From Methanorbis rubei (GTDB taxonomy: Archaea > Halobacteriota > Methanomicrobia > Methanomicrobiales > Methanocorpusculaceae): 64,000 nucleotides of DNA. Of the stretch, positions 1 to 64,000 are shown piece by piece (the first letter of the stretch is position 1; every line of letters starts with the position of its first letter). Where the stretch lies: contig NZ_JAWDKB010000004.1 in the NCBI RefSeq assembly GCF_032714495.1, positions 186,001 through 250,000 on the forward strand, written 5' to 3'. Below the pieces are notes generated by a model. That model saw only the letters and a program-made list of their open reading frames with translations. It searched no databases and was not told where the DNA came from. Made by a program: the position numbers and the translations under genes.

Positions 1-120
1 TGAATTGTTTTTGGGTTCTGTGTTGTTCACGCCTCTCAGTGATTTTTTAATATCTGTGTCTTCCTGCGAAGCAGTAAGCAGGCTAAAGGCATGCGTTCCG
101 TTTTTCCGTGGGAGGCGGGA
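1..120. repeat. Partial mosaic intergenic repeat (CACGGA-word family), cut by the window edge
   Basis: This is the right-hand portion of an intergenic repeat. Bases 25-43 (gttcacgcctctcagtgat) recur exactly at 50380-50398 inside another copy. Bases 65-97 hold the GCTTCGC/GCAGGC/GCATGC hairpin module in reverse orientation, followed by the ccgtttttccgtggg end also seen near 1605 and 50420. A 76-codon frame crosses it, but its residues are repeat-derived and I do not call a gene. No gene is seen in 1-504; the stretch is repeat followed by a short leader for the prephenate dehydratase gene. Confidence 0.75.
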
Positions 121-167
121 GTTAATGGGCAACGCCGAAAATTTTATGCGAAAATATTTCTGCACAC

Positions 168-444
168 TCACGTGGAGTAACCACAGAATGCACGGAAATA
201 TCACGGAGTTTCACAGAAAAAATCGCATGCCTTAGGCCTGCTCACCGCTTCGCAGAAATGCACGGAGAACGCCTGCGGCGCCGGAATGCACGAAAAATTT
301 CCGAGATAATTTATTCTCTTTTATTCTCTCAAAATATGAAAAATATATTTCGTGCATTCCCGCAAAGCGGTGAACAGGCCGCAGGTGTTCTCCGTGCATT
401 CAGTGATGTTCTGTCTGCTCTGTGCATTTCGTGGTTACTTCACA
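168..444. repeat. Long inverted repeat, family A
   Basis: The left arm begins ggagtaaccacagaatgcac and contains gcacggagaacgcctgcggc. The right arm is its imperfect reverse complement, ending gtgcatttcgtggttactt. The two surround an AT-rich loop of about 60 bases at 295-350. The left arm also carries the GCATGCC/GGCCTGC/GCTTCGC module at 226-254, which is shared with the other repeat families. It lies upstream of the prephenate dehydratase gene. Frames of up to 79 codons here are artefacts of the repeat. Confidence 0.85.
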
Positions 445-504
445 TGAGACCAGAGACAGCTAAATCCTCACATTCAAATTTTTGCAGGTCGATGTAGTAC
501 CACA

Positions 505-1446
505 ATGACCACGCCCAGGATCGAAAAAGTTCTTCACGCCTCTATTGATAATCTGTATGCAGGCAGTGAGGATTTTCTGCGGGAAATTGAGACCGGTTTA
601 AACAGTACCCGCATCTCGTCACCGCGGGTAGGATATCAGGGTGTTGCCGGATCATTTGGCGAGCAGGCGACATTGGAATGTTTCGGCTCGTCTGCTGATA
701 CCATCCGAAACTACAATGAGTTCGATGATGTGCTTGCGGCGCTGGAGGCAGAGGAGATCGACTATGGTGTTTTACCGATCGAGAATTCAACCGCGGGAGA
801 TGTTCTGGAGGTCGCAGACATCATCACCACACATAACCTCTACATTGTCGGCGAACACATCATTCGGGTCCGTCACAACCTTCTCGGGGTCCCGGGGTCA
901 TCCGTCGAAAACATTCAGGAAGTTTACTCGCACACGCAGGCGATCAGCCAGTGCCGGGAGTTTCTCCGCACACATTCAGGGATGACGGCATACCCGTATG
1001 CAAACACTGCGTTCGCCGCAAAACATGTCGCGGAAACCAATGACCCGACGAAGGCATCCATCAGCAGTCTGCGTGCCGCAGAGTTGTACGGTCTTGCGGT
1101 TCTTGAGAAAAATATCCAGACAGCGAAAAATAATTACACGAGGTTTGTGATCCTCTCGCGTCACATGGAAATCTCTGAGAAGTGTGATAAGATCAGTCTT
1201 GCATTCTCCACAACCCACACGAGCGGTGCACTCTACGGCGTGCTCTCCCACTTTGCCTACAATGGCCTGAACCTTCTGAAAATTCAGTCGCGGCCAAAGC
1301 CGATGACGCCCTGGGAGTATGTCTTCTTCTTGGATCTCGCGGGAAATCTCGAGCAGGCAAATGTGCTGATTGCGCTCGGAAAAGTTCGGGAGCAGAGCAG
1401 CTGGTTCAAGCTGCTCGGAAATTATCCTCAGTTCCCGATGGAATAA
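505..1446 (+). CDS. pheA: Prephenate dehydratase
   Basis: Converts prephenate to phenylpyruvate in phenylalanine synthesis in the cytoplasm. The 313-residue protein has a leader of about 40 residues, then the dehydratase domain opening with GYQGVAGSFGEQA. ENSTAG follows near residue 92, and the catalytic/regulatory TRF motif (NYTRFVIL) sits near residue 211. A C-terminal ACT domain with KIQSRP replaces the classical ESRP phenylalanine-binding motif. There is no chorismate mutase domain, as is usual for the monofunctional archaeal enzyme. The ATG at 505 gives the full frame. The leader before GYQG is longer than in many homologues, so a start further in cannot be excluded. It stands alone between two intergenic repeats. 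Confidence 0.93.
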   Translation: MTTPRIEKVLHASIDNLYAGSEDFLREIETGLNSTRISSPRVGYQGVAGSFGEQATLECFGSSADTIRNYNEFDDVLAALEAEEIDYGVLPIENSTAGDVLEVADIITTHNLYIVGEHIIRVRHNLLGVPGSSVENIQEVYSHTQAISQCREFLRTHSGMTAYPYANTAFAAKHVAETNDPTKASISSLRAAELYGLAVLEKNIQTAKNNYTRFVILSRHMEISEKCDKISLAFSTTHTSGALYGVLSHFAYNGLNLLKIQSRPKPMTPWEYVFFLDLAGNLEQANVLIALGKVREQSSWFKLLGNYPQFPME

Positions 1447-1462
1447 GAGGAGGCCGCACTTC

Positions 1463-1625
1463 AGCCCACGGACCACACGGACCACACGGATATTTCACAG
1501 AAAAACATCACGGAGCAGACAAGAACGTCACAGAAATATTGTTTCGAGTGTGAGTTCCGTGATTTTCTCGTCTGCTCCGTGATATTTTTCTGTGAAATTC
1601 CGTGTGTTCCGTTTTTCCGTGGGCG
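1463..1625. repeat. Long inverted repeat, family B
   Basis: Arms run from gcccacgg to ccgtgggc. The left arm contains ttcacagaaaaacatcacgg and agcagac. The right arm is its reverse complement, with gtctgctccgtgatattttt and ctgtgaaattccgtg. The loop is short, around 1540. The left end carries a local tandem of cacggac words. It separates pheA from the downstream J-protein gene on the same strand. Confidence 0.85.
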
Positions 1626-1690
1626 ACTCAGAGAGAAGCAACCAAGCAAGTAAGATTATGATTTCATCCTTCCAACATATCCACAATATT

Positions 1691-2464
1691 ATGGCAGATA
1701 CCGATACTCATTATGCCACGCTGGGTATTCCGCGGAATGCGACCGCCGAGATGATAAAGAAGGCCTACATCGCCCTGGTCAAACAGTATCACCCTGACCG
1801 TGCGGGCTCAGACGAGGATAAACAGGATGAATACAACGAGCGTCTGCTCAAAATCATGGCAAGTTATGAGGTTCTCGGAGATCCACAAAAGCGTGCCGAG
1901 TACGATGCCTGCCTCTCGGAAAATACTGATGAACAGGTCTGTGCCCCGCGGGGAAAAAAGATGGGCGGCATGCCGATCAAAGGCGGAGACATTGAGACTG
2001 ATTATCCGATCTCACTTGCTATTGCTGCATACGGCAAAGGAAAAATTCCGATGAAGGTTGCAGGCGAGCGTGTGGTCGTCAAGGTCTACCCGGGCGTGCG
2101 CCGTTACCGGCTTGAAGGTTACGGAGTTCCGGTCGAGCCCGGAAAACCACGCGGCGATCTTTATGTGAATCTGAAAATTATTCCCGAAGAGAACTGGGAG
2201 CTTGATGATGTGACCAACAATCTGATCAGAAAACTCCAGATAACCCCTAAGCAGGCCGAACGCGGAGGACCGGTTCCTGTTCAGCTGCTGTTCAATAAAA
2301 TACTCAAGGTCACCGTTCCGGCAGATTCGAAAACTGGTGACCGGTTTGCCCCGCCGGAAGGAAAGGGGCTTGGCGTGATGTCGCCGAAAAAGAAGGGAGA
2401 TCTGATCATCGAAGTGGAAGTTGCAGAGAAGAAAGGATTTTTGTCCGGAATTTTTGGGAAGTGA
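1691..2464 (+). CDS. J-domain protein (DnaJ-like, no zinc finger)
   Basis: Probable Hsp70 co-chaperone. Residues 1-70 form a J domain (HYATLGIPRNATAEMIKKAY) with the essential HPD in QYHPDRAG. This is followed by a basic linker and a DnaJ C-terminal-like substrate-binding region: the VKVYPGVRRYRLEGYG segment, GDLYVNLKI, and a last part with VPADSKTGDRFAPPEGKG and GDLIIEVEV. There is no CxxCxGxG zinc-binding repeat and no Gly/Phe-rich stretch, so it is a 257-residue type-B-like or specialised J protein and not canonical DnaJ. The ATG at 1691 starts directly at the J domain. The frame is open upstream to 1592, but that part is repeat-derived. The next gene begins 6 bases after the stop. Confidence 0.85.
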   Translation: MADTDTHYATLGIPRNATAEMIKKAYIALVKQYHPDRAGSDEDKQDEYNERLLKIMASYEVLGDPQKRAEYDACLSENTDEQVCAPRGKKMGGMPIKGGDIETDYPISLAIAAYGKGKIPMKVAGERVVVKVYPGVRRYRLEGYGVPVEPGKPRGDLYVNLKIIPEENWELDDVTNNLIRKLQITPKQAERGGPVPVQLLFNKILKVTVPADSKTGDRFAPPEGKGLGVMSPKKKGDLIIEVEVAEKKGFLSGIFGK

Positions 2465-2469
2465 GAGAG

Positions 2470-3174
2470 ATGACTGAAAAAAAACCCGGTAACCTGACGG
2501 CTGCTGATTTTTATCATGCGATGTACAGACGATTCGACGCGGCCGCAGCAGAAGGAGAAACCGCGCTTGAGATTACCGCAGGTGATCTGCATAAAGTCCT
2601 GAAGGCCGCAAACCGTCTCTCGCTCTGCTGCAACTGCCTCTATGATATGCAAAACATCGGCGACGTCATTTTACAGGCGCCATCTGGCGGTGTTGGCGCG
2701 TCACTTCTGGTTCACTACGCACTTCCACGCGAGAAAGGTCTGCATCTTGAGAAAAGCATCTATCCTTCCGTGCTGATAAAATCCCAGTCAGAGATGCGGA
2801 CACGGCAGATGGAAGAGCTTGCGAGTGTACACCCGATCTTTCGCGATCTCGGCATGATCGCAAGACAGAAAAAATCTGAAGTCTCTACCCGCAAACTCTG
2901 CGACATTACCGAGGCTACGGCAGAACTTATCTGCCGGATGCAAAAAATTCGAATCGACAACAAAAAATTCGGTACAGTCTGTTCATCCATCGGCCGCACC
3001 GGCATCCTGAGTCCCGAAGGATTGTATGCGCTGGACTTCGTGCGCATCATTGGCAACACACATGCACGAAAAATTCCTGACGCGTATCTCATGACGCCCG
3101 AAGTGTTTGCCTACGCTGCCCATGCATTTTTGATCTTTGCCGATGAAGTTGTGGACAAGCGGTTGATCTGGTAA
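2470..3174 (+). CDS. Hypothetical protein, C-terminal half resembling DUF4145
   Basis: Function not recognised. The protein has 234 residues and is soluble, with no membrane segment. The N-terminal part contains a CCNC pair (SLCCNCLYDMQNIGD). The C-terminal part is helical, with a HARKIPDAY segment and a final helix FLIFADEVVDK. That pattern is like DUF4145 domains, which are often attached to restriction or defence proteins. It follows the J-protein gene by 6 bases, suggesting co-transcription. A GTG at 2461 in the same frame would overlap the previous stop; the ATG at 2470 is preferred. The DUF4145 assignment is by eye and weak. Confidence 0.6.
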   Translation: MTEKKPGNLTAADFYHAMYRRFDAAAAEGETALEITAGDLHKVLKAANRLSLCCNCLYDMQNIGDVILQAPSGGVGASLLVHYALPREKGLHLEKSIYPSVLIKSQSEMRTRQMEELASVHPIFRDLGMIARQKKSEVSTRKLCDITEATAELICRMQKIRIDNKKFGTVCSSIGRTGILSPEGLYALDFVRIIGNTHARKIPDAYLMTPEVFAYAAHAFLIFADEVVDKRLIW

Positions 3175-3242
3175 AAATCTGAAGAAAAAATAAATTTATA
3201 AAAAAAGGACTTACACGGTGTGATTCTGATGCATGCAACTTT

Positions 3243-3440
3243 GCTTGGAATAACCACTGAATGCACGGAGAACGCCTGCGGCGCCGGAATGCACGGAAAG
3301 ATTTCCGAGATAATCTATTCTTAATTATTTTCTCAAAATTTGAAAAATATATTCCGTGCATTCCGGCGCCGCAGGCATTCTCCGTGCATTTTCTTTTCCG
3401 TGAAGCTCTGTGTGTTCTGTGCATTCCGTGGTTACTTCGA
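3243..3440. repeat. Long inverted repeat, family A, between convergent genes
   Basis: This is the cleanest family A copy. The left arm holds gcacggagaacgcctgcggc and gccggaatgcac. The loop is about 50 bases and AT-rich. The right arm has gtgcattccggcgccgcagg, cattctccgtgcatt and finally ccgtggttactt. Arms match almost base for base. It occupies the gap 3175-3527 between two convergent genes, so it could act as a two-way transcription stop. The same gap starts with an A/T-rich run and a 20-base word (aggacttacacggtgtgatt, 3206-3225) that recurs at 21793-21812. Confidence 0.88.
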
Positions 3441-3527
3441 ATGAGGCCAAGGAAATAAATCACAAACAAAAACTCATCACTGCATAATTCCTAAAAAAAT
3501 AAAAAATAAAAAAATATTTTCCAGAAC

Positions 3528-4754
3528 TTACGTTCCGTGATTCCAGCTGGACATGTACTCTTTCTGCTCAGCTGAAAGTTCGTCCAGTGTTGCGCCAACC
3601 GCCGCAAGTTTCAGCCGTGCGATGTACTCATCCATCTCTGTTGGCACATCGTGAACGCCGGCAGAAAGCGTGCGCCCAAACTTTGCCACATACTCAACCG
3701 ACAACGCCTGCACCGCAAAGCTGAGGTCCATCACTTCGATCGGATGGCCCATACCTTTCGGCGTTGCGAGGTTGACCAGTCTTCCTTCCGCAAGCAGGTG
3801 AATCTTTTTGCCGTCGATGATGTAGGTATCAATACCGTCGCGGTGCTCGACAGCTGCTGCGTGTTCTGCAAGCCAGATGCCATCGATTTCATTGTTGAAG
3901 TGGCCGGCGTTCGAGAGAATTGCACCCGACTTCATCAACGGGAAGTGGCGGCCGGTGATGATGCCGCAGTTGCCGGTCGTTGTAACAAATAGATCGCCAA
4001 CCTTTGCCGCCTCAATCATACTCATCACATCAAATCCGTCGAAGTGTGCCTGAAGTGCGCGGCGGGAATCGATCTCGGTCACAATCACGCGTGCTCCAAG
4101 TGCCCGCGCTTTGGTTGCAACACCGCGGCCGCAGTAACCGTAACCGGCAACCACCACATGACGGCCTGCAAGAAGCACGTTCGTGGTCAGCATGATGGAT
4201 GCAAGCACGCTCTCGCCAGTTCCGTGCACATTATCAAAATAATGTTTCATTGGCGTATCGTTTACCGCGATAACCGGAAACTCCAGCTTTCCGTCAGCCT
4301 GCATTGCACGCAGACGGTGGATACCGGTCGTGGTCTCCTCGCATGCGCCGATAATTTCCGGCAGCACATCGCGGCGGTCGATGTGAACACGGTTGATCAA
4401 ATCCATACCGTCATCGATCGTAAGTGTCGGGCGGGCATCGAGAACTTTATCGATAGCCGCATAGTACTCCTCGGTATTGCATCCGCGCTTTGCATAGCAG
4501 GCAATCCCTCCTTCGCGAAGGGCTTCAGCCACATCGTCCTGCGTTGAGAGCGGATTACATCCGGTAATGTAGACCTCGGCCCCTCCTGCGGCAAGTGTTC
4601 TAACCAAACATGCGGTCTTTGCCTCAACATGGAGCGCCATACCGATGCGCTGACCTGCAAGAGGCTTCTCCTTTTCAAACCGCTCACGAATCGCGTTTAA
4701 GACCGGCATGTACTGTGCGGCCCACTGAATTTTCTGTTCTCCGGTATGAGTCAT
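3528..4754 (-). CDS. ahcY: S-adenosylhomocysteine / S-inosylhomocysteine hydrolase
   Basis: NAD-dependent hydrolase of the adenosylhomocysteinase family, which removes the by-product of methyl transfer. At 408 residues it has the typical archaeal length. Visible features are the substrate-domain stretch TIDDGMDLINRVHI, the catalytic-region motif PVIAVNDTPMKHYFDN with GTGESV, and a Rossmann motif GYGYCGRGVA. In methanogens the characterised family member (Methanocaldococcus MJ1388) acts on S-inosylhomocysteine, so that is the likelier substrate here. The start is placed at the ATG at 4754, since the 20 residues upstream do not look conserved. It is divergent from hisF with a 70-base shared promoter region. 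Confidence 0.92.
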   Translation of the reverse strand: MTHTGEQKIQWAAQYMPVLNAIRERFEKEKPLAGQRIGMALHVEAKTACLVRTLAAGGAEVYITGCNPLSTQDDVAEALREGGIACYAKRGCNTEEYYAAIDKVLDARPTLTIDDGMDLINRVHIDRRDVLPEIIGACEETTTGIHRLRAMQADGKLEFPVIAVNDTPMKHYFDNVHGTGESVLASIMLTTNVLLAGRHVVVAGYGYCGRGVATKARALGARVIVTEIDSRRALQAHFDGFDVMSMIEAAKVGDLFVTTTGNCGIITGRHFPLMKSGAILSNAGHFNNEIDGIWLAEHAAAVEHRDGIDTYIIDGKKIHLLAEGRLVNLATPKGMGHPIEVMDLSFAVQALSVEYVAKFGRTLSAGVHDVPTEMDEYIARLKLAAVGATLDELSAEQKEYMSSWNHGT

Positions 4755-4824
4755 TGCCACACAAGTTGGTTTTGCAGGAAGATAATAGCAATGATAATTT
4801 TTGCAGACTTCCAACTATACCTGC
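4755..4824. promoter_or_regulatory. Divergent promoter region between ahcY and hisF
   Basis: Seventy bases separate the two start codons. The segment aagataatagcaatgataat is AT-rich and could hold TATA elements for either direction. I cannot place the individual boxes with confidence. Confidence 0.4.
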
Positions 4825-5631
4825 ATGGGACTTACACGGCGGGTTATTCCCTGTCTTGATCTCAAAGACGGGAGAGTTGTCAAAGGCGTAAACTTTGAGG
4901 GGCTGCGGGATGCAGGAGATCCTGTTGAGCTCGCGCGGACCTATAATGAACAGGGAGCTGACGAGGTGGTGTTTCTGGATATCGCTGCTTCCAAAAATAA
5001 TCGCGAGACGATGGTTGATGTTATCGGAAGAGCTGCCGACCAGCTGTTCCTTCCCCTGACGGTCGGGGGAGGCATCCGCACCACCAAAGATATTCAGGAG
5101 ATTCTCCGCGCGGGTGCAGACAAGGTAAGTCTGAACACAGCTGCTGTAAAGACGCCTGAGGTTATCAGCGAAGGCGCAAAATTGTTTGGCAATCAGTGCA
5201 TTGTGCTTGCCGAGGATGTCCGGCGAAACTATGAGATGCGGGATGGTGTAACCCCGGTTCATCTCCGCGACGGCAGGACCTGTTGGTATGAGGTCGTCAT
5301 CTACGGCGGCAGTCAGCCGACCGGTATGGATGCAATTTCCTGGGCGCAGGATGCAGTTCATCGCGGTGCAGGAGAAATTCTTCTGACGTCAATGGAAACG
5401 GACGGGGTGAAGACCGGTTTTGATCTGGAGATCACTGCGGCAATCTCGGATAACGTGGACGTTCCTGTGATTGCTTCGGGGGGTGTTGGGACGCTGGAAC
5501 ATTTCTATGACGGATTCGTGTTTGGGAAAGCGGATGCCTGTCTTGCGGCGAGTGTGTTTCATTACGGCGAGCTGACGGTCCGTGATGTGAAGGAGTACCT
5601 CTCCTCACGCGGCGTTCCGGTGCGGCTGTGA
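4825..5631 (+). CDS. hisF: Imidazole glycerol phosphate synthase cyclase subunit
   Basis: Forms imidazole glycerol phosphate and AICAR from PRFAR, using ammonia from HisH, in histidine synthesis. The 268-residue TIM barrel opens with [16 protein letters not shown]. It contains the VGGGIRT phosphate-binding segment (near residue 75), the [15 protein letters not shown] segment with the central threonine, and a second phosphate site [13 protein letters not shown]. The catalytic Asp of the first strand (CLDL) is present. The start is at the ATG at 4825; earlier codons in frame are not conserved. The GTG of the next gene overlaps its stop by 4 bases. HisH is not in the window. Confidence 0.95.
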
Positions 5632-6224
5632 ACAGCTGGGACGCGGACTACTCTGTTCGCGGCAGATTGTGGGGCGGTGCTGCGGGAGAACTTCCCGCCC
5701 TTCCGACAGGAAGCCGCGTTCTTGAGTGCGGCTGCGGCAACGGCAAGACACTTACTGCGATGAACTCCTGCGGCTGGAATGCTGTCGGCGTTGATATCTC
5801 TCCTGCGGCAGTTTTTCTCGCAGAAACCGCAGGATGTACTGCGATCACTGCTGACATCACTGCTTTACCGTTTGCGGATAATTCGTTTGATGCGGTGTTT
5901 GTCTGGCATGTGCTCGGTCATCTGCCGAGGACATTGTGGCAGCCTGCCGCAAGTGAAATACGCCGCGTTCTCACGAACCCTGGGATACTTTTTTTCAAAG
6001 GATTTTCCCGCAATGATATGCGGTGCGGGAAGGGAACCGAGATCGAACCTTTCTCCTATCTTCGGGGTGATGGGATTGTCACGCATTATTTTTCCGAAGA
6101 GGATCTCCACGAAGTATTTGGCGCAGGAGAACTAACCAGAGTTTCATGGAGTATGCGTGTTCGCGGAACCGAGTACGAGAGGGAGGAGCTGTGCGGAGTT
6201 TTTTTGAGGAGTCCGTATGAATGA
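5628..6224 (+). CDS. Class I SAM-dependent methyltransferase
   Basis: The 198-residue protein has a Rossmann-type methyltransferase fold. Motif I is [10 protein letters not shown], the acidic end of strand 2 is GVDIS, motif II/III is [15 protein letters not shown], and a C-terminal strand region follows. The acceptor is unknown. It begins with GTG overlapping the hisF stop (GTGA), so it is translationally coupled to hisF. Motif LPFADNSFD is common in small-molecule methyltransferases. No histidine-pathway role is implied by the coupling alone. Confidence 0.85.
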
Positions 6225-6489
6225 TCCGATCGTTGGCGACTGGGAGAAGGCTGTCTTGTTTGCCGGAAGAATGCACTGCCGGTTTTACCCTGACAACACC
6301 GGGGTTGCCATCGGCAAAGTTCTCGGCCACAATATCAATGAGCCGTTTACCTGGCAGTGCAAAGGATGCGGGGTCTATCATATTTGTGCTCACGGACACG
6401 AGCATGATGTCTGCCTTTCGGGCGACCGGTTGGAGACCGTGTTCCAGGGCCATGCCCTCGACATGGCGCGGGTCAGATACACAAAATAA
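6217..6489 (+). CDS. Small hypothetical protein, probable beta-rich domain
   Basis: Function not recognised. The 90 residues include two cysteines in QCKGCGVYHIC and clustered histidines (ICAHGHEHDVC), which could bind a metal. The FYPDNTGVAI segment resembles strand-turn repeats in lipocalin-like or copy-number small archaeal domains. The start overlaps the end of the methyltransferase gene by 8 bases, so it is the third gene of the hisF string. There is no signal peptide or membrane segment. Confidence 0.6.
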   Translation: MNDPIVGDWEKAVLFAGRMHCRFYPDNTGVAIGKVLGHNINEPFTWQCKGCGVYHICAHGHEHDVCLSGDRLETVFQGHALDMARVRYTK

Positions 6490-6507
6490 TTTTTGCAGAA
6501 ATGAATA

Positions 6508-6712
6508 TTTTGAAACGCGAATAGCGCGAATAAAAAATCGCCAATGGCGATTTTCAGAAAAATTGTACGTGTTTTTCGAACGATTTTTTTTTTCAAACAA
6601 TAAATTATTCTGGTAAGATTTCAAAAATCGCCATTGGCGATTTTTTTTATTCGCGGGATTCCGCGAAGCGGTGAGCAGGCCGTAGGCATGCGATTCGCGT
6701 TTCAAAAAAGTT
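6508..6712. repeat. Long inverted repeat, family C, between convergent genes
   Basis: The outer arms are tttgaaacgcgaa and ttcgcgtttcaaa. The inner arms are aaaaatcgccaatggcgatt and its complement aaaatcgccattggcgattt. The words (gcgaata, atcgcca) differ from families A and B, but the right arm carries the same GCTTCGC/GCAGGC/GCATGC module at 6664-6695. It fills the gap between a plus-strand gene and the end of thrS. Confidence 0.85.
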
Positions 6713-6721
6713 TGAAATTTT

Positions 6722-8482
6722 TTAATCCCTGTTCTTGATCTCAGCAGAGATCTTTGTCAGGAACTCTTCGGGCGTCATTGAGACCGTGTTGCTGTCGCGG
6801 GTACGAATCGAGATAGTTTTCGTCTCCAGCTCTTTCTCGCCGATGATGATCATGTACGGAACTCTCTCGGTGTACTGGGCCTGCCGGATCATATATCCAA
6901 TCTTTTCATTGCGGTTGTCAAGCTCGCAGCGAATCTTCGCATCTTTCAGCATCTGATACACCTCAGATGCGTACTCCTCACTCTTTCTTGAGACCAGCAG
7001 AACCTTTGCCTGCATTGGTGCGAGCCAGACCGGGAACTTGCCTGCGAAATGTTCGGTCAGAATACCGATAAACCGCTCGATCGATCCAAAGCAGACGCGG
7101 TGGATCATAATCGGCCTTGGCCGCTCATCGTTCTCATCAACATATGAGAGGTCGAAGTTGTTCGGCATCTGGAAGTCGAGCTGGATTGTTCCGCACTGCC
7201 AGGTACGCCCGATGCAGTCACGGAGATGGAAGTCAATCTTCGGTCCGTAGAATGCACCGTCCCCCTCATTGATCGTGTAAGGAAGATTCAATTTGGTGAG
7301 GGCATCTGCAAGACCGTTCGTTGCCGCCTCCCAGTCCTCGTCGCTGCCCATGCTGTCCTCAGGCCGGGTTGAAAGTTCGAGGAAGTACTCGAATCCGAAC
7401 TTGGAGTAGACCTGATCAATCAGACCAACCACTGACGAAATCTCGTCGGCAATCTGATCTTTTCGCATGAAGATGTGAGCGTCGTCCTGCGTAAAGCTGC
7501 GGACGCGGAACAAGCCATGGAGTGTTCCTTTCATCTCATGGCGGTGGACAATACCAAGCTCTGCGAGACGAATCGGAAGCTCGCGGTAACTGTGCGGCTC
7601 GTTGGCATAGACCATGAGGGCGCCGGGGCAGTTCATCGGTTTGACGCAGAACTCCTCGTCATCGATCGTGGTCGTGTACATGTTTGCCTGATAATGATCC
7701 CAGTGGCCGCTTGTTTCCCAGAGATGGCGATTCATGATCAGAGGCGATGAGATCTCCTGATACCCGTTTGCCACGTGAAGCTCGCGCCAGTACTCAATTA
7801 AAGAGTTCTTGACGATCATGCCGTTTGGCAGGAAGAACGGGAATCCCGGACCCACATCCTCGAACATGAACAGCTTCATGTCTTTTCCGATCTTGCGGTG
7901 GTCGCGGCGCTCGGCCTCTTCGAGAAGCTTCAGATAATCTTCCAGCTCCTTTGAAGTTGCAAAGGCGGTTCCGTTGATTCTCGTCAGCATCTTATTTTTG
8001 CTGTCGTTCTTCCAGTATGCGCCGGAGAGACCGGTGAGTTTGAAGGCCTTCAGGGTCTTGGTGTAAGTGAGGTGCGGGCCCACACACATATCGATGTATT
8101 CGCCCTGTTCATAGAAACTCAGCGGCTCGTTTTCGTCAAGGTCTGCGATGTGTTCGGTCTTGTACGGTTCATTGCGCTCTTCCATGAGTTTTAACGCGTC
8201 CGCACGATTGAGGATGAACGGTTTTACCGGCAGGTTTGCCTTGACAATTTCCTGCATCTCTTTCTCGATTACCGGGAGGTCGGCGTCTGAGAGTTTGGTG
8301 TCTCCCAGATCGACATCATAGTAAAATCCCTTTTCGGTTGCAGGTCCGTAGGCAAATGACGCATGGGGATACAGACGTTTCACTGCCTGAGCGAGTACGT
8401 GGGCTGCCGTGTGGCGTATTACGTGCAGTTCCTCTTCTTTTGGGCACTCTCCCGTTTTTCCGTCGTTGTAAATTACTTTCAT
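6722..8482 (-). CDS. thrS: Threonyl-tRNA synthetase, bacterial-type without TGS domain
   Basis: Charges tRNA-Thr in the cytoplasm. The 586 residues begin with an editing domain of the bacterial/eukaryotic kind: HTAAH (HxxxH) near residue 24 and CVGPH (CxxxH) near residue 133. The class II core follows, with the zinc ligand region CVKPMNCPGALMVY, HRHEMKGTLHGLFRVRSF (motif 2), motif 3 near CFGSIERFIGIL and the anticodon-binding domain. The usual N-terminal TGS domain (about 60 residues) is missing, because the protein starts only 22 residues before HTAAH. Many euryarchaea instead have an editing domain of the D-aminoacyl-tRNA deacylase fold. Replacement by a bacterial-type gene is the inference. 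Confidence 0.95.
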   Translation of the reverse strand: MKVIYNDGKTGECPKEEELHVIRHTAAHVLAQAVKRLYPHASFAYGPATEKGFYYDVDLGDTKLSDADLPVIEKEMQEIVKANLPVKPFILNRADALKLMEERNEPYKTEHIADLDENEPLSFYEQGEYIDMCVGPHLTYTKTLKAFKLTGLSGAYWKNDSKNKMLTRINGTAFATSKELEDYLKLLEEAERRDHRKIGKDMKLFMFEDVGPGFPFFLPNGMIVKNSLIEYWRELHVANGYQEISSPLIMNRHLWETSGHWDHYQANMYTTTIDDEEFCVKPMNCPGALMVYANEPHSYRELPIRLAELGIVHRHEMKGTLHGLFRVRSFTQDDAHIFMRKDQIADEISSVVGLIDQVYSKFGFEYFLELSTRPEDSMGSDEDWEAATNGLADALTKLNLPYTINEGDGAFYGPKIDFHLRDCIGRTWQCGTIQLDFQMPNNFDLSYVDENDERPRPIMIHRVCFGSIERFIGILTEHFAGKFPVWLAPMQAKVLLVSRKSEEYASEVYQMLKDAKIRCELDNRNEKIGYMIRQAQYTERVPYMIIIGEKELETKTISIRTRDSNTVSMTPEEFLTKISAEIKNRD

Positions 8483-8546
8483 ACCTATTTCCTTGTCCGT
8501 GAAAATCAGTTTCAGCGGTATGTATAATTTTCAAAAGCTGATGTGT

Positions 8547-8584
8547 GCCCTCAGGTTTTGAGGGCATGCAGAGGTGTTCTCTGC
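8547..8584. promoter_or_regulatory. Two adjacent stem-loops upstream of thrS
   Basis: Two perfect short hairpins lie side by side: GCCCTCA...TGAGGGC at 8547-8565 and GCAGAG...CTCTGC at 8568-8584. They are 65-102 bases upstream of the thrS start. An AT-rich aattatacata-like element (about 8520-8531, minus strand) lies between them and the gene, so they may be upstream of the promoter and not in the leader. The rest of 8483-8772 shows no gene. Confidence 0.4.
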
Positions 8585-8772
8585 TTTCAGCTCAAGATAA
8601 CCGTACCTGTTTTGGTCTTGTAAGGCATATGTGTTTTGGTACTGGAAGCATTTCATAAAATCATATTTTTTGGCTTTGGAAGAATTTTTTGAAGATCGTC
8701 CATGATTGAATATCGAATGTGGGTTAATGGTATACACATCTATATCTGTCATTAATTTGTAATGAATGTCCT

Positions 8773-9409
8773 ATGAGTGATTTTCCGAAAAAATGTGAAA
8801 AACTTTTCATTTCTGAGGGATATCCAACTGAATATTCGCATATTGCATGGGGTGATATGAATATGCAGTTTTATGGATATATACAGGGATACAAAAATGC
8901 CGCTGACACACTAATCATCCACGCATTAGAAAAAGGCTGTCCTTTTGTTTTAGATACGTGTGTTTTTCCTGTGTGTTTTCTCTATAGACAATACATAGAA
9001 CTCGCACTGAAGAAAATATATCTTTCAAATACTAAAGACACAGAAGAGGAAAAAAAGACGCACGTTACAATCTTGTCAGCATGATCTTAGGAAAATCTGG
9101 TCAAAAGTGAAGGTATTGATTCGCTCTGATTTTCCTGATGATGACAAGTCAGTCCTCAATGTTGTTGAAGATTATATTAGCCAATTTGCCAAAGTGGATA
9201 AAAACTCATTTGCATTCAGATATCCGATAACCAAAGATTTGACTCTGATAAATGATAAGGAGAAATTTATCAATCTCCGTAATTTGGCGGAACGCATGGA
9301 CGAATTAGAATCTTTCTTATCTACTGTAAGTGGGGTAATGTCTACTCATCGTGATTTTGAAAAGGAAATGGCGTTATACTACGCTTCGGAGATGGATGGT
9401 TATTATTAA
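8773..9409 (+). pseudogene. Frameshifted hypothetical gene
   Basis: Two consecutive frames read as one protein. The first (8773-9084) ends in YIELALKKIY...EEEKKTH and then five odd residues. In the second frame, open before 9107, the sequence continues QHDLRKIWSKVKVLI and runs to 9409. A shift at about 9061-9080 joins them into roughly 210 residues. The first part, with a LYRQYIELALKKIYL helix followed by a histidine and a DLRKIW helix, resembles abortive-infection or HEPN-like helical proteins, but I do not recognise the family. It is clearly more AT-rich than its neighbours. It may be a true pseudogene, a sequencing error or a programmed shift. Confidence 0.7.
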
Positions 9410-9601
9410 TTCAAAAAACGAGAAAATTTCATTTTTACATGGTCTCCACACCCTCATTATAATCTGATTTCGTTCCTGTGATATGCTTTATTAGCGTCAA
9501 CGCGATGACTACGCAGCCTCAACATGCGGTTAGTTTTGTTTCAGAATTTTGAATTTCCACAACCGAATATTTCTGAAAAAACATAACAAAATTTTAGAAA
9601 A

Positions 9602-9675
9602 CGGGCCTAAAGGGATTTGAACCCCTGACCTACGGATTAAGAGTCCGTCGCTATTCCTGACTAAGCTATAGGCCC
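9602..9675 (-). tRNA. tRNA-Lys (CTT)
   Basis: On the minus strand this folds as a complete cloverleaf. The acceptor is GGGCCTA/TAGGCCC with discriminator G, and the D arm is GCTTAGTCAGGAATAGC. The anticodon stem is ACGGA/TCCGT with loop CTCTTAA, giving anticodon CTT. The T arm is AGGGG-TTCAAAT-CCCTT, which closes with one weak pair. CCA is not encoded and no intron is seen. Confidence 0.96.
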
Positions 9676-9704
9676 AACAAAAACATTCAACCACACAACA
9701 AAAG

Positions 9705-9778
9705 CGGGCCTAAAGGGATTTGAACCCCTGACCTACGGATTAAGAGTCCGTCGCTATTCCTGACTAAGCTATAGGCCC
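9705..9778 (-). tRNA. tRNA-Lys (CTT), second identical copy
   Basis: Identical over the whole gene to the copy at 9602-9675 and separated from it by 29 AT-rich bases. Acceptor, discriminator G and CTT anticodon are the same. The pair is probably one transcript starting upstream of this copy. Confidence 0.96.
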
Positions 9779-9816
9779 TTTTGCGATGCCTGTTGACCTA
9801 ATTAGATTAGACTCAT

Positions 9817-9828
9817 CTATATTTATAG
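9817..9828 (-). promoter_or_regulatory. Probable TATA element for the tRNA-Lys pair
   Basis: Read on the minus strand the sequence is CTATAAATATAG, about 40-50 bases before the 5' end of the first tRNA. That is a plausible archaeal TATA box with a short 5' leader. The remainder of 9779-10061 shows no gene. Confidence 0.5.
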
Positions 9829-10061
9829 ATTTCTTCACAGCTGCCGTCCTCTCAAGGCGGCGGCGTTGGATCTGTATTTTCTGGTTTTTTTCTGAAAAAG
9901 TACCGGTAACACTCATCCAAAAAATATCTGTAAATCTGTAGAGCCTGCGGTTGAATTCTAAAATAATTCGTTTTTATCCGTTCTTTGGAACTCTCGGGCG
10001 TACCCGTGAAAAAGATCCGGAGGTCCTACATTAATATCCAAACAGCACAAACATTGGTTAC

Positions 10062-11552
10062 ATGGCTGAGAGTGATGGGGTTCTGCCGACTAATAACCAA
10101 ACTCATAAAAAAATAAAATATATCATCCTTGGTAGCGGCAGTATCGGCTATAATGTCCTCGAGGAACTGAAGGAAAATGACGAGAACGTACTCGTCATCG
10201 ACATCAATGAAAAGCGTATAGAGGACCTGCGCGATCACCGCCATCAGGCAATGATCGGCGACATGACCGATCCGACTCTTATCACCAAGATTCCGGAGCC
10301 GGAGGTTGCGTTTGTTTTATCAGCTGACAAGGATGCAAACCTTGCAGCTGTACAGATCCTGAAGAAAGCGTACCCGCAGACGCATGTCATCGCCCGTGCG
10401 CTTGATCCGTTCTCTGCTGATCAGTTGGTGGATCATGGCGCGGATGTGGTTTTGTATCCGCAGCAGGTTGTTGCAAAGTCTGCCGTCAACCACATGAACA
10501 ATCTGGTCGCTTCACGAAACGCCCAGAAACTTTTCTCACTGCTCAGTTCATGGACCGGAACACTTGGCATCATCACGCACAAAAATCCTGACCCGGACGC
10601 AATCTCAAGTGCCATGGCGCTTGCCGCAATTGCGACAAGTGCCTCAGGCGGAAAACTTGCGACCAGAATTCTCTACGAAGGAAACATCGGTCATCAGGAA
10701 AATCGTGCGTTCGTCAACCTCCTTGAGATCAAAATGGAACGCCTGACTCCGGAGATATTTTCCACCTGCAACTATCTTGCGCTCGTGGACTGTGTTGCTC
10801 CGGGCATGAACAATGATCTTCCGCCGGATGCACCGATCAACATCATCATCGATCATCACAGTGCAGAAGGAATCACCAGAGTCAAAAAGCCTGAGTTCCT
10901 GGACTCCCGCCCCAATGTCGGTGCGACTGCGTCGATTATGACACAGTACTTACAGGAACTGTATCTTCCGATCGATAAAAAAGTTGCAACCGCTCTTTTC
11001 TATGGTATCCGTGCTGACACCAAAGAGTTCCAGCGCAATATTTCTCCGCAGGATCTTTACAATGCTGCATATCTTCTGCCTCTGACCGACCGCTCGCTGC
11101 TTGAGGTTATCATGGCGCCGTCTCTCTCTCAGGAGACGCTGGATGTTCTCGGCAACGGAATTGTAAACCGTGATGTCAGGCACGGCTATCTGTTCTCAAA
11201 CGTCGGTTATGTCAGAAACCGCGACGCAATTCCGCAGGCTGCTGACATGCTGCTGAATCTGGAAGGTGTCACAACAGCAATGGTTTACGGAATCACCGAC
11301 ACCAACATCACACTTTCCGCGCGCAACAAAGACATCCGTCTGCATGTCGGCGATGTGATGAAGGAAGCGTTTGCTGATATTCCGGGGGCTTCTGCCGGAG
11401 GTCATGCCACTATGGCTGCACTCTCCATTCCTCTGAACGCGTTTTCGCTGGTGAAGGACAAAGAAGAGCTTCTGTCGATGGTAATCGATCCCGTGCTCTC
11501 CAATTTCATGAGACTTGTCGGCATCTCCGAGGTTGAAGGGGATGAAAACTGA
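10062..11552 (+). CDS. TrkA-N (NAD-binding) and DHH phosphoesterase fusion protein
   Basis: A 496-residue cytoplasmic fusion. Residues 20-145 are a Rossmann TrkA-N domain (YIILGSGSIGYNVLEEL, then VLVIDIN). From about residue 165 there is a DHH phosphoesterase with NPDPDAISSAMAL, CVAPG, IIDHHSAEG and the DHHA1 motif GASAGGHATMAA near the C terminus. Metal ligands of the DHH core appear intact. Relatives hydrolyse pyrophosphate, short oligonucleotides or cyclic dinucleotides; the substrate here is unknown. The NAD-binding domain may sense a nucleotide ligand. It overlaps the next gene (mptE) by 11 bases. Confidence 0.9.
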   Translation: MAESDGVLPTNNQTHKKIKYIILGSGSIGYNVLEELKENDENVLVIDINEKRIEDLRDHRHQAMIGDMTDPTLITKIPEPEVAFVLSADKDANLAAVQILKKAYPQTHVIARALDPFSADQLVDHGADVVLYPQQVVAKSAVNHMNNLVASRNAQKLFSLLSSWTGTLGIITHKNPDPDAISSAMALAAIATSASGGKLATRILYEGNIGHQENRAFVNLLEIKMERLTPEIFSTCNYLALVDCVAPGMNNDLPPDAPINIIIDHHSAEGITRVKKPEFLDSRPNVGATASIMTQYLQELYLPIDKKVATALFYGIRADTKEFQRNISPQDLYNAAYLLPLTDRSLLEVIMAPSLSQETLDVLGNGIVNRDVRHGYLFSNVGYVRNRDAIPQAADMLLNLEGVTTAMVYGITDTNITLSARNKDIRLHVGDVMKEAFADIPGASAGGHATMAALSIPLNAFSLVKDKEELLSMVIDPVLSNFMRLVGISEVEGDEN

Positions 11553-12171
11553 GGAGTGGGAACCTTACTACTCCGAAATTCTTGATTTTTTTGGATTCTC
11601 CCGTGATGATGACGAGCGTGCGGCAGAAATTCTTGCTGAAATTCTTCCCCGCGACGACATCGACCTGCTGAAACAGACGATTGCCGGAAACTCCTGCATC
11701 GTCTGCGGCAACGCTCCTTCGCTTGCAAAAGATATTGCAAAAACTGATTTTTCGGGCAAAGTGATCATTGCCGCAGACGCCGCGGCACGAATTTTGCTCA
11801 AGCACGGACATCGGCCTGACGTCATCATCTCAGACATCGATGGGATGGACGATGATTTTCTGGCGATGAACAACAAAGGAACGATTCTTGTTCTTCATGC
11901 GCACGGCGACAATATTCCTCTGGTGAAGTCCTGGGTTCCAAAAGTTGCGGGACCCTTTGTTGCCACAACTCAGGCCACTCCGTTGCCCCATGTCTACAAC
12001 TTCGGCGGATTTTCCGATGGCGACCGTGCGGTGTTCTGTGCTCATGAACTTGGGGCCGCGTCCGTCTCCCTGATCGGTTTTGATCTGGATGACTCGTCTG
12101 TGGATCCGGTCAAGCACGGAAAACTGATGATCGCAAGAAAACTTTTGAAGACCCTTGGCTATGATATCTGA
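11542..12171 (+). CDS. mptE: 6-hydroxymethyl-7,8-dihydropterin diphosphokinase
   Basis: Archaeal DUF115-type enzyme that activates 6-hydroxymethyl-dihydropterin for tetrahydromethanopterin synthesis. It is unrelated to bacterial FolK. The 209 residues contain IVCGNAPSL near residue 52, the DVIISDIDG metal-binding segment, LHAHGDN and the GGFSDGDRAVFCAHELG stretch. These are the usual conserved blocks of the family (MJ1634 type). The ATG at 11542 is preceded by gaaggg and overlaps the previous gene; the next gene starts inside its 3' end. All three are probably co-translated. Confidence 0.9.
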   Translation: MKTEEWEPYYSEILDFFGFSRDDDERAAEILAEILPRDDIDLLKQTIAGNSCIVCGNAPSLAKDIAKTDFSGKVIIAADAAARILLKHGHRPDVIISDIDGMDDDFLAMNNKGTILVLHAHGDNIPLVKSWVPKVAGPFVATTQATPLPHVYNFGGFSDGDRAVFCAHELGAASVSLIGFDLDDSSVDPVKHGKLMIARKLLKTLGYDI

Positions 12172-13822
12172 CGCAGTAATCATCGATGGCTATGTGGATG
12201 AGCCGGCATGTCTCGGCGTTCCGCCGTACATCTCTCCGTACATCAGAACGGTTGCCGGTGTGTTTGCCGAACGAAATATTTCCACAGACTACGTCACCAT
12301 CGATCAGCTGAGAAAAGATCCGCTGCGGCTCGCAAAACTTTCCGGGCACAAGTTTGTGGTGATGATCGCAGGCGTCACGGTTCCGGGAAAATATCTTGCC
12401 GGAACTCCGGCGACCTTAACCGAACTCCAGCAGATAGGATTCATGCTGCGCGGCAGAACAGTTTCTCTTCTTGGTGGGCCGATAGGATTCGGTTACTCGC
12501 CAGAGGGTGGTGCAAAAGCTGTTGCTCAGGCGATTGCCGGGTGGTCAGCGATGCTCTCCGGAGAGCCTGCCGCAGCGCTTGACGCATATCTTTCCGGCGG
12601 CGAGCCCGACGGTCTCTGCAATTACGCTGACCTTGACCGGTGGGCGGTTCTCGGTGCTGGCATCATCACAAAACATCCGTTCTATCCGTACGTGATGTGC
12701 GAACTGGAGACCGCGAAGGGATGTTCCCGCGCGGTCTCCGGCGGGTGTTCGTTCTGCACCGAACCGTTTTACGGCCTGCCCAAACAGCGGGATGCTAGCG
12801 CCGTCCGCGACGAAGTTGCGGCGCTTGCCGCATCAGGTGCACAGCATTTCCGGCTTGGCCGCCAGCCTGATCTTCTCGCCTTCGGCGCATCAGGCGGCGG
12901 TGAGTTTCCAACGCCGAACCCTGATGCGCTCGCGGACCTCTTCACCAAAATCCGCGAGGCGGCTCCCTCCTTGAAGACGCTTCACATCGACAACGTGAAT
13001 CCGGGAACCATCGCGCGGCATGAGGATGCCTCGCGCGAAGCGCTCGCGGCAATTGTTGCTGGCCACACCGCAGGAGACATCGCCGCATTTGGTATGGAGT
13101 CTGCTGACCCCGCAGTTGTTGCGAAAAATAATCTCAAAGGTGATGCCGACGCTGTGTTTCGGGCAATTGAAATCGTCAACGATGTAGGCGCGGTGCGCAA
13201 CGCAGGAGTTCCGGAACTTCTTCCCGGCCTGAACTTCATCGCAGGACTTGCCGGAGAAACTCCTGATACATTTTCTCTGAACGCGGCATTTCTCAAAAAA
13301 GTTCTTGACGCAAACCTTCTGGTCCGTCGCGTCAACATCCGCCAGCTGATGCCATTTGAAGGAACGCGGGCATACACCGACAACACCCTTGGCAAGCATG
13401 ACAAACTCTTCCATCAGTTCAAAGACAGTGCTCGCGAATCATTCGACGTTCCCATGCTCGCGCGGGTGTTTCCTGTGGGCACCGTTCTTTCGGATGTCAT
13501 CATCGAAGTGTCGGGAACCACATCATTCGGTCGACAGATGGGGACGTATCCTATCCTCTGCGGCGTTCCTTTGTCGTTGCCGGTCGGAACCGTGCTTGAC
13601 CTTGCCGTGGTATCGTACGGCCAGCGGTCGGTGACCGCGCTGCCGGTACCAATTCAGATCAACTCACTTGGCCCTGCCGCGCTCAAGTGGCTGCCCGGAG
13701 TCTCCAAAAAATCTGCGGCAAAAATTACTGCCGGAAGGCCCTACCATGATGCGGCAGCTTTTGCAGCAGCTGTGGATGTCCGTGAACTTGATCCTCTGCT
13801 AAAACTGATGAAGTTTGTGTAG
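12161..13822 (+). CDS. Radical SAM protein with C-terminal helix-hairpin-helix (COG1031-like)
   Basis: A 553-residue enzyme of unknown reaction. The N-terminal 150 residues look like a B12-binding-type Rossmann region (YISPYIRTVAGVFAE, then VSLLGGPIGFG). The radical SAM core starts with ELETAKGCSRAVSGGCSFC, which carries the three cluster cysteines in an extended spacing, followed by HFRLGRQPDL and a barrel with GMESADPAVVAKNN. The end carries a helix-hairpin-helix, LKWLPGVSKKSAAKI. That order matches the archaeal COG1031 family. The ATG at 12161 overlaps the mptE stop by 11 bases. An upstream TTG in frame is less likely. Confidence 0.85.
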   Translation: MISDAVIIDGYVDEPACLGVPPYISPYIRTVAGVFAERNISTDYVTIDQLRKDPLRLAKLSGHKFVVMIAGVTVPGKYLAGTPATLTELQQIGFMLRGRTVSLLGGPIGFGYSPEGGAKAVAQAIAGWSAMLSGEPAAALDAYLSGGEPDGLCNYADLDRWAVLGAGIITKHPFYPYVMCELETAKGCSRAVSGGCSFCTEPFYGLPKQRDASAVRDEVAALAASGAQHFRLGRQPDLLAFGASGGGEFPTPNPDALADLFTKIREAAPSLKTLHIDNVNPGTIARHEDASREALAAIVAGHTAGDIAAFGMESADPAVVAKNNLKGDADAVFRAIEIVNDVGAVRNAGVPELLPGLNFIAGLAGETPDTFSLNAAFLKKVLDANLLVRRVNIRQLMPFEGTRAYTDNTLGKHDKLFHQFKDSARESFDVPMLARVFPVGTVLSDVIIEVSGTTSFGRQMGTYPILCGVPLSLPVGTVLDLAVVSYGQRSVTALPVPIQINSLGPAALKWLPGVSKKSAAKITAGRPYHDAAAFAAAVDVRELDPLLKLMKFV

Positions 13823-13841
13823 ATTTTACTCATAAATTCGT

Positions 13842-14020
13842 TTTATTGGCAACTAACATTCGTCGTAGCTCCGCCCACGGAAAAACGGAACGCATGCCTT
13901 CGGCCTGCTTACTGCTTCGCAGGAACACACGGAAATTTCACAGAAAAACATCACGGAGCAGACGAGAACATCACGGAAATGCATTGTTTTCTGGTTCCGT
14001 GACATTTTTTTCTGCGGATG
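13842..14020. repeat. Inverted repeat, family B, between convergent genes
   Basis: This copy starts with attggcaactaacattcgtc, which recurs with three changes at 51748-51779. It then has the GCATGCC/GGCCTGC/GCTTCGC module (13893-13922) and the atttcacagaaaaacatcac word run. The right arm is shortened (ttccgtgacatttttttctg), so the hairpin is incomplete. Confidence 0.8.
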
Positions 14021-14048
14021 GCAGGACTTGACAACACCGTTTGTGTAA

Positions 14049-14501
14049 CTACAGATCCTTCCAGAGGGAAAGTCTTGGAATATCTGGATAGAAGTAGCTT
14101 GCAAACCGCTCTTTTTGCACAAACCCGAGTTTTTTATAAAAGGTTATTGCCGGTAGATTTGTTTCTGCGACCGTCAGATGAACTGATGTTACGCCATGGT
14201 TTCTGAGCTCTCGAAACAGCGCGTCCGAAAGCATTGTGCCGCACTCTTTTCTCTGATAGTTTGACACAACTCCGATCCGGATCAGTTTACCGACCGTTTT
14301 GTTGTCGAGGTGCACGCCTCCAAGAATATATCCGATTATTCCGCCGGACTCGTTTTCCGCGACAAAGAAGAGCGAAGGAAAGAGTTCTTCGATGTGCCGG
14401 AACAAAATCGGTCCGCCCATCCCTGCAAACAAGGGTGCGTCCAGCTCACAAATCCTGGAATAGTCTGCGGATGTGTAGGGTCGGATTCGGACGGACTGCA
14501 T
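14049..14501 (-). CDS. GNAT family N-acetyltransferase
   Basis: A 150-residue acetyl-CoA-dependent acetyltransferase, RimI-like in layout. Strand-helix order and the acetyl-CoA loop GVVSNYQRKECGTMLSDAL are visible, though the usual Q/RxxGxG/A is degenerate (QRKECG). ETNLPAITFYKKLGFVQKER is the classic C-terminal GNAT block. The substrate, protein N-terminus or small amine, cannot be told. It has its own region, convergent with the radical SAM gene and divergent from the PRC-barrel gene. Confidence 0.87.
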   Translation of the reverse strand: MQSVRIRPYTSADYSRICELDAPLFAGMGGPILFRHIEELFPSLFFVAENESGGIIGYILGGVHLDNKTVGKLIRIGVVSNYQRKECGTMLSDALFRELRNHGVTSVHLTVAETNLPAITFYKKLGFVQKERFASYFYPDIPRLSLWKDL

Positions 14502-14605
14502 ACTTTCTCAAGTATATGTGGTTGAGAGATTTTCAACGTATCCCTCGATCCCATAAGTTAACATGAAAAATTACTTATGCCTGCGCGAGTATATGTTTCA
14601 AAAGT

Positions 14606-14875
14606 ATGAAGTGGCAGATCTCGGATCTCTTTGGCATGAACGTCTACTCAGACAAAGCAATCTTTCTCGGCAAAGTCGAGGATGTCGTGCTGGATGTTAC
14701 CAATAAAAAAATAAGCGGCCTCGCACTTACCAACGTGAACCAGACCGTGCTTGACATTAAAAATTACCAGGGCATCATCATTCCCTACCGGATTGTAAAA
14801 GAGGTGGGCGATATTATTCTCGTGCGCCATATCCCTGGAGCCTTCAAAGTGGCTGAGCCGCTGTTTGGAGAGTAA
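14606..14875 (+). CDS. PRC-barrel domain protein
   Basis: An 89-residue small beta-barrel. The pattern is ISDLFGMNVYSDKAIFLGKV, EDVVLDVTNKKISGL and a last strand-turn-strand IIIPYRIVKEVGDIILV. This is typical of stand-alone archaeal PRC-barrel proteins, which are proposed to take part in RNA metabolism or cell division. It lies 8 bases upstream of thg1, so the two are likely one transcript. Confidence 0.85.
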   Translation: MKWQISDLFGMNVYSDKAIFLGKVEDVVLDVTNKKISGLALTNVNQTVLDIKNYQGIIIPYRIVKEVGDIILVRHIPGAFKVAEPLFGE

Positions 14876-14883
14876 GTTTTGCA

Positions 14884-15633
14884 ATGAAGGATCACGAGAT
14901 TTATTCCGGCCTCATCACCACGGTGCCGTTCGTTTTGCGGCTGGACGGAAGATCCTTTCACCACTTTTCCCGTGATCAGGGTTTTGAAAAACCCTATGAT
15001 TATAATTTTTCAAAAGCCATGGTAGAGACCACGGCATCGCTTCTGAGCGACAGCGGTCTGTCTCCCTCTTTTGCCTACACATTCTCCGACGAAATAAGCC
15101 TCTACATCACAACGCCGGTCTTTGACTGCCGGGTGGAAAAACTTGTTTCGGTTGCCGCAGGTTTTGCCTCTTCAGCGTTTACCCTGCATGCGGGTGCCGC
15201 GCACCCGCTCTCGTTTGACTGCCGGGTTGTGCCGCTCGCTGAGTTTCAGCTGCCCAAGTATCTTGCCTGGCGTCAGGCTGAGGCATGGCGCAACCATATG
15301 AACGGCTACGCGCACAAACTGCTGACCGACACGGGCCTGTCGGCAACTGTTGCGCAGCGAAAACTGGACGGCATGAAAGCCTCAGACCTGCATGAGTTAG
15401 CGTTTTCCTTTGGCGTGAATCTTTCCGAGACTCCGGCCTGGCAGCGGCGCGGGACTGCGGTCTACCGCACCCTCACCGAGAGAGACGGCTACAACCCGAT
15501 AACGAAGGAAACCGTGCAGGTTATGCGCCGCGTCGTCGCCATCGATGAAAATCTGCCTCTGTTCAAGACTCCGGAAGGTACTGCCTGGTTTGCGGAAAAG
15601 TTAGCGGCTTCGCTCTCTGATGTGCAGTCTTAA
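14884..15633 (+). CDS. thg1: tRNA(His) guanylyltransferase, archaeal Thg1-like
   Basis: Adds or repairs a 5' guanosine by templated 3'-5' polymerisation. At 249 residues it has the family length. The metal-binding and catalytic segments are FVLRLDGRSFHHF at the N terminus and YTFSDEISLY near residue 65, with both carboxylates present. HKLLTDTGLS and a basic C-terminal half follow. Archaeal members act on tRNA-His or on truncated tRNA 5' ends. It follows the PRC-barrel gene closely. Confidence 0.92.
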   Translation: MKDHEIYSGLITTVPFVLRLDGRSFHHFSRDQGFEKPYDYNFSKAMVETTASLLSDSGLSPSFAYTFSDEISLYITTPVFDCRVEKLVSVAAGFASSAFTLHAGAAHPLSFDCRVVPLAEFQLPKYLAWRQAEAWRNHMNGYAHKLLTDTGLSATVAQRKLDGMKASDLHELAFSFGVNLSETPAWQRRGTAVYRTLTERDGYNPITKETVQVMRRVVAIDENLPLFKTPEGTAWFAEKLAASLSDVQS

Positions 15634-15662
15634 GATTGAGTACTGCAAATAGTCTTACTGCA

Positions 15663-16490
15663 ATGACGATCACGTTTATCAAGCTTCACGGAAACGGAAA
15701 TGACTTCATCCTGATCGATGAGATGAAGGGAACCGTAATTCCGGATGACATGAAGGCGCAGTTTGCGGTGAGCTACTGTGATCGCCGGTTTGGAATCGGT
15801 GCTGACGGCGTGCTGTTTATTTCTCCGTCAACAAAGGCGGATGTGCGGATGCGTCTTCTTCAGCCTGACGCAAGCGAGGCTGAGATGTGCGGTAATGGTA
15901 TCCGCTGCCTTGCAAAGTATGCGTTTGACGAGAACTATGCAAAGACCAAGTCCTTTTCTGTGGAAACCCTTGCAGGTGTTCTGACGGTTCGGGCAGGCTA
16001 TGACTGCGAGGGCTGTTTTGCTGCAACGATAGATATGGGCGCGCCAAAATATGATGCAGCGTCCATTCCTGCGACAGGGCCCGGCGACGTTGCTGCTGAC
16101 ATTGACGGCATGAAGGTGTATGCGGCAAACACGGGAGTCCCCCACGCGGTCATCTTTGTGGATGATGTGGAGGCTGTTGATCTTGAAGCGGTCGCGCCCA
16201 AGATCCGGCACCATGCACTCTTCCCGAAAGGAACGAATGTGAACTTCGTGCAGGTGATTGGTCCTTCTTCAATTACGATCCGGACCTTTGAGCGCGGTGT
16301 GGAAGGTGAGACCCTTTCCTGCGGAACAGGCTCTACAGCGTCTGCTCTTCTTGCAGCAAAAATCGGCAAGGTTTCCGGCGAAATAATTCACGTGGATACG
16401 GTTGGCGGACCTCTCGACATCGCTGTAGGCGATCATGCGATGATGACCGGACCTGCCGAGACGGTGTTTGTCGGCGAGATCTTATTTTAA
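15663..16490 (+). CDS. dapF: Diaminopimelate epimerase
   Basis: Interconverts LL- and meso-diaminopimelate in lysine synthesis. It has 275 residues with two homologous halves. FIKLHGNGNDFILID opens the protein. The first catalytic cysteine lies in MCGNGIRCLAKY and the second in SCGTGSTAS. A start at 15636 (TTG) is open, but the ATG at 15663 places the HGNGNDF motif at the usual distance. It starts 29 bases after thg1 and may be co-transcribed. The gene is followed by an A/T run that could end transcription. Confidence 0.95.
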   Translation: MTITFIKLHGNGNDFILIDEMKGTVIPDDMKAQFAVSYCDRRFGIGADGVLFISPSTKADVRMRLLQPDASEAEMCGNGIRCLAKYAFDENYAKTKSFSVETLAGVLTVRAGYDCEGCFAATIDMGAPKYDAASIPATGPGDVAADIDGMKVYAANTGVPHAVIFVDDVEAVDLEAVAPKIRHHALFPKGTNVNFVQVIGPSSITIRTFERGVEGETLSCGTGSTASALLAAKIGKVSGEIIHVDTVGGPLDIAVGDHAMMTGPAETVFVGEILF

Positions 16491-16554
16491 AAAATTCAAA
16501 AAAATATTTTTTATTCTTAGGTGTTGCCCATTGAGTTCTGCCTCTCACTGAAAG

Positions 16555-16675
16555 CACTGAGCCCACAGAAAATCTCACGAAAAAATATCACGGAGCAGAC
16601 GTGAACATCACGGAATCCAAATACAATTCATTTTTGTGATGTTTCTGGGTGCTCCGTATTTTTCGTGGGCGGCTG
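16555..16675. repeat. Inverted repeat, family B
   Basis: Arms run from gcccacag to cgtgggcgg. The left arm carries atatcacggagcagacgtga and the right arm gtgatgtttctgggtgctcc. The loop is AT-rich. It lies between dapF and the marker 12 gene on the same strand. Confidence 0.8.
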
Positions 16676-16732
16676 GATCATGGATGAATCAGAGACCAAT
16701 CCTTATCACCGCTTCCCGCAAATATAACTCCC

Positions 16733-17623
16733 ATGTACATCGGCGTTGATCACGGAACAACCTCCCTGCGTTTTGCGACCGATACCGGAAAACGATTCAA
16801 AATATCCAGAGAAGATGCAAAAGAGTTTGTCATCTCGGATCTGCAGAAGATATGTCCGGTTGAAGAGATTGAAGGGTTTGCTCTCTGCTACTCGATGGGC
16901 GACAACTTCACCGAAATTACGCCAGTTGCCAAACTCAAAAACCGCGGTGTCATCACCCGTGAAGGTGCGGGCAAACATATCGGCGGAGGAACGCGGGTCT
17001 TTGATGTGATCAAAGAGTCCGGCATCCCGGCAGTCGCGGTCCCGGGCATTCACCGGGGTTCGGATACCGACCCGCGATTCAAAATTTACTCGCATCAGAC
17101 CAGTCCGGAAAAACTCGGCATCGCCTACCTCGCATCCAAAACACTTGGCGACACCTTCATTGTCTCTGACATCAGCTCCAACACCGTCTCTCTCCTCATT
17201 GCAAAAGGAAAATGTATCGGCGCATTCGATGCATGCGTGTTTGCTCCCGGCAGCCGTCACGGCGCACTTGACGTTGACGCAATCAGAAAAGTGGATGAAG
17301 GAGACCTCACCGCAAACGAAGCCTTCACCACTGCGGGCGTCATGTATCACATGGAAGAAAAATATCAGAACCCGACCGTTGCCATGTGGGCCGCGATGGA
17401 ATGCGCATCACTTGCCCTGCTTGCTCCCGAAGCTCCGGTAGCACTTGCCGGCAGCCTTGCTCCAGAACTTGCCGAAGAAATTTCTGCGCTTCTGCAAAAG
17501 CCGGTCATCGTCTATGATGAGTGGGCCGCATCCGACGGACTCGCACAAATCGCACGCGATGTCTTTTCCGGGGCAAAACAGATTCTCGGCATGCCAGTTT
17601 CCCAAAGTCTCAGACGCAAATAA
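16733..17623 (+). CDS. Methanogenesis marker protein 12
   Basis: A protein found almost only in methanogens, of unknown function. Its ASKHA-type fold (actin/hexokinase/acetate kinase) is visible: MYIGVDHGTTSLRFA is a phosphate-1 loop, SDISSNTVSLLIAKG a phosphate-2-like motif, and APVALAGSL an adenosine-like motif. At 296 residues it has the usual length. It is flanked by a repeat upstream and by the pyruvate synthase operon 176 bases downstream on the same strand. Confidence 0.85.
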   Translation: MYIGVDHGTTSLRFATDTGKRFKISREDAKEFVISDLQKICPVEEIEGFALCYSMGDNFTEITPVAKLKNRGVITREGAGKHIGGGTRVFDVIKESGIPAVAVPGIHRGSDTDPRFKIYSHQTSPEKLGIAYLASKTLGDTFIVSDISSNTVSLLIAKGKCIGAFDACVFAPGSRHGALDVDAIRKVDEGDLTANEAFTTAGVMYHMEEKYQNPTVAMWAAMECASLALLAPEAPVALAGSLAPELAEEISALLQKPVIVYDEWAASDGLAQIARDVFSGAKQILGMPVSQSLRRK

Positions 17624-17799
17624 TTCGAGTATCGTCGAATTATGTTTCGACCACAAGAAAGATAAGCCCAATCAAACAGGTCAAATCCAAAATAACTAAT
17701 ATACTCACTCTTTTTTTGAAATTGAACGGGTTTGTTCGTGATATTCGGAATCATTAGATTCATATTGATTAATCGTGATAAATTATACTGGTTATTCAC

Positions 17800-18345
17800 G
17801 TGAGAGAGCTACGCATCCATGGTAGAGGCGGACAGGGTTCCGTCACGGCTGCGGAACTTATTGCTACCGCAGCCTTCACGGGTGGAGTATACGCCCAGGC
17901 GTTTCCGGCATTTGGTGTCGAACGCCGCGGCGCACCCGTCCAGGCATTCGTACGGTTCAGCAACGAGAAGATTCGGCTGAGAAGCCAGATCTACGAGCCG
18001 GATTATATAATTGTACAGGACAGCACCTTAATTCACGACGTCAACGTATTTGCGGGAATGTCGGAAGGTGGGATTGCAATCATCAACACCGAGAAGAAAG
18101 GAAACTACAACCTTCCAGCAGGTGTCAAACTGATTGTCATCGACGCAACAGCGATTGCTCTTGAAGAGATCGGTCTTCCCATCACCAATACAACGCTGAT
18201 GGGAGCATTTGCCGCAGCAAGCGGTGAGATCACTTTAGAGGCACTCAAAGGCGCAATTGAAGAGCGGTTCCCGGAAAAACTTGCGGCAACCAACTTCGCC
18301 GCAGCACAGCGGGCATACAATATGGTAAAGGAGGGAGCAGTCTAA
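17800..18345 (+). CDS. porC: Pyruvate synthase (pyruvate:ferredoxin oxidoreductase) gamma subunit
   Basis: Gamma subunit of the four-subunit enzyme that carboxylates acetyl-CoA to pyruvate with reduced ferredoxin, the entry to biosynthesis in methanogens. The 181 residues open with the family signature ELRIHGRGGQGSVTAAELI and contain AFPAFGVERRGAPVQAFVR. It starts with GTG at 17800; no better ATG is available. The operon order gamma-delta-alpha-beta is the Por order, not the delta-alpha-beta-gamma order of 2-oxoglutarate oxidoreductase. The next gene overlaps by one base. Confidence 0.93.
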   Translation: MRELRIHGRGGQGSVTAAELIATAAFTGGVYAQAFPAFGVERRGAPVQAFVRFSNEKIRLRSQIYEPDYIIVQDSTLIHDVNVFAGMSEGGIAIINTEKKGNYNLPAGVKLIVIDATAIALEEIGLPITNTTLMGAFAAASGEITLEALKGAIEERFPEKLAATNFAAAQRAYNMVKEGAV

Positions 18346-18611
18346 TGCCGCTTGGAATAGGATGTACAGCACGGCCTGGTCAGGGAAGAAACAACAAGAC
18401 CGGTTCATGGCGGGTCTATTACCCGGTCCTTGACAAGGAAAAGTGTACCAAGTGCGGAACATGCCAGCTGATCTGTCCGGAAGGATGCATCGACCAGCAG
18501 CCTGACAAAAGTTATGAGATTGATCTCGACTTCTGCAAAGGCTGCGGCATGTGTGCCGAAGAGTGCCCTGACAAAGCAAAAGCGATCACCATGCACAAGG
18601 AGGAAAAATAA
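18345..18611 (+). CDS. porD: Pyruvate synthase delta subunit (2[4Fe-4S] ferredoxin)
   Basis: An 88-residue electron-transfer subunit with two 4Fe-4S motifs, CTKCGTCQLICPEGC and CKGCGMCAEECPDKA. The N-terminal GSWRVYYPVLDKEK is typical of PorD. It is preceded by a good ribosome-binding site (ggaggg) inside the end of porC and is followed directly by porA with ggagg 8 bases before its ATG. Confidence 0.95.
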   Translation: MPLGIGCTARPGQGRNNKTGSWRVYYPVLDKEKCTKCGTCQLICPEGCIDQQPDKSYEIDLDFCKGCGMCAEECPDKAKAITMHKEEK

Positions 18612-19769
18612 ATGCCCCTGCAGATGATGGAAGGATCCATTGCTGTCGCGGAGACCGTTCGTCTCTGCCGGCCGCAGGTGATCTCCGCATACCCGATCAC
18701 CCCGCAGACCCATATCGTTGAAGGTCTCGCATCAATTGTTGCCGACGGACGGCTTGACGCAGAGTACATCTGTGTGGAGTCAGAGTTCTCCGCACTCTCC
18801 GCATGTATCGGAGCGTCTGCTGCTGGCAGCAGAGTCTACTCAGCAACAACCTCGCAGGGACTTGCCCTGATGGCTGAAGTGGTCTTCAACTCCGCAGGAA
18901 TGCGGCTGCCAATCGTGATGGGCATTGCCAATCGTGCAATCTCAGCACCGCTGTCTATCTGGAACGACCAGCAGGACTCCATCATGATGAGAGACTCCGG
19001 CTGGCTGCAGTTCTACGCAGAGGATAATCAGGAAGCAGTTGATCTGCACATCCTCTCCTACAAGATCTGTGAGGACCACGACATTCTGCTTCCGGCCTTT
19101 GTGTGCTTTGACGGATTCATCCTCTCGCACGTGTTCGAGCCGGTTGACATCCCGTCAGAAAAGGAAGTCGATGAGTTCCTCGGTCCGTTCAAGCCGTACC
19201 AGCAGCTTGACGTGAAGGATCCGATCTCGTTTGGAATGTATGCAACTCCTGAGTACTATCTTGAGTTCCGGTACGAACATGATCAGGCTGTCCACCGTGC
19301 AGCAGATGCCCTGCGCAAGCATGGAAAAGCATTCGGCGAGAAGTTCGGACGCGACTACTCAGAGCTTGTCGAGGGATACAGACTCGAAGACGCCGAAGTC
19401 GCGATCATTGCGATGGGTTCCATCTGCGGAACGACCAAAGACGCAATCGATGAGATGCGTGCGGAAGGCAAGAAGGTTGGTCTGTTAAAGATCCGCTGCT
19501 TCCGTCCGTTCCCGGCAGCTGATATTGTAAAAGCGCTTGCACACGTGAAGACGGTTGCAGTGCTTGACAAGAACATCAGTCTTGGCGCAAAAGGAGCTGT
19601 AGGAATTGAGGTCAAAGATGCCTGCTACGGCTTAGGCATTCCAATCTACGACTACGTCCTTGGTCTCGGCGGCCGCGACGTGCGCAAGAAGGATATCAAG
19701 AAGATCGTAGAGCTTGCCGAGAAAGGTTCAGGCGATATGTTCTACGGACTGCGCGAGGAGTTGTTATAA
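18612..19769 (+). CDS. porA: Pyruvate synthase alpha subunit
   Basis: A 385-residue alpha subunit carrying the pyrimidine-binding and transketolase C-terminal-like domains. GSIAVAETVRLCRPQVISAY and the YPITPQTHIVEGLA segment contain the conserved YPITPQ. ATTSQGLALMAEVVFNSAGM and RVYSA lie near residue 80, and the C-terminal domain includes KIRCFRPFPAADIVKAL and VLDKNISLGAKG. Its start is immediately downstream of porD, and porB begins with no gap after its stop. Confidence 0.95.
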   Translation: MPLQMMEGSIAVAETVRLCRPQVISAYPITPQTHIVEGLASIVADGRLDAEYICVESEFSALSACIGASAAGSRVYSATTSQGLALMAEVVFNSAGMRLPIVMGIANRAISAPLSIWNDQQDSIMMRDSGWLQFYAEDNQEAVDLHILSYKICEDHDILLPAFVCFDGFILSHVFEPVDIPSEKEVDEFLGPFKPYQQLDVKDPISFGMYATPEYYLEFRYEHDQAVHRAADALRKHGKAFGEKFGRDYSELVEGYRLEDAEVAIIAMGSICGTTKDAIDEMRAEGKKVGLLKIRCFRPFPAADIVKALAHVKTVAVLDKNISLGAKGAVGIEVKDACYGLGIPIYDYVLGLGGRDVRKKDIKKIVELAEKGSGDMFYGLREELL

Positions 19770-20660
19770 ATGGTAGATCGTACAATTGAAAACTTCGACT
19801 GCGGTCACCGCGCTTGCGGCGGCTGCGGGGCATCGTCTGCGGTCAGAATGATTCTGAAGGGTGCCGGAGAAAACACGATCGTGGTCAGCCCTACGGGATG
19901 TCTTGAGGTGTTTTCCACTCCGTATCCTGAGACTGCATGGAAGACACCATGGATTCACTCACTCTTTGAGAATGCATCTGCAGTTGCTTCCGGTGTTGAG
20001 GCAGCCCTGAAAAGACAGGGAAGACTCGGCAAGGAAAAGGTACTTGTTATCGGAGGAGACGGCGCGACCGTTGATATCGGTATGCTCTGTATCTCAGGAG
20101 CTTTCGAGCGCGGTCATGACTTCACCTATGTCTGCTATGACAACGAAGCCTACATGAACACAGGTATCCAGCGTTCCGGAGCAACGCCCTACGATGCTGA
20201 CACGACGACCTCGCCGTCCGGTGTCTGCTCGACGGGAAACAACCGACCGAAAAAGGATCTCCCGCAGATTCTGGTTGCCCACGGCTCGCCCTATGTGGCG
20301 ACCGCAACCATGGCATACCCGATGGACCTGATGAAAAAGGTTGAGAAGGCGATGAACACGCAAGGTCCCTGCTACATCCAGGTGCATGCTCCCTGCTGTA
20401 CCGGATGGGGATATGACGGCGCGAAAACGATGGAGATCGGAAGAATGGCGGTCGAGTGCGGACTGTGGCCCTGCTACGAGATCGTTGACGGCAAACAGAC
20501 TTCGGTAAAGAAAGTTCAGCGCGTTCCGGTCGATGAGTATCTCAAGGCTCAGAAGAGGTTCCGCCACCTGTTCAAGCCGACAAGAAACGATGCAGAGATC
20601 GCAAAAATTCAGGCGATCGCTGATGCCAATGCCGCGAAGTACGGCATTGACATCGAATAA
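19770..20660 (+). CDS. porB: Pyruvate synthase beta subunit
   Basis: A 296-residue thiamine-diphosphate and FeS-binding subunit. The N-terminal [14 protein letters not shown] and [18 protein letters not shown] supply cluster cysteines, and a further conserved cysteine lies in [11 protein letters not shown]. The ThDP motif is [10 protein letters not shown]...[25 protein letters not shown] marks PorB and not the KorB class. The operon ends here with a T-rich tract (tattttttt). Confidence 0.95.
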
Positions 20661-20670
20661 TATTTTTTTC
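20661..20670 (+). terminator. T-rich transcription stop after porCDAB
   Basis: A tattttttt tract directly follows the porB stop, which is the usual archaeal intrinsic termination signal. There is no strong stem before it. Confidence 0.4.
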
Positions 20671-20708
20671 CAGAATACTTAATCCAAAGAGCGTCAATAT
20701 ATACGATA

Positions 20709-21344
20709 ATGACGTTCGCAACAGATGTGCTTGCTTTACTTCTTGATCCCAAAACATTCTTTGCGGATTCTTCCAAGACCAGCTCTCTGAAACTGCCGGT
20801 TCTGTTTACCGCCATCTACGCAGTTGTCGTGGCAGTGGTGAGTGCTCAGGCATCAGCAGCATCCGCTGAGATGCTCGGACTTGGCAGCATGACCGGGATG
20901 ATGCAGGGAATTGGTGCGGTCAGCGGACTGATAATGACGTTTATCTCCTGGCTTGTTGTGGCACTGGTGTTCTTTGTGTTCATCAAGTTCATTGCCCACA
21001 CACAATCAGGATTCAAACCATTTCTCATCGCAACAGGCTATGCCTCCCTGCCGCTCCTTATCGGAGCAGTCCTCACTTTGATCGTTGATATGATAGCCAA
21101 AGGAACTTTTGACGGATGGATGGGATTTGTTCTCAACCTCGTAATTCTCCTATGGTGTATACCCATCTGGGCATACGGATGCGCGGCAGCAGGAAACGTT
21201 CCGGTTTCTGCGGTGTTCACCGCAATTCTGATCCCAATCATTCTCATGATCGCCTTCACTGCATGGGGGACCTACACAAATCTTGAAGCAATGAACAATC
21301 TTCAGACAGGCGGCTTACAGGTATCCATGGGTCCGCAGCGATAA
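20709..21344 (+). CDS. Yip1-domain membrane protein
   Basis: A 211-residue integral membrane protein with about five hydrophobic segments. It opens with DVLALLLDPKTFFAD, a signature start of prokaryotic Yip1-family proteins, and then alternates Ala/Val/Ile-rich helices with a GYASLPLLIGAVLTLI segment characteristic of the family. Function in prokaryotes is unknown. It is separated from porB by 48 bases with its own AT-rich leader (tcaatatatacgataatg). Confidence 0.85.
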   Translation: MTFATDVLALLLDPKTFFADSSKTSSLKLPVLFTAIYAVVVAVVSAQASAASAEMLGLGSMTGMMQGIGAVSGLIMTFISWLVVALVFFVFIKFIAHTQSGFKPFLIATGYASLPLLIGAVLTLIVDMIAKGTFDGWMGFVLNLVILLWCIPIWAYGCAAAGNVPVSAVFTAILIPIILMIAFTAWGTYTNLEAMNNLQTGGLQVSMGPQR

Positions 21345-21372
21345 TTTTCCAACAATTTTTTTCAATTTTTAA

Positions 21373-21862
21373 TCGTGAACTGTTCACGAAAAAAAAACAT
21401 CACGACGCAGCCGGGATGATTTTGTCCCCCACGGAAAAACGGAACACGCAGAAATTTCACAGAAATAGGAGTTCCGCGGTGTAATTTTGAGAAGTGGTGA
21501 GACTGTCAAAAATGATTTTCAACACGACTCCCATTGTGATTTTTTAAACACGAACCACACGAAAAAACGCAAAACATAAACTCACAAAATAGTACGAAAA
21601 ATACGAAATAGGAGTTTCGATGCGGCAATTGTTGATTGATTCCAGCAGAAACATTTTTTGATCATCGTCTTTACTTTCAGATCTTAGGAGGTATTCAGTG
21701 ACCGCATCTGCATTCAAGATCCTATTTCGTGTTTTTCGAAATATTTCGTGAGATAAACAATTCGTGTTTTTTCGTGTGGTTCGTGTTTAAAAAATCACAC
21801 CGCGTAAGTCCTAAGAAAAAAAAACATCACGGAGCAGACGTGAACATCACGGAAATGAATTG
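21373..21862. repeat. Composite nested inverted repeats in a gene-free stretch
   Basis: The stretch 21345-21881 has no gene. Family B words (ccacggaaaaacggaacacg; aacatcacggagcagacgtg) lie at its two ends. Nested inside is another palindrome: ttaaacacgaaccacacgaa at 21545-21564 pairs with its complement ending at about 21792. Also paired are gcggtgtaattt near 21477 and aaatcacaccgc near 21792, and cctatttcgt/acgaaatagg in the middle. The inner words (cacgaa, cgtgtt) differ from the outer ones, so this looks like one repeat inserted in, or grown within, another. It lies between convergent genes. Confidence 0.8.
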
Positions 21863-21881
21863 TTCTCGTCTGCAAAAAAAG

Positions 21882-22562
21882 TTATGGATAAATTGGTTTT
21901 CTTCGCAGACGCCAGTACCGGTATCCGGCAATACCGAAGATAACTAACCAGACCACCACAAAGATCGGGAAGAATGTGTCATAACTTACCGGATAAAACC
22001 GCATCTCCACATCTTTGGACTCAGTCCAGACCACAACCGTCCCGTAACTTTCAGGATCAAGACTCATCTCCTCAAGAAGAGAGGCCGCCTCATCTCCGGT
22101 GTAGGTCACACCGCCATCTCTGACCGGTCCGAGAATCAGATTATTCGTATGAAACGCTGACGGCAGCAGAACGGTTGTATTGAACGGCACCAGATACTGT
22201 GCATAGATGAGGTTCCCGTCAATAGGGGCATCATAGGTCAGCGTATAATTTCCTTCAGGAAACTTCAGCTCCGTTGAACTTTTGGTAGTATTTACTACCG
22301 TTCCGTTCTCCGCAGTCAGCGTAACATTGTTCGCCTTCAGCTCTCCGCCTTCCCCGATAAAACCGGGAGACATCAGCAGATAGCCGCTCTGGTTTACCAG
22401 AGCGGCCTCTGCAAAGAGCGTGCTACCGTCTTCAGACACCGCGTACACCACAGAGTTCGCGGATACCGGCAGCACCAGCAGCGCAGCTATCAGCAGTACT
22501 GCGATTACAGCACGGAGAGCAGTGCTTCGATGGTCGGGTCGATCTCGATTGGCGGAGCGCAT
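21882..22562 (-). CDS. Archaeal secreted/membrane-anchored protein, DUF5803-like
   Basis: A 226-residue exported protein. The N terminus carries a signal peptide (AVIAVLLIAALLVLPVSA, then NSVVYAVS). The central 150 residues are beta-rich, with many Asn/Thr positions. The C-terminal helix FFPIFVVVWLVIFGIAGYRY is followed by a basic tail WRLRRKPIYP, giving an outside domain with a single anchor. The layout resembles the archaeal DUF5803 family; that name is tentative. Its start lies inside the end of the threonine synthase gene (58-base overlap), implying co-transcription. Confidence 0.72.
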   Translation of the reverse strand: MRSANRDRPDHRSTALRAVIAVLLIAALLVLPVSANSVVYAVSEDGSTLFAEAALVNQSGYLLMSPGFIGEGGELKANNVTLTAENGTVVNTTKSSTELKFPEGNYTLTYDAPIDGNLIYAQYLVPFNTTVLLPSAFHTNNLILGPVRDGGVTYTGDEAASLLEEMSLDPESYGTVVVWTESKDVEMRFYPVSYDTFFPIFVVVWLVIFGIAGYRYWRLRRKPIYP

Positions 22563-23704
22563 TGCTTAATCACCGTTTCCGGATCCTTCAACAGGTGGCC
22601 GGTAACCACACAGACAATCTTCTCGCGGGGGTCAAGCATGCCCTGTTCGGCAAGCTTGCGGATACCGGCAACGGATGCAGCGGATGCCGGCTCAACACCG
22701 ATACCCTCATAGCGCGCAAGGTCACGCTGCATCGCAAGAATTTCTGCATCGGTCACGGACTCTGCGGTTCCCTTCGTCTCGTGGATAGCGCGCAGAGCCT
22801 TCTCTGCGTTTACCGGAGCACCGATACGAATTGCGGACGCAACCGTCTCAGGATTCTGCTCCACAACAACCTCAGGCAGATTGCCTTTGATCGCGTTCAC
22901 AACAGGCATCGCACCTTCAGCCTGAATGGCCGTCATCATTGGCAGCGTGTCAATGAAACCGACATCGCGCCACTCGCACAGACCCTTATAGACCGCAGAG
23001 ATGTTTCCTGCGTTGCCGACCGGCAGAACAATTCTGTCCGGCACACAGCCAAGCTGATCAACCGCCTCAAAACCAATCGTCTTCTGACCCTCAAGCCGGT
23101 ACGGATTGATCGAGTTCAGCAGATAGATGCCGTGGCTGACACAAAGCTCGTGCACCATCTCAAGAGCGCGGTCAAAGTTTCCGCGAATCGAGATGACTTT
23201 TGCTCCATGCATCAGTGCCTGGGCAACCTTGCCGAGAGCCACGTGGCCTGCCGGCAGCAGAACGACCGACGGCATTCCTGCCTTTGCCGCATACACTGCC
23301 ATCGATGCAGACGTGTTGCCGGTTGACGCACAGGCAACAATATTCTTGCCGAGCTGTTTTGCCATCGAAACACCGAGCGTCATGCCGCGGTCCTTAAAGG
23401 AGCCGGACGGATTCATACCCTCGTGCTTTGCATACAGATTCGGCAGCCCCAGCTCTTCACCGATCTTTTTCAGATGGTACAAGGGAGTTCCTCCCTCCTG
23501 CAGGGTGACCGGTTCAATTCTGACCGGCAGGAACTCTTTGTATCTCCAGACCGAGATCGGGCGCTGGTTCAGTTCTTTGCGGGTGATGGTGATCTTATCG
23601 AGATCATATTTGACGGCCAGAAGATGGCCGCACTTCTCACAGTTGTACACAATTGCGTCCGGAGGATACTCCGCACCGCAGTGAACACAGACGAGGCGAT
23701 ACAT
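22505..23704 (-). CDS. thrC: Threonine synthase
   Basis: PLP enzyme making threonine from O-phosphohomoserine. The 399 residues start with a rubredoxin-like zinc knuckle, CVHCGAEYPPDAIVYNCEKC. The PLP lysine lies in PSGSFKDRGMT, followed by CASTGNTSASMAVYAAKAG and the phosphate-binding glycine loop LPVGNAGNISA. This domain order is the normal archaeal form. It overlaps the downstream membrane protein gene. Confidence 0.95.
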   Translation of the reverse strand: MYRLVCVHCGAEYPPDAIVYNCEKCGHLLAVKYDLDKITITRKELNQRPISVWRYKEFLPVRIEPVTLQEGGTPLYHLKKIGEELGLPNLYAKHEGMNPSGSFKDRGMTLGVSMAKQLGKNIVACASTGNTSASMAVYAAKAGMPSVVLLPAGHVALGKVAQALMHGAKVISIRGNFDRALEMVHELCVSHGIYLLNSINPYRLEGQKTIGFEAVDQLGCVPDRIVLPVGNAGNISAVYKGLCEWRDVGFIDTLPMMTAIQAEGAMPVVNAIKGNLPEVVVEQNPETVASAIRIGAPVNAEKALRAIHETKGTAESVTDAEILAMQRDLARYEGIGVEPASAASVAGIRKLAEQGMLDPREKIVCVVTGHLLKDPETVIKQCAPPIEIDPTIEALLSVL

Positions 23705-23737
23705 GCTGTAAACATTTGGTGCTGAAAGGTTAGAATG

Positions 23738-24496
23738 TTATTCCCACACCACTTTTTTTGCCGGCACACCGGAAATTTTCAGGAACACAATCCAGAGCGC
23801 AACCGGCACGAGAAATGTCGCCCAGTACGCATACGAAGTATCGATTCTGCTGAATAAAAATCCGAAAAACAACACAACCGCAACGACCAGGAGAGTGATT
23901 GAATAGATCTTCGGCCTGACATCATGGCCGTCGCTCGTGACCGTGCCACGGACGCGGCGGAACGAAAACGGGTAGAGATAGTGAATGCCTGAGTTGTCGC
24001 AGGTATCTTCCAGCAGATGCAGGAAACATCCAAGCAGAAACGCCGCGCCGAAGATCCAGATGAGAAGGTTGTCGCGCAGGAATTCGAGGTACGGAATATA
24101 GGACAGCACGAAACAGAACAGCCAGATCCAGAATGTCAGAAGCAGCGACATGCAGATGACACCAATCGGCGAGTGCGGGAGCTCGCGGTGTCCCTGCTTC
24201 GGGAGAATTTTCTGACCGAAGATGCCGACAAAGATCATCGAGAGCGGTTTGTAGCAGAAGATGTAGAGAAAGTAGCCGATAACCGGAGTCAGGAAAAATC
24301 TCCGGCCTTTGGCTCCCGGAATTGCCGAGTGGAAGATTGCCGACTCGCGGCCTTTGTCCACGTCCGGCGCTATTGATCCAAAGAAGATGCCAAGCAGAAT
24401 GATAATCGACCATGACCAGTGGATAAGTCCCGCGATCGGGGCGAGAATGACAAGACCGGTCAGGAGGCTGAGTAATATATGGGTTGAGCCTTTCAC
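23738..24496 (-). CDS. YdjM-type membrane-bound metal-dependent hydrolase
   Basis: A 252-residue polytopic protein of the LexA-induced/YdjM family. It starts MKGSTHILLSLLTGLVILAP with the first conserved histidine. It has GSIAPDVDKGRES, GHRELPHSPIG and FLLGCFLHLLEDTCDNSGI, which are the family's scattered His/Asp positions, embedded among about six membrane helices. Activity is unproven in the family. The gene is divergent from the ComEC-like gene and lies 33 bases before thrC on the same strand. Confidence 0.85.
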   Translation of the reverse strand: MKGSTHILLSLLTGLVILAPIAGLIHWSWSIIILLGIFFGSIAPDVDKGRESAIFHSAIPGAKGRRFFLTPVIGYFLYIFCYKPLSMIFVGIFGQKILPKQGHRELPHSPIGVICMSLLLTFWIWLFCFVLSYIPYLEFLRDNLLIWIFGAAFLLGCFLHLLEDTCDNSGIHYLYPFSFRRVRGTVTSDGHDVRPKIYSITLLVVAVVLFFGFLFSRIDTSYAYWATFLVPVALWIVFLKISGVPAKKVVWE

Positions 24497-24566
24497 GGGT
24501 TAGTATTGGATGCCCAGAGAAAATAATCAATGGTTATCTGTTCAGCAGAGAAATAGAATACCAGCT

Positions 24567-25586
24567 ATGGTTGCAAAAAAATCCGGACGAACATCTTCGG
24601 CACGCAAGAAGAAATCAAAGAATATGCCAAAGCAGATTGCAGCAGCAGTGGTGGTGATTGCTGCGGCCGTCTGTGTGTTGATCTTCGGCGGCGGTATGGC
24701 AGGCCCGGCGACCTCGACCACTCTTGCGCCACTCATCACGGATGAGCACGCGTTTTCGATGCATGTGATCGATGTGGGGCAGGCTGATGCCATTCTTCTG
24801 TCCAAAGACGGAAAGTTTGCTCTGGTCGATGCAGGCGAGACGATGAAGCCGTCAGAGAGGGAAGCGCGCGACAAACTTTTCGCATATCTTGACTCGCTGA
24901 ATGTGACAAGACTTGAGTTCCTGCTGCTGACGCATCAGGATTATGATCACATTGGCAGCGCGCTTGATGTGCTGAAAAAGTATGAGGTGGGCACGGTCTA
25001 TGATAATGGCGTTGTCCACACTTCGGCGACCTATGAAAAACTGATGACTCATATTCTGGATCAGAAAATTCCCTACCGCGTGGTTGCAGCAGGAGATGTT
25101 ATCACTTCGCCCTGGCAGGGTGTGACGCTTGAGGTTTTGTCGCCGCAAAAAGATCTGATCATGTCAGGCAAAAACCCTGACATCAATGAAAACTCGGTTG
25201 TGATCAAAGCAGTCTATCAGAATGTGTCCTACCTTTTAACAGGAGATGCGGAGAAGAAGGCTGAGGAGGCAATGCTTGCGGCAGGAGAGGACCTGAATGC
25301 AGATATTCTGAAGGCAGGTCATCACGGAAGTTCGACGTCTTCCACGCAGAAGTTCCTGAACGCGGTGAGTCCTGCAGTAATTGTCATCAGCCTTGGCGAG
25401 GGCAATGAGTACGGGCACCCGCACAAAGAACCTCTCGAGCGGTTTGTGCAGATGACTGAACACATCTACCGGACCGATATGGACGGGGATGTGGTTGTGA
25501 CAACAGACGGAAATGTGTACTCTGTGGTTACGCGAAAAGCCCATATCTACGAGAATGTGATTGTACCGAATCAGGCAGCAGCATGA
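24567..25586 (+). CDS. Membrane-anchored MBL-fold hydrolase, ComEC C-terminal-like
   Basis: A 339-residue protein with a lysine-rich cytoplasmic start (KKSGRTSSARKKKSKN), one membrane helix (IAAAVVVIAAAVCVLIFGGG) and a metallo-beta-lactamase domain outside. Motifs are HVIDVGQADAILL, LVDAGE, HQDYDHIGS (HxxxDH), LLTGDAEKKAEE, LKAGHHGSSTS and SLGEGNEYGHPH. These match the hydrolase half of ComEC/Rec2 without the channel. Related secreted enzymes are thought to be nucleases. The ATG at 24567 is preferred over 24510 because it directly precedes the basic stretch. It overlaps the DUF3006 gene by 4 bases. Confidence 0.88.
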   Translation: MVAKKSGRTSSARKKKSKNMPKQIAAAVVVIAAAVCVLIFGGGMAGPATSTTLAPLITDEHAFSMHVIDVGQADAILLSKDGKFALVDAGETMKPSEREARDKLFAYLDSLNVTRLEFLLLTHQDYDHIGSALDVLKKYEVGTVYDNGVVHTSATYEKLMTHILDQKIPYRVVAAGDVITSPWQGVTLEVLSPQKDLIMSGKNPDINENSVVIKAVYQNVSYLLTGDAEKKAEEAMLAAGEDLNADILKAGHHGSSTSSTQKFLNAVSPAVIVISLGEGNEYGHPHKEPLERFVQMTEHIYRTDMDGDVVVTTDGNVYSVVTRKAHIYENVIVPNQAAA

Positions 25587-25813
25587 GTGAGAAGCTGCTG
25601 ATAACGGTTGATGCTATAGAAGGGGAGAAGGCGTCGCTTCTTCTCCGGCTGCCGGAAGAGGAGCGACCGTTTGGGGTCGTCCCTCTTTCCATGCTGCCGG
25701 AGGGCGTAGCTGTCGGCGACATTCTGTCGATCTCGTTTCAGGCCGAGCCTGAGATGACGGAGGAAGCACGACGGCGGGTAGCGGCGCTGCATGAGAAGCT
25801 GATGCGAAGGTAA
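25583..25813 (+). CDS. DUF3006-like small protein
   Basis: A 76-residue beta-rich protein, LLITVDAIEGEKASLLL followed by VPLSMLPEGVAVGDILSI. This is the pattern of DUF3006 proteins, small beta-barrels frequently encoded next to ComEC-like hydrolases. It is coupled to the hydrolase gene by an ATGA overlap. The function is unknown, possibly an accessory to the hydrolase. Confidence 0.8.
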   Translation: MSEKLLITVDAIEGEKASLLLRLPEEERPFGVVPLSMLPEGVAVGDILSISFQAEPEMTEEARRRVAALHEKLMRR

Positions 25814-25889
25814 TCACGAATTTTTACCAATGCTGCGCATCAGTGATAATGGATAGAAGTTGATTTTAGAAAATTGCGGCTGTGATTGA

Positions 25890-27362
25890 TCACAGCCATC
25901 TCGGCCAAGGAAGCCCGAACTGTTTTACAAGACCCGAAATCTCGTCGTGAATTCCTTTGTCAAGTTTGAAGAGGACAACAAAGTAGATGACTGCTCCGAC
26001 AGCTACTGGAATGAGCACATTGCAGACATTGGTTAGCGGAACGAACTCTTTGTAGATGAAGATGAATGCTGCCATCAGAAGAGCACTTGCGATGATGTGG
26101 ATGATCGGTTTTGCCTCGAACCTGATAGGGACATAGCGTTTGAGGAAGTGTCTGAGAAGGACCGCATTGAGGATGATGCTGATAAGTGAGGCGACGGCTG
26201 CGCCTTCGATGCCGATGAGGGGAATTAAGGCAACGTTGAGAACAATGTTGAGCAGCGCAGCTGAAGCGGTCGCATAGAAGGACTGGCGGGCATGGTCGAT
26301 AGCGCTGAGGGTTGTTCCAAAGAACACCATGAAGACGTTGACGATCTGCAGGAGAAGCAGAATTGCACAGGCCGTCCCGCCGACAGCAAAGTCAGCTCCG
26401 TAGAAAAAGTAGAGCAGTCGCTCAGATAGGAGAATGCCTCCTGCGGCTGTGGGTACTGCGAGAAGAAGTCCATAGGTGATGCTTCTTGTGAGGATGCCTG
26501 GAATCTGAGTGAGGTCGCCTTTGGCGCTCCAGTTGCTGAACTTCGGGGTGAGAGTGCTGGCAATCGCAGCAGTGATGAATGTGCCTATTGTGGTGAGTTG
26601 GAGTGCCACACGATAAACGCCGACATCACCATTGGTCATGAAGTAGCCGATGAAAATGGTGTCAGTATAGGTGAGAACTACTGAGCCTGTTGTGATCAGA
26701 AATGCCCACATTGAGTAAGTGAAAAGACTCTGCAGATGACGGAAACCGAAACGGGCAGGTTTGAATGTGAAATATTTGATGCAGGCGATACCGGACAGAA
26801 TCAAGCCGATGACAAAACCTCCAAAAAGTCCTGCAACGGAATATCCTAAGAGAACGGCTATTACCTGTATACTGATTCGCGAGATCTCGTTTATTCCTGT
26901 GGAAAGATTCCAGATTCCTACATGACCGAGGGAGTATACACCGTAGGTAATTGTGTGACCGAAGAATGCCGCAGCAAGGGCGATGATAATCCACATGACC
27001 ATGTTGTAGCCTTCGAGATCCACAAAGTACGGGCCGATCACAAGAAGAATGAGAGTTGATACAATGATGAGGATAAGTCGAAGCGTTGCATATGCAGTAA
27101 GGTACTCATTCTGATCTTTTCCTTCAGATATGCGTTTGACCGCAGCACTGCCGAAACCGCCGTCACCGATCATGTTGAAGATGCCGAAATATGCGAGGAA
27201 GAGGAAATAGACACCCATCAGATCTTTTCCAAGAAGATGGGTAAAGAGCATGGTTGAGAGAAATCCAAGGAGCGTTATCGCTATGGTGACGCTGATTTGA
27301 ATCATGCTCTGACGCTGGATGGGCGGGATTTCGGAGATGCGGGAAATGATTGCAGGAGGCAT
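25890..27362 (-). CDS. Polysaccharide flippase (Wzx-like, MOP superfamily)
   Basis: A 490-residue integral membrane protein with about 14 helices. It shows LLGFLSTMLFTHLLGKDLMG and a GDGGFGSAAVKRISEG loop near residue 70, the typical start of Wzx/RfbX flippases, plus two more halves with FGTTLSAIDHARQSFYATAS. It probably moves a lipid-linked glycan across the membrane. It sits at the edge of the glycan gene region and faces away from the sugar-nucleotide operon starting at 27727. Confidence 0.88.
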   Translation of the reverse strand: MPPAIISRISEIPPIQRQSMIQISVTIAITLLGFLSTMLFTHLLGKDLMGVYFLFLAYFGIFNMIGDGGFGSAAVKRISEGKDQNEYLTAYATLRLILIIVSTLILLVIGPYFVDLEGYNMVMWIIIALAAAFFGHTITYGVYSLGHVGIWNLSTGINEISRISIQVIAVLLGYSVAGLFGGFVIGLILSGIACIKYFTFKPARFGFRHLQSLFTYSMWAFLITTGSVVLTYTDTIFIGYFMTNGDVGVYRVALQLTTIGTFITAAIASTLTPKFSNWSAKGDLTQIPGILTRSITYGLLLAVPTAAGGILLSERLLYFFYGADFAVGGTACAILLLLQIVNVFMVFFGTTLSAIDHARQSFYATASAALLNIVLNVALIPLIGIEGAAVASLISIILNAVLLRHFLKRYVPIRFEAKPIIHIIASALLMAAFIFIYKEFVPLTNVCNVLIPVAVGAVIYFVVLFKLDKGIHDEISGLVKQFGLPWPRWL

Positions 27363-27726
27363 CTTTTTTACTGGATGAGTGTTAGTGCTACGAAGTTAAG
27401 AAGGAGGTGGGAGGAATTTTACTCTGGTTTTTTGAGCGATGACTAGATCCATTTTTCGTTTTTTTCGATGGTTTTGATCTGAGATGCAGAAACACTTCTT
27501 GTTGTAGCGTCTTCCGATCAGGGTATCGATTTTTGCATAGGAAATTTCGGCAGTCGGGAGAGAGAGATAAATACTGCGACAGACGAGAAATACGTGAATG
27601 AGACTATATCAAAGCTTCTGTAATTATATCTCCTTAGCGAAATATCCATGAGAAAATAATTCACGTGACATATCGGCAAATTATCCGAATCTATATGATT
27701 GTTCAAGGAAAAATAATAGAGATAGA
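27363..27726. other. Gene-free divergent spacer of the glycan locus
   Basis: These 364 bases lie between the divergent flippase and glucose-1-phosphate cytidylyltransferase genes. The half near 27600-27726 is AT-rich (ctatatcaaagc; aattatatctcc; ctatatgattg) and probably contains the operon promoter. No convincing frame or member of the intergenic repeat family is present. Confidence 0.5.
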
Positions 27727-28506
27727 ATGAAAGTCCTCATCCTTGCCGGCGGCATGGGAACCCGCCTTGCTGAAGAAACCAATATCATCCCAAAGCCGAT
27801 GGTTGAGATCGGCGGCCATCCGATTCTCTGGCACATTATGAAGATCTACTCCAGTTATGGATTTAATGAGTTCATAATTCTTCTTGGATACAAAGGATAT
27901 GTGATTAAAGAGTACTTTGCCAATTATTTTCTCCACCAGAGCGATGTAACGTTTGATATGGTAAATAACTCCATGGAGATTCATGAACAGCACTGTGAAC
28001 CATGGAAGGTCACGCTAATCGACACGGGCCTTAATACCCAGACAGGTGGGCGTGTGCTGCGCGCCAGAAAATATGTCGGCAACGAACCATTCATGCTCAC
28101 CTATGGAGACGGGGTTTCAAATATTAATATTCGGGAGCTGATTGAGTTCCACAAGAATCACGGCGGTCTCGCCACCCTGACCTCAGTCCAGCCAGAAGGA
28201 AGATACGGGACAATTACTTCCGGGACAGATGGTCAGATATCCAATTTTGTGGAAAAACCAAAAGGTGACGGGGCATGGATCAATGCAGGATTTTTTGTGC
28301 TGCAGCCGGAAGTTTTTGACTACATCAAGGAAGGCGATGCTACGATATTTGAGCGCGGCCCCCTGGAATCACTTGCCCGTAATGGAGAATTATACTCCTA
28401 CCGGCATGAGAGATTCTGGAAATGCATGGATACCCTGCGGGATAAACAGCAGCTTCAGGAGATGTGGGATAACGGAAACACTCCTTGGAAGAACTGGATG
28501 GAATGA
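27727..28506 (+). CDS. rfbF: Glucose-1-phosphate cytidylyltransferase
   Basis: Makes CDP-glucose from CTP and glucose 1-phosphate. The 259 residues begin with the nucleotidyltransferase motif LILAGGMGTRLAEETN and PKPMVEIGGHPILWHI. They contain LTYGDGVSNINI (metal-binding Asp) and FVEKPKGDGAWINAGFFVL. It is the first gene of the CDP-sugar operon; rfbG starts within its stop codon (ATGA). Confidence 0.95.
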   Translation: MKVLILAGGMGTRLAEETNIIPKPMVEIGGHPILWHIMKIYSSYGFNEFIILLGYKGYVIKEYFANYFLHQSDVTFDMVNNSMEIHEQHCEPWKVTLIDTGLNTQTGGRVLRARKYVGNEPFMLTYGDGVSNINIRELIEFHKNHGGLATLTSVQPEGRYGTITSGTDGQISNFVEKPKGDGAWINAGFFVLQPEVFDYIKEGDATIFERGPLESLARNGELYSYRHERFWKCMDTLRDKQQLQEMWDNGNTPWKNWME

Positions 28507-29582
28507 TGTTTGACATCTTTAAAGGAAAACGAATCCTCGTTACTGGTCATACCGGTTTTAAGGGTTCATGGCTTGTTCTCTGGCTTTCGCAGCTTGGAGC
28601 AGAAGTACATGGATACTCTCTGCCGCCAAACACCGAGCCAAACCATTACACCGCAGTACGTATCCGTGAACTGCTGAAAAGCGAGTGTCTTGCAGATATA
28701 CGTGACAGGGAACAACTGAGGAATTATGTGCACGAAGTGCAGCCTGACTGTATCTTTCATCTCGCAGCACAGCCGCTTGTGCGGAGATCATATGCAGAAC
28801 CGGTTGAAACATTTGATGCGAATGTGATGGGCAGCATCTATCTGATGGAGGCAGTGCGGACGTTGGGAAAACCCTGTACGATGATCATGATCACGAGCGA
28901 CAAATGTTACCGAAACGATCATCATGTCTGGGGATACCGCGAGTGTGATCCGCTTGGAGGACATGACCCTTACAGCGCAAGCAAGGCCGCGGCAGAGATT
29001 GTTGTTGCTTCGTATCGTGACTCCTTTTTTTCTCCGGAAAAAATTGCAGAGCATGGAGTACATCTTGCCTCAGTTCGTGCGGGGAATGTGATCGGTGGGG
29101 GCGACTGGGCTGAAGACCGGATTATTCCTGATGCGGTTCGGGCCGTAACCTCAGGAAGATCTCTTGAGGTCAGAAGTCCGCAGGCTGTTCGTCCCTGGCA
29201 GCATGTGCTTGAACCACTTTCCGGTTACATGCTTCTTGCATCAAAGATGCTTGGAGGAGAAGAGGGATTGGAAGGGGCATGGAACTTTGGCCCGCTTCCC
29301 ACGGGGGCTGCAACGGTTCGGGAGATCACAGAGGAGTTTTATCGCGTATGGGGAAAAGGTGAGGCTGTGTATGATCCTGCTCTTGCGAACCTGCACGAAG
29401 CTGAACTTCTGCGGCTATCTTCTGAGAAGGCGATGACGTATCTTGGATGGAGGCCTATGTGGGATCTTTCGAAAACGTTGTTGAAGACGGCTGAGTGGTA
29501 CCGGAGATATTATTCAGGAGAGGATGCACGGGTGTTGAGTCTTGTAGATATCAAACGATATATGGCCCAAATGGAGGGATGA
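28503..29582 (+). CDS. rfbG: CDP-glucose 4,6-dehydratase
   Basis: NAD-dependent SDR enzyme forming CDP-4-keto-6-deoxyglucose. About 359 residues. The signature RILVTGHTGFKGSWLVLWL opens the protein, then FHLAAQPLVRRSYAEP, ITSDKCYRN, and the catalytic YSASKAAAEI, with RAGNVIGGGDWAEDRIIPD further on. Two ATG codons (28503, 28506) are possible, and the first couples it to rfbF. The next gene again overlaps its stop. Confidence 0.94.
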   Translation: MMFDIFKGKRILVTGHTGFKGSWLVLWLSQLGAEVHGYSLPPNTEPNHYTAVRIRELLKSECLADIRDREQLRNYVHEVQPDCIFHLAAQPLVRRSYAEPVETFDANVMGSIYLMEAVRTLGKPCTMIMITSDKCYRNDHHVWGYRECDPLGGHDPYSASKAAAEIVVASYRDSFFSPEKIAEHGVHLASVRAGNVIGGGDWAEDRIIPDAVRAVTSGRSLEVRSPQAVRPWQHVLEPLSGYMLLASKMLGGEEGLEGAWNFGPLPTGAATVREITEEFYRVWGKGEAVYDPALANLHEAELLRLSSEKAMTYLGWRPMWDLSKTLLKTAEWYRRYYSGEDARVLSLVDIKRYMAQMEG

Positions 29583-30175
29583 AGATGGGAAAACTGAAGA
29601 TCATTACAACACCACTGGAAGGGCTGTATGTTGTAGAGACAGAGCCGTTTATGGATCATCGCGGAATATGGGCAAGAATTTTTTGTGAAAACGAGCTAAG
29701 AGAGATTTTGCAGAATCGCCACATTGTTAACATCAATCTCTCAAAAACATCTGAACAAGGGACGGTGCGAGGTATGCATTATCAACTCCCACCTATGGCG
29801 GAGATGAAACTTATCAGATGTACTGGTGGAAGAATATTTGATGTTGCGGTGGATTTACGAAAAAATTCGCCGACATATCTACATTGGCATGGTGAAGAAT
29901 TATCAGGAGAGAGTATGAAAATGTTCGTAATACCAGAAGGATTCGCCCATGGATTTCAGGCACTTACAGATAATATAGAAATGATTTATCTTCATACAGA
30001 GTTTTATTCACAAGAATTGGAACGAGGTGTCCGATATAATGATCCAGCAATTGGAATTCAGTGGCCATTGAAACCCACCAATTTGTCAGAAAGAGACCAA
30101 AAGCACCCGATGATATCCAACGAAGATGCCGAAATTACCATTACTGGAAACAAAAATGACACAATACACAAATGA
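29579..30175 (+). CDS. dTDP/CDP-sugar 3,5-epimerase family protein (RfbC/AscE-like)
   Basis: A 198-residue cupin epimerase. Conserved blocks are FMDHRGIWARIF, GTVRGMHYQLPP (with the active-site His), IFDVAVDLR and FVIPEGFAHGFQALTD. In rhamnose loci this family acts on dTDP sugars. Here its neighbours all use CDP sugars, as in ascarylose loci, where a homologue (AscE) epimerises the CDP-3,6-dideoxy-4-keto sugar. The start overlaps the rfbG stop. After the first 100 bases or so the codon use turns AT-rich and stays so through the next gene. Confidence 0.85.
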   Translation: MKMGKLKIITTPLEGLYVVETEPFMDHRGIWARIFCENELREILQNRHIVNINLSKTSEQGTVRGMHYQLPPMAEMKLIRCTGGRIFDVAVDLRKNSPTYLHWHGEELSGESMKMFVIPEGFAHGFQALTDNIEMIYLHTEFYSQELERGVRYNDPAIGIQWPLKPTNLSERDQKHPMISNEDAEITITGNKNDTIHK

Positions 30176-31514
30176 GCAACAGGATCGAGAAAATATCCTT
30201 TCCCTTGTGACAAAATACTATCAAGAACATTACGTAAATCGAAAAAAATTCTCTATTGGAGATAGAATTCCTTATGCTGCACGAGTTTTCGATGAAAAGG
30301 AAATGTGCAATTTAGTGAACAGTGCCCTTGATTTCTGGCTGACGTCAGAAAAATATTGTGATCAGTTTGAAAATGAATTTGCTGAATATCTTGGAGTTAA
30401 TTATTGTTATCTCGTGAATTCGGGTTCATCTGCAAATCTTCTGGCTTTCATGGCACTAACATCACCACTGTTAGGTGAAAAACGCATTACACCGAGTGAT
30501 GAGATTATAACCATTGCTGCAGGATTCCCAACTACCGTTACTCCCATACTTCAGTATGGGGCAGTCCCCGTATTTGTGGATGTAACATTGCCAGATTACA
30601 ATATTAATCCAAAAGAGATTGAAAAAGCGATTTCTGAAAAAACAAAAGGCATAATGATCGCGCATACACTAGGAAATCCTTTTGATCTGACTGAAATAAC
30701 TAAAATTTGTAAAAAACATAACCTCTGGCTTATTGAAGATAACTGTGACGCATTAGGTTCACAATATTTTATTGAGGGTACATGGAAATTTACCGGAACA
30801 ATTGGAGACATAGGAACATCCAGTTTTTACCCGCCTCATCACTTGACAATGGGAGAGGGTGGAGCTGTATATACAGATAATCCATTGCTGGCAAAAATAT
30901 TGAAATCAATGCGTGATTGGGGAAGAGATTGTGTTTGCCCATCAGGAAAAGATAATTTCTGTGGACATCGTTTTGATAAACAGTATGGAGATCTTCCAAA
31001 GGGATATGATCACAAGTACGTGTACTCACATTTTGGCTATAATCTCAAAACAACAGAGATGCAGGCAGCCATCGGTTGTGAGCAACTCAAAAAACTTCCG
31101 TACTTTATAGATAAACGCGTACACAATTGGAACAGACTGTACACAGGGTTAGAAGATTTATCGAATGATATTATCCTGCCTTTAGCAACACATGGCTCAA
31201 AACCAAGTTGGTTCGGCTTTTTGATAACAACACGAAAGACAGGGATCAGAGATAGGCTTGTAAGATATCTTGAGGAACACGGAATCCAAACAAGAATGTT
31301 ATTTGCAGGAAACATCCTTAAGCACCCTTGTTTTTCTGAAATGAAGATGTCAGAAGTTGGATATCGGATTGTAGGAGATTTAACAAATACCGATATTATC
31401 CTGAATGATACATTTTGGATTGGGGTGTACCCAGGACTTACTGATGACATGATTGATTACATGATTCTCGTCCTTCACGAATTCTTCGAGATGAAGACTG
31501 GGGATATGTCATGA
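30156..31514 (+). CDS. rfbH: CDP-4-keto-6-deoxyglucose-3-dehydrase (RfbH/DdhC, E1)
   Basis: A PMP and [2Fe-2S]-dependent dehydrase, the 3-deoxygenation step to 3,6-dideoxyhexoses. The 452-residue aminotransferase fold has GFPTTVTPILQYGAVPVFVD and IEDNCDALGS. The usual PLP lysine is replaced by histidine in SSFYPPHHLTMGEGG (His 228/229). Cysteines at about 259, 261 and 269 (CVCPSGKDNFCGH) fit the iron-sulfur site. These mark a true E1 and not an aminotransferase. Its partner reductase (DdhD, E3) is not in this window. The start overlaps the epimerase gene by 20 bases. The gene is AT-rich relative to the operon. Confidence 0.94.
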   Translation: MTQYTNEQQDRENILSLVTKYYQEHYVNRKKFSIGDRIPYAARVFDEKEMCNLVNSALDFWLTSEKYCDQFENEFAEYLGVNYCYLVNSGSSANLLAFMALTSPLLGEKRITPSDEIITIAAGFPTTVTPILQYGAVPVFVDVTLPDYNINPKEIEKAISEKTKGIMIAHTLGNPFDLTEITKICKKHNLWLIEDNCDALGSQYFIEGTWKFTGTIGDIGTSSFYPPHHLTMGEGGAVYTDNPLLAKILKSMRDWGRDCVCPSGKDNFCGHRFDKQYGDLPKGYDHKYVYSHFGYNLKTTEMQAAIGCEQLKKLPYFIDKRVHNWNRLYTGLEDLSNDIILPLATHGSKPSWFGFLITTRKTGIRDRLVRYLEEHGIQTRMLFAGNILKHPCFSEMKMSEVGYRIVGDLTNTDIILNDTFWIGVYPGLTDDMIDYMILVLHEFFEMKTGDMS

Positions 31515-32359
31515 AGATCCTTGTTACTGGTGCAACTGGTTTTGTCGGGCATTATGTAGTACAGTGGTTGGTGGATCACGATTATGACGTAGTCGCGACG
31601 GCGACGTCCGATGAAAAAGCAAAGAAGTTTGCATGGTATGATTCGGTGAAATTTGTCGCGTGTGATTATTATTCGGAGGAGAAAAACTTCTATGAATTTT
31701 TTGGAGAGCCGGACATCCTGATCCATCTTGCCTGGAAAGGTTTGCCGAACTACATGATGCGGTTTCATCTGGAGGAAAATCTTCCTGCAGAGATGCGATT
31801 TCTGCGATCATTTGCAGAGACAAGGAAGACAAAGATTGTGATTACCGGAACATGCTATGAGTATGGTGTGGTAAACGGCTGTCTGTCTGAGGATATGCCT
31901 GCGAATCCAACTACTGTATATGGAGTTGCAAAAGATACGCTGCGGCGATATCTTTCATTCCTTGCTGGAGAGTATGGCTTTTCATGGAACTGGGTGCGAC
32001 TTTTCTTTTTGTACGGAAAGGGACAGAGTCCGAAGTCGCTGCTTCCACAACTCGATGCGGCTATCGAACGAGGAGATACTGAATTTCCGATGTCAGGGGG
32101 GGAACAGCTACGAGATTACCTACTAGTGGAAAAAGTAGCGGAATATGTTTGTCGGATTGCTTTGCAGGATGCTATGTCCGGTGTGGTGAACTGTTGTTCG
32201 GGGAAGATGATTTCAGTGAGGCAGTTGGTTGAGGAGCGAGTCAGTGAGTTGGGTGCGGAGATTTCCCTGAAACTTGGAGTGTACGGGTATCCCGCATATG
32301 AGGGTATGGCATTTTGGGGAGATGTTTCACGGTTACATGAGGTGATTGATGATGCATGA
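31511..32359 (+). CDS. NAD(P)-dependent sugar epimerase/reductase (SDR), CDP-sugar pathway
   Basis: A 282-residue extended SDR. The Rossmann motif KILVTGATGFVGHYVV, IHLAWKG, ITGTCYEYG and the catalytic YGVAK are present. Its place after rfbH suggests the last step: reduction or epimerisation of the CDP-3,6-dideoxy-4-keto sugar, as for RfbJ, RfbE or AscF. It is coupled by ATGA to rfbH and returns to the higher GC of the operon start. Confidence 0.85.
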   Translation: MKILVTGATGFVGHYVVQWLVDHDYDVVATATSDEKAKKFAWYDSVKFVACDYYSEEKNFYEFFGEPDILIHLAWKGLPNYMMRFHLEENLPAEMRFLRSFAETRKTKIVITGTCYEYGVVNGCLSEDMPANPTTVYGVAKDTLRRYLSFLAGEYGFSWNWVRLFFLYGKGQSPKSLLPQLDAAIERGDTEFPMSGGEQLRDYLLVEKVAEYVCRIALQDAMSGVVNCCSGKMISVRQLVEERVSELGAEISLKLGVYGYPAYEGMAFWGDVSRLHEVIDDA

Positions 32360-33524
32360 GATGGATTTTGTTGATGAGTATTATGCAGATAAGGATTTGT
32401 CTTTGTTAAAAAAACTGACATTGGTTATTCCGACGTACAATCGAAATTACTATCTTTCCCGATGTTTGTGGTATCATGCCCATTTTCCGTTCGGTGAGAT
32501 CATTGTGGCGGATTCATCTCCTGAGGAGAAAAAGGTGGTGAATCGGGAGACAGTGCAGAAGATACGGGAGAAGTTTGGGGCAAATGTGCGGTACCTGGAG
32601 TACGAACCGGAGACTGAGAAATATGGAGGGGATATTTACCGAAAATGGGGGGATGCGGTGCAACATGTGGAGACGGAGTACTCACAGATTGTCACAGATA
32701 AAGAGTTTGTTATCCCTACGACATCAGTTGAGTGTATAGATTATTTAAATCGATATGAGGACTATGTAACCGCCCAAGGAGAAAGAAAAATTGCTTATTT
32801 ATTTACATTTAATAGATGTCAGATAAAAACATGGGGCCATTCATGTTCATTTGACGATGATTCAGTCATTGATAGATTAAAAAAATATAATTCCAATCGG
32901 ACACCTGACGAGATCTTACTTAATATTCATCGAGCAAAGAAGCACAAAGAATACTATCAATGCTATCATGATTCAAAATTGAACGATTTTCGATTTGGAG
33001 AGGCTCAATTAGAATTACAACCACTTTTGGCAGGAAAAGCAAAATATTTCACACAAATGCCTGGGAAGATGCGTGATGTCACTCGCGTGCACAATAATAA
33101 TTCTGAAAGTTCAAGCACGAGATATATTTCATTGTCGCTCTATCCCCCTGAAAGAAAAAAAAATCTTGTGGCAATACTTAGCAATTGTTTCCAAAATAAT
33201 CTGAACACACAATCCCATACCACAGATAATCCTCGAAATAGCGATGAAATATTGGAGATAGTGCTAGAAATAATCAAATGGTGGTTTTGTGCTGATATTT
33301 ATCCACAAAAATCAAACAAAGATATATTTAGAAAATATCCATGTCTTGGAAAAATATGGATGGCTATTCCAACTAAACTACAGCTTTATCTCAGCGTAAT
33401 GCTTGCTAACGAAATAGTGTTGCGAAAAAATAATATTTTTAATAGAGATAATGAAATCAAGATAATCTCAAAAATGATTAATGAAACTAAACAAATGTAC
33501 AAAGAGGATATGAAAATATGCTGA
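32349..33524 (+). CDS. TIGR00180-type glycosyltransferase (GT2-like)
   Basis: A 391-residue glycosyltransferase. The GT-A opening is TLVIPTYNRNYYLSRCL with EIIVADSSPEEKK, and SQIVTDKEFVIP occupies the place of the DxD region. The C-terminal 200 residues are helical and not obviously catalytic. The DNA changes sharply at about 32700: the first third is GC-rich like the upstream gene and the rest is clearly AT-rich. It probably transfers a sugar made by the upstream operon. Start codons at 32349 and 32352 both lie in the end of the previous gene. Confidence 0.8.
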   Translation: MMHEMDFVDEYYADKDLSLLKKLTLVIPTYNRNYYLSRCLWYHAHFPFGEIIVADSSPEEKKVVNRETVQKIREKFGANVRYLEYEPETEKYGGDIYRKWGDAVQHVETEYSQIVTDKEFVIPTTSVECIDYLNRYEDYVTAQGERKIAYLFTFNRCQIKTWGHSCSFDDDSVIDRLKKYNSNRTPDEILLNIHRAKKHKEYYQCYHDSKLNDFRFGEAQLELQPLLAGKAKYFTQMPGKMRDVTRVHNNNSESSSTRYISLSLYPPERKKNLVAILSNCFQNNLNTQSHTTDNPRNSDEILEIVLEIIKWWFCADIYPQKSNKDIFRKYPCLGKIWMAIPTKLQLYLSVMLANEIVLRKNNIFNRDNEIKIISKMINETKQMYKEDMKIC

Positions 33525-33614
33525 CATACATCCGAGTTGCCAGGACATGTATTACACAACACATTATTTCATAAATTTTAGCCTGACTTTTCGCAATATC
33601 ACAAAATGTTTTTA

Positions 33615-34622
33615 TCATTTATTTCCAATTAGACGTTTAAAGAAAAACCCAACAATCACTGGATGTATCTCATGGAAACGCGGAAATATGCATATTTTTC
33701 TAAGCATTCCCCCCAGTGTTAGCGCAATTTTATATTGTAACGAATTGGTCATGATGACATTGAATAGAATAACATCCAGCTGACGATTGGCACAAACACA
33801 ATTCGGATGGTGGATATGGTCAACATCTAGATGTTGTATCTCTCTGCATAGTAAAGAGGTATCTCCACCAGAATAGTGAGCACCCACTACACCAATATTT
33901 GATATAAGATTTTTTTCAGGAATTATGCACAGACCATTGTTCATCATAACTGTATACGTCCACTGATAATCCCATGTATCAGGAGTTGATGTTGCATGAA
34001 AATCATCCCCATGCCACAGAAGATGTTCACGAAATAATGGAATTTCATCGAAATAGGAATCGTGAATTATTTTATCTGAAAGGGACTCCCACCAGGAGAG
34101 TGTTATATCATAAGTCTTCCATGATCTCGCCCATGTTGCCCAGCCCCATATCCATGTCCAACGAGAAAAATCATACGAATAATTCAACTGAACCGTATTT
34201 GAAATGAGATTCGTACCTGATATCATCATTACTTGAGGATTATCCCTGTATTTTTGCAGTAGTATCTCACAATAACCGAAAAAATCGTGAGATGGGACAC
34301 AATCATCTTCGAGAATGATACCTTCTTCTTCATGATCAAAAAACCATGTGATACCAGAACTAATAGCTTTAGCACATCCCACATTTTCATCCAGAAATCG
34401 AACATGCAATTCACAACTCCAATCTATCTGATCAAGAATTCGACGTGTATCTGCGCATAATTTGGAATCGCTCAGTTTATTGTCTCGTGGACCATCTGCT
34501 GACACATATAGCTTGGTGGGTCGCGCAGCTCTTATTCGATCAAAAACTTGTTGGGTAGTATCAGGTCGATTAAATATGAGCAATAATACAGGCGTCTCAA
34601 AGCACGTCTCAGTCATAATCAT
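33615..34622 (-). CDS. Nucleotide-diphospho-sugar transferase (HlpA-like glycosyltransferase)
   Basis: A 335-residue GT-A protein. PVLLLIFNRPDTTQQVFDRI opens, LYVSADGPRDNK follows, and GIILEDDCVPSHDFFGYCE contains the Asp-Asp metal site. RWTWIWGWATWARSW is typical of this family. The function is surface glycan synthesis by context. It is coupled to the upstream UDP-xylose synthase-like gene by an ATGA overlap and is convergent with the plus-strand operon. Confidence 0.85.
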   Translation of the reverse strand: MIMTETCFETPVLLLIFNRPDTTQQVFDRIRAARPTKLYVSADGPRDNKLSDSKLCADTRRILDQIDWSCELHVRFLDENVGCAKAISSGITWFFDHEEEGIILEDDCVPSHDFFGYCEILLQKYRDNPQVMMISGTNLISNTVQLNYSYDFSRWTWIWGWATWARSWKTYDITLSWWESLSDKIIHDSYFDEIPLFREHLLWHGDDFHATSTPDTWDYQWTYTVMMNNGLCIIPEKNLISNIGVVGAHYSGGDTSLLCREIQHLDVDHIHHPNCVCANRQLDVILFNVIMTNSLQYKIALTLGGMLRKICIFPRFHEIHPVIVGFFFKRLIGNK

Positions 34623-35615
34623 CGAACTCCAAATTGTAATAACTGCAAAATCCCAATCTCCGGTGTAACATCAGCCTTCCACCGAATCATTGTTTCTGCT
34701 TTCAACACCTCCGGCAGTCTTCTAGTCGGATCGTCCTGAGGCATCGGATGATAAGTAAGGTTTTCCTCTTTGCCACATATCGCATAAATCATTTTGGCAA
34801 GCTCCAGAATTGTCATCTCATGAGAACTACCGATGTTCACCACTTCCCCAGTACATCCGTCATACGCTGCCAAACGCAACAGACCGACAACAGTATCTGT
34901 CACGTAACAGAAACACCGCGTTTGTGATCCATCACCAAATATCGTTACTGGTTGCTCATGCACAATCTGATCCATAAAACGCGGGATAACCCGTCCATAG
35001 ATACCATCCGCACGAATTCTCGGACCATATGTGTTGAAAATCCGTGCAATCCGGATATCAACTCCTTTCTGACGAAGATATGCCATACACAATGCCTCCC
35101 CACCATCGTTTCGCCTCATCATAACATCCGCGTGGTCCAACTGCATTCACATTCCCTCGGTAAGTTTCCGGTGTCGGAAAAACTGTAGGTTCCCCATAAG
35201 TTTCACTCGTAGAAGTAAACAAAAATTTCGCCCGATTCTCTGCAGCAATCTCAAGAGCATGCATTGTCCCGGTAGTATTCGATCGGATAATCTCAATAGG
35301 GAATTCGGCAAACTCAAATGGTCCTGCACGAGATGCGAGGTGGAACACATAATCAAATGGGCCATCGAGAGAAAACTCCTCAGAAACATCCTGCACTATC
35401 ATAGTAAAGTTCGGATTGGATTGAAGATGAACTATATTTTCCTCGCGACCGCTGGAGTAGTTATCAAGACAGATTACTCTTGCGCCAAGTGCTAAAAGAG
35501 ACTCACACATCCATGAACCAAGAAAACCTGCACCCCCAGTTACCAGGACTCTTTTTCCCTCATAATATGAGGGAGATATTTTTGAGATAATTTCGTTAAT
35601 TTCATTAAAACTCAT
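34619..35615 (-). pseudogene. UDP-glucuronate decarboxylase (UDP-xylose synthase)-like gene with a frameshift
   Basis: An extended SDR split over two frames. Upstream part: KRVLVTGGAGFLGSWMCESL, CLDNYSSGREENI, FHLASRAGPFEFAEFP, STSETYGEP and YDEAKR (catalytic Tyr/Lys). Immediately after YDEAKR the original frame turns to nonsense, while the shifted frame continues GGEALCMAYLRQKG, RIARIFNTYGPR and GDGSQTRCFCYVTD. One extra base at about 35098-35106 (AAACGATGGTGGGGAGG) explains it; removing one T restores YDEAKRGGEALCMAY. Together they make a normal full-length enzyme of about 330 residues. Neighbours galU and ugd supply the UDP-glucuronate, so the loss would interrupt UDP-xylose supply. Confidence 0.85.
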
Positions 35616-36486
35616 ATTGACCCACCTTCTGAAGTTCTTCTCGTAATATTGGGCCAAATACAGAATGCTTCAAGGTCAACTCCAGATTGGATTTCATCCA
35701 CCCGGGTTTGTCACCGATATCATATCTAGTACATGCCGTAACAAGTCCAATTGAAGCCTGAAATTTTCGAAGAGCGTCCGTTAATTGAATCTCTCCCTTT
35801 TTTCCAGGTTTTGTTTCCTTCAATAGAGCAAATATTTCAGGAGTCAGCAGATACCTGCCAATTGCCCCAAGGTTTGAGGGGGCATCTTTCGGTTCGGGTT
35901 TCTCCACAATATCAGTAATTCGATAATGGGTATCATCGATCCGATCACCCGCAATAATTCCATAATCGCGAATTTTTTCCATTGCTACAGGTTCAACAAC
36001 GATGATCGGTTTAGTGTGCCGAGTATAAGCGCCAGTCATCTGGGCAGTACAGGGTTTCTGTCCTGCGTGAGGAACACAAATGGTGTCACCCAACAATACT
36101 GCAAATGGTTCGTCACCACAGTGATGTTCAGCGTAGAGAATCGCATCACCAAGTCCGCGTTGTTCCTTCTGCCGGATAAAATGGATATCAGCAAGTTCCG
36201 AGAGGGATTTACTCTCCCGCAACAACTCCTGATCCCCTGATTGTTTGAGATGGTAGTCCAACTCCAGTGAAGAGTCAAAGTGATCTTCGATAGCTCGTTT
36301 GTTCCTTCCGGTAATAATAAGAATATCATCACAACCGGATGCCACAGCCTCTTCTACAACATACTGAATAACCGGTTTGTCTACAACAGGCAACATTTCT
36401 TTTGGCTGGGCTTTGGTCATCGGAAAAAATCTGGTGCCCCATCCAGCAGCAGGAATCACAGCTTTCGTTACCTGTTTCACCAACAT
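35605..36486 (-). CDS. galU: UTP-glucose-1-phosphate uridylyltransferase
   Basis: Makes UDP-glucose. The 293-residue bacterial-type GalU has AVIPAAGWGTRFFPMTKAQP with KEMLPVVDKPVIQYVVEEAV, LLGDTICV (metal-binding Asp), and IVEKPEPKDAPSNLGAIGRY. It overlaps ugd upstream by 10 bases and the decarboxylase gene downstream by 11 bases. Confidence 0.95.
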   Translation of the reverse strand: MLVKQVTKAVIPAAGWGTRFFPMTKAQPKEMLPVVDKPVIQYVVEEAVASGCDDILIITGRNKRAIEDHFDSSLELDYHLKQSGDQELLRESKSLSELADIHFIRQKEQRGLGDAILYAEHHCGDEPFAVLLGDTICVPHAGQKPCTAQMTGAYTRHTKPIIVVEPVAMEKIRDYGIIAGDRIDDTHYRITDIVEKPEPKDAPSNLGAIGRYLLTPEIFALLKETKPGKKGEIQLTDALRKFQASIGLVTACTRYDIGDKPGWMKSNLELTLKHSVFGPILREELQKVGQYEF

Positions 36487-37781
36487 ACACCTTCCGCGTC
36501 AGGAATAGTAAGGATGTGTCTTCCATCAATAATAACTCTGAATTTCATGCCGTCAAACTCTTCGTTTAGTTGTGAAAATTCCGGCCATTCTGTCATTACA
36601 AGGCATGCATCAGCATTTTTCAATGCTTCTTTTGCGGAATTGCAGTAGAGAACATTGGGGAAGACATGTTTCATATTTTCTCCTGCCATTGGATCATAAC
36701 AGACAGGTACGGCGTTTTTGTCGAGTAGAGATGCAATAACTGGTATGGATCTGGATTCCCGAATATCGTCAGTGTTATCCTTGAAGGCAAGCCCAAGGAC
36801 GGCAATTCGTTTTTCTTTCAGATCAGGAAAATGTCGTTCCAAAATCCGGATCATTTGCAGGGGTTGAGCTTCATTCACGGCAAGTACTGCCTGGAGGAGA
36901 ATTGGGTGTACTCCCGCTGCTTCTGATAATACAGCGAGTGCCGAGACGTCTTTTGGGAAGCAACTGCCGCCGAAGCCTGCGCCAGCATTCAGAAAATGGG
37001 GTGAGATACGATGATCAAGACCGACACCTTTCATCACTTCATAGACGTCCACGTCCAATTGTTTACAGAGATTTCCGATTTCATTGGAGAAGGATATTTT
37101 TGTAGCGAGAAATGCATTTGCCGTGTACTTAATCATTTCAGCGGCAGTGCTGCCGGTGGTAAGTACAGGAGCATCCAGTCCGGAATAGACATTTTTCATT
37201 ATGTTCAGTGTCTGTTCGTCTGTCGTGCCCAGAACGATTCTGTCGGGATGAAAAAAGTCATCGATTGCCCTTCCTTCACGAAGGAATTCAGGGTTCATAC
37301 AACAATCAAAGGACTGTTTCGGTAGTTTTGATGCGAGAATCGGGCCAACAATATTTTGGGTTGTGCCGGGAGGAACTGTACTTTTCACAACAATAACCGG
37401 ATACGATGTGCGTTGCTTTACCAGTTGGTTAGCAATGTTTTCTGCAGCAGAACGAATATAGGATAGATTTGCACTGCCATCAGGATTTGGAGGAGTTCCA
37501 ACGGCTATGAATATCACGTCACCCTCAGATACTGATGTGTACTCAGTGGAGGCACGGAGATTTTTACCAATATGGTTTTTCAGAAGTTCAGAGAGACCAT
37601 TTTCATAGATTGGGGGGACAGCAGAATTTATTGCGCTAATTTTAGTTTCGTCGATATCAACAATCGTTACATCATGACCGAGATGTGCAAGGCACGTTCC
37701 AGTTACCAATCCTACGTAACCGCCGCCGATTATCGTAATATGCAGAGCAGGATATTTATCGGATTTCTTCAACGTAATCAC
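36477..37781 (-). CDS. ugd: UDP-glucose 6-dehydrogenase
   Basis: Oxidises UDP-glucose to UDP-glucuronate with two NAD. The 434 residues show ITIIGGGYVGLVTGTCLAHL, AVGTPPNPDGSANLSYI, VVKSTVPPGTT, NPEFLREG, the catalytic Cys in GAGFGGSCFPKDVSAL, and VLGLAFKDNTDDIRES. It is coupled to the upstream glycosyltransferase (4-base overlap) and to galU. The enzyme order is consistent with a UDP-Glc to UDP-GlcA to UDP-Xyl route. Confidence 0.94.
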   Translation of the reverse strand: MITLKKSDKYPALHITIIGGGYVGLVTGTCLAHLGHDVTIVDIDETKISAINSAVPPIYENGLSELLKNHIGKNLRASTEYTSVSEGDVIFIAVGTPPNPDGSANLSYIRSAAENIANQLVKQRTSYPVIVVKSTVPPGTTQNIVGPILASKLPKQSFDCCMNPEFLREGRAIDDFFHPDRIVLGTTDEQTLNIMKNVYSGLDAPVLTTGSTAAEMIKYTANAFLATKISFSNEIGNLCKQLDVDVYEVMKGVGLDHRISPHFLNAGAGFGGSCFPKDVSALAVLSEAAGVHPILLQAVLAVNEAQPLQMIRILERHFPDLKEKRIAVLGLAFKDNTDDIRESRSIPVIASLLDKNAVPVCYDPMAGENMKHVFPNVLYCNSAKEALKNADACLVMTEWPEFSQLNEEFDGMKFRVIIDGRHILTIPDAEGVCW

Positions 37782-38911
37782 TCCATAGTTTTTTGGTACA
37801 CATTCATCGTATCTCTAGCACACTTATCCCAAGAAAATTCGGATAGCTGATTATATCCATTAGAAATCATGTGTTCGATCAATCGTTCATCATCCATTAC
37901 ACTATACACCGCGTTAGAAATTTCAACAGGGTTTTTAGGATCAAAATACAGCACAGCATTGCCACCAATTTCCGGCAGAGAACTTGTATTGCTGCAAAGA
38001 ACGGGACAGCCACATGAAAACGCCTCTAATAGTGGCAGTCCAAAACCTTCATTGAGAGATGGGTAAACAAATGCGATGGCATTCTGATAGAGGGATATTA
38101 ATTGTTCGTCATTAACAGTTATTTGGCTGATCTGTCTGGAGACTCCCAATGTTGAGAATAAATCCATTTCTGATTGGCTAAACGTACCCCCACCAGCACA
38201 TATCAACTTACATCCATCTCTCAAAATGGAGGAGATAGATAGAACAAAATGAAGAAAATTTTTGTGAGGATAGCGAATTCCAACATAAAGAAGATATCGA
38301 CTTTCGTGACATGCAGATACATCGGTACGTTTTGGAATCAAATATTTCTCAAACAGGGAGCCATGATATACAATGTCGATTAATTCAGGATCAACATCAT
38401 AATATCCAACGAGATCATTTTTTGTACTTTTTGATATTGCAATAAATCTGGATGCATCATCAATTATCTCAGAAGTATATTTTATGAACTTTACAGCTTT
38501 TGGTGTATTTTCAGGATATTTTTCACACGTAAGATCATGTATTGTCAGCACATATGGTTTTTTGCCAATATCCTTCAAAAAATATGATTCCAACCATGTT
38601 GGATGGAACACATCGAAATCCTGTTTTTGAAGAAGTTTTCTCGTTTTGTATTCAGCTCCATCAAGTAATCGAGAAGGATTCTGATGAAACATCTGCAATG
38701 ACAAGGTTACAATTTTGTCGCGAATATTCCATGTGATATTCTCAGGACAATGCTGTAATTTTCGATAATCCTGAGTTACAGACCACATATCTGGGATAAT
38801 GGGGGTTATTTGATTTCCAGATTGATAACGTGATATGAGTTCTGTAAAATATCGTGGAATACCTGCGTACTTTCCTAAACGAAATGCCTGGTGGTCATAT
38901 AATACTCTCAT
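37778..38911 (-). CDS. Glycosyltransferase, GT4 family
   Basis: A 377-residue GT-B glycosyltransferase. The first half contains YAGIPRYFTEL and DVFHPTWLESYF. The donor-binding half contains YLLYVGIRYPHKNF and the E-x7-E region in PSLNEGFGLPLLEAFSCGCP with SLPEIGG. It is first in the minus-strand UDP-sugar string and is AT-rich compared with ugd. Confidence 0.9.
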   Translation of the reverse strand: MRVLYDHQAFRLGKYAGIPRYFTELISRYQSGNQITPIIPDMWSVTQDYRKLQHCPENITWNIRDKIVTLSLQMFHQNPSRLLDGAEYKTRKLLQKQDFDVFHPTWLESYFLKDIGKKPYVLTIHDLTCEKYPENTPKAVKFIKYTSEIIDDASRFIAISKSTKNDLVGYYDVDPELIDIVYHGSLFEKYLIPKRTDVSACHESRYLLYVGIRYPHKNFLHFVLSISSILRDGCKLICAGGGTFSQSEMDLFSTLGVSRQISQITVNDEQLISLYQNAIAFVYPSLNEGFGLPLLEAFSCGCPVLCSNTSSLPEIGGNAVLYFDPKNPVEISNAVYSVMDDERLIEHMISNGYNQLSEFSWDKCARDTMNVYQKTME

Positions 38912-38964
38912 ATTTCGTTACCAAAGAATCAGTTACAATAATAGTGACCATACAAATATATAAT

Positions 38965-40041
38965 CTATACTTTCGTTTTTTTATTTTTGGTTTCGGAAAA
39001 CAGTGTTCGTTTCAGAGCTCCAAAATATGATGCGGATGCGCGGAATAGATGATTCATTCTTGTCCCCATGATCATGTCAATGGCATTATTTACAAAACCG
39101 CGTTTGGCATTTTGAGCTGCATTATATGCCTCCTCATACTTTTTCTTTTCATTTCCCCATGGTGTCATGGAAAAATATTTCCAGTACTCCTCATCCACAA
39201 TACCTGAATATGCCTTCCAAGGTTTGACTTTTCCATTAAAATGCAGGATACAATCTTCATAGTTACTCTCCGAGATACCAAGCTCCCGCATAAGCCTATA
39301 ATCGGTCATTCTCTTTCCAACAGGGAAATTGTACCTTTGACTAAAAAAAAGAGTGTCACGTTGGAACAACATGTTTAAGGCGTCTTGATCGGCATACGGA
39401 AATTCAGGATGGTAATATATCAACTCCATAATTTTACTAGGTAATAAATGACCTGAGCGCAGTTTATTCAGATTCATAACTAAAAGTCCAGAGTTAAAAT
39501 AGATTTTCCAGTTAATGCCTAATGGACGATGAATATCATCATAATATTTTACATTAGATTTTCGTGCAGTATCCAAACAGGCACCAAGACTATGAACACC
39601 TATCGGTATATCCCATACAATGGAAATATCAGTTTTTGCAATCATATCACAATCGAGATAAATTATCTTATCCAAGTTCGGTAAGATTTCAGGAATATAT
39701 AATCGAAGCAATGCCCCCGGAGTGAACTGTTGCAAATTCTCCCGAGTTATGTCATTTACCCACTCGGGAAGTACAACAGAATGAAACAGAATTTCTGCCC
39801 CATATTTTTGCCCCAATTCGTAATATTTGCGAATATTTGCAGCAGTATTATCAGGATTCAGGACGGAAAACTTTTCCTCATACAAAAGATGTACCGCAAC
39901 ATGTCTTGAACAGTTGTCCAGAATGGAGACTAAAGTAGTACCGGCATGTCGATTATAATCGTCAGACAAATCCCATGGACTCAAGACAATATGAACAGTA
40001 TCCAATCCAATCCTCTCTTGTACTAACTTAGTAATTGACAA
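38965..40041 (-). CDS. Glycosyltransferase, GT8 family
   Basis: A 358-residue GT-A enzyme. GALLRLYIPEILPNLDKIIY is followed by the DxD metal motif LDCDMIAKTDIS, then YFNSGLLVMNLNKLR and ILHFNGKVKPWK. These are the standard GT8 blocks (LgtC/GspA-like). About 50 C-terminal residues are basic, suggesting membrane association. It has the AT-rich composition of the locus and is the last clear glycan gene before the nitrilase. Confidence 0.9.
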   Translation of the reverse strand: MSITKLVQERIGLDTVHIVLSPWDLSDDYNRHAGTTLVSILDNCSRHVAVHLLYEEKFSVLNPDNTAANIRKYYELGQKYGAEILFHSVVLPEWVNDITRENLQQFTPGALLRLYIPEILPNLDKIIYLDCDMIAKTDISIVWDIPIGVHSLGACLDTARKSNVKYYDDIHRPLGINWKIYFNSGLLVMNLNKLRSGHLLPSKIMELIYYHPEFPYADQDALNMLFQRDTLFFSQRYNFPVGKRMTDYRLMRELGISESNYEDCILHFNGKVKPWKAYSGIVDEEYWKYFSMTPWGNEKKKYEEAYNAAQNAKRGFVNNAIDMIMGTRMNHLFRASASYFGALKRTLFSETKNKKTKV

Positions 40042-40056
40042 GGAAAAAGAAATGCC

Positions 40057-40824
40057 TTATCCTTCATTACTAAAGTACATCCCCCACCTCTCCCGCCACC
40101 CCATCACCCCTTCCACATCCAAACCACAACAGCAGCCCCCCTCAAACACCCCGGCATCCGCCACAATACGTCCCTCAGGATCACAAATCATCCCACGCCC
40201 CGAATAATCAACACCACAACAAGGATCATACCCAAGACATCCTGCCCCAACGACACACCCGCGATTCTCCAAAGCGCGCGCGCGAAGCAGAAGCTCCCAG
40301 TCGGCAACACGCGCAGCAGGCCATGCTGCCTGCACAATCACACACTCACATCCTTCCTTCAGGTACGCGCGGAACAGCTCCGGGAACCTGAGATCAAAAC
40401 AGACCGCGCATCCGAATTTCACCCCACCATACGAGAAACACACAGGCTCGACCCCGGCAGAGTATCTCTTTTCCTCCCCACCCGGTGTAAACAGATGCAG
40501 CTTCGCATACTCAGCGAGAACCTCACCACGAGATCCCGCAACCAGCATCACATTTTGCGGAAGGGCCTGCGGTACATCCCGCGCATATGATCCCACAACC
40601 GCAACCCCGAACTCGCGCGAAAGATCAAGCCACTGCCTCTTCACCACATCGCCTGACACTTCTGATGGCTCATCAGATGTCCTCCACCCGGTTGCAAACT
40701 GTTCGGAAAACACCACCATCTCTGCACCGTCACCCACAGCCCGCAAAACAGCCTCTCTGGCACGCGCAAACATTGTCTCCGGATCATTCCACACCTGAGC
40801 AACCTGAGCGCAGTAAACTCGCAT
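40057..40824 (-). CDS. Carbon-nitrogen hydrolase (nitrilase superfamily, omega-amidase-like)
   Basis: A 255-residue enzyme with the Glu-Lys-Cys triad: MVVFSEQFATGW (Glu), EYAKLHLFTPGGE (Lys) and GCAVCFDLRFPELFRAY (Cys). RALENRGCVVGAGCLGYDP also fits. It most resembles omega-amidases and other amidases that act on 2-oxo-omega-amides. The ATG at 40824 is chosen because VYCAQVAQVW is the conserved start. It is GC-rich, unlike the glycan genes beside it. Confidence 0.88.
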   Translation of the reverse strand: MRVYCAQVAQVWNDPETMFARAREAVLRAVGDGAEMVVFSEQFATGWRTSDEPSEVSGDVVKRQWLDLSREFGVAVVGSYARDVPQALPQNVMLVAGSRGEVLAEYAKLHLFTPGGEEKRYSAGVEPVCFSYGGVKFGCAVCFDLRFPELFRAYLKEGCECVIVQAAWPAARVADWELLLRARALENRGCVVGAGCLGYDPCCGVDYSGRGMICDPEGRIVADAGVFEGGCCCGLDVEGVMGWRERWGMYFSNEG

Positions 40825-40866
40825 ACTGACTCTTCGCAACCAAACGAAAAAAAGATTGTGATGAAA

Positions 40867-41814
40867 TTACCGCGCTGCGGGAGTCGGGCAGACCGGAACC
40901 TGACCGCGGCGAATGCGGAGTACCGAAATATACAGGAACACGGACACGATAACGACCATCGAAACCGGAGCAAGCCACGCAGGAATATGCATGCCGAAAC
41001 CTTCAGCAACCATGATCAAACTCAGCACTAAAACCGAGTACATCGCACCATTTTTCAGGTACACATAACGGCGAATTGTGTCGATGTACTTAATCGTCAG
41101 CTCACGAACTACAATCGCACCGAGACCACATCCGATAAAGATCAAGGGAACTGAAAACGTAAATGCAAACGCGCCGATAACTCCGTCGATCGAAAACGTA
41201 CTGTCAATCACAAGAAGCAGCATCAGTTTCGCAGCATCAGATTTTTCACTGTGACCAAGCTCGGCAGATTTTTTGTCAGCAGACAGACGAAAGCCCTGAA
41301 CCAAAAAGAACAGAGTTGAACCGGCAACCGCCGCGAATGCAAGCAGGGGATCGTTCTCAAGCGTTGCCCAGACAACCGCCAGCAGGATAACAGAAACAAC
41401 TGCATAAAACCAGGGAGCCTGATTGGTCAGGAACCGCTCGCCCGGCATGATACAATCCTTCTTCTCTGCAAACAGCCAGTGGCAGAAAAGAAACACCATG
41501 AACATACCCCCAAACATCAGGAGGTAAGGGGCAGTGCTTTCCATTGCGGCCATAGCCGCATCATCATCGGTAAAAGTTACCGTAAGAGCACCGATCGGTC
41601 CAAGAGACGGATTCGCAGCCCATAAAATCACCCACGGCAAAATACCGCGGACAAGAAAAACCGACAGAAGAATTCCCCATGCAAGGAACCAGCGTCTGGC
41701 CTTCTCCTTCATAGTGGCTAAAATATCAGCATTGATGATCGCATTATCGATACTTGCGATCGATTCAAAGATGAACAACCCTATGATTACAACAATAGCG
41801 TAAAGAATATCCAT
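40867..41814 (-). CDS. TerC/DUF475-like integral membrane protein
   Basis: A 315-residue membrane protein with about nine helices. FIFESIASIDNAIINADIL near the start and LLVIDSTFSIDGVIGAFAFT in the middle are the paired acidic motifs of TerC-like proteins. FIGCGLGAIVVRELTIKYID follows. TerC relatives are linked to metal (Mn) export or tellurite resistance. It has its own promoter region upstream in 41815-41918. Confidence 0.88.
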   Translation of the reverse strand: MDILYAIVVIIGLFIFESIASIDNAIINADILATMKEKARRWFLAWGILLSVFLVRGILPWVILWAANPSLGPIGALTVTFTDDDAAMAAMESTAPYLLMFGGMFMVFLFCHWLFAEKKDCIMPGERFLTNQAPWFYAVVSVILLAVVWATLENDPLLAFAAVAGSTLFFLVQGFRLSADKKSAELGHSEKSDAAKLMLLLVIDSTFSIDGVIGAFAFTFSVPLIFIGCGLGAIVVRELTIKYIDTIRRYVYLKNGAMYSVLVLSLIMVAEGFGMHIPAWLAPVSMVVIVSVFLYISVLRIRRGQVPVCPTPAAR

Positions 41815-41918
41815 TCAAACTACAACGCGTTGTTACGCGCTAACTACTGATATTAAAATAACCAATAATAAACTTTCCTTCTTGCAAAAAAATGAATTGT
41901 TCTCGTTTACCGAGAGGA

Positions 41919-42155
41919 TTAATTGATCTTTTCCTTTGTTTTGTTGGACACATACCCAATCCAGACAGTGAAAACCACGGCAATGATCGTCACGAAAACT
42001 GCATAACCAAGCATTGCCGGAATACTGCTCTGACTTCCGAAAATTTCCATAAAGATTGTCTGAATTGCTGAGTTCCAGGCAAGAGCTGCCACAAGACCAA
42101 ACGCCGCGGTAATCAATGCCGCAAGTTTATCAATTACATCAATAGAAAATGACAT
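41919..42155 (-). CDS. Small two-helix membrane protein, DUF5654-like
   Basis: A 78-residue protein with two membrane helices (LAALITAAFGLVAALAWNSA and YAVFVTIIAVVFTVWIGYV) and a lysine-rich end. The ITAAFGLVAALAWNSAIQ segment matches the archaeal DUF5654 family. The function is unknown. It stands alone between the TerC-like gene and the ABC transporter. Confidence 0.8.
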   Translation of the reverse strand: MSFSIDVIDKLAALITAAFGLVAALAWNSAIQTIFMEIFGSQSSIPAMLGYAVFVTIIAVVFTVWIGYVSNKTKEKIN

Positions 42156-42190
42156 GCAGGTCTATTGGCAACTGTCGAATATAAATTGTA

Positions 42191-42886
42191 TTAAAGTACC
42201 TTCTCAGCACCAGTACCGGGAATCGCGTACTTCTTTTCCAGCCTGCCGATTGCTATCGTTGCGACCGTCACAATTGCCAGATAAAATATGCCTACCGCAG
42301 CAAATGCTTCAAAGTAGGCAAAGTACTTGCTTGCAATAATCTTTGCAGCACCAGTCAGCTCAATCACCGTCACCACGTATGCCAAAGACGAGTATTTGAT
42401 CAGATAGATGAACTCGTTCGATACGCCGGGAAGTGCTTTTCGCAGTGCCTGAGGAATCACGACATAGCGGATTGCCTGAATTTTTGTCATCCCGAGAGCC
42501 TGGGCCGCAGTCATCTGGCCGCCCTTAATGGACTGCAGAGCACCGCGGATGTACTCTGAGTTGTAGGCAGAGTTGCAGAGCGTGAAACCAACCAATGCCG
42601 ACAGAAACGCGCCGAGAACGATACCAATTGACGGAAGACCAAAGTAGATGATGAACAGCAGCACAAGAAGCGGGCATCCGCGGAAAAATATCACATACAG
42701 CTGCGCTCCCCATTGAAACGGCTTTGCTCCGTAAACGCGGGCAACTCCGATCAAAAGCCCGAGGAAAAACCCAAGCGGCGCAGTAAGAGCCACAAGGGCG
42801 AGGGTAACAACAAGTCCGTCCCAAAGTGCGGGAAGAAGAATGTTTACCCAGAACGGGATGTCGAGTTCAAGCCAGCTGAGATCCAT
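42191..42886 (-). CDS. Amino-acid ABC transporter permease (HisM/GlnP type)
   Basis: A 231-residue permease with about five helices. LVVTLALVALTAPLGFFLGL opens. EYIRGALQSIKGGQMTAAQA and LGMTKIQAIRYVVIPQALRK form the EAA loop that contacts the ATPase. It belongs to the polar-amino-acid uptake class. It ends a three-gene operon, permease, ATPase, permease, without a binding-protein gene in the window. Confidence 0.92.
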   Translation of the reverse strand: MDLSWLELDIPFWVNILLPALWDGLVVTLALVALTAPLGFFLGLLIGVARVYGAKPFQWGAQLYVIFFRGCPLLVLLFIIYFGLPSIGIVLGAFLSALVGFTLCNSAYNSEYIRGALQSIKGGQMTAAQALGMTKIQAIRYVVIPQALRKALPGVSNEFIYLIKYSSLAYVVTVIELTGAAKIIASKYFAYFEAFAAVGIFYLAIVTVATIAIGRLEKKYAIPGTGAEKVL

Positions 42887-42888
42887 TG

Positions 42889-43629
42889 TTACTCTTGATA
42901 AGTTCCCATAAATGCACGGGTGCGTTCAAATGACGGGCTGGTCGGGATATCGGCAGGTCGGCCGCGTTCAACGATCTCACCGTTTTCCATAAACAGAATA
43001 TCGGTCGCAAACGAAGTTGCAAAATGCATTTCGTGTGTCACAATCAGCATGGTCATGCCGTCAGCCGCAAGTTTTCGCATGACTTCAAGGACCTCGCGTT
43101 TGAGTTCAGGATCGAGAGCTGACGTCGGCTCATCAAAGAGCATGACATCAGGGTCCATCGCAAGAGCTCTGGCAATGGACACGCGCTGCGCCTGACCTCC
43201 GGAAAGCTGTGCAGGATAATAATCTGCACGATCGGCCAGACCCACACGCTCAAGCTCGAACATTGCTTTTTTTCGCGCCTCGGCCTTGTCCATCTTTTTG
43301 ACTTTGAGAAGTGCAATCTCCACGTTGCGAACAGCAGTCAGATGATCAAAGAGGTTGAAGTTCTGAAACACCATGCCCATCTTCTGGCGGTACTCGTTGA
43401 TCTTTGCACCTGAGTGAGTGATCTCTTCGCCGTTGAGGTAGACGGAGCCGGAGTCCGGCACGGTCAGCTGGTTGATGCACCGAAGAAGCGTACTTTTTCC
43501 CGTGCCTGACGGGCCGATGAACGCTTTGGTCTCGCCTTTGTAGACATCAAACGATACGGACTTGAGAACCTGCAGATCACCATAGGATTTGGAAAGATTC
43601 TCCACCCGGAGAATGGGAGTTTCACTCAT
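42889..43629 (-). CDS. Amino-acid ABC transporter ATP-binding protein (GlnQ type)
   Basis: A 246-residue ATPase. The Walker A is FIGPSGTGKSTLLRCINQL, Q-loop VFQNFNLFDHLT, signature LSGGQAQRVSIARAL, Walker B VMLFDEPTSALDPEL and H-loop VTHEMHF. SVYLNGEEITHSG is typical of the GlnQ/HisP class. It overlaps the permease upstream by 4 bases and ends 2 bases before the other permease. Confidence 0.94.
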   Translation of the reverse strand: MSETPILRVENLSKSYGDLQVLKSVSFDVYKGETKAFIGPSGTGKSTLLRCINQLTVPDSGSVYLNGEEITHSGAKINEYRQKMGMVFQNFNLFDHLTAVRNVEIALLKVKKMDKAEARKKAMFELERVGLADRADYYPAQLSGGQAQRVSIARALAMDPDVMLFDEPTSALDPELKREVLEVMRKLAADGMTMLIVTHEMHFATSFATDILFMENGEIVERGRPADIPTSPSFERTRAFMGTYQE

Positions 43630-44324
43630 GTCTCTGTCACCTCATTGTTGCCGAATCCTGGGATGCGGACTTTCTTTTCCACCCGCTGGATGAGCATCAT
43701 GCCTCCATAGTTGAGGAGGATGAAGATTACTGCACAGGTAAGATACAAAATCATTGGTTCGCCGGTCTTGCTGATGATCTGACTGGTTCTGGTCAGAAGT
43801 TCAGCCACACCGATCACATACGCCACGGCAGAGTCGGTTAAGAGAACCGGATATTCGTTTGACCAGCCGGGAAGGGACAGTCGCAGGGACTGCGGCAGGA
43901 TGATGGTTCTGATACTCTGCCATCTCGTCATGCCAAGAGACCGCGCTGCAAGCATCTGACCATCAGCGATGGATAAGATTGCACCGCGAAAGATCTGGGA
44001 CTGGTATGCAGCACTTCTGAGTCCGAGGACCACAACTGCAACCGCAAATGCCGGTATATCAAATCCGGTCATCGGGAAGAGTGCGAAGTAGAAGAGAAAC
44101 AGAAGTACGATATTGGGCAGGCCGCGGAAGAACCAGACATACACGTCAACTGCCCGCTTCACAATCCAGGGGCCGTAAACCTGTCCGAGCGTGAGAACGA
44201 TGCCGCAGAGAAATCCGATAAAGAGCGAAACTCCGACTAAGGCAAGAGTGACGCACATGCCCTCAAAGAGGTAGGGCGCGGATTCAACTACGGCAGTTAT
44301 TCCTTCAAACATGGACAGTCCCAA
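43626..44324 (-). CDS. Amino-acid ABC transporter permease
   Basis: A 232-residue permease similar in design to the one at 42191. GMCVTLALVGVSLFIGFLCG opens, FFRGLPNIVLLFLFYFALF follows, and the EAA loop is FRGAILSIADGQMLAARSLG, then MTRWQSIRTIILPQSLR. The two permeases presumably form a heterodimer. It is first in the operon. Confidence 0.92.
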   Translation of the reverse strand: MGLSMFEGITAVVESAPYLFEGMCVTLALVGVSLFIGFLCGIVLTLGQVYGPWIVKRAVDVYVWFFRGLPNIVLLFLFYFALFPMTGFDIPAFAVAVVVLGLRSAAYQSQIFRGAILSIADGQMLAARSLGMTRWQSIRTIILPQSLRLSLPGWSNEYPVLLTDSAVAYVIGVAELLTRTSQIISKTGEPMILYLTCAVIFILLNYGGMMLIQRVEKKVRIPGFGNNEVTET

Positions 44325-44385
44325 AAGCTAGTATATAGTGTGACGCCGGATGCAAAAAAAGGGTATGGAATGGCTGAGGCCACGC

Positions 44386-47300
44386 TCAGGAGATTTTGCA
44401 GATGTTTCCATCCATTATGATGAGTCCGTGGCCGATAGCATGGTTGATTCCTGCTTCGATGCGGTCCTTGACCTGCGCGGTTGCTTTGAAGCCGAGAACT
44501 ACAGCGGTGTGGCGAACGAGATCTCCTTTGGGAGTGGAGAACTGTTTGGCAAGAATTGTTGAAGCGGCTGCGGCAATCTCATCAAGCGAGACGTCGGCAG
44601 GAGACCATTTGGAGAGGCGTTCGCGCGGAGAAACAGCACGCTCAGGAACAAGAAGGAACCCTTCATCATCGCGGACAAGTCGGCCTTCGTTAATCTCAGC
44701 GGCGGCAACTGATGCGATGCGGTCACGCACAAGGCCGGTCATGCGCGGGACGCGGCCGAGTTCTTTGATGCGTGCAGCAAGAATAGTTTCAGAGACCGGA
44801 CCTTCCACGGAAACTATCTGCACGATTGCGGTGCCAAGGACCGAGTCCGGGACAGAAGCAAACTGATGATAGCTGCCAAGAGAACATTCTTCGCATGTGG
44901 TGTAGGGCACAAGCTGGAGGCTGAGTTTAGCAGAGGAGGCTGAGGTTGAAACCGGAGCGGCGGCTGGCGAGGAAGCCGCGGGAGACGGAAGCTCTTCAGA
45001 GACTGTGGATTTCTTTGCAGATGATTTTTGTTTGGCTGCCTGCACCGATTTTTTCTTCGGAGCTTTTTTGGCTGCTTCAATTGCGTCAAGAAGATCTTTG
45101 GTGCAGGACGCGGGATGCTGATACCATTCGGTTGCCCAGATGCGAATCAGGTTCCAGCCGAGTCCTTCCAGCACCTGAGTGCGGAGTCGATCTCGGTCGC
45201 GCGCAACTTCAGATGACCAGTAGTACGGACCATCACACAAAATTCCTGCGAGATAAACTCCCGGTACTTTCGGATTTTCAACAGCGATGTCGATCCTGAA
45301 TCCTGCGCACCCGACATTCTTCGAAACAGTGTAACCGTTGTCCTCCAGAAGTCTGCCGACGGTATCTGCGAAAAGACCTGCCACATCATCAGGTGCGTCA
45401 TCTGCTGCGGCAAGCGGTGCCGCAGGATTTGCCGCGTAACTGAGGAATGTTGCGAGCGCAGAAATTCCTGAAGAGGATCCTGCATCAATCGCAAGATCAG
45501 TTCCCCGGAAGTTGGCAAACACCACGCATCTCTCGCGGGCGCGGGTGATCAAAACATTGAGTCTTCGTTCACCGCCATCCTGATTCAAGGGGCCGAAGTT
45601 TTTGCTGAGCTTGTGGCTCTCGTCAAATCCATAGCCGATACTGATCAGCATCGTGTCGCGCTCATCACCCTGCACGGTTTCAAGATTTTTCACGAAGAAG
45701 TTCTCGCCGCTCTCGGGCCGCATCAGAGCTTCAACATCAGGATTGTCACGAAGCAGAAGTTCTACTTCATGGCGGATGACCTCCTGCTGACGAGTGGAGA
45801 AGGTTGCAACACCAAGCGTCTTGTCAGGGAATCTGCGATAGTACTCAATCACCGCTTCGGCAACAGCTTTTGCTTCGCCGCGGTTCACGCCTGCTTTGCC
45901 GCGCTCGTAGACAGAGTCCGGCAGGTGAACAAACGAGAGGCCGAGATCAGGAGTCTCATGCATGGGAGAGGGGAAGACCATCAGGTTGCCGTCATAGAAC
46001 TCCTGATTGGACACCGCAATCAACGACTCGTGACGCGAGCGGTAATGCCAGCGCAGACGTTTCGTCTGGTACGACTGCTTGCACACGTTGAGCAGACTCT
46101 CCATGTCGGTGATGCTTGCAACCGACTCAGCTTCATCCTCATCAGGATCGCTTGCGATCTGATCAAAGAATGCGGTTGGCGGAAGCTGGCGCGAGTCGCC
46201 CATCACCACAAGCTGCTGGCCACGTATCAGTGCGCCGAGAGCGTCTTCGGGTCTGACCTGGCTAGCCTCGTCAAAGATGATGATGTCAAACTGTACCGAG
46301 CGCGGGTCAAGGTACTGGGCAACGGACAAAGGACTCATCATAAAGCAGGGTTTAATCTGCTGGATGAGATGACCGGATTTGCTCATGAGCATCCGAATCG
46401 ACATGTGGCCGCGCTTTCTGTTGAACTCACCGGTGAGAACTCCCATCTCCGAGTCGCGGGATGCGCCTGAGTAGAGTTCGGGAATTTTTCCGTCAAGGAT
46501 TGCTGCAATTCTCTTGCTGTTTTCAGAGACTGCATTGCGGTCGCATGTAATGAAGGCAACAATTTTTTGCTCGTGAGGGATTTTGGAGAATCTGGCAAGG
46601 ACCGGCCGCTCAGAAAGTGCGTCGCGCAAAAGTGCGTCAGCATAACCGGTAAGAAATGCCGGCACGAGATCTCCGGGCACAAGTTTGTCGGTGAAGAGAG
46701 GATCAATGACAGGGGCCGCGGCAGTTTCTCTGCACTGATCGGTGTAGGAGAGGAGTTTACTCCAGTGGATGATGCCGTCGATATCCGAAGACCAGAGATC
46801 GCAACGTTTGCGCTGCTCGGCAAACGTTGGATCTTCCATCTCGGAAACTCCAATCCGCGCAAAAAGTTTTGCGCGGGCATCGCTGTGAGCGAGGGCGGCT
46901 GACTCAACCTCTGCGAAGAGCGGTGTTACTGCTCCGGCAGTAATCGATCCTGAGCCAAGAAGTTCGAAGGTTTTTGCGGTTGCAAGACCCTCCTTCACCA
47001 TGAGTCGGACCGCAGTTATCCAGTCAGCGTATCTCGTGAGCAGCGCAGGATCGGTTTCCTCTCCGCGCCAGACCGGAGCAAATACTTCGGCATACAATGC
47101 TTCGTCCTTCATCCATTCATCGCGGGCCGTGAGATAATCGCGGGCGTCAAGAAGGTCGATGAGAATCTGTGGATCAGGCGGAACAGCGCCGGTATAGTAT
47201 GAGGAAATTTCTGTTTTGATCTCTTTGTAAGATCCTGAAAACATTTTGGCGAATGTTCCTTTGCCGGCAACTTCGCGGAACGCGGCATAGAGTCTGCTTG

Positions 47301-49140
47301 GGTTGCGCAAAAATATTTCCGGCCGGAGCGACGCAAGAATGCGTCCGCGATGCGCAGAAATTTTCTGCATGTTGGTTGTGAGCTTCGCAACTTCTGCGGG
47401 TCTGTCCCAGACAGGATTGGTGAGTGTGTTTGCATCAGCAGCGAACTCGCTTGTCAGCAGACGGCAGGACTCAACCATGCGCGACACACCGGTCTCCTCG
47501 CGGGGAACCGGAACGCCGGTGAGATCAAACAGCCTTCGCATGGAGGAGAGAAGATTTTCAATCGCAACTCGGTAGGTTTCAACAAGCTCAAGAATTTCAT
47601 CGCGGTCCTGCGGCAGGACAAGTCCCGGACTGCAGCCCGCCCATGGATGACGGGAGAGAGAGCGTCCGGTCGGCATGAGTGTTGGCAGAAGCGCTTCGAT
47701 GTCATGCAATGCGGCGATTGCATCCTTGTACTGATCAGGAGCTATCTCTTTTGCATTCGGAATGGCGACGCGGGGGATGCGGCGGGTCGGACCTTCGGGG
47801 CTGTCCTCATACTCGTAGCGGTACTGTTCGCGGATGCCGAAGAGATCGTACGGCGTGAATGCACATGCTCCGACAGGTTCGGCAAGCTCGCGGCAGTAGC
47901 TGTCAAGTTCATGCCGAAGAGAATCAATCTGAAGATGAATGCTGTCTGCGGGTGCGGCAGTAGTGCCAGGATGCTGGATGCAGCGTTCGAGTTCGCGGAT
48001 GACCTCGCCCTTCTTGGCTTTCTGGCTGTGGAGTTCGAGACAGAACCGGGAAAGTCCTGCGGTGTCAAGACGTCTCTTTACCACTTCGAGTGCTGCCATT
48101 TTTTCGGAGACGAAGAGAACCGTCTTGCCGCGGGCAAGCATCTCTGCTATCATGTTGGCAATGGTCTGCGATTTTCCGGTGCCGGGCGGTCCTTCGACCA
48201 CAAGATTTCTGCCAGACTTCGCCTCTTCGATGACTGCAATCTGGGACGAGTCAGCGTCCATAATATTGTAGGATTTTTCGGAAGGAAGTCTGAGGTCGAC
48301 CTCATTCTCCGGAAAAGTAGTGCCTGCTTCACTTGCATCAGTTGAGCCGGGACGGAAAAGTTCAGCGATGAGCGGATGAGTCTCCAAGGAAAAGCCGTCG
48401 CCCCATGATTCAGGGTCGAGGTCTTTGAACATCACAAATTTGCGGAAACTGAAGAGATCAAGTGCGATCTCAGGACAGTACTCGAAACCTTTTCCACGGA
48501 TTGCAGCATCAACTGCCGCAGCATAAGCCGTGAGACCGTCAGCAGTCTCGGGCATCGTAAACTCAGGCAGCATTACTCCCTGCTCGGCAAGTTTTGCGGT
48601 GAGGGAGAGAGACGTTACGGCATCGTCGCCGGTCCAGGTAAGAACATAGTTGTCTTTGACCTTCTGGCGGGTGAGTTCCACAGGGATGAGAAGGAGCGGG
48701 GCTTTGTAGAGTTTGTCAGGATGCTCGGGTTCGGACCAGCCAACAAAACCGAGAGCAAGGTAGAGGACCGGATAACCCTGCTCTTCAAAGACGGTTCTGG
48801 ATTTATTGGAGAGAGCATACAATCTCTGACGCAGGCTGATGTCATCGTACGGTGTTTTGAGAATGGTGTCCTGCTGTTTTGCGGTTGGCTTTACAAACGC
48901 AGGGTACTTCCACAGATTTTTTTCTTCAGCTTCGGCTTCTGTTTTTTTACCGGCAGGGTAAAACTTCATGCCTTTTTCGCAGATGACAAGGCTGTGATAA
49001 ACCGCTGCCGGCAGACCGTCGCTGATCTGGATACTGCGGTTATTGGAAGGTTTGTAATTGAGAAGATTATTGCGCAGGGTGAGGTCTAAGAGACGTGAGC
49101 GCAGGGTGCCAAGCTCAGATGTTGTTTCGCCTGTTTTCAT
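44386..49140 (-). CDS. Giant DUF4011 superfamily 1 helicase with a fused nuclease domain
   Basis: A 1584-residue cytoplasmic protein. The N-terminal 240 residues match DUF4011 (LRSRLLDLTLRNNLLNYKP). Walker A GPPGTGKSQTIANM lies at about 317. A 600-residue insert follows. Walker B is FDEASQ at about 957 with GDSRQLPP, and motifs V and VI are VQGDERD (about 1157) and RRLNVLITRARE (about 1192). A Vsr/DUF559-like PD-(D/E)xK nuclease comes next (GFRIDIAVENP, CDGPYYWSSEVARDRDRLR, IRIWATEWY, about 1280-1345), then a low-complexity linker and a DUF3320-like winged end. This architecture recurs in bacterial and archaeal defence islands. The upstream ATG at 49227 is possible, but 49140 starts at the conserved block. 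It is a single gene. Confidence 0.9.
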   Translation of the reverse strand: MKTGETTSELGTLRSRLLDLTLRNNLLNYKPSNNRSIQISDGLPAAVYHSLVICEKGMKFYPAGKKTEAEAEEKNLWKYPAFVKPTAKQQDTILKTPYDDISLRQRLYALSNKSRTVFEEQGYPVLYLALGFVGWSEPEHPDKLYKAPLLLIPVELTRQKVKDNYVLTWTGDDAVTSLSLTAKLAEQGVMLPEFTMPETADGLTAYAAAVDAAIRGKGFEYCPEIALDLFSFRKFVMFKDLDPESWGDGFSLETHPLIAELFRPGSTDASEAGTTFPENEVDLRLPSEKSYNIMDADSSQIAVIEEAKSGRNLVVEGPPGTGKSQTIANMIAEMLARGKTVLFVSEKMAALEVVKRRLDTAGLSRFCLELHSQKAKKGEVIRELERCIQHPGTTAAPADSIHLQIDSLRHELDSYCRELAEPVGACAFTPYDLFGIREQYRYEYEDSPEGPTRRIPRVAIPNAKEIAPDQYKDAIAALHDIEALLPTLMPTGRSLSRHPWAGCSPGLVLPQDRDEILELVETYRVAIENLLSSMRRLFDLTGVPVPREETGVSRMVESCRLLTSEFAADANTLTNPVWDRPAEVAKLTTNMQKISAHRGRILASLRPEIFLRNPSRLYAAFREVAGKGTFAKMFSGSYKEIKTEISSYYTGAVPPDPQILIDLLDARDYLTARDEWMKDEALYAEVFAPVWRGEETDPALLTRYADWITAVRLMVKEGLATAKTFELLGSGSITAGAVTPLFAEVESAALAHSDARAKLFARIGVSEMEDPTFAEQRKRCDLWSSDIDGIIHWSKLLSYTDQCRETAAAPVIDPLFTDKLVPGDLVPAFLTGYADALLRDALSERPVLARFSKIPHEQKIVAFITCDRNAVSENSKRIAAILDGKIPELYSGASRDSEMGVLTGEFNRKRGHMSIRMLMSKSGHLIQQIKPCFMMSPLSVAQYLDPRSVQFDIIIFDEASQVRPEDALGALIRGQQLVVMGDSRQLPPTAFFDQIASDPDEDEAESVASITDMESLLNVCKQSYQTKRLRWHYRSRHESLIAVSNQEFYDGNLMVFPSPMHETPDLGLSFVHLPDSVYERGKAGVNRGEAKAVAEAVIEYYRRFPDKTLGVATFSTRQQEVIRHEVELLLRDNPDVEALMRPESGENFFVKNLETVQGDERDTMLISIGYGFDESHKLSKNFGPLNQDGGERRLNVLITRARERCVVFANFRGTDLAIDAGSSSGISALATFLSYAANPAAPLAAADDAPDDVAGLFADTVGRLLEDNGYTVSKNVGCAGFRIDIAVENPKVPGVYLAGILCDGPYYWSSEVARDRDRLRTQVLEGLGWNLIRIWATEWYQHPASCTKDLLDAIEAAKKAPKKKSVQAAKQKSSAKKSTVSEELPSPAASSPAAAPVSTSASSAKLSLQLVPYTTCEECSLGSYHQFASVPDSVLGTAIVQIVSVEGPVSETILAARIKELGRVPRMTGLVRDRIASVAAAEINEGRLVRDDEGFLLVPERAVSPRERLSKWSPADVSLDEIAAAASTILAKQFSTPKGDLVRHTAVVLGFKATAQVKDRIEAGINHAIGHGLIIMDGNICKIS

Positions 49141-49296
49141 ACAGTGGATCCCCGTTTTCGGTAAGCTATTATTAGTGTGGGGGAGGTAACTAAGTTTTGG
49201 CGTGACACTCTGTGTTTTGCGGTTCAAAGTTAACCATTCAAAAAAAGACCATATGTCGCAGAATCACATCGTGAAATTCCTATTCCAAAAAAAAGT

Positions 49297-50235
49297 TTAG
49301 TTCTTCTTCTCAAGCTCGTTTATCTGGATGCGGAGCTTTCGCATCTCCTGCATTACCTCGCGGTGATAGCCGAGTATCATATCGCTGATGAAACCGATCA
49401 TGAACGTCAGAATACCTGCAATGATCAGAAGCATGGTGAGAATGCCCATGAACAGATGCTCGATTCCTACGAGCCACTCAAAGAGCACATACAGTCCGAG
49501 GCAGAACCCTGCGATGCCCATCAGAACACCTATCACGCTGAAGTGGAAGAGAGGGTTGTTCATCTTGCCGTACTTGTTGATGGCACGCAGAATTTTGTAT
49601 CCGTCACGAACCGGATGCAGTTTTGTTGGTGAGCCGGGACGTTTCTTGTAAAATGTCGGAACCACTTCAAACTTCAGACCCCGATGAATTACGGCGGAAC
49701 TTATCTCGGTCTCGATTTCAAATCCTGCCTCCTTGAGATTCATCTGCTTCAGCGAGTCGAGCGTAAAACCCCGGTAGCCTGAGAGGATATCGGTCATGTA
49801 GACGCCGTGCGCCCACTTAAACAGGGTGTTCATCAGCCGGTTTCCCCAGAGGTTCAGCCGTGTGAGCGCTCCGCGCTCGTACTCATTGAGTCTGTTGCCG
49901 ATCACATGATCCGCACGTCCGCTTGCGAGCGGTTCAACCATCGCGTCCGCATACTCTGGCGGGTTGGTTCCATCCCCGTCCAGCATCAGGATGTAGGGCT
50001 TGGTGATGACGGAGAATGCTTCAATCATTGCAGCACCCTTACCTTTGCCCTGCTGCGTCATGACCGCTGCACCAAGATTTCTCGCAATATCGGGCGTTCC
50101 ATCCGTGCTGTGGCCGTCCACGACAAGTATGTTATGATATCCGAGTGACTGCAGCTCCTCGATAACCAGACCTATCGTTGCCTTTTCGTTGAGCGTTGGA
50201 ATCAGCACACAGACATCATCTTTGGAAAATACCAT
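49297..50235 (-). CDS. Dolichol-phosphate-linked glycosyltransferase, AglJ-like (GT2)
   Basis: A 312-residue GT2 enzyme with a membrane tail. VCVLIPTLNEKATIGLVIEE, ILVVDGHSTDGT and ILMLDGDGTNPPEYADAM (DxD) form the catalytic domain. Two helices near 225-290 (FHFSVIGVLMGIAGFCLGLY; MLLIIAGILTFMIGFISDMI) anchor it. This matches the AglJ family, which adds the first sugar to dolichol phosphate in archaeal N-glycosylation. The C terminus is a short basic coiled coil. Confidence 0.88.
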   Translation of the reverse strand: MVFSKDDVCVLIPTLNEKATIGLVIEELQSLGYHNILVVDGHSTDGTPDIARNLGAAVMTQQGKGKGAAMIEAFSVITKPYILMLDGDGTNPPEYADAMVEPLASGRADHVIGNRLNEYERGALTRLNLWGNRLMNTLFKWAHGVYMTDILSGYRGFTLDSLKQMNLKEAGFEIETEISSAVIHRGLKFEVVPTFYKKRPGSPTKLHPVRDGYKILRAINKYGKMNNPLFHFSVIGVLMGIAGFCLGLYVLFEWLVGIEHLFMGILTMLLIIAGILTFMIGFISDMILGYHREVMQEMRKLRIQINELEKKN

Positions 50236-50307
50236 TCTTGCTACAATAGTAGGACGTGGTGCGTAATCAGCATATCCGCTTTGATGTCATCGTCCCTTCG
50301 CTCAAAC

Positions 50308-50436
50308 CTCCCACGGAAAAACATCACGGAGCAAACGGGAACATCACGGAACTCAAACTCAATGTTGTATTTCCGTGATGTTCACGCCTCTCAGTGATGT
50401 TGAAAATTTCGTGTGTTCCGTTTTTCCGTGGGCGAC
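50308..50436. repeat. Inverted repeat, family B
   Basis: Arms run from cccacggaaaaacatcacgg to ttccgtttttccgtgggc. It contains gttcacgcctctcagtgat, also present at 25-43. It lies between the start of the AglJ-like gene and the 3' end of argG. Confidence 0.85.
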
Positions 50437-50447
50437 ACAAAAAAAGA

Positions 50448-51656
50448 TTATTTGTTCTGGAGCTGCCAGACCATTCTGCCCTGCAGTCCAAAGTATTTGG
50501 AGAAACCAATCGCATCACGCTGATCGATGGTTGTCGTATCAAAGGAAACCATGTCCTGCGAGTAGATGGCGTTTTCGGATTTTCTGCCGAGGATGTGAAG
50601 ACCGCCCTTGAACAGCTGGACGTCGACGGTTCCCGAGACACGTTTCTGAGTCTCGTTGATGAACGCGTTGAGGTCATGGTAGAGCGGCTCGTGGACGAGG
50701 CCCATGTAGGCAAGCTCTGCCCATTGGTCGTCAACGATGTGCTTGAACTTAAGTTCAAAGCGGGAAAGGGTGAGCTTCTCAAGATCACCGTGGGCTGCAA
50801 TCAGCACGGTTGCTGCCGGATGCTCGTAGTTCTCACGGGCTTTGAGTCCGAGAACACGATCCTCGACCATGTCGTTTCTGCCGACGCCATGCTTTCCTGC
50901 AATCTTGTTCAGCTCAACGATCAGATCGATACCGTTCATCTTTTTGCCGTTTAATGCAACCGGCACACCGTTCTCAAAGGTGATTGAGACTAACTCAGGA
51001 GTGTTTGGTGCAGCTTCGGGGGATGTTGTCCAGTGGTAGATCTCTTCCGGCGGGTGGTAGTCGGTCTCTTCGAGCCTGCCGCCTTCGATACTGCGTGACC
51101 AGATGTTTTCATCAACGCTCCATGGCGTGGATTTTTTGACCGGAATCGGGATGCCGTGCTGTTCGGCATAGTCGATCTCCCACTCGCGGGTCATGTTGTG
51201 TTCGCGCATGGGGGCAACGATGTCAAAGCCGTGCATGCGAAAGATGAAGTCAAAGCGCAGCTGGTCGTTTCCTTTGCCGGTACAGCCGTGGCCGATTGCA
51301 TTTGCTCCTTCTTTCTTGGCGATCTTGACGATCTCTTCTGCAATGAGCGGACGTGCCAGGGAAGTTCCCATCGGATATCCTTCATAGAGAGCGTTTGCCC
51401 TGATTGCCGGGAAGACATGGTTTTTGACGAACGCATCCTTTGCATCGATGGTGTAATGCTTGTCGGCGATGAGTTTTCCTTTGTCATCTGCCATCTTGAC
51501 TTCAGCTGCGGGCTGCCCGACATCTACGGCAACGGTGACAATTCTGTCGTAGCCGTACATGTTTTTCAAGATCGGGACGCAGACGGAGGTATCAAGTCCT
51601 CCGGAAAAGGCGAGTACTACGGTGCCCTTTCCTCCGACTGATGGTGTATCTGTCAT
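50448..51656 (-). CDS. argG: Argininosuccinate synthase
   Basis: Joins citrulline and aspartate with ATP in arginine synthesis. The 402 residues have the PP-loop motif [31 protein letters not shown], and [16 protein letters not shown]. The frame stays open upstream to 51758, but the ATG at 51656 precedes the conserved start. It is not in an operon. Confidence 0.95.
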
Positions 51657-51747
51657 TAATGTGTATCTCCATTCCGAGAATGTGTGTAGAGTATTAGGTG
51701 TTTGGCATATTGAATATGTGCTCCTGCCGGCTTTGCACGTAAATTTG

Positions 51748-51790
51748 TTTATTGGCAACTAACGCTCATCGTAGCTCCGTGGACGACTCA
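51748..51790. repeat. Repeat fragment shared with 13842
   Basis: The string tttattggcaactaac and the following tcgtagctccg match 13842-13873 with three differences over 32 bases. Here it is followed by only a remnant of the CACGGA-type words (ccgtggacgactcacgaac), not by a full hairpin. Confidence 0.6.
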
Positions 51791-51863
51791 CGAACAAAGG
51801 TGCTGTTTGTGAGGAAGTTCTCGATCAGTATCTTTTTTGGGAATTGTCCACGTACAATTATTT

Positions 51864-52979
51864 ATGACAACGTATCGCGAGGATTTTCTCGACTACTTCA
51901 GGTCGATTGACCGGAAAATAATCCCCGGTCTCCTCATCTGCCTTGCGGTAACTATTCTCTCCTTCCTTCTTACCAGAGGAACCCTCTGGGACGGAGGCTT
52001 TGCCGTTCTTTCTCCTGATCTTTTTACGGATAATCCATTCTTCTCCTTTCTTGCAAAAATCGGTCCGATCGTTTTAGCCCTGGTGATATGTCTCTTCATC
52101 AACTACAAATTATTCGATGCAGGCGGATCGTATGCAGGAAAGTATCTTCTGCGCATTGCAATTATTCTAATGGGTGCGCGGGTTACGGCGGATGTTCTGA
52201 TGACCGCTTCAGTAAGTGGTCTTGGAATTATTCTCGCGGTTCTCGCGCTGACAATTATTCTCACGATGATGCTTGGCAAACGGTTTGGTCAGAGCTGGGA
52301 GACCTCAGCCCTGACCGGGACCGGCAACGGCATCTGCGGAGTCTCGGCAACATTATCTGTTGCCCCGGTCATCCACGCAGATCAGAAGTATGTTCATGCA
52401 GTTGTTGGAATCATCAGCCTTCTTGGCATCGTCGGCGTGTTTCTCATTCCGGCAGTAGCGTTTGGTGTCGGCATGACGGATGCTCAGGCAGAGGTGTTCA
52501 TCGGGGGAACGCTGCATGAGATCGGCAACGTGATTCCGGCAGCTGATCTGTATAATGCCGTCTCGGGCGGTGAGGATGTCTCAGCCCTTGCCCTTGCCTA
52601 CAAAATGATTCGTGTTGCCATGCTGGTCGTGGTTGCCTCAGTATTCGGCTGGCTGTGGTGCAGACGGCAGGAGGCTATGCATGCAACCTGCCCTGCCGAA
52701 CGGGTGAAGGCGAAAGTGCAGGGATTTTTGATTCTGTTCGTGGTTATGGCGGTTGGTATGACCGCACTTATCATAACGTCCCCGGCATTCGGGCATGCGG
52801 TTCAGACGTCGCTCGTACATATTTCCGTGACCGTTCTTACCATTGCCATGGCAGGCGTCGGTCTTTCGATGAACCTTCGCCAGACACTTTCAGTCGGCAA
52901 AACCCTGCTGCCGCTGGCCTCCGTCATCTGGGCAATTCAGGTGATCGTGATGCTCGGACTTACGCTGTTTCTGGTCTGA
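51864..52979 (+). CDS. YeiH/UPF0324 family membrane transporter (putative sulfate exporter)
   Basis: A 371-residue membrane protein with about ten helices. It has LLRIAIILMGARVTADVLM, TGTGNGICGVSATLSVAPVI, FIGGTLHEIGNVIPAADLYN and SMNLRQTLSVGKTLLPL. These are the conserved YeiH blocks. Family members are annotated as sulfate or sulfonate-type exporters on slender evidence. The ATG at 51864 is preferred over 51837, which begins in a region with no similarity. It stands alone, divergent from argG. Confidence 0.88.
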   Translation: MTTYREDFLDYFRSIDRKIIPGLLICLAVTILSFLLTRGTLWDGGFAVLSPDLFTDNPFFSFLAKIGPIVLALVICLFINYKLFDAGGSYAGKYLLRIAIILMGARVTADVLMTASVSGLGIILAVLALTIILTMMLGKRFGQSWETSALTGTGNGICGVSATLSVAPVIHADQKYVHAVVGIISLLGIVGVFLIPAVAFGVGMTDAQAEVFIGGTLHEIGNVIPAADLYNAVSGGEDVSALALAYKMIRVAMLVVVASVFGWLWCRRQEAMHATCPAERVKAKVQGFLILFVVMAVGMTALIITSPAFGHAVQTSLVHISVTVLTIAMAGVGLSMNLRQTLSVGKTLLPLASVIWAIQVIVMLGLTLFLV

Positions 52980-53079
52980 AAATTCATTTACCGCTTTTTT
53001 TCAGGATAATATGTCTCATTGCTTTAGATTAATATGGTATCATGCTCTACGCATATACCAGTCATACGAGTGATCTCTC

Positions 53080-54465
53080 ATGCTGATTGAGCGTCCCCTC
53101 TTCCAAAAACTCCTCATGATTCTGGCAGCCGCGGCTGTCTTTATGGATTACCTTGACACAAGCATTGTATCGATTGCTCTTCCTTCGATCTCCGAGAGCT
53201 TCGGTTCAGGCTCGTCCCTCTCGTCATGGGTGATGACGTCGTATCTTCTGGCGCTCGGGAGCACGCTTCTTCTGTTTGGAAAACTTGCCGACCGGACCGG
53301 TCTTCAGCGCGTAATTTTCACGTCCGGCTTTGTTCTCTTTACCGTCGCATCCTTCCTCTGCGGAATCTCTGGCGACATCACATCTCTGATAGCATTCCGC
53401 ATACTCCAGGGTGTCGCGGCCGCGATGATGGTCGCAACAGCTACCATGCTTGTCACCCTGCATCTGCCAAAGGCAATGCAGCCGATTGGAATGGGAGTAA
53501 TAGCAACCGCGGGTGGGGCAGCTCTGGCGCTTGGTCCCGGTATCGGCGGAGTTCTGACCCAGTTCATCAGCTGGCACTGGATCTTCTTCATCAATATTCC
53601 TGTGGGAATTGTCGGCGTTCTTGTTGCGCTTTTCTTAATCCCAAAACCCGATCCTGCCGATCTTCCGAAACGCTCAAAGCCGTTCGACTCGCTTGGCGCA
53701 GTGTATCTTGCGATAACTCTTGTAGCTCTGCTTGCCGGTCTTGAGCTCGGTGTGTCCGAAGGCTGGAGCCCGCTCGTGCTCCTTCTCATTCTGCTCTCGC
53801 CGGTGTTCGGTTATCTGTTCCTGCGCCGCGAGCTGCGCCATCCCGACCCAATTCTCTCGGCCCGTCTTCTGCTGAACCGGACCGTGATGTGGGCTGCAGT
53901 ATCCACGCTCTGCGTCACGCTCGTGTACCTCGGCGTCATCTATGTTATGCCGTTCCTGTTAACCGAACAGTATCTTCTGCCAACAGCCGTTGCGGGAGCG
54001 GTCATGCTTCTGCCGCCTGTTGCTATGGCAATCGTAGGAATTCCTGCCGGAGCGCTCGTCCGCCGATTCGGCTGCATGATCCTTTGCAATGCAGCAACCA
54101 TTCTGCTTGCCGCAGGCATGGCGATCTTAGGCGGCGGAGTTCTTCTCTCAAACATTCTGCTGATCTTTGCAGGCCTTGTTCTGGTGGGTCTTGGCATGGG
54201 CCTGAATGAAGGCCCGAGCATTCAGCGGATTACTGTCCACAGCCCGATTCAGTTGCAGGGTTCGTCAGGCGGTCTCATCTTTACGGTGATGAACGTCGGC
54301 TGCGTGCTTGGAGTTGCCCTCTTCTCGGTCGCGGCATCCGCAGGGTCAGGAAGTTCTGAGGTTTACACCACAACAGGTGTTGCGCTTGCCTGCATCGCAG
54401 GTCTTGCAGTCTCCATCATTGCTCTTGTTGCATCCAAACTTGCCAGGGACACTGTGAAGTGCTGA
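53080..54465 (+). CDS. MFS drug-efflux-type transporter (DHA2 group)
   Basis: A 461-residue permease with about 14 helices. Motif D1-like FMDYLDTSIVSIALPSIS occurs in helix 1. The loop motif A is LLLFGKLADRTGLQRVIFTS, and the antiporter motif C is GGAALALGPGIGGVLTQFIS followed by WHWIFFINIPVGI. This pattern belongs to the EmrB/QacA-type drug/proton antiporters. The downstream YbaN gene begins 1 base after its stop. Confidence 0.9.
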   Translation: MLIERPLFQKLLMILAAAAVFMDYLDTSIVSIALPSISESFGSGSSLSSWVMTSYLLALGSTLLLFGKLADRTGLQRVIFTSGFVLFTVASFLCGISGDITSLIAFRILQGVAAAMMVATATMLVTLHLPKAMQPIGMGVIATAGGAALALGPGIGGVLTQFISWHWIFFINIPVGIVGVLVALFLIPKPDPADLPKRSKPFDSLGAVYLAITLVALLAGLELGVSEGWSPLVLLLILLSPVFGYLFLRRELRHPDPILSARLLLNRTVMWAAVSTLCVTLVYLGVIYVMPFLLTEQYLLPTAVAGAVMLLPPVAMAIVGIPAGALVRRFGCMILCNAATILLAAGMAILGGGVLLSNILLIFAGLVLVGLGMGLNEGPSIQRITVHSPIQLQGSSGGLIFTVMNVGCVLGVALFSVAASAGSGSSEVYTTTGVALACIAGLAVSIIALVASKLARDTVKC

Positions 54466-54466
54466 G

Positions 54467-54835
54467 ATGACGTTCAAACAACAGTGTCTGAAACTTGCAG
54501 GAATTATTCTCCTCGTGATCGGAGCGGTGGGTATTGTGGTCCCTGTTCTTCCAACCACACCGTTTGTAATTCTTGCAGCTGCTTGCTTTTCCTTAAGTTC
54601 TCCTGAGATCGCCGCATGGCTTGAAAAAAATCGATACTTCGGCCCCTACATTGAGCACTACCGCAACAAAACCGGAGTGCCGCTTCGCCAGAAAATTACG
54701 GCACTCATTTTTTTATGGGTCATGCTCTGCATCTCGATGATTATTGTGCAAAAGTCGTTTGTTATTGTAATCCTGTGTGTGGTCGGAGTTCTTGTAACCC
54801 TGCATCTTGTGTTGATGAAAACGAGACAAAATTAG
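54467..54835 (+). CDS. YbaN-like membrane protein (DUF454)
   Basis: A 122-residue membrane protein with about four helices. It contains GIVVPVLPTTPFVILAAACF and FSLSSPEIAAWLEKNRYFGP, the diagnostic blocks of DUF454/YbaN. The function is unknown. It is probably transcribed with the MFS transporter. The stop overlaps the convergent HTH gene by 4 bases. Confidence 0.9.
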   Translation: MTFKQQCLKLAGIILLVIGAVGIVVPVLPTTPFVILAAACFSLSSPEIAAWLEKNRYFGPYIEHYRNKTGVPLRQKITALIFLWVMLCISMIIVQKSFVIVILCVVGVLVTLHLVLMKTRQN

Positions 54836-55035
54836 TTGTCGGTGAACTCGAAGAGTTCTTCAACCGGCACTTCCAGAACTTTCGCGATGTCAAATCCGAG
54901 TTTCAGCGACGGATTGTATCTGCCGTTTTCCAGATGACCAATGGTTTCCCGCCGCACACCGACAAGTGTTGCCAGCTCTTCCTGCGTGATGTTTTTTCGC
55001 AAACGATACTCGCGGATTTTTGTCTTAAGCACCAT
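54832..55035 (-). CDS. HTH-type regulator, XRE/Cro family
   Basis: A 67-residue DNA-binding protein consisting of little more than the helix-turn-helix: IREYRLRKNITQEELATLVG and VRRETIGHLENGRYNPSLKL. The YNPSLKLGFDIAKVLEVPVE tail is typical of small archaeal and Firmicute regulators. The start at 55035 overlaps the upstream membrane-protein gene by 11 bases, so the two form a regulator/membrane-protein pair. Confidence 0.92.
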   Translation of the reverse strand: MVLKTKIREYRLRKNITQEELATLVGVRRETIGHLENGRYNPSLKLGFDIAKVLEVPVEELFEFTDN

Positions 55036-55375
55036 TCTCCACTCCCCGCTGTTCCACAAACTCATGGATGACGAGCATACAGATAAATGTGAACATTCCT
55101 GCAGCAAAGGTCAGCGGAAATCCGATTGTGAAAAGTTCTATGTTTCCCATCAGGACTGCTGCGGTATAGATAATGCAGAAGAATACTACCCAGATAAAAA
55201 ACGCAGTTGATGCTGCTTTTCTGACATACGTTACGAACAATTCGTCGGGAACCACGCGTAAGTAGCCGAAGAATACGAAGAATGCGAAAAATGCACAGTA
55301 GCTTATTTCGCCGGTCGGGACAAAGAGGAGTCCGAGAAATCCTATCAGGCCCATGAGACTGAGTTTGTTTATCAT
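55025..55375 (-). CDS. Small membrane protein, DUF3796-like
   Basis: A 116-residue membrane protein with about four helices and few charged residues. It begins INKLSLMGLIGFLGLLFVP. YLRVVPDELFVTYVRKAAST and LFTIGFPLTFAAGMFTFI follow. This resembles DUF3796 proteins, which are regularly paired with an XRE regulator downstream, as seen here. The ATG at 55375 gives the usual family start. An ATG at 55399 is open too. Confidence 0.82.
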   Translation of the reverse strand: MINKLSLMGLIGFLGLLFVPTGEISYCAFFAFFVFFGYLRVVPDELFVTYVRKAASTAFFIWVVFFCIIYTAAVLMGNIELFTIGFPLTFAAGMFTFICMLVIHEFVEQRGVENGA

Positions 55376-55439
55376 AGTTACATGTGATATATTTCTCACA
55401 ATATGTTATAAATATGTAGCATCAGGATTCGAAAAAAAA

Positions 55440-56441
55440 TCAGGTGTCTGAAGGGAGGTAGAGGTCCAGCTGTTTCTGGAGTTTGTTTTTCTGAATATCC
55501 CACTTCTCGTTTATCTTTTTGCGGAGTTCAGCTTCCAGTTCCGGAATTCTGTTGCCGATGTATTTTTCGAAAAGTTCTGGTATGACTTTGTCGAAGTTGC
55601 GGTCGTACACCCGCCCGTCCTCACCGATCGTCTGCATGCTTGACTGAAACGCAAGCGGGTAGCCGAACGGCAGTATCATGTAGTGGACAACTTCTCTTGC
55701 GACCCGTCGGGTCCCGATCTGAAACGGTTTGAGTGTGCGGAACTCGCGATGCCAGAGAAAGACCTGTTCAGCCGGGTGATAGCCGTCAGCAACTCTTTTG
55801 TAGAATCTGGTGAGCTGTTTCTGCACAGCTATCTCATTTTCGCGGGTGAGTTTTTCCGGGGTCTGGATATTTGCGAGAATCATATTTCTCAATTTCTGAA
55901 TAAGGGCAAGGGTTACTTTACGCGTGTCTGCGTTGCGCAGCACGCTGCAGGCGTAGAGATTCTGAATTTCGTTGACGTCACGGAGAAATTTTCCGTTCGG
56001 AATCTTTCCGGTGTCAAGCATTGCGGCAACTTCGGAAAACGTGAAGGTGTTGCCGATGGTTTTTGCGGACTGGTGGACGTAGTGGTACTCGTGATCTTTT
56101 ATATGGTCTTTTATTTCTTCTGGATTGAGGTAATCATGATACCGCAGATCCAGATACCGGTATTTTTCCAGCAAAAGGTATGCGTTCTCGTCTGCCGCAT
56201 GTTCGTACCTGAAGTTTTGCACACGGTAGGACGCAACTTTTTCGCAGCACTTCATTTCCAGATCAAATCCATGCATCAGAATTGAGCGCGAGACCTCAGC
56301 ATCGGTTGGCATAACTCCTGCTTTGATGAGTTTTGATGCCCGGAACTTTCGTGCATCGCTGTTTACTTCACGGAGAAGATAATATTTTACGACACTGTTC
56401 TGCACCCGCGGTTCTATCCGGAAATAGATGTCCTTTTTCAT
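55440..56441 (-). CDS. Fic-family-like protein with a degenerate active site
   Basis: A 334-residue protein. HQSAKTIGNTFTFSEVAAML (about residues 123-142) matches the Fic N-terminal helix normally read S-x-x-I-E-G-N. NEIQNLYACSVLR and the motif region HREFRTLKPFQIGTRRVARE (about 231-250) match the Fic core. The catalytic motif HPFxxGNGR is altered to KPFQIGTRR, losing the histidine and changing GNGR. The inhibitory Glu of SxxIEGN is replaced too. It is probably catalytically inactive. The frame extends upstream to 56618 through repeat DNA; I start it at the first internal ATG, but the true start is uncertain. Next gene upstream: an MBL hydrolase across a repeat. Confidence 0.7.
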   Translation of the reverse strand: MKKDIYFRIEPRVQNSVVKYYLLREVNSDARKFRASKLIKAGVMPTDAEVSRSILMHGFDLEMKCCEKVASYRVQNFRYEHAADENAYLLLEKYRYLDLRYHDYLNPEEIKDHIKDHEYHYVHQSAKTIGNTFTFSEVAAMLDTGKIPNGKFLRDVNEIQNLYACSVLRNADTRKVTLALIQKLRNMILANIQTPEKLTRENEIAVQKQLTRFYKRVADGYHPAEQVFLWHREFRTLKPFQIGTRRVAREVVHYMILPFGYPLAFQSSMQTIGEDGRVYDRNFDKVIPELFEKYIGNRIPELEAELRKKINEKWDIQKNKLQKQLDLYLPSDT

Positions 56442-56492
56442 CCTGTAGATATCTGTTGGGGCGCGGGAGATGTAGTAAGTTTCGACCTCGTC

Positions 56493-56812
56493 ATTTTTTT
56501 GGATGTGGATTCGCTTGAGGTAACCACGTGACGCATGCCTTCCACACGCCGTTCCGCCGTGTTTAACTCCTCCTTTCAGGAGTCGTTTCGGCCTGCTCAC
56601 CGCTTCGCGGGAATGCACGGAAAAATTTCCAAGGATATTTACTTCTCCCTTATAAAAATGAAACTATATTCCGTGCATTCCGGCGCCGCAGGCGTTCTCC
56701 GTGCATTCTCGCGAAGCGATGAGCAGACCGAAGGTATGCGATTTTCAGTGAAGCTCCGTAATATTTCTGTGTGATCCGTGGTTACTCCAAGCGAATCCAC
56801 ATCCAAAAAAAT
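56493..56812. repeat. Long inverted repeat, family A, with arms extending into flanking sequence
   Basis: The core is a family A hairpin: the GCATGC/GCTTCGC module, gggaatgcacggaaaaat, then gtgcattccggcgccgcagg, gttctccgtgcattctcg and ccgtggttactcc. Beyond the usual ends a further 25 bases are perfectly inverted: 56493-56517 equals the complement of 56788-56812. The left copy lies in the upstream open frame of the Fic-like gene. The right copy ends at the stop codon of the MBL gene. Confidence 0.85.
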
Positions 56813-57546
56813 TACGTTTCAGATATCCCCAAAACCCAGCTCTGCATGTCGCGTGCTCCATGCTCGTAGCTCCACCAGATCTTGTGGCTCATGTGAACGC
56901 ACCAGAACTCTTTGGGCTTGAGCTGTGCTGCAAGCTGCTCTGCATCCTTGATGTTCATGTGTTTGGAGATGTGAACCTCGGGCGGAAAAATTCCATCCAG
57001 CAGCAGAAGATCAGCGCCTTTCATCACCTCAAGCGTCTGCTGCGTAAGATCTGCTGTCGTATCGCAGGAGTAGACAAACACTGCGCCGTCAGCTTCAATC
57101 CGCACCCCGTAAGTCGGCGCATCATGCGTCACCGGAAAGAGCGTCACCTGCATTCCGCAGATATCGACTGCCTCGTATGCGGTTACGGGAACTTCGTTAT
57201 GCCGCATGAACGAAAAAATTCCGCCACAGTAATCGAGCACTTCTGGTGCGCCGTAAACCGTGATAGGCTCGCGCTGCACACGGTAGAAGTCGCCAAATCC
57301 CATGAAGTGATCATAGTGCCCGTGCGTCCAGATGACCGCATCAATGATTGGCGAACCTGCCGCAAGAAGCTGGGCACGCATGTCAGGGCCGGTATCGATC
57401 AGCAGATGTTTTCCTGCATGCTCCACAAGAATGGAAGTCCTGAGCCGCTGCTTTCCTGTCTGTTGCGCCTCCGCGCAGACCGGGCAGCTGCACCCGACCT
57501 TGGGCGTCCCGACCACATCCCCAGTACCAAGAACAGTGACCCGCAT
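56812..57546 (-). CDS. MBL-fold metallohydrolase, PhnP-like
   Basis: A 244-residue cytoplasmic hydrolase. The zinc ligands are in THGHYDHFMGF (HxHxDH), with further His in PVTHDAPTYG and the Asp in YSCDTTADL. The early stretch VGCSCPVCAEAQQTGKQRLR is the Cys-rich insertion of PhnP-type phosphodiesterases, followed by SILVE and LIDTGPDMRAQLL. PhnP hydrolyses cyclic phosphodiesters. The ATG at 57546 starts at the conserved RVTVLGTGD. It lies 4 bases after the AAA ATPase gene. Confidence 0.9.
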   Translation of the reverse strand: MRVTVLGTGDVVGTPKVGCSCPVCAEAQQTGKQRLRTSILVEHAGKHLLIDTGPDMRAQLLAAGSPIIDAVIWTHGHYDHFMGFGDFYRVQREPITVYGAPEVLDYCGGIFSFMRHNEVPVTAYEAVDICGMQVTLFPVTHDAPTYGVRIEADGAVFVYSCDTTADLTQQTLEVMKGADLLLLDGIFPPEVHISKHMNIKDAEQLAAQLKPKEFWCVHMSHKIWWSYEHGARDMQSWVLGISET

Positions 57547-57550
57547 GATC

Positions 57551-58834
57551 TTATGTACAGCCTGCTCTGGCAATATTTCTGCGGTTCACCAGTTCCATAC
57601 CGGCATTAACATCGCTTTCATTGATCTCTTTTCTGCCGGCAAGAAGCGCTGAAACTATTGCTTCGGTCAGCATCATGCGAAGATCAGCTCCGGAAAATCC
57701 TTCCGTCTGCTCAGCGATGGTGGCAAAGTCCATCGTGCAGGGAATATCGGTTGCCACATGCCGGAGAATTGCCTCGCGCATGGATACATCCGGCAGGGTG
57801 AAGGTGACGACTTCGTCAAACCGCCGCCACGCCGCATCATCGAGCATTCCTGCATGATTTGTTGCGCCGATTAACAGAACCTGATCCTTGATCAGGTTGA
57901 TGTGGTCGATACTTTTCAGAAGCGTGTTCACCGCACGCTTCATGGTACCGTTGTCGTCAGAGATACGGGTCTTGGCGATGTAGTCGAACTCGTCGATGAA
58001 AAGGATACAGGGAGCGATCTTTTTCGCAAGATCAAAGATTCTGTCGATGTTTTTCGAGGTCTCTCCAAGATACTGCGAGGTCAGCATGGAAAGCCTGACT
58101 TCAAGAACCGGCATGTGCACTGAGCGCGAGAGTGCCAGCGCAAACGAGGTCTTGCCGGTTCCGGGCGGACCCACCAGAAGAATTCTTCCCAGTTCATAGA
58201 TTCTGTGTCTGCGCAGGAACTCCTGATTCTCAAGAGAGATCTGCACTTTTCGAACGATTGCCATCTGGTCAGGAGTGCAGACCAGATCTTCTAACGAGAA
58301 CTCAATCTCTTCAGGGGCATACGCAACCACGAGGTCTGCGGCTTCGCGGAACGACTCGGATTTAGCGGTGAGCGCACCAATTTTTCCGGTGAGGGATGCG
58401 ACCGTATCCTCAAAAAGAGGAATGTTCTCCCGCGCAATTTTGTAGGAGATGCCCGACTCTCCCGACGTCTCATACGAGAGTGCGAGCGCAGGATTTTTCA
58501 TGACCGCTTCGGTCCCTGCCTGGCGGAGATACCATTTCATTGCCGGCGCAAAAGTTGTTGCCGCAAACTGGCCGAGGTCGTTTACGACCAGATACGAGTT
58601 CTTTCCGTTTGCAATCAGGCTTCGTGCCGCAAGGTTCGGGAAGTATGTTTTCAGCTGTCCTTCTTTTATGGCGACCGGCCGGGCGATGATGCCCGGAGCG
58701 TCTGGACAGAAGAGGGGACGCAGAGATACCGGAAGATCATTTACGCCGAGCGCGGAGTTTCCGTTCACCACTTCTGCTGTCAGCACAATCTCTGTGAGCT
58801 GCAGCAGTCCGGAGTCAGTAGCAGTTGCGTCCAT
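57551..58834 (-). CDS. AAA family ATPase (single AAA domain)
   Basis: A 427-residue ATPase. The N-terminal 170 residues are not recognised. A coiled segment (EDTVASLTGKIGALTAKSES) precedes the AAA module: [20 protein letters not shown] (Walker A), CILFIDEFDYIAKTR (Walker B), GATNHAGMLDDAAWRRFDEV (sensor 1 and arginine fingers) and a lid with EQTEGFSGADLRMML. The unknown N-terminal domain probably binds the target. It is followed by the MBL gene after 4 bases and preceded by the TPR gene. Confidence 0.9.
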   Translation of the reverse strand: MDATATDSGLLQLTEIVLTAEVVNGNSALGVNDLPVSLRPLFCPDAPGIIARPVAIKEGQLKTYFPNLAARSLIANGKNSYLVVNDLGQFAATTFAPAMKWYLRQAGTEAVMKNPALALSYETSGESGISYKIARENIPLFEDTVASLTGKIGALTAKSESFREAADLVVAYAPEEIEFSLEDLVCTPDQMAIVRKVQISLENQEFLRRHRIYELGRILLVGPPGTGKTSFALALSRSVHMPVLEVRLSMLTSQYLGETSKNIDRIFDLAKKIAPCILFIDEFDYIAKTRISDDNGTMKRAVNTLLKSIDHINLIKDQVLLIGATNHAGMLDDAAWRRFDEVVTFTLPDVSMREAILRHVATDIPCTMDFATIAEQTEGFSGADLRMMLTEAIVSALLAGRKEINESDVNAGMELVNRRNIARAGCT

Positions 58835-58931
58835 AGTATTCCATATATATGGGTGAAAAAACGGCATAAGGGTTTTGTACTGAGCAGTAGTTTTTCCCCC
58901 TGTAATTGATGCCAACAAAAATTGTCAGAAA

Positions 58932-59789
58932 CTAGTTTTCCCGTGCTGCTCTGAGAGCTGCCCAGCGGGTGCGAATACGGAACTCGTCCCCTGGCTCAGG
59001 ATTATTTTTGAGTGCTTCGCTGTAGCAGTCAAGCGCGTCCGCCGACCTTCGCAGCTGTTCAAACACCACGCCTTTCATGAACAGTGTGGACGCAGCCTGC
59101 GAAAGGTCAGCTTCTACTGCCGCATCATAGTAGCGCAGGGCGTCATACATCAGCCCGGCAGTTCTGAGATTGTTTGCACGTTCAAGCAGTTCCTCAAAAC
59201 TTCCTTTCGGCTGCCTGAACCCGCGCCGTTTTTCATACATCTCTGCAGCGTAAGGCGGGGCAAGAATGCCTCCGGTCTCTTTTGCAAGATTGACTTTGCA
59301 GAACCAGACCTGCGTGAGCATGGAGTCTTCGTTCGCATTGCACCACTCTTCAGCGCGGTAAAAGCAGTTTCCTGCATCCTCATACGCTTTCTTCTGCGCA
59401 AATGCCTGTCCTCTGACGACGAGGGAGGCTGCGTCCGGCGGTCTGATACGGTCAGCCTCGTCCAGCACTAAGAGTGCTTTGTCTGGTTTTTCTGCATACA
59501 GGAGAGCTTCTGCCTGCAAAACATGCAGCATGGATAGAAATGCCCCTGTCTCTTCGGCGTTGGCATTGTGGTCCAAAATTCCTGCACGGGCTGCGATGAA
59601 ACACTCCGCAGACTCGGTGTACATGCCTTTTGCTTTCAGAACCGAAGCTTTGCCAACCCATGCAAGAGGGTCTGTGCAGTCTGCGGCAACCGCCGCATCA
59701 TATGCCCGAAGAGCTTCGTCGAGTTTTCCGGCGAGAGCAAGCTCTTCTGCCTGCGCGATCAGGTCAGCTGTTTCAGACAATTTTTTCAC
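58932..59789 (-). CDS. Tetratricopeptide-repeat protein
   Basis: A protein of 285 residues if the GTG at 59789 is used. Helical repeats include LIAQAEELALAGKLDEALRA with YDAAVAADCTDPLAWVGKAS; AEALLYAEKPDKALLVLDEA; NLRTAGLMYDALRYYDAAVE; and LRRSADALDCYSEALKNNPE. It is a probable adaptor that binds another protein. Start choice: cofC ends at 59773 and the GTG at 59789 (or TTG at 59780) overlaps it. An ATG at 59804 is also open. It is in a string with cofC and the AAA ATPase. Confidence 0.87.
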   Translation of the reverse strand: MKKLSETADLIAQAEELALAGKLDEALRAYDAAVAADCTDPLAWVGKASVLKAKGMYTESAECFIAARAGILDHNANAEETGAFLSMLHVLQAEALLYAEKPDKALLVLDEADRIRPPDAASLVVRGQAFAQKKAYEDAGNCFYRAEEWCNANEDSMLTQVWFCKVNLAKETGGILAPPYAAEMYEKRRGFRQPKGSFEELLERANNLRTAGLMYDALRYYDAAVEADLSQAASTLFMKGVVFEQLRRSADALDCYSEALKNNPEPGDEFRIRTRWAALRAAREN

Positions 59790-60411
59790 CGTTACGTACA
59801 ACACTCACGCGGCCGTTTTCCACCGAGAGGGCAAAGCCGTGTTCATAGAGCCACTCGCGTGCATTGCCGTGACCGTGAATCATCAGCTCCACCAGGTCTG
59901 AGGGCTCGTCCACGTCGGTTGACATGCGCATGGAGTCGATGATCTCAACCGTGAGACCGAGTTCTTCTGCGATCTGGAGATGTCTGCGGAACGAGAATCC
60001 GTAATACTCCACGCGGAAGGGTTCGGGGCGTTTGACAAAGATGACGTTTGTTCCGCCGCCGAGCCCGGGAACTATTGCCATGTCTGCTTTGGTTGAGAGC
60101 ACGCGCTGCAAACTTCCGGGGGTGACCATGGGGAGGTCTGACATGATGATGAGTGCCGGGCAGTGGAACTGCGGCAGTGCCCAGTTGATTGCTTCGTTGA
60201 GTCCTTCTTTGCGAATCGCAACGAGCGCTTCCTTGCAGGTGTACGGGGAGGTACAGAGCAGTGTCGCGGTGCAGCCAGTTTTTCGCACAGCGGAGATGAC
60301 GTCGCCAAGCATTACCTCTGCAAACTCTTCGCGTTCTTCCTGTGTCATAACAGAGGAGAGGCGGGTCTTGGGGTTGACCGGTTTGTAGGGAATCAGGGCG
60401 TGGAAGTACAT
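59773..60411 (-). CDS. cofC: 2-phospho-L-lactate guanylyltransferase
   Basis: Activates 2-phospholactate with GTP in coenzyme F420 synthesis. The 212-residue nucleotidyltransferase fold has ALIPYKPVNPKTRLSSVM at the start, LIIMSDLPMVTP (metal-binding Asp), and VPGLGGGTNVIFVKRPEPF followed by YYGFSFRRHLQIAEELG. All are typical CofC blocks. The ATG at 60411 gives the conserved N terminus; upstream frame residues are not part of the protein. It is first in the cofC, TPR, AAA, MBL string. Confidence 0.93.
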   Translation of the reverse strand: MYFHALIPYKPVNPKTRLSSVMTQEEREEFAEVMLGDVISAVRKTGCTATLLCTSPYTCKEALVAIRKEGLNEAINWALPQFHCPALIIMSDLPMVTPGSLQRVLSTKADMAIVPGLGGGTNVIFVKRPEPFRVEYYGFSFRRHLQIAEELGLTVEIIDSMRMSTDVDEPSDLVELMIHGHGNAREWLYEHGFALSVENGRVSVVRNGEKIV

Positions 60412-60481
60412 GATACTAGTAATGGTTGCTGGAAATACTAGAAACTGTTTGTACTGGTTGGCTGGGATTTTTCGGCTATGG

Positions 60482-60716
60482 TCTCGCTTGGAGTAACCAC
60501 AGATCACACGGAAATATCACGGAGCTTCACTGAATGCACGGAGAACGCCTGCGGCACCGGAATGCACAGAAAAGCTAAGAGTATGGGCATCACAGTTTGA
60601 AAAAACATCCATGACTTTCCGTGCATTCCGGCGCCGCAGGCGTTCTCCGTGCATTTATGCGATTTTATTTTTCCGTGAAGCTCCGTGATATTTCTGTGCA
60701 TTCCGTGGTTACTCTA
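60482..60716. repeat. Long inverted repeat, family A
   Basis: The left arm starts tcgcttggagtaaccac and then has atatcacggagcttcactga and gcacggagaacgcctgcggc. The right arm has cattccggcgccgcaggcgt and ends gtgcattccgtggttactc. The rest of the gap 60412-60746 is the AT-rich leader of cofC. No gene is present. It lies between the start of cofC and the end of the CDC48 gene. Confidence 0.87.
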
Positions 60717-60746
60717 AATTAAGCCACACAGAATACAAAAAAAGAG

Positions 60747-63242
60747 TTACTGGTATTCCACCAGATTCTGCACCTGCTTCGGCAGCCCGCCCTTGAACCG
60801 CAGACGAATGCTTTCATAATACTCGCGGACCCGTTCGTTCATGGTCGGATGAATCCGCAACTTCGCATCCGCGAAGTCTTTCTCAGACACAAACACCGCA
60901 TTGCGGCGCAGGGAGTGCATTGCCGCCTCACGGCAGAGGCTTTCCAGATCTGATCCCACATACCCTTCCGTGTCTGCGGCAATTTTTGCGATGAATGCGG
61001 AGCGTTCGGGGTCTTCCAGCACAATCTGCTTTTCAGCAGCAGCATCTGTAATCAGACGTCTCAGCTGCGGAGCGGAAAGTCCTTCGGAAGACTTCGCCGT
61101 CTTCTTTGCAAACGCCTTGATCTGTTTAAGAGTCAGCGTTTTTCCGGCAAACTTCTCTACAAGAGCAATCACTGCATCCTCGCTGCATCCAGCAAGTGCC
61201 TCTGCCGCCTCGTCCAGCGTTGACTTCTCGAGCGGCATGCTCCGCATATGGACCGCAAGAATTGCCTCGCGGTCAGCAAGTTTCGGCTCGGCGATGTAGA
61301 CCAGCCGGTCAAAACGTCCGGAACGTAAGAGTGCAGGATCGATGATGTCCGGGCGGTTGGACGCTGCGAGGACTACCACATCGTTCAGCGGCTCAATTCC
61401 ATCCATCTCGGTCAGAATCTGGTTGAGAACATTCTCCGAAACCTTGCTGCCTTCGCCGTCCGCTCCCCGTGCAGGAGTGAGCGAGTCGATTTCATCAAAG
61501 AAGATGATCGAAGGAGCAACCTGACGCGCCTTGCGGAAAATTTCCCGCACCGCACGTTCGGACTCGCCGACCCATTTGGAAAGAAGCTGGGGACCTTTGA
61601 TTGCGATAAAGTTCGCACCGCTTTCGTTTGCGACCGCCCGCGCGATCAGCGTCTTTCCTGTTCCCGGCGGTCCGTAAAGTAAAACTCCTTTCGGCGGCCT
61701 GATGCCAAGCTGCGCAAACGAGTCCTTGCGGGTAAACGGATACTCAACTGCCTCGCGAACCTCCGTAAGAGCTCCGGCACATCCGCCAACATCAGACCAG
61801 TGAGTGGCGACCGCTTCAATGGATATCTCCCGCATTGCTGACGGCGTAATTTCGCGCGATGCCTCGGCGAAATCTTTAGCGGTTACCTCAAGTTTTCTGA
61901 GCACCTCATCAGGAATGCGTTCCAGATCAAGATCGATCACATTCATCTGGCGGCGCAGGGATCTGATCGCAGCCTCGCGAGCGAGGGAAGCAAGGTCTGC
62001 ACCAACGAATCCTTTGGAGAGCTGGGCAAGCTGGGCAAGAAGCCGCTCGCGGTTTTTCTTGTACTCCTCCTCAGCAGTCTCGATTTTTTTCTCCTGACCC
62101 TTTTGCTTCAGCTCCTTGATCTTTGCCATCCCTTCAAACGGCATACCGCGCGTATGAATCTGGAGAATTTCGAGACGGTCCGCCTCGGACGGAACACCGA
62201 TCTCAATCTCGCGGTCGAACCTTCCCGGTCTGCGCAGAGCTGGATCGATCGCATCCGGGCGGTTGGTTGCGCCAACCACAACAACCTGCCCGCGGTCAGC
62301 GATGCCGTCCATCATGGTGAGCAGCTGGGCAACAACACGCCGCTCCACTTCGCCGGTGACATCCTCTCTGCGCGGGGCGATCGAGTCAAGTTCATCGATG
62401 AAGATGATCGAAGGGGCATTGGTCTCCGCCTCTTCAAAGACTTCGCGGAGCCGCTGCTCGGACTCACCGTAATATTTGGAGATGATTTCAGGTCCTGCGA
62501 TGGAGATGAAATGCGCCCGGCTTTCGTTTGCGACCGCTTTTGCGATCAGAGTTTTTCCCGTCCCAGGCGGTCCGTAGAGTAAGACTCCCTTCAGCGGCTC
62601 AATTCCCATCGTTTCAAAGAGTTCAGGATGCCGGATCGGGAGTTCGATCATCTCGCGAACACGGCGGAGTTCACCCTTCAGACCGCCGATATCCTCATAA
62701 CTGATCGTCTGAGTGCCCTCGAACTTCTCATGTTCGCCATTGAAGAGAAAGTCGATCTCGGTCTCAGGAGTAATAATGCAGGCGCCTTCCGGCTCGATTG
62801 CCGATATTTTATATTCCAGAAATTTATTGGGTATGTTGGAGATGATTGGCAAAATATCGCCGACGGTTATCGGGAAGTTCACTATGGAGTCCCCGATCTC
62901 GTCAGGGTCGCCGTCGGTGAGATTCGGGGGAGTGTTTGCCGGAGGGATGAGGTCGATGTGTTCAGCTTTTATCTGGTTTGCGACCGGCGTTATAATCACG
63001 CGGTCGCCAAGGCCGACTCCGGCGTTGGCCCGCGTGTACTTGTCGATGCGGATTTTTCCCTGACCCCAGTCCGCAGTCATGGCACGCCATACTTTGGCGA
63101 TTGTTTTGATTTTTCCTTCAATAATCACCAGCTGGCCTGGCGATATGCCCAGTGCCTGCATGGTATCCGGGTCGATACGCGCCTTGCCCCTGCCCTGATC
63201 CTCAGGATACGCGCTGTCCACTTTCAGTGATATTTCAGGCAT
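60747..63242 (-). CDS. CDC48/VAT-family AAA ATPase with two domain insertions
   Basis: An 831-residue protein unfoldase working with the proteasome. The N-terminal double-psi barrel ([20 protein letters not shown]) and four-stranded barrel are present. D1 has [14 protein letters not shown] (about 224), [14 protein letters not shown] and [16 protein letters not shown]2 has [14 protein letters not shown] (about 524), [12 protein letters not shown] and [15 protein letters not shown]. Inserts of about 36 and 80 residues lie before the lid helices of D1 (372-408, charged) and D2 (673-755). The C-terminal tail [13 protein letters not shown] is normal. The ATG at 63242 begins the conserved start. 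It is a single gene, divergent from larC. Confidence 0.94.
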
Positions 63243-63338
63243 AGTGATAATACATCTCACGGAATTGATTAATAATATTCTGGAGGGAGACCGGCAGGTT
63301 TTACTTTTCCCTGCTCAAGAGTACTAGTTACTATTTCT

Positions 63339-64000
63339 ATGCGTTTGTTGGTAATTGATCCGAAGTTTGGCGCTGCCGGCGATATGGTTACCGGAGCGTT
63401 TCTTGCGGTCGGTGCTGACCGTGAAGCGGTCGTTCGTGCGATGCGGTCAGTTGTTGCGGACCCGACCGTAGACGACGTCGTCCGCTGCGGCATGCCTGCC
63501 GTGTTGGTGAAAACACATGCAGGGCCTGCACACCGGACGCTTGAGGAGGTGCTCGCCCGTGTGGAAACTGCGGACGCTCCGGCTGACGCTCTCATTCTTG
63601 CAAAGAGGGTCTTTGCCCGAATCGCATCAGCCGAGGAGCAGGTACACGGCACGCATCATGTGCATTTTCATGAGGTCGGGGCTGATGACGCGATAGCGGA
63701 CGTGATTGGTGCATGCACCGGTTTTGTTTCGCTCAATATTGATGCAGTGCATATTCTTCCAATTTCGATTGGCTCAGGAACAGTGAACTGTGCCCACGGG
63801 ATTATGCCGATTCCGGCTCCTGCAACCGCAGAGATTTTGAAAAACTCTGACCTGACCGTCTCGGCAGGTGAGTTTTCCGGCGAGCTGTGCACACCGACGG
63901 GAGCAGCCCTTCTTGCGGAATTTTCCGCAACCTGTGGGACGAGCGAACATACCGGACGGATTGTTTCGGTCGGCTGCGGTGCAGGGACGCGTGATCCTGC
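63339..64000 (+). CDS. larC: LarC-like nickel insertion protein (partial, runs off the window)
   Basis: Family of the nickel-pincer cofactor cyclometallase LarC, common in methanogens as TIGR00299/DUF111. The 220 visible residues start LLVIDPKFGAAGDMVTGAFL. They include HGTHHVHFHEVGADDAIADV and IGSGTVNCAHGIMPIPAPAT, with the diagnostic His-rich HHVHFHEVG and the GIMPIPAPAT block. SGELCTPTGAALLAEFS follows. The C-terminal half lies beyond 64000. The ATG at 63339 is the only good start and is 97 bases from the divergent CDC48 start. Confidence 0.92.
   Translation, partial: MRLLVIDPKFGAAGDMVTGAFLAVGADREAVVRAMRSVVADPTVDDVVRCGMPAVLVKTHAGPAHRTLEEVLARVETADAPADALILAKRVFARIASAEEQVHGTHHVHFHEVGADDAIADVIGACTGFVSLNIDAVHILPISIGSGTVNCAHGIMPIPAPATAEILKNSDLTVSAGEFSGELCTPTGAALLAEFSATCGTSEHTGRIVSVGCGAGTRDP

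Follow-up and report, generated by a model that had tools for sequence, protein, structure and literature searches.

A putative defense helicase-nuclease retained across Methanocorpusculum and its close kin

The stretch of Methanorbis rubei DNA analyzed here (64,000 nucleotides; hereafter the window) encodes a giant helicase-nuclease. We consider it slightly better than an even bet that this is a single-protein, modification-independent DNA helicase-nuclease of the PDC-S37/Hhe/ProA kind, residing as a fixed chromosomal gene in Methanocorpusculum and its kin. Judged from the sequence, defense is its likeliest role, and domesticated genome maintenance is the main rival. The defense reading holds at the level of the protein family, and the reading of the locus as a defense island fails in the window. 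A larger version of the architecture has been known since 2013 (PMC3710099); what is new is the distribution as a core gene of a genus. We found no description of this distribution in the open-licence literature, and the word “helicase” is absent from the main text of a comparison of 176 Methanocorpusculum genomes (PMC10035134).

Gene model and domain organization

The gene lies on the minus strand and runs from an ATG at 49140 to a stop codon that ends at 44386. Analysis of the open reading frame reproduced exactly the coordinates of the single 1584-residue chain proposed in an initial annotation of the window. A TTG start farther upstream, which would give 1613 residues, was rejected because the alignments of close relatives begin at the ATG at 49140. 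The gene and its parts are as follows, all on the minus strand:

44386..49140, minus strand: whole helicase-nuclease gene, 1584 residues, PDC-S37 family (ORF, with PADLOC and NCBIfam profile searches)
48589..49095, minus strand: DUF4011, residues 16–184 (Pfam PF13195, E 1.3e-38)
47941..48258, minus strand: first SF1 helicase part, residues 295–400, with Walker A GPPGTGKS (Pfam; Upf1/IGHMBP2/Dna2-like by profile and model)
46441..47940, minus strand: helical insertion, residues ~401–900, helices from ~377 to 929 (AlphaFold2 model)
45496..46440, minus strand: second helicase part, motifs II–VI (DEAS, GDSRQLPP, QGDERD, GGERRLNVLITRAR) (Pfam and alignment)
45079..45372, minus strand: Vsr-like MTES_1575 nuclease, residues 1257–1354, with D1284 and D1303 (Pfam, E 1.4e-30)
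44596..44865, minus strand: DUF3320/first winged-helix-like domain, residues ~1426–1515 (Pfam DUF3320 at 1426–1472, E 2.1e-9; model)
44389..44586, minus strand: predicted second winged-helix-like domain, residues ~1519–1584 (model only)

From the N-terminus, the chain thus consists of DUF4011, an SF1 helicase of the Upf1 type interrupted by ~550 helical residues, a Vsr-like nuclease and two modeled winged helices. The initial annotation had placed DUF4011, an SF1 helicase with a long insertion, a Vsr-like nuclease and DUF3320 in one chain; each domain was matched by Pfam, and the insertion was all helical in the model (~377–929). The Pfam families of the helicase parts were AAA_11, AAA_12 and AAA_19. 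For the nuclease, the match to DUF559 was weak (E 0.028) compared to that to MTES_1575. Promoter-like and terminator-like sites around the gene showed no excess over shuffled sequences, as judged with a bacterial consensus that is of little use in archaea.

Matches to catalogued defense proteins

PADLOC searches matched the protein to PDC-S37, a single-gene phage-defense candidate, at 1531.2 bits, with residues 1–1576 aligned to positions 1–1540 of the 1550-position profile, a full-length match to a model that was judged without a curated cut-off. This fit supported the initial annotation of the protein as a defense type. The second PADLOC match was to Hhe (652 bits). Two NCBIfam models were also matched, “anti-phage protein ProA” (NF058533) at 1272.9 bits, under its equivalog cut-off of 1500, and Hhe (Gao_Hhe; NF042953) at 931.4 bits over four stretches, under its equivalog cut-off of 2000. 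By the NCBI definitions of ProA and Hhe, the window protein is therefore related to both families but belongs to neither. Searches of the open-licence literature found no paper on PDC-S37 by that name, and no experimental study of the family under ProA as a defense protein or under DUF4011.

Distribution across genomes

The window's genus is taken here as Methanocorpusculum together with close kin, including Candidatus Methanorbis, with one genome per species. A search of the family identified the gene in 23 of 25 genus genomes, among them all 12 with a completeness of at least 90%, and in none of the eight sister-genus genomes. The two genus genomes without the gene are 79% and 78% complete. 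Approximately 3.8 misses were expected from the summed missing genome fractions and two were observed; the genus data fit a gene that is present in all members. Among the 23 carriers, 19 have an intact reading frame of full or almost full length. The gene copies in G022 and G025 run off the end of their contigs, that in G026 is divided between two contigs and has a stop close to an edge of one of them, and in G019 a premature stop removes approximately the last 60 residues, corresponding to the second winged helix. In G031, a second N-terminal fragment (L026, G031:C1:727966-728187; profile positions 9–72) is located just upstream of the full gene and is perhaps a partial duplication.

Of the 199 genomes from the order that lie outside the family, 11 had a match, with the count limited to matches above 400 bits and some of the 11 being fragments. 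A higher count of 92 carriers among 232 order genomes (E ≤ 1e-3) was rejected because many of these were short matches to the SF1 motifs of other proteins. A phylum sample had matches at E ≤ 1e-100 in 37 of 392 genomes and 13 of 136 genera, nine of the 37 genomes being from the window's genus. Methanobrevibacter and relatives (L098–L118, L136 and L158) formed a single clade, in which many rows are longer, up to ~2450 aa, and may be another genus where the gene is common. Relatives were identified at E ≤ 1e-30 in 350 of 72,556 plasmid records, 13 of which cover at least 80% of the query; Klebsiella accounted for 241 of the 350. Only one of 50,697 phage records had a relative at E ≤ 1e-20 (MT836269.1:6168-9896; 79% of the query at 30% identity), and this is an 11-kb unannotated fecal “Bacteriophage sp.” contig that may not be phage.

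Most defense genes come and go between strains. Two such genes served as yardsticks in the same 25 genus genomes: hsdR scored over its cut-off in seven and cas1 scored above 200 bits, the range of CRISPR-associated copies, in 11, so the helicase (23 of 25) is more steadily kept than either. A low-scoring cas1 homolog (~70–134 bits) was found in all 33 family genomes, including all 25 of the genus. It was rejected as an equally universal defense gene because the copy common to all is low-scoring and is array-free in three genomes (G000, G013 and G031), where no CRISPR-like array was found within 15–16 kb around it. The low-scoring copy in G000 (L205:7424-8413, G000:C1) has ordinary-looking neighbors and is perhaps a universal stand-alone Cas1. 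The high-scoring cas1 of G013 (L208:9388-10370, G013:C1) adjoins a 16-copy CRISPR-like array.

Genomic location and neighbors

The neighbors agreed with the initial annotation, which had named transporters and N-glycosylation genes. An ABC transporter lies on one side of the gene, and the genes for a glycosyltransferase and for argininosuccinate synthase flank it on the opposite side. The transporter genes are:

43626..44324, minus strand: ABC permease (BPD_transp_1, Pfam), 61 bp downstream, a conserved genus neighbor outside the defense protein
42889..43629, minus strand: ABC ATPase of the same transporter
42191..42886, minus strand: second ABC permease

The helicase gene is followed by permease, ATPase and permease genes on the same strand in 14 of 15 large genus loci, the exception being G027. 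The gap between the gene and the first permease is 36–70 bp in 13 of these 14 loci; in G019, with its shortened gene, it is 253 bp. When small contigs (G023 and G024) are included, the gene lies directly before the amino-acid ABC transporter in 16 of 22 judgeable genus genomes; the arrangement differs in six (G009, G010, G025, G026, G027 and G029), and G022 was left out of this count. The upstream flank is variable, with at least five arrangements in the genus.

An SBP_bac_3-type gene stands before this transporter in six loci of the sister genus and also in G010 and G025, two divergent members of the window's genus (Pfam was run on one of these genes). In addition, the helicase gene is followed by a DUF5654-cluster gene in G010 and by a nitrilase gene in G026, both of which lie beyond the transporter in the main clades. 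These arrangements make it probable that the helicase gene and the ABC operon became neighbors during the evolution of the genus. The transporter in the window (42191–44324) has no substrate-binding-protein (SBP) gene; the helicase occupies its place, and SBP homologs are found elsewhere in the genomes.

The flanks of 10 genus loci, including that of the window, were scanned with PADLOC at E ≤ 1e-15 (130 neighbors; 10 of 14 prepared loci, from 15 large ones). No methylase model was matched at this threshold among these flanking genes, in agreement with the initial annotation, which had reported none beside the gene. A clear defense candidate was identified in one of the 10 loci, PDC-M47A in G015 (L044:15250-16644; PD-T4-4_A-like), and a PDC-M47B match in the same scan presumably adjoins it (L044:14651-16644, ~2.5–4 kb upstream of the helicase). 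Twelve mad3 matches were rejected as MADS defense, as both of the proteins examined from this set group with ATPases of the ABC type. Four long ORFs in the flanks, of 909 aa (G032), 896 aa (G043), 944 aa (G125) and 984 aa (G197), were rejected as a hidden partner gene because they fall in no common cluster; by eye, those of G032 and G125 are surface proteins, that of G043 is a sensor kinase and that of G197 is a TPR protein. The proposal that the protein acts alone is plausible because only the transporter is conserved as a neighbor.

A second scan, also with PADLOC at E ≤ 1e-15, covered 143 neighbors of relatives elsewhere, from 12 of 29 qualifying loci, minus the last two genes of L148, which were omitted for reasons of size. 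The best 25 of the 87 models matched, each by one protein, included Wadjet JetA–D, BrxL, GajB, a CARF protein, a DRT (reverse-transcriptase)-associated helicase and mad3; SspA and DndA were also among these 25 and may be housekeeping look-alikes. The initial annotation had stated that similar proteins are enriched in phage-defense islands. Some relatives do lie near such genes (those of Wadjet, BrxL, GajB and the DRT-associated helicase), which is a description of these 12 loci and not a statistical measure of enrichment. An island-like or accessory locus was not what we observed in the genus: the gene belongs to one clade present in nearly all genomes, and its site, flanked by housekeeping genes, is for the most part conserved. 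The same annotation had held that conservation as a core gene in all relatives, with no defense association, would count against its proposal. The gene is core within the genus, but not in the sister genus; defense association is nearly lacking at the genus locus, but not for the family.

Descent and selection

In a tree of 105 rows, the 22 genus rows formed one clade with full local support; FastTree gives local support only, and its long-branch warning concerns rows outside the genus. The tree omits G022 (a fragment), L085–L087 (repeat records of genus genomes) and rows covering ≤1200 query residues. Distances in the gene tree were correlated with those of rpoA1 in 20 of the 23 genomes, the other three being without rpoA1 (Pearson 0.79, Spearman 0.63, slope 4.6, median ratio 6.8), with G026 placed differently in the two trees. 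The synonymous divergence of the pair G015/G020 was mosaic, from 2% to 45% by segment. Mosaic excess over shuffles (p < 0.01) was found in 28% of 39 gene pairs, compared to 12.5% of 152 rpoA1 pairs, the pairs being non-independent. These data fit vertical descent with homologous exchange between species, and the scatter across the order fits acquisition by transfer. The row pairs L012/L013 and L017/L018 have mosaic synonymous differences of 2–45% and 3–58% by segment, which suggests homologous recombination in the gene.

The whole-gene dN/dS was 0.06–0.12 in nine close pairs. By part, it was 0.01–0.05 for the second helicase part, 0.00–0.09 for the nuclease and looser for the linker (at least 0.13); values for rpoA1 were 0.00–0.02 in the seven pairs that have it. 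The gene is under purifying selection, and the low values for the whole gene and for the nuclease indicate that both enzymes appear to be in use. Identity between clades was 62–64% for the helicase-nuclease, ~63% for the nearby nitrilase, 77–83% for the transporter proteins and 91–94% for rpoA1.

These findings bear on the main alternative to defense, that the protein is a domesticated genome-maintenance enzyme whose ancestor was acquired as a defense gene and which now acts in repair or replication-fork processing, somewhat like Dna2, which has an Upf1-like helicase and a nuclease. We regard this as possible but rather unlikely. The main argument for it is the steady retention of the gene, including in 12 of 12 well-completed genomes, when hsdR and CRISPR-scoring cas1 are patchy in the same set. 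The single clade with branch lengths that track rpoA1, the housekeeping neighbors and the presence of Dna2 among the fold matches (below) also favor it. However, absence from all eight sister-genus genomes indicates that there is no general need for such an enzyme. Its evolution, faster than that of rpoA1 and the adjoining transporter (although the nitrilase is about as fast), and the mosaic divergence in close pairs also count against maintenance.

Predicted fold and catalytic residues

The AlphaFold2 model of residues 284–1225 (pLDDT 86, pTM 0.61) has two RecA-like lobes around ~550 all-helical residues. Profile and fold searches matched the modeled lobes to Upf1, IGHMBP2, Sen1/SETX and Dna2. 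The fold search, run with the insertion as part of the 942-residue core, gave this helical region no identity. The insertion is also less conserved, with 31% identity to G043 compared to 46% for DUF4011, 66–69% for the helicase and 53% for the nuclease. Helicase motifs I, II, III, V and VI were all found, and all 10 of the helicase columns checked were identical across the 22 genus rows; the few motif variants in the genus include GAPGTGKS in G029 and GDSHQLPP in G009.

In the model of residues 1226–1584 (pLDDT 86, pTM 0.53), the nuclease resembles I-Bth0305I (3r3p, TMt 0.79, E 0.05) and the putative endonuclease 3hrl (TMt 0.69). It is separated from the tail by a low-confidence linker (~1366–1402), and the C-terminal helices and hairpins resemble winged-helix domains in proteins such as cullins and SelB. 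As the fold E-values for the nuclease and tail are weak (best in the list 0.0018, none ≤0.001), we base the winged-helix and nuclease assignments on the TM-scores, the Pfam matches and the description of DUF3320 as a wHTH in PMC3710099.

D1284, the acidic residue of the IDIA motif singled out in the initial annotation, and D1303 are present in all 22 genus rows and in 82 of 83 other rows, the remaining one having a gap. R1314, D1315, D1317, W1329 and W1335 are likewise invariant in the 22 genus rows. At column 1301, all 22 genus rows have Leu, whereas Glu, the usual nuclease residue, is found in 48 of the 83 others; the rest include T (12), Q (5), I (4), V (3) and L (2).

Two further alternatives concern how the enzyme works. 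It could be an RNA-acting defense protein, with a motor that runs on RNA or R-loops like those of Mokosh, Upf1 and Sen1 and a nuclease that cuts RNA or the DNA of hybrids. The nearest helicases by profile and fold do include the RNA helicases Upf1, Sen1/SETX and IGHMBP2, and PADLOC matched MkoA and MkoC to the helicase part. However, the Mokosh matches are limited to the helicase, and the nuclease is of a Vsr-like family and resembles a homing endonuclease, enzymes that cut DNA; we consider this explanation improbable. It is very improbable that the nuclease is spent in the genus, leaving a helicase sensor or roadblock, as the Leu at column 1301 would suggest, given that seven other nuclease residues are unchanged in 22 of 22 rows, Glu is also missing in other rows, and dN/dS is similarly low in the nuclease and the helicase.

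Proposed mode of action and significance

In the preferred reading, a DNA-acting defense enzyme, the two C-terminal winged helices (a predicted fold) would engage foreign or abnormal DNA, as may DUF4011 and the helical insertion. Viral or plasmid DNA could, for example, be recognized by its ends or by single-stranded intermediates of its replication. The Upf1-like SF1 motor, whose motifs are conserved, would then load and translocate in a presumed direction, and the Vsr-like nuclease, with its profile match and two invariant Asp residues, would be expected to cut the invader. The enzyme would read the structure or state of the DNA and not a modification mark, as proposed for such an architecture in PMC3710099, so that no methylase would be needed.

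The DNA defense reading is based on the end-to-end match to PDC-S37 and the scores to ProA and Hhe, the retained helicase motifs and low dN/dS, the relatives near Wadjet, BREX and Gabija-type genes, the plasmid-borne relatives, the order-wide scatter and the mosaic close pairs. Counting against it are the genus locus, which is no defense island (a defense gene in one of 10 loci), the retention unlike that of hsdR and cas1, and the Leu at column 1301.

We speculate, with considerable doubt, that a single capture of a defense helicase-nuclease by the Methanocorpusculum ancestor gave the whole genus a permanent gene for innate DNA surveillance. In the main clades, this gene would probably be co-transcribed with the importer at the place of the SBP gene that is kept in the sister genus, G010 and G025, and its expression may follow nutrient uptake. 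If this is true, then together with fixation in Pseudomonas aeruginosa (a DUF4011 gene) and in Methanobrevibacter and kin, the family would be a recurrent “core innate immunity” gene and not island cargo. The genus locus is also a warning that a gene matching a defense catalogue need be neither in an island nor accessory. A giant defense-type enzyme kept by nearly every sampled genome of a genus offers a case in which the effects of losing it on immunity and on housekeeping can both be followed, and such a test is feasible because Methanocorpusculum species have been cultured (PMC10035134).

Comparison with known systems

The likeness to PDC-S37 extends from end to end, but the window locus is without a defense-island setting (one of 10 scanned genus loci with a defense gene near). 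A defense-rich neighborhood is a usual basis for naming defense candidates and is no formal requirement. Alignment to ProA pairs window residues 10–1552 with positions 360–1902 of the 1903-position profile; ~350 N-terminal profile residues are absent here. Hhe is described by NCBI as a DUF4011 anti-phage protein, but the window protein scores under its cut-off. In the literature, a 2022 survey reports Gao_Hhe in Proteobacteria only (PMC9090908), Gao Hhe is named among systems omitted from a figure in PMC11291487, and PMC12278908 lists Hhe with SF1/SF2 defense helicases and describes Hachiman as a helicase-nuclease that senses DNA damage.

The MTES_1575-type giant protein of PMC3710099, a larger version of the architecture described in 2013 as working without a methylase, shares with the window protein the SF1 helicase, the Vsr-like nuclease, two wHTH domains (the second being by model here) and the lack of a modification gene. 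It differs in having an N-terminal HEPN RNase, for which the window protein has no room (15 residues precede DUF4011). Its transglutaminase-like domain had no counterpart among the best 25 of the 32 Pfam matches of the window protein (E ≤ 1).

Mokosh MkoA and MkoC matched the helicase part only (86.9 and 77.7 bits), with no whole-protein match in PADLOC. The helicase fold is like that of Dna2 and other Upf1-like SF1B helicases, and Dna2 also has a nuclease, but the sequence matches span the two helicase lobes and not the long insertion of the window protein. The nuclease of Dna2 differs from that of the window protein in type and order.

The P. aeruginosa gene is comparable through its DUF4011 domain and its core status, being present in every isolate on the right flank of the defense hotspot cDHS1 (PMC10250203). 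Immune systems abound in that hotspot, whereas the variable flank in Methanocorpusculum and its kin rarely holds any.
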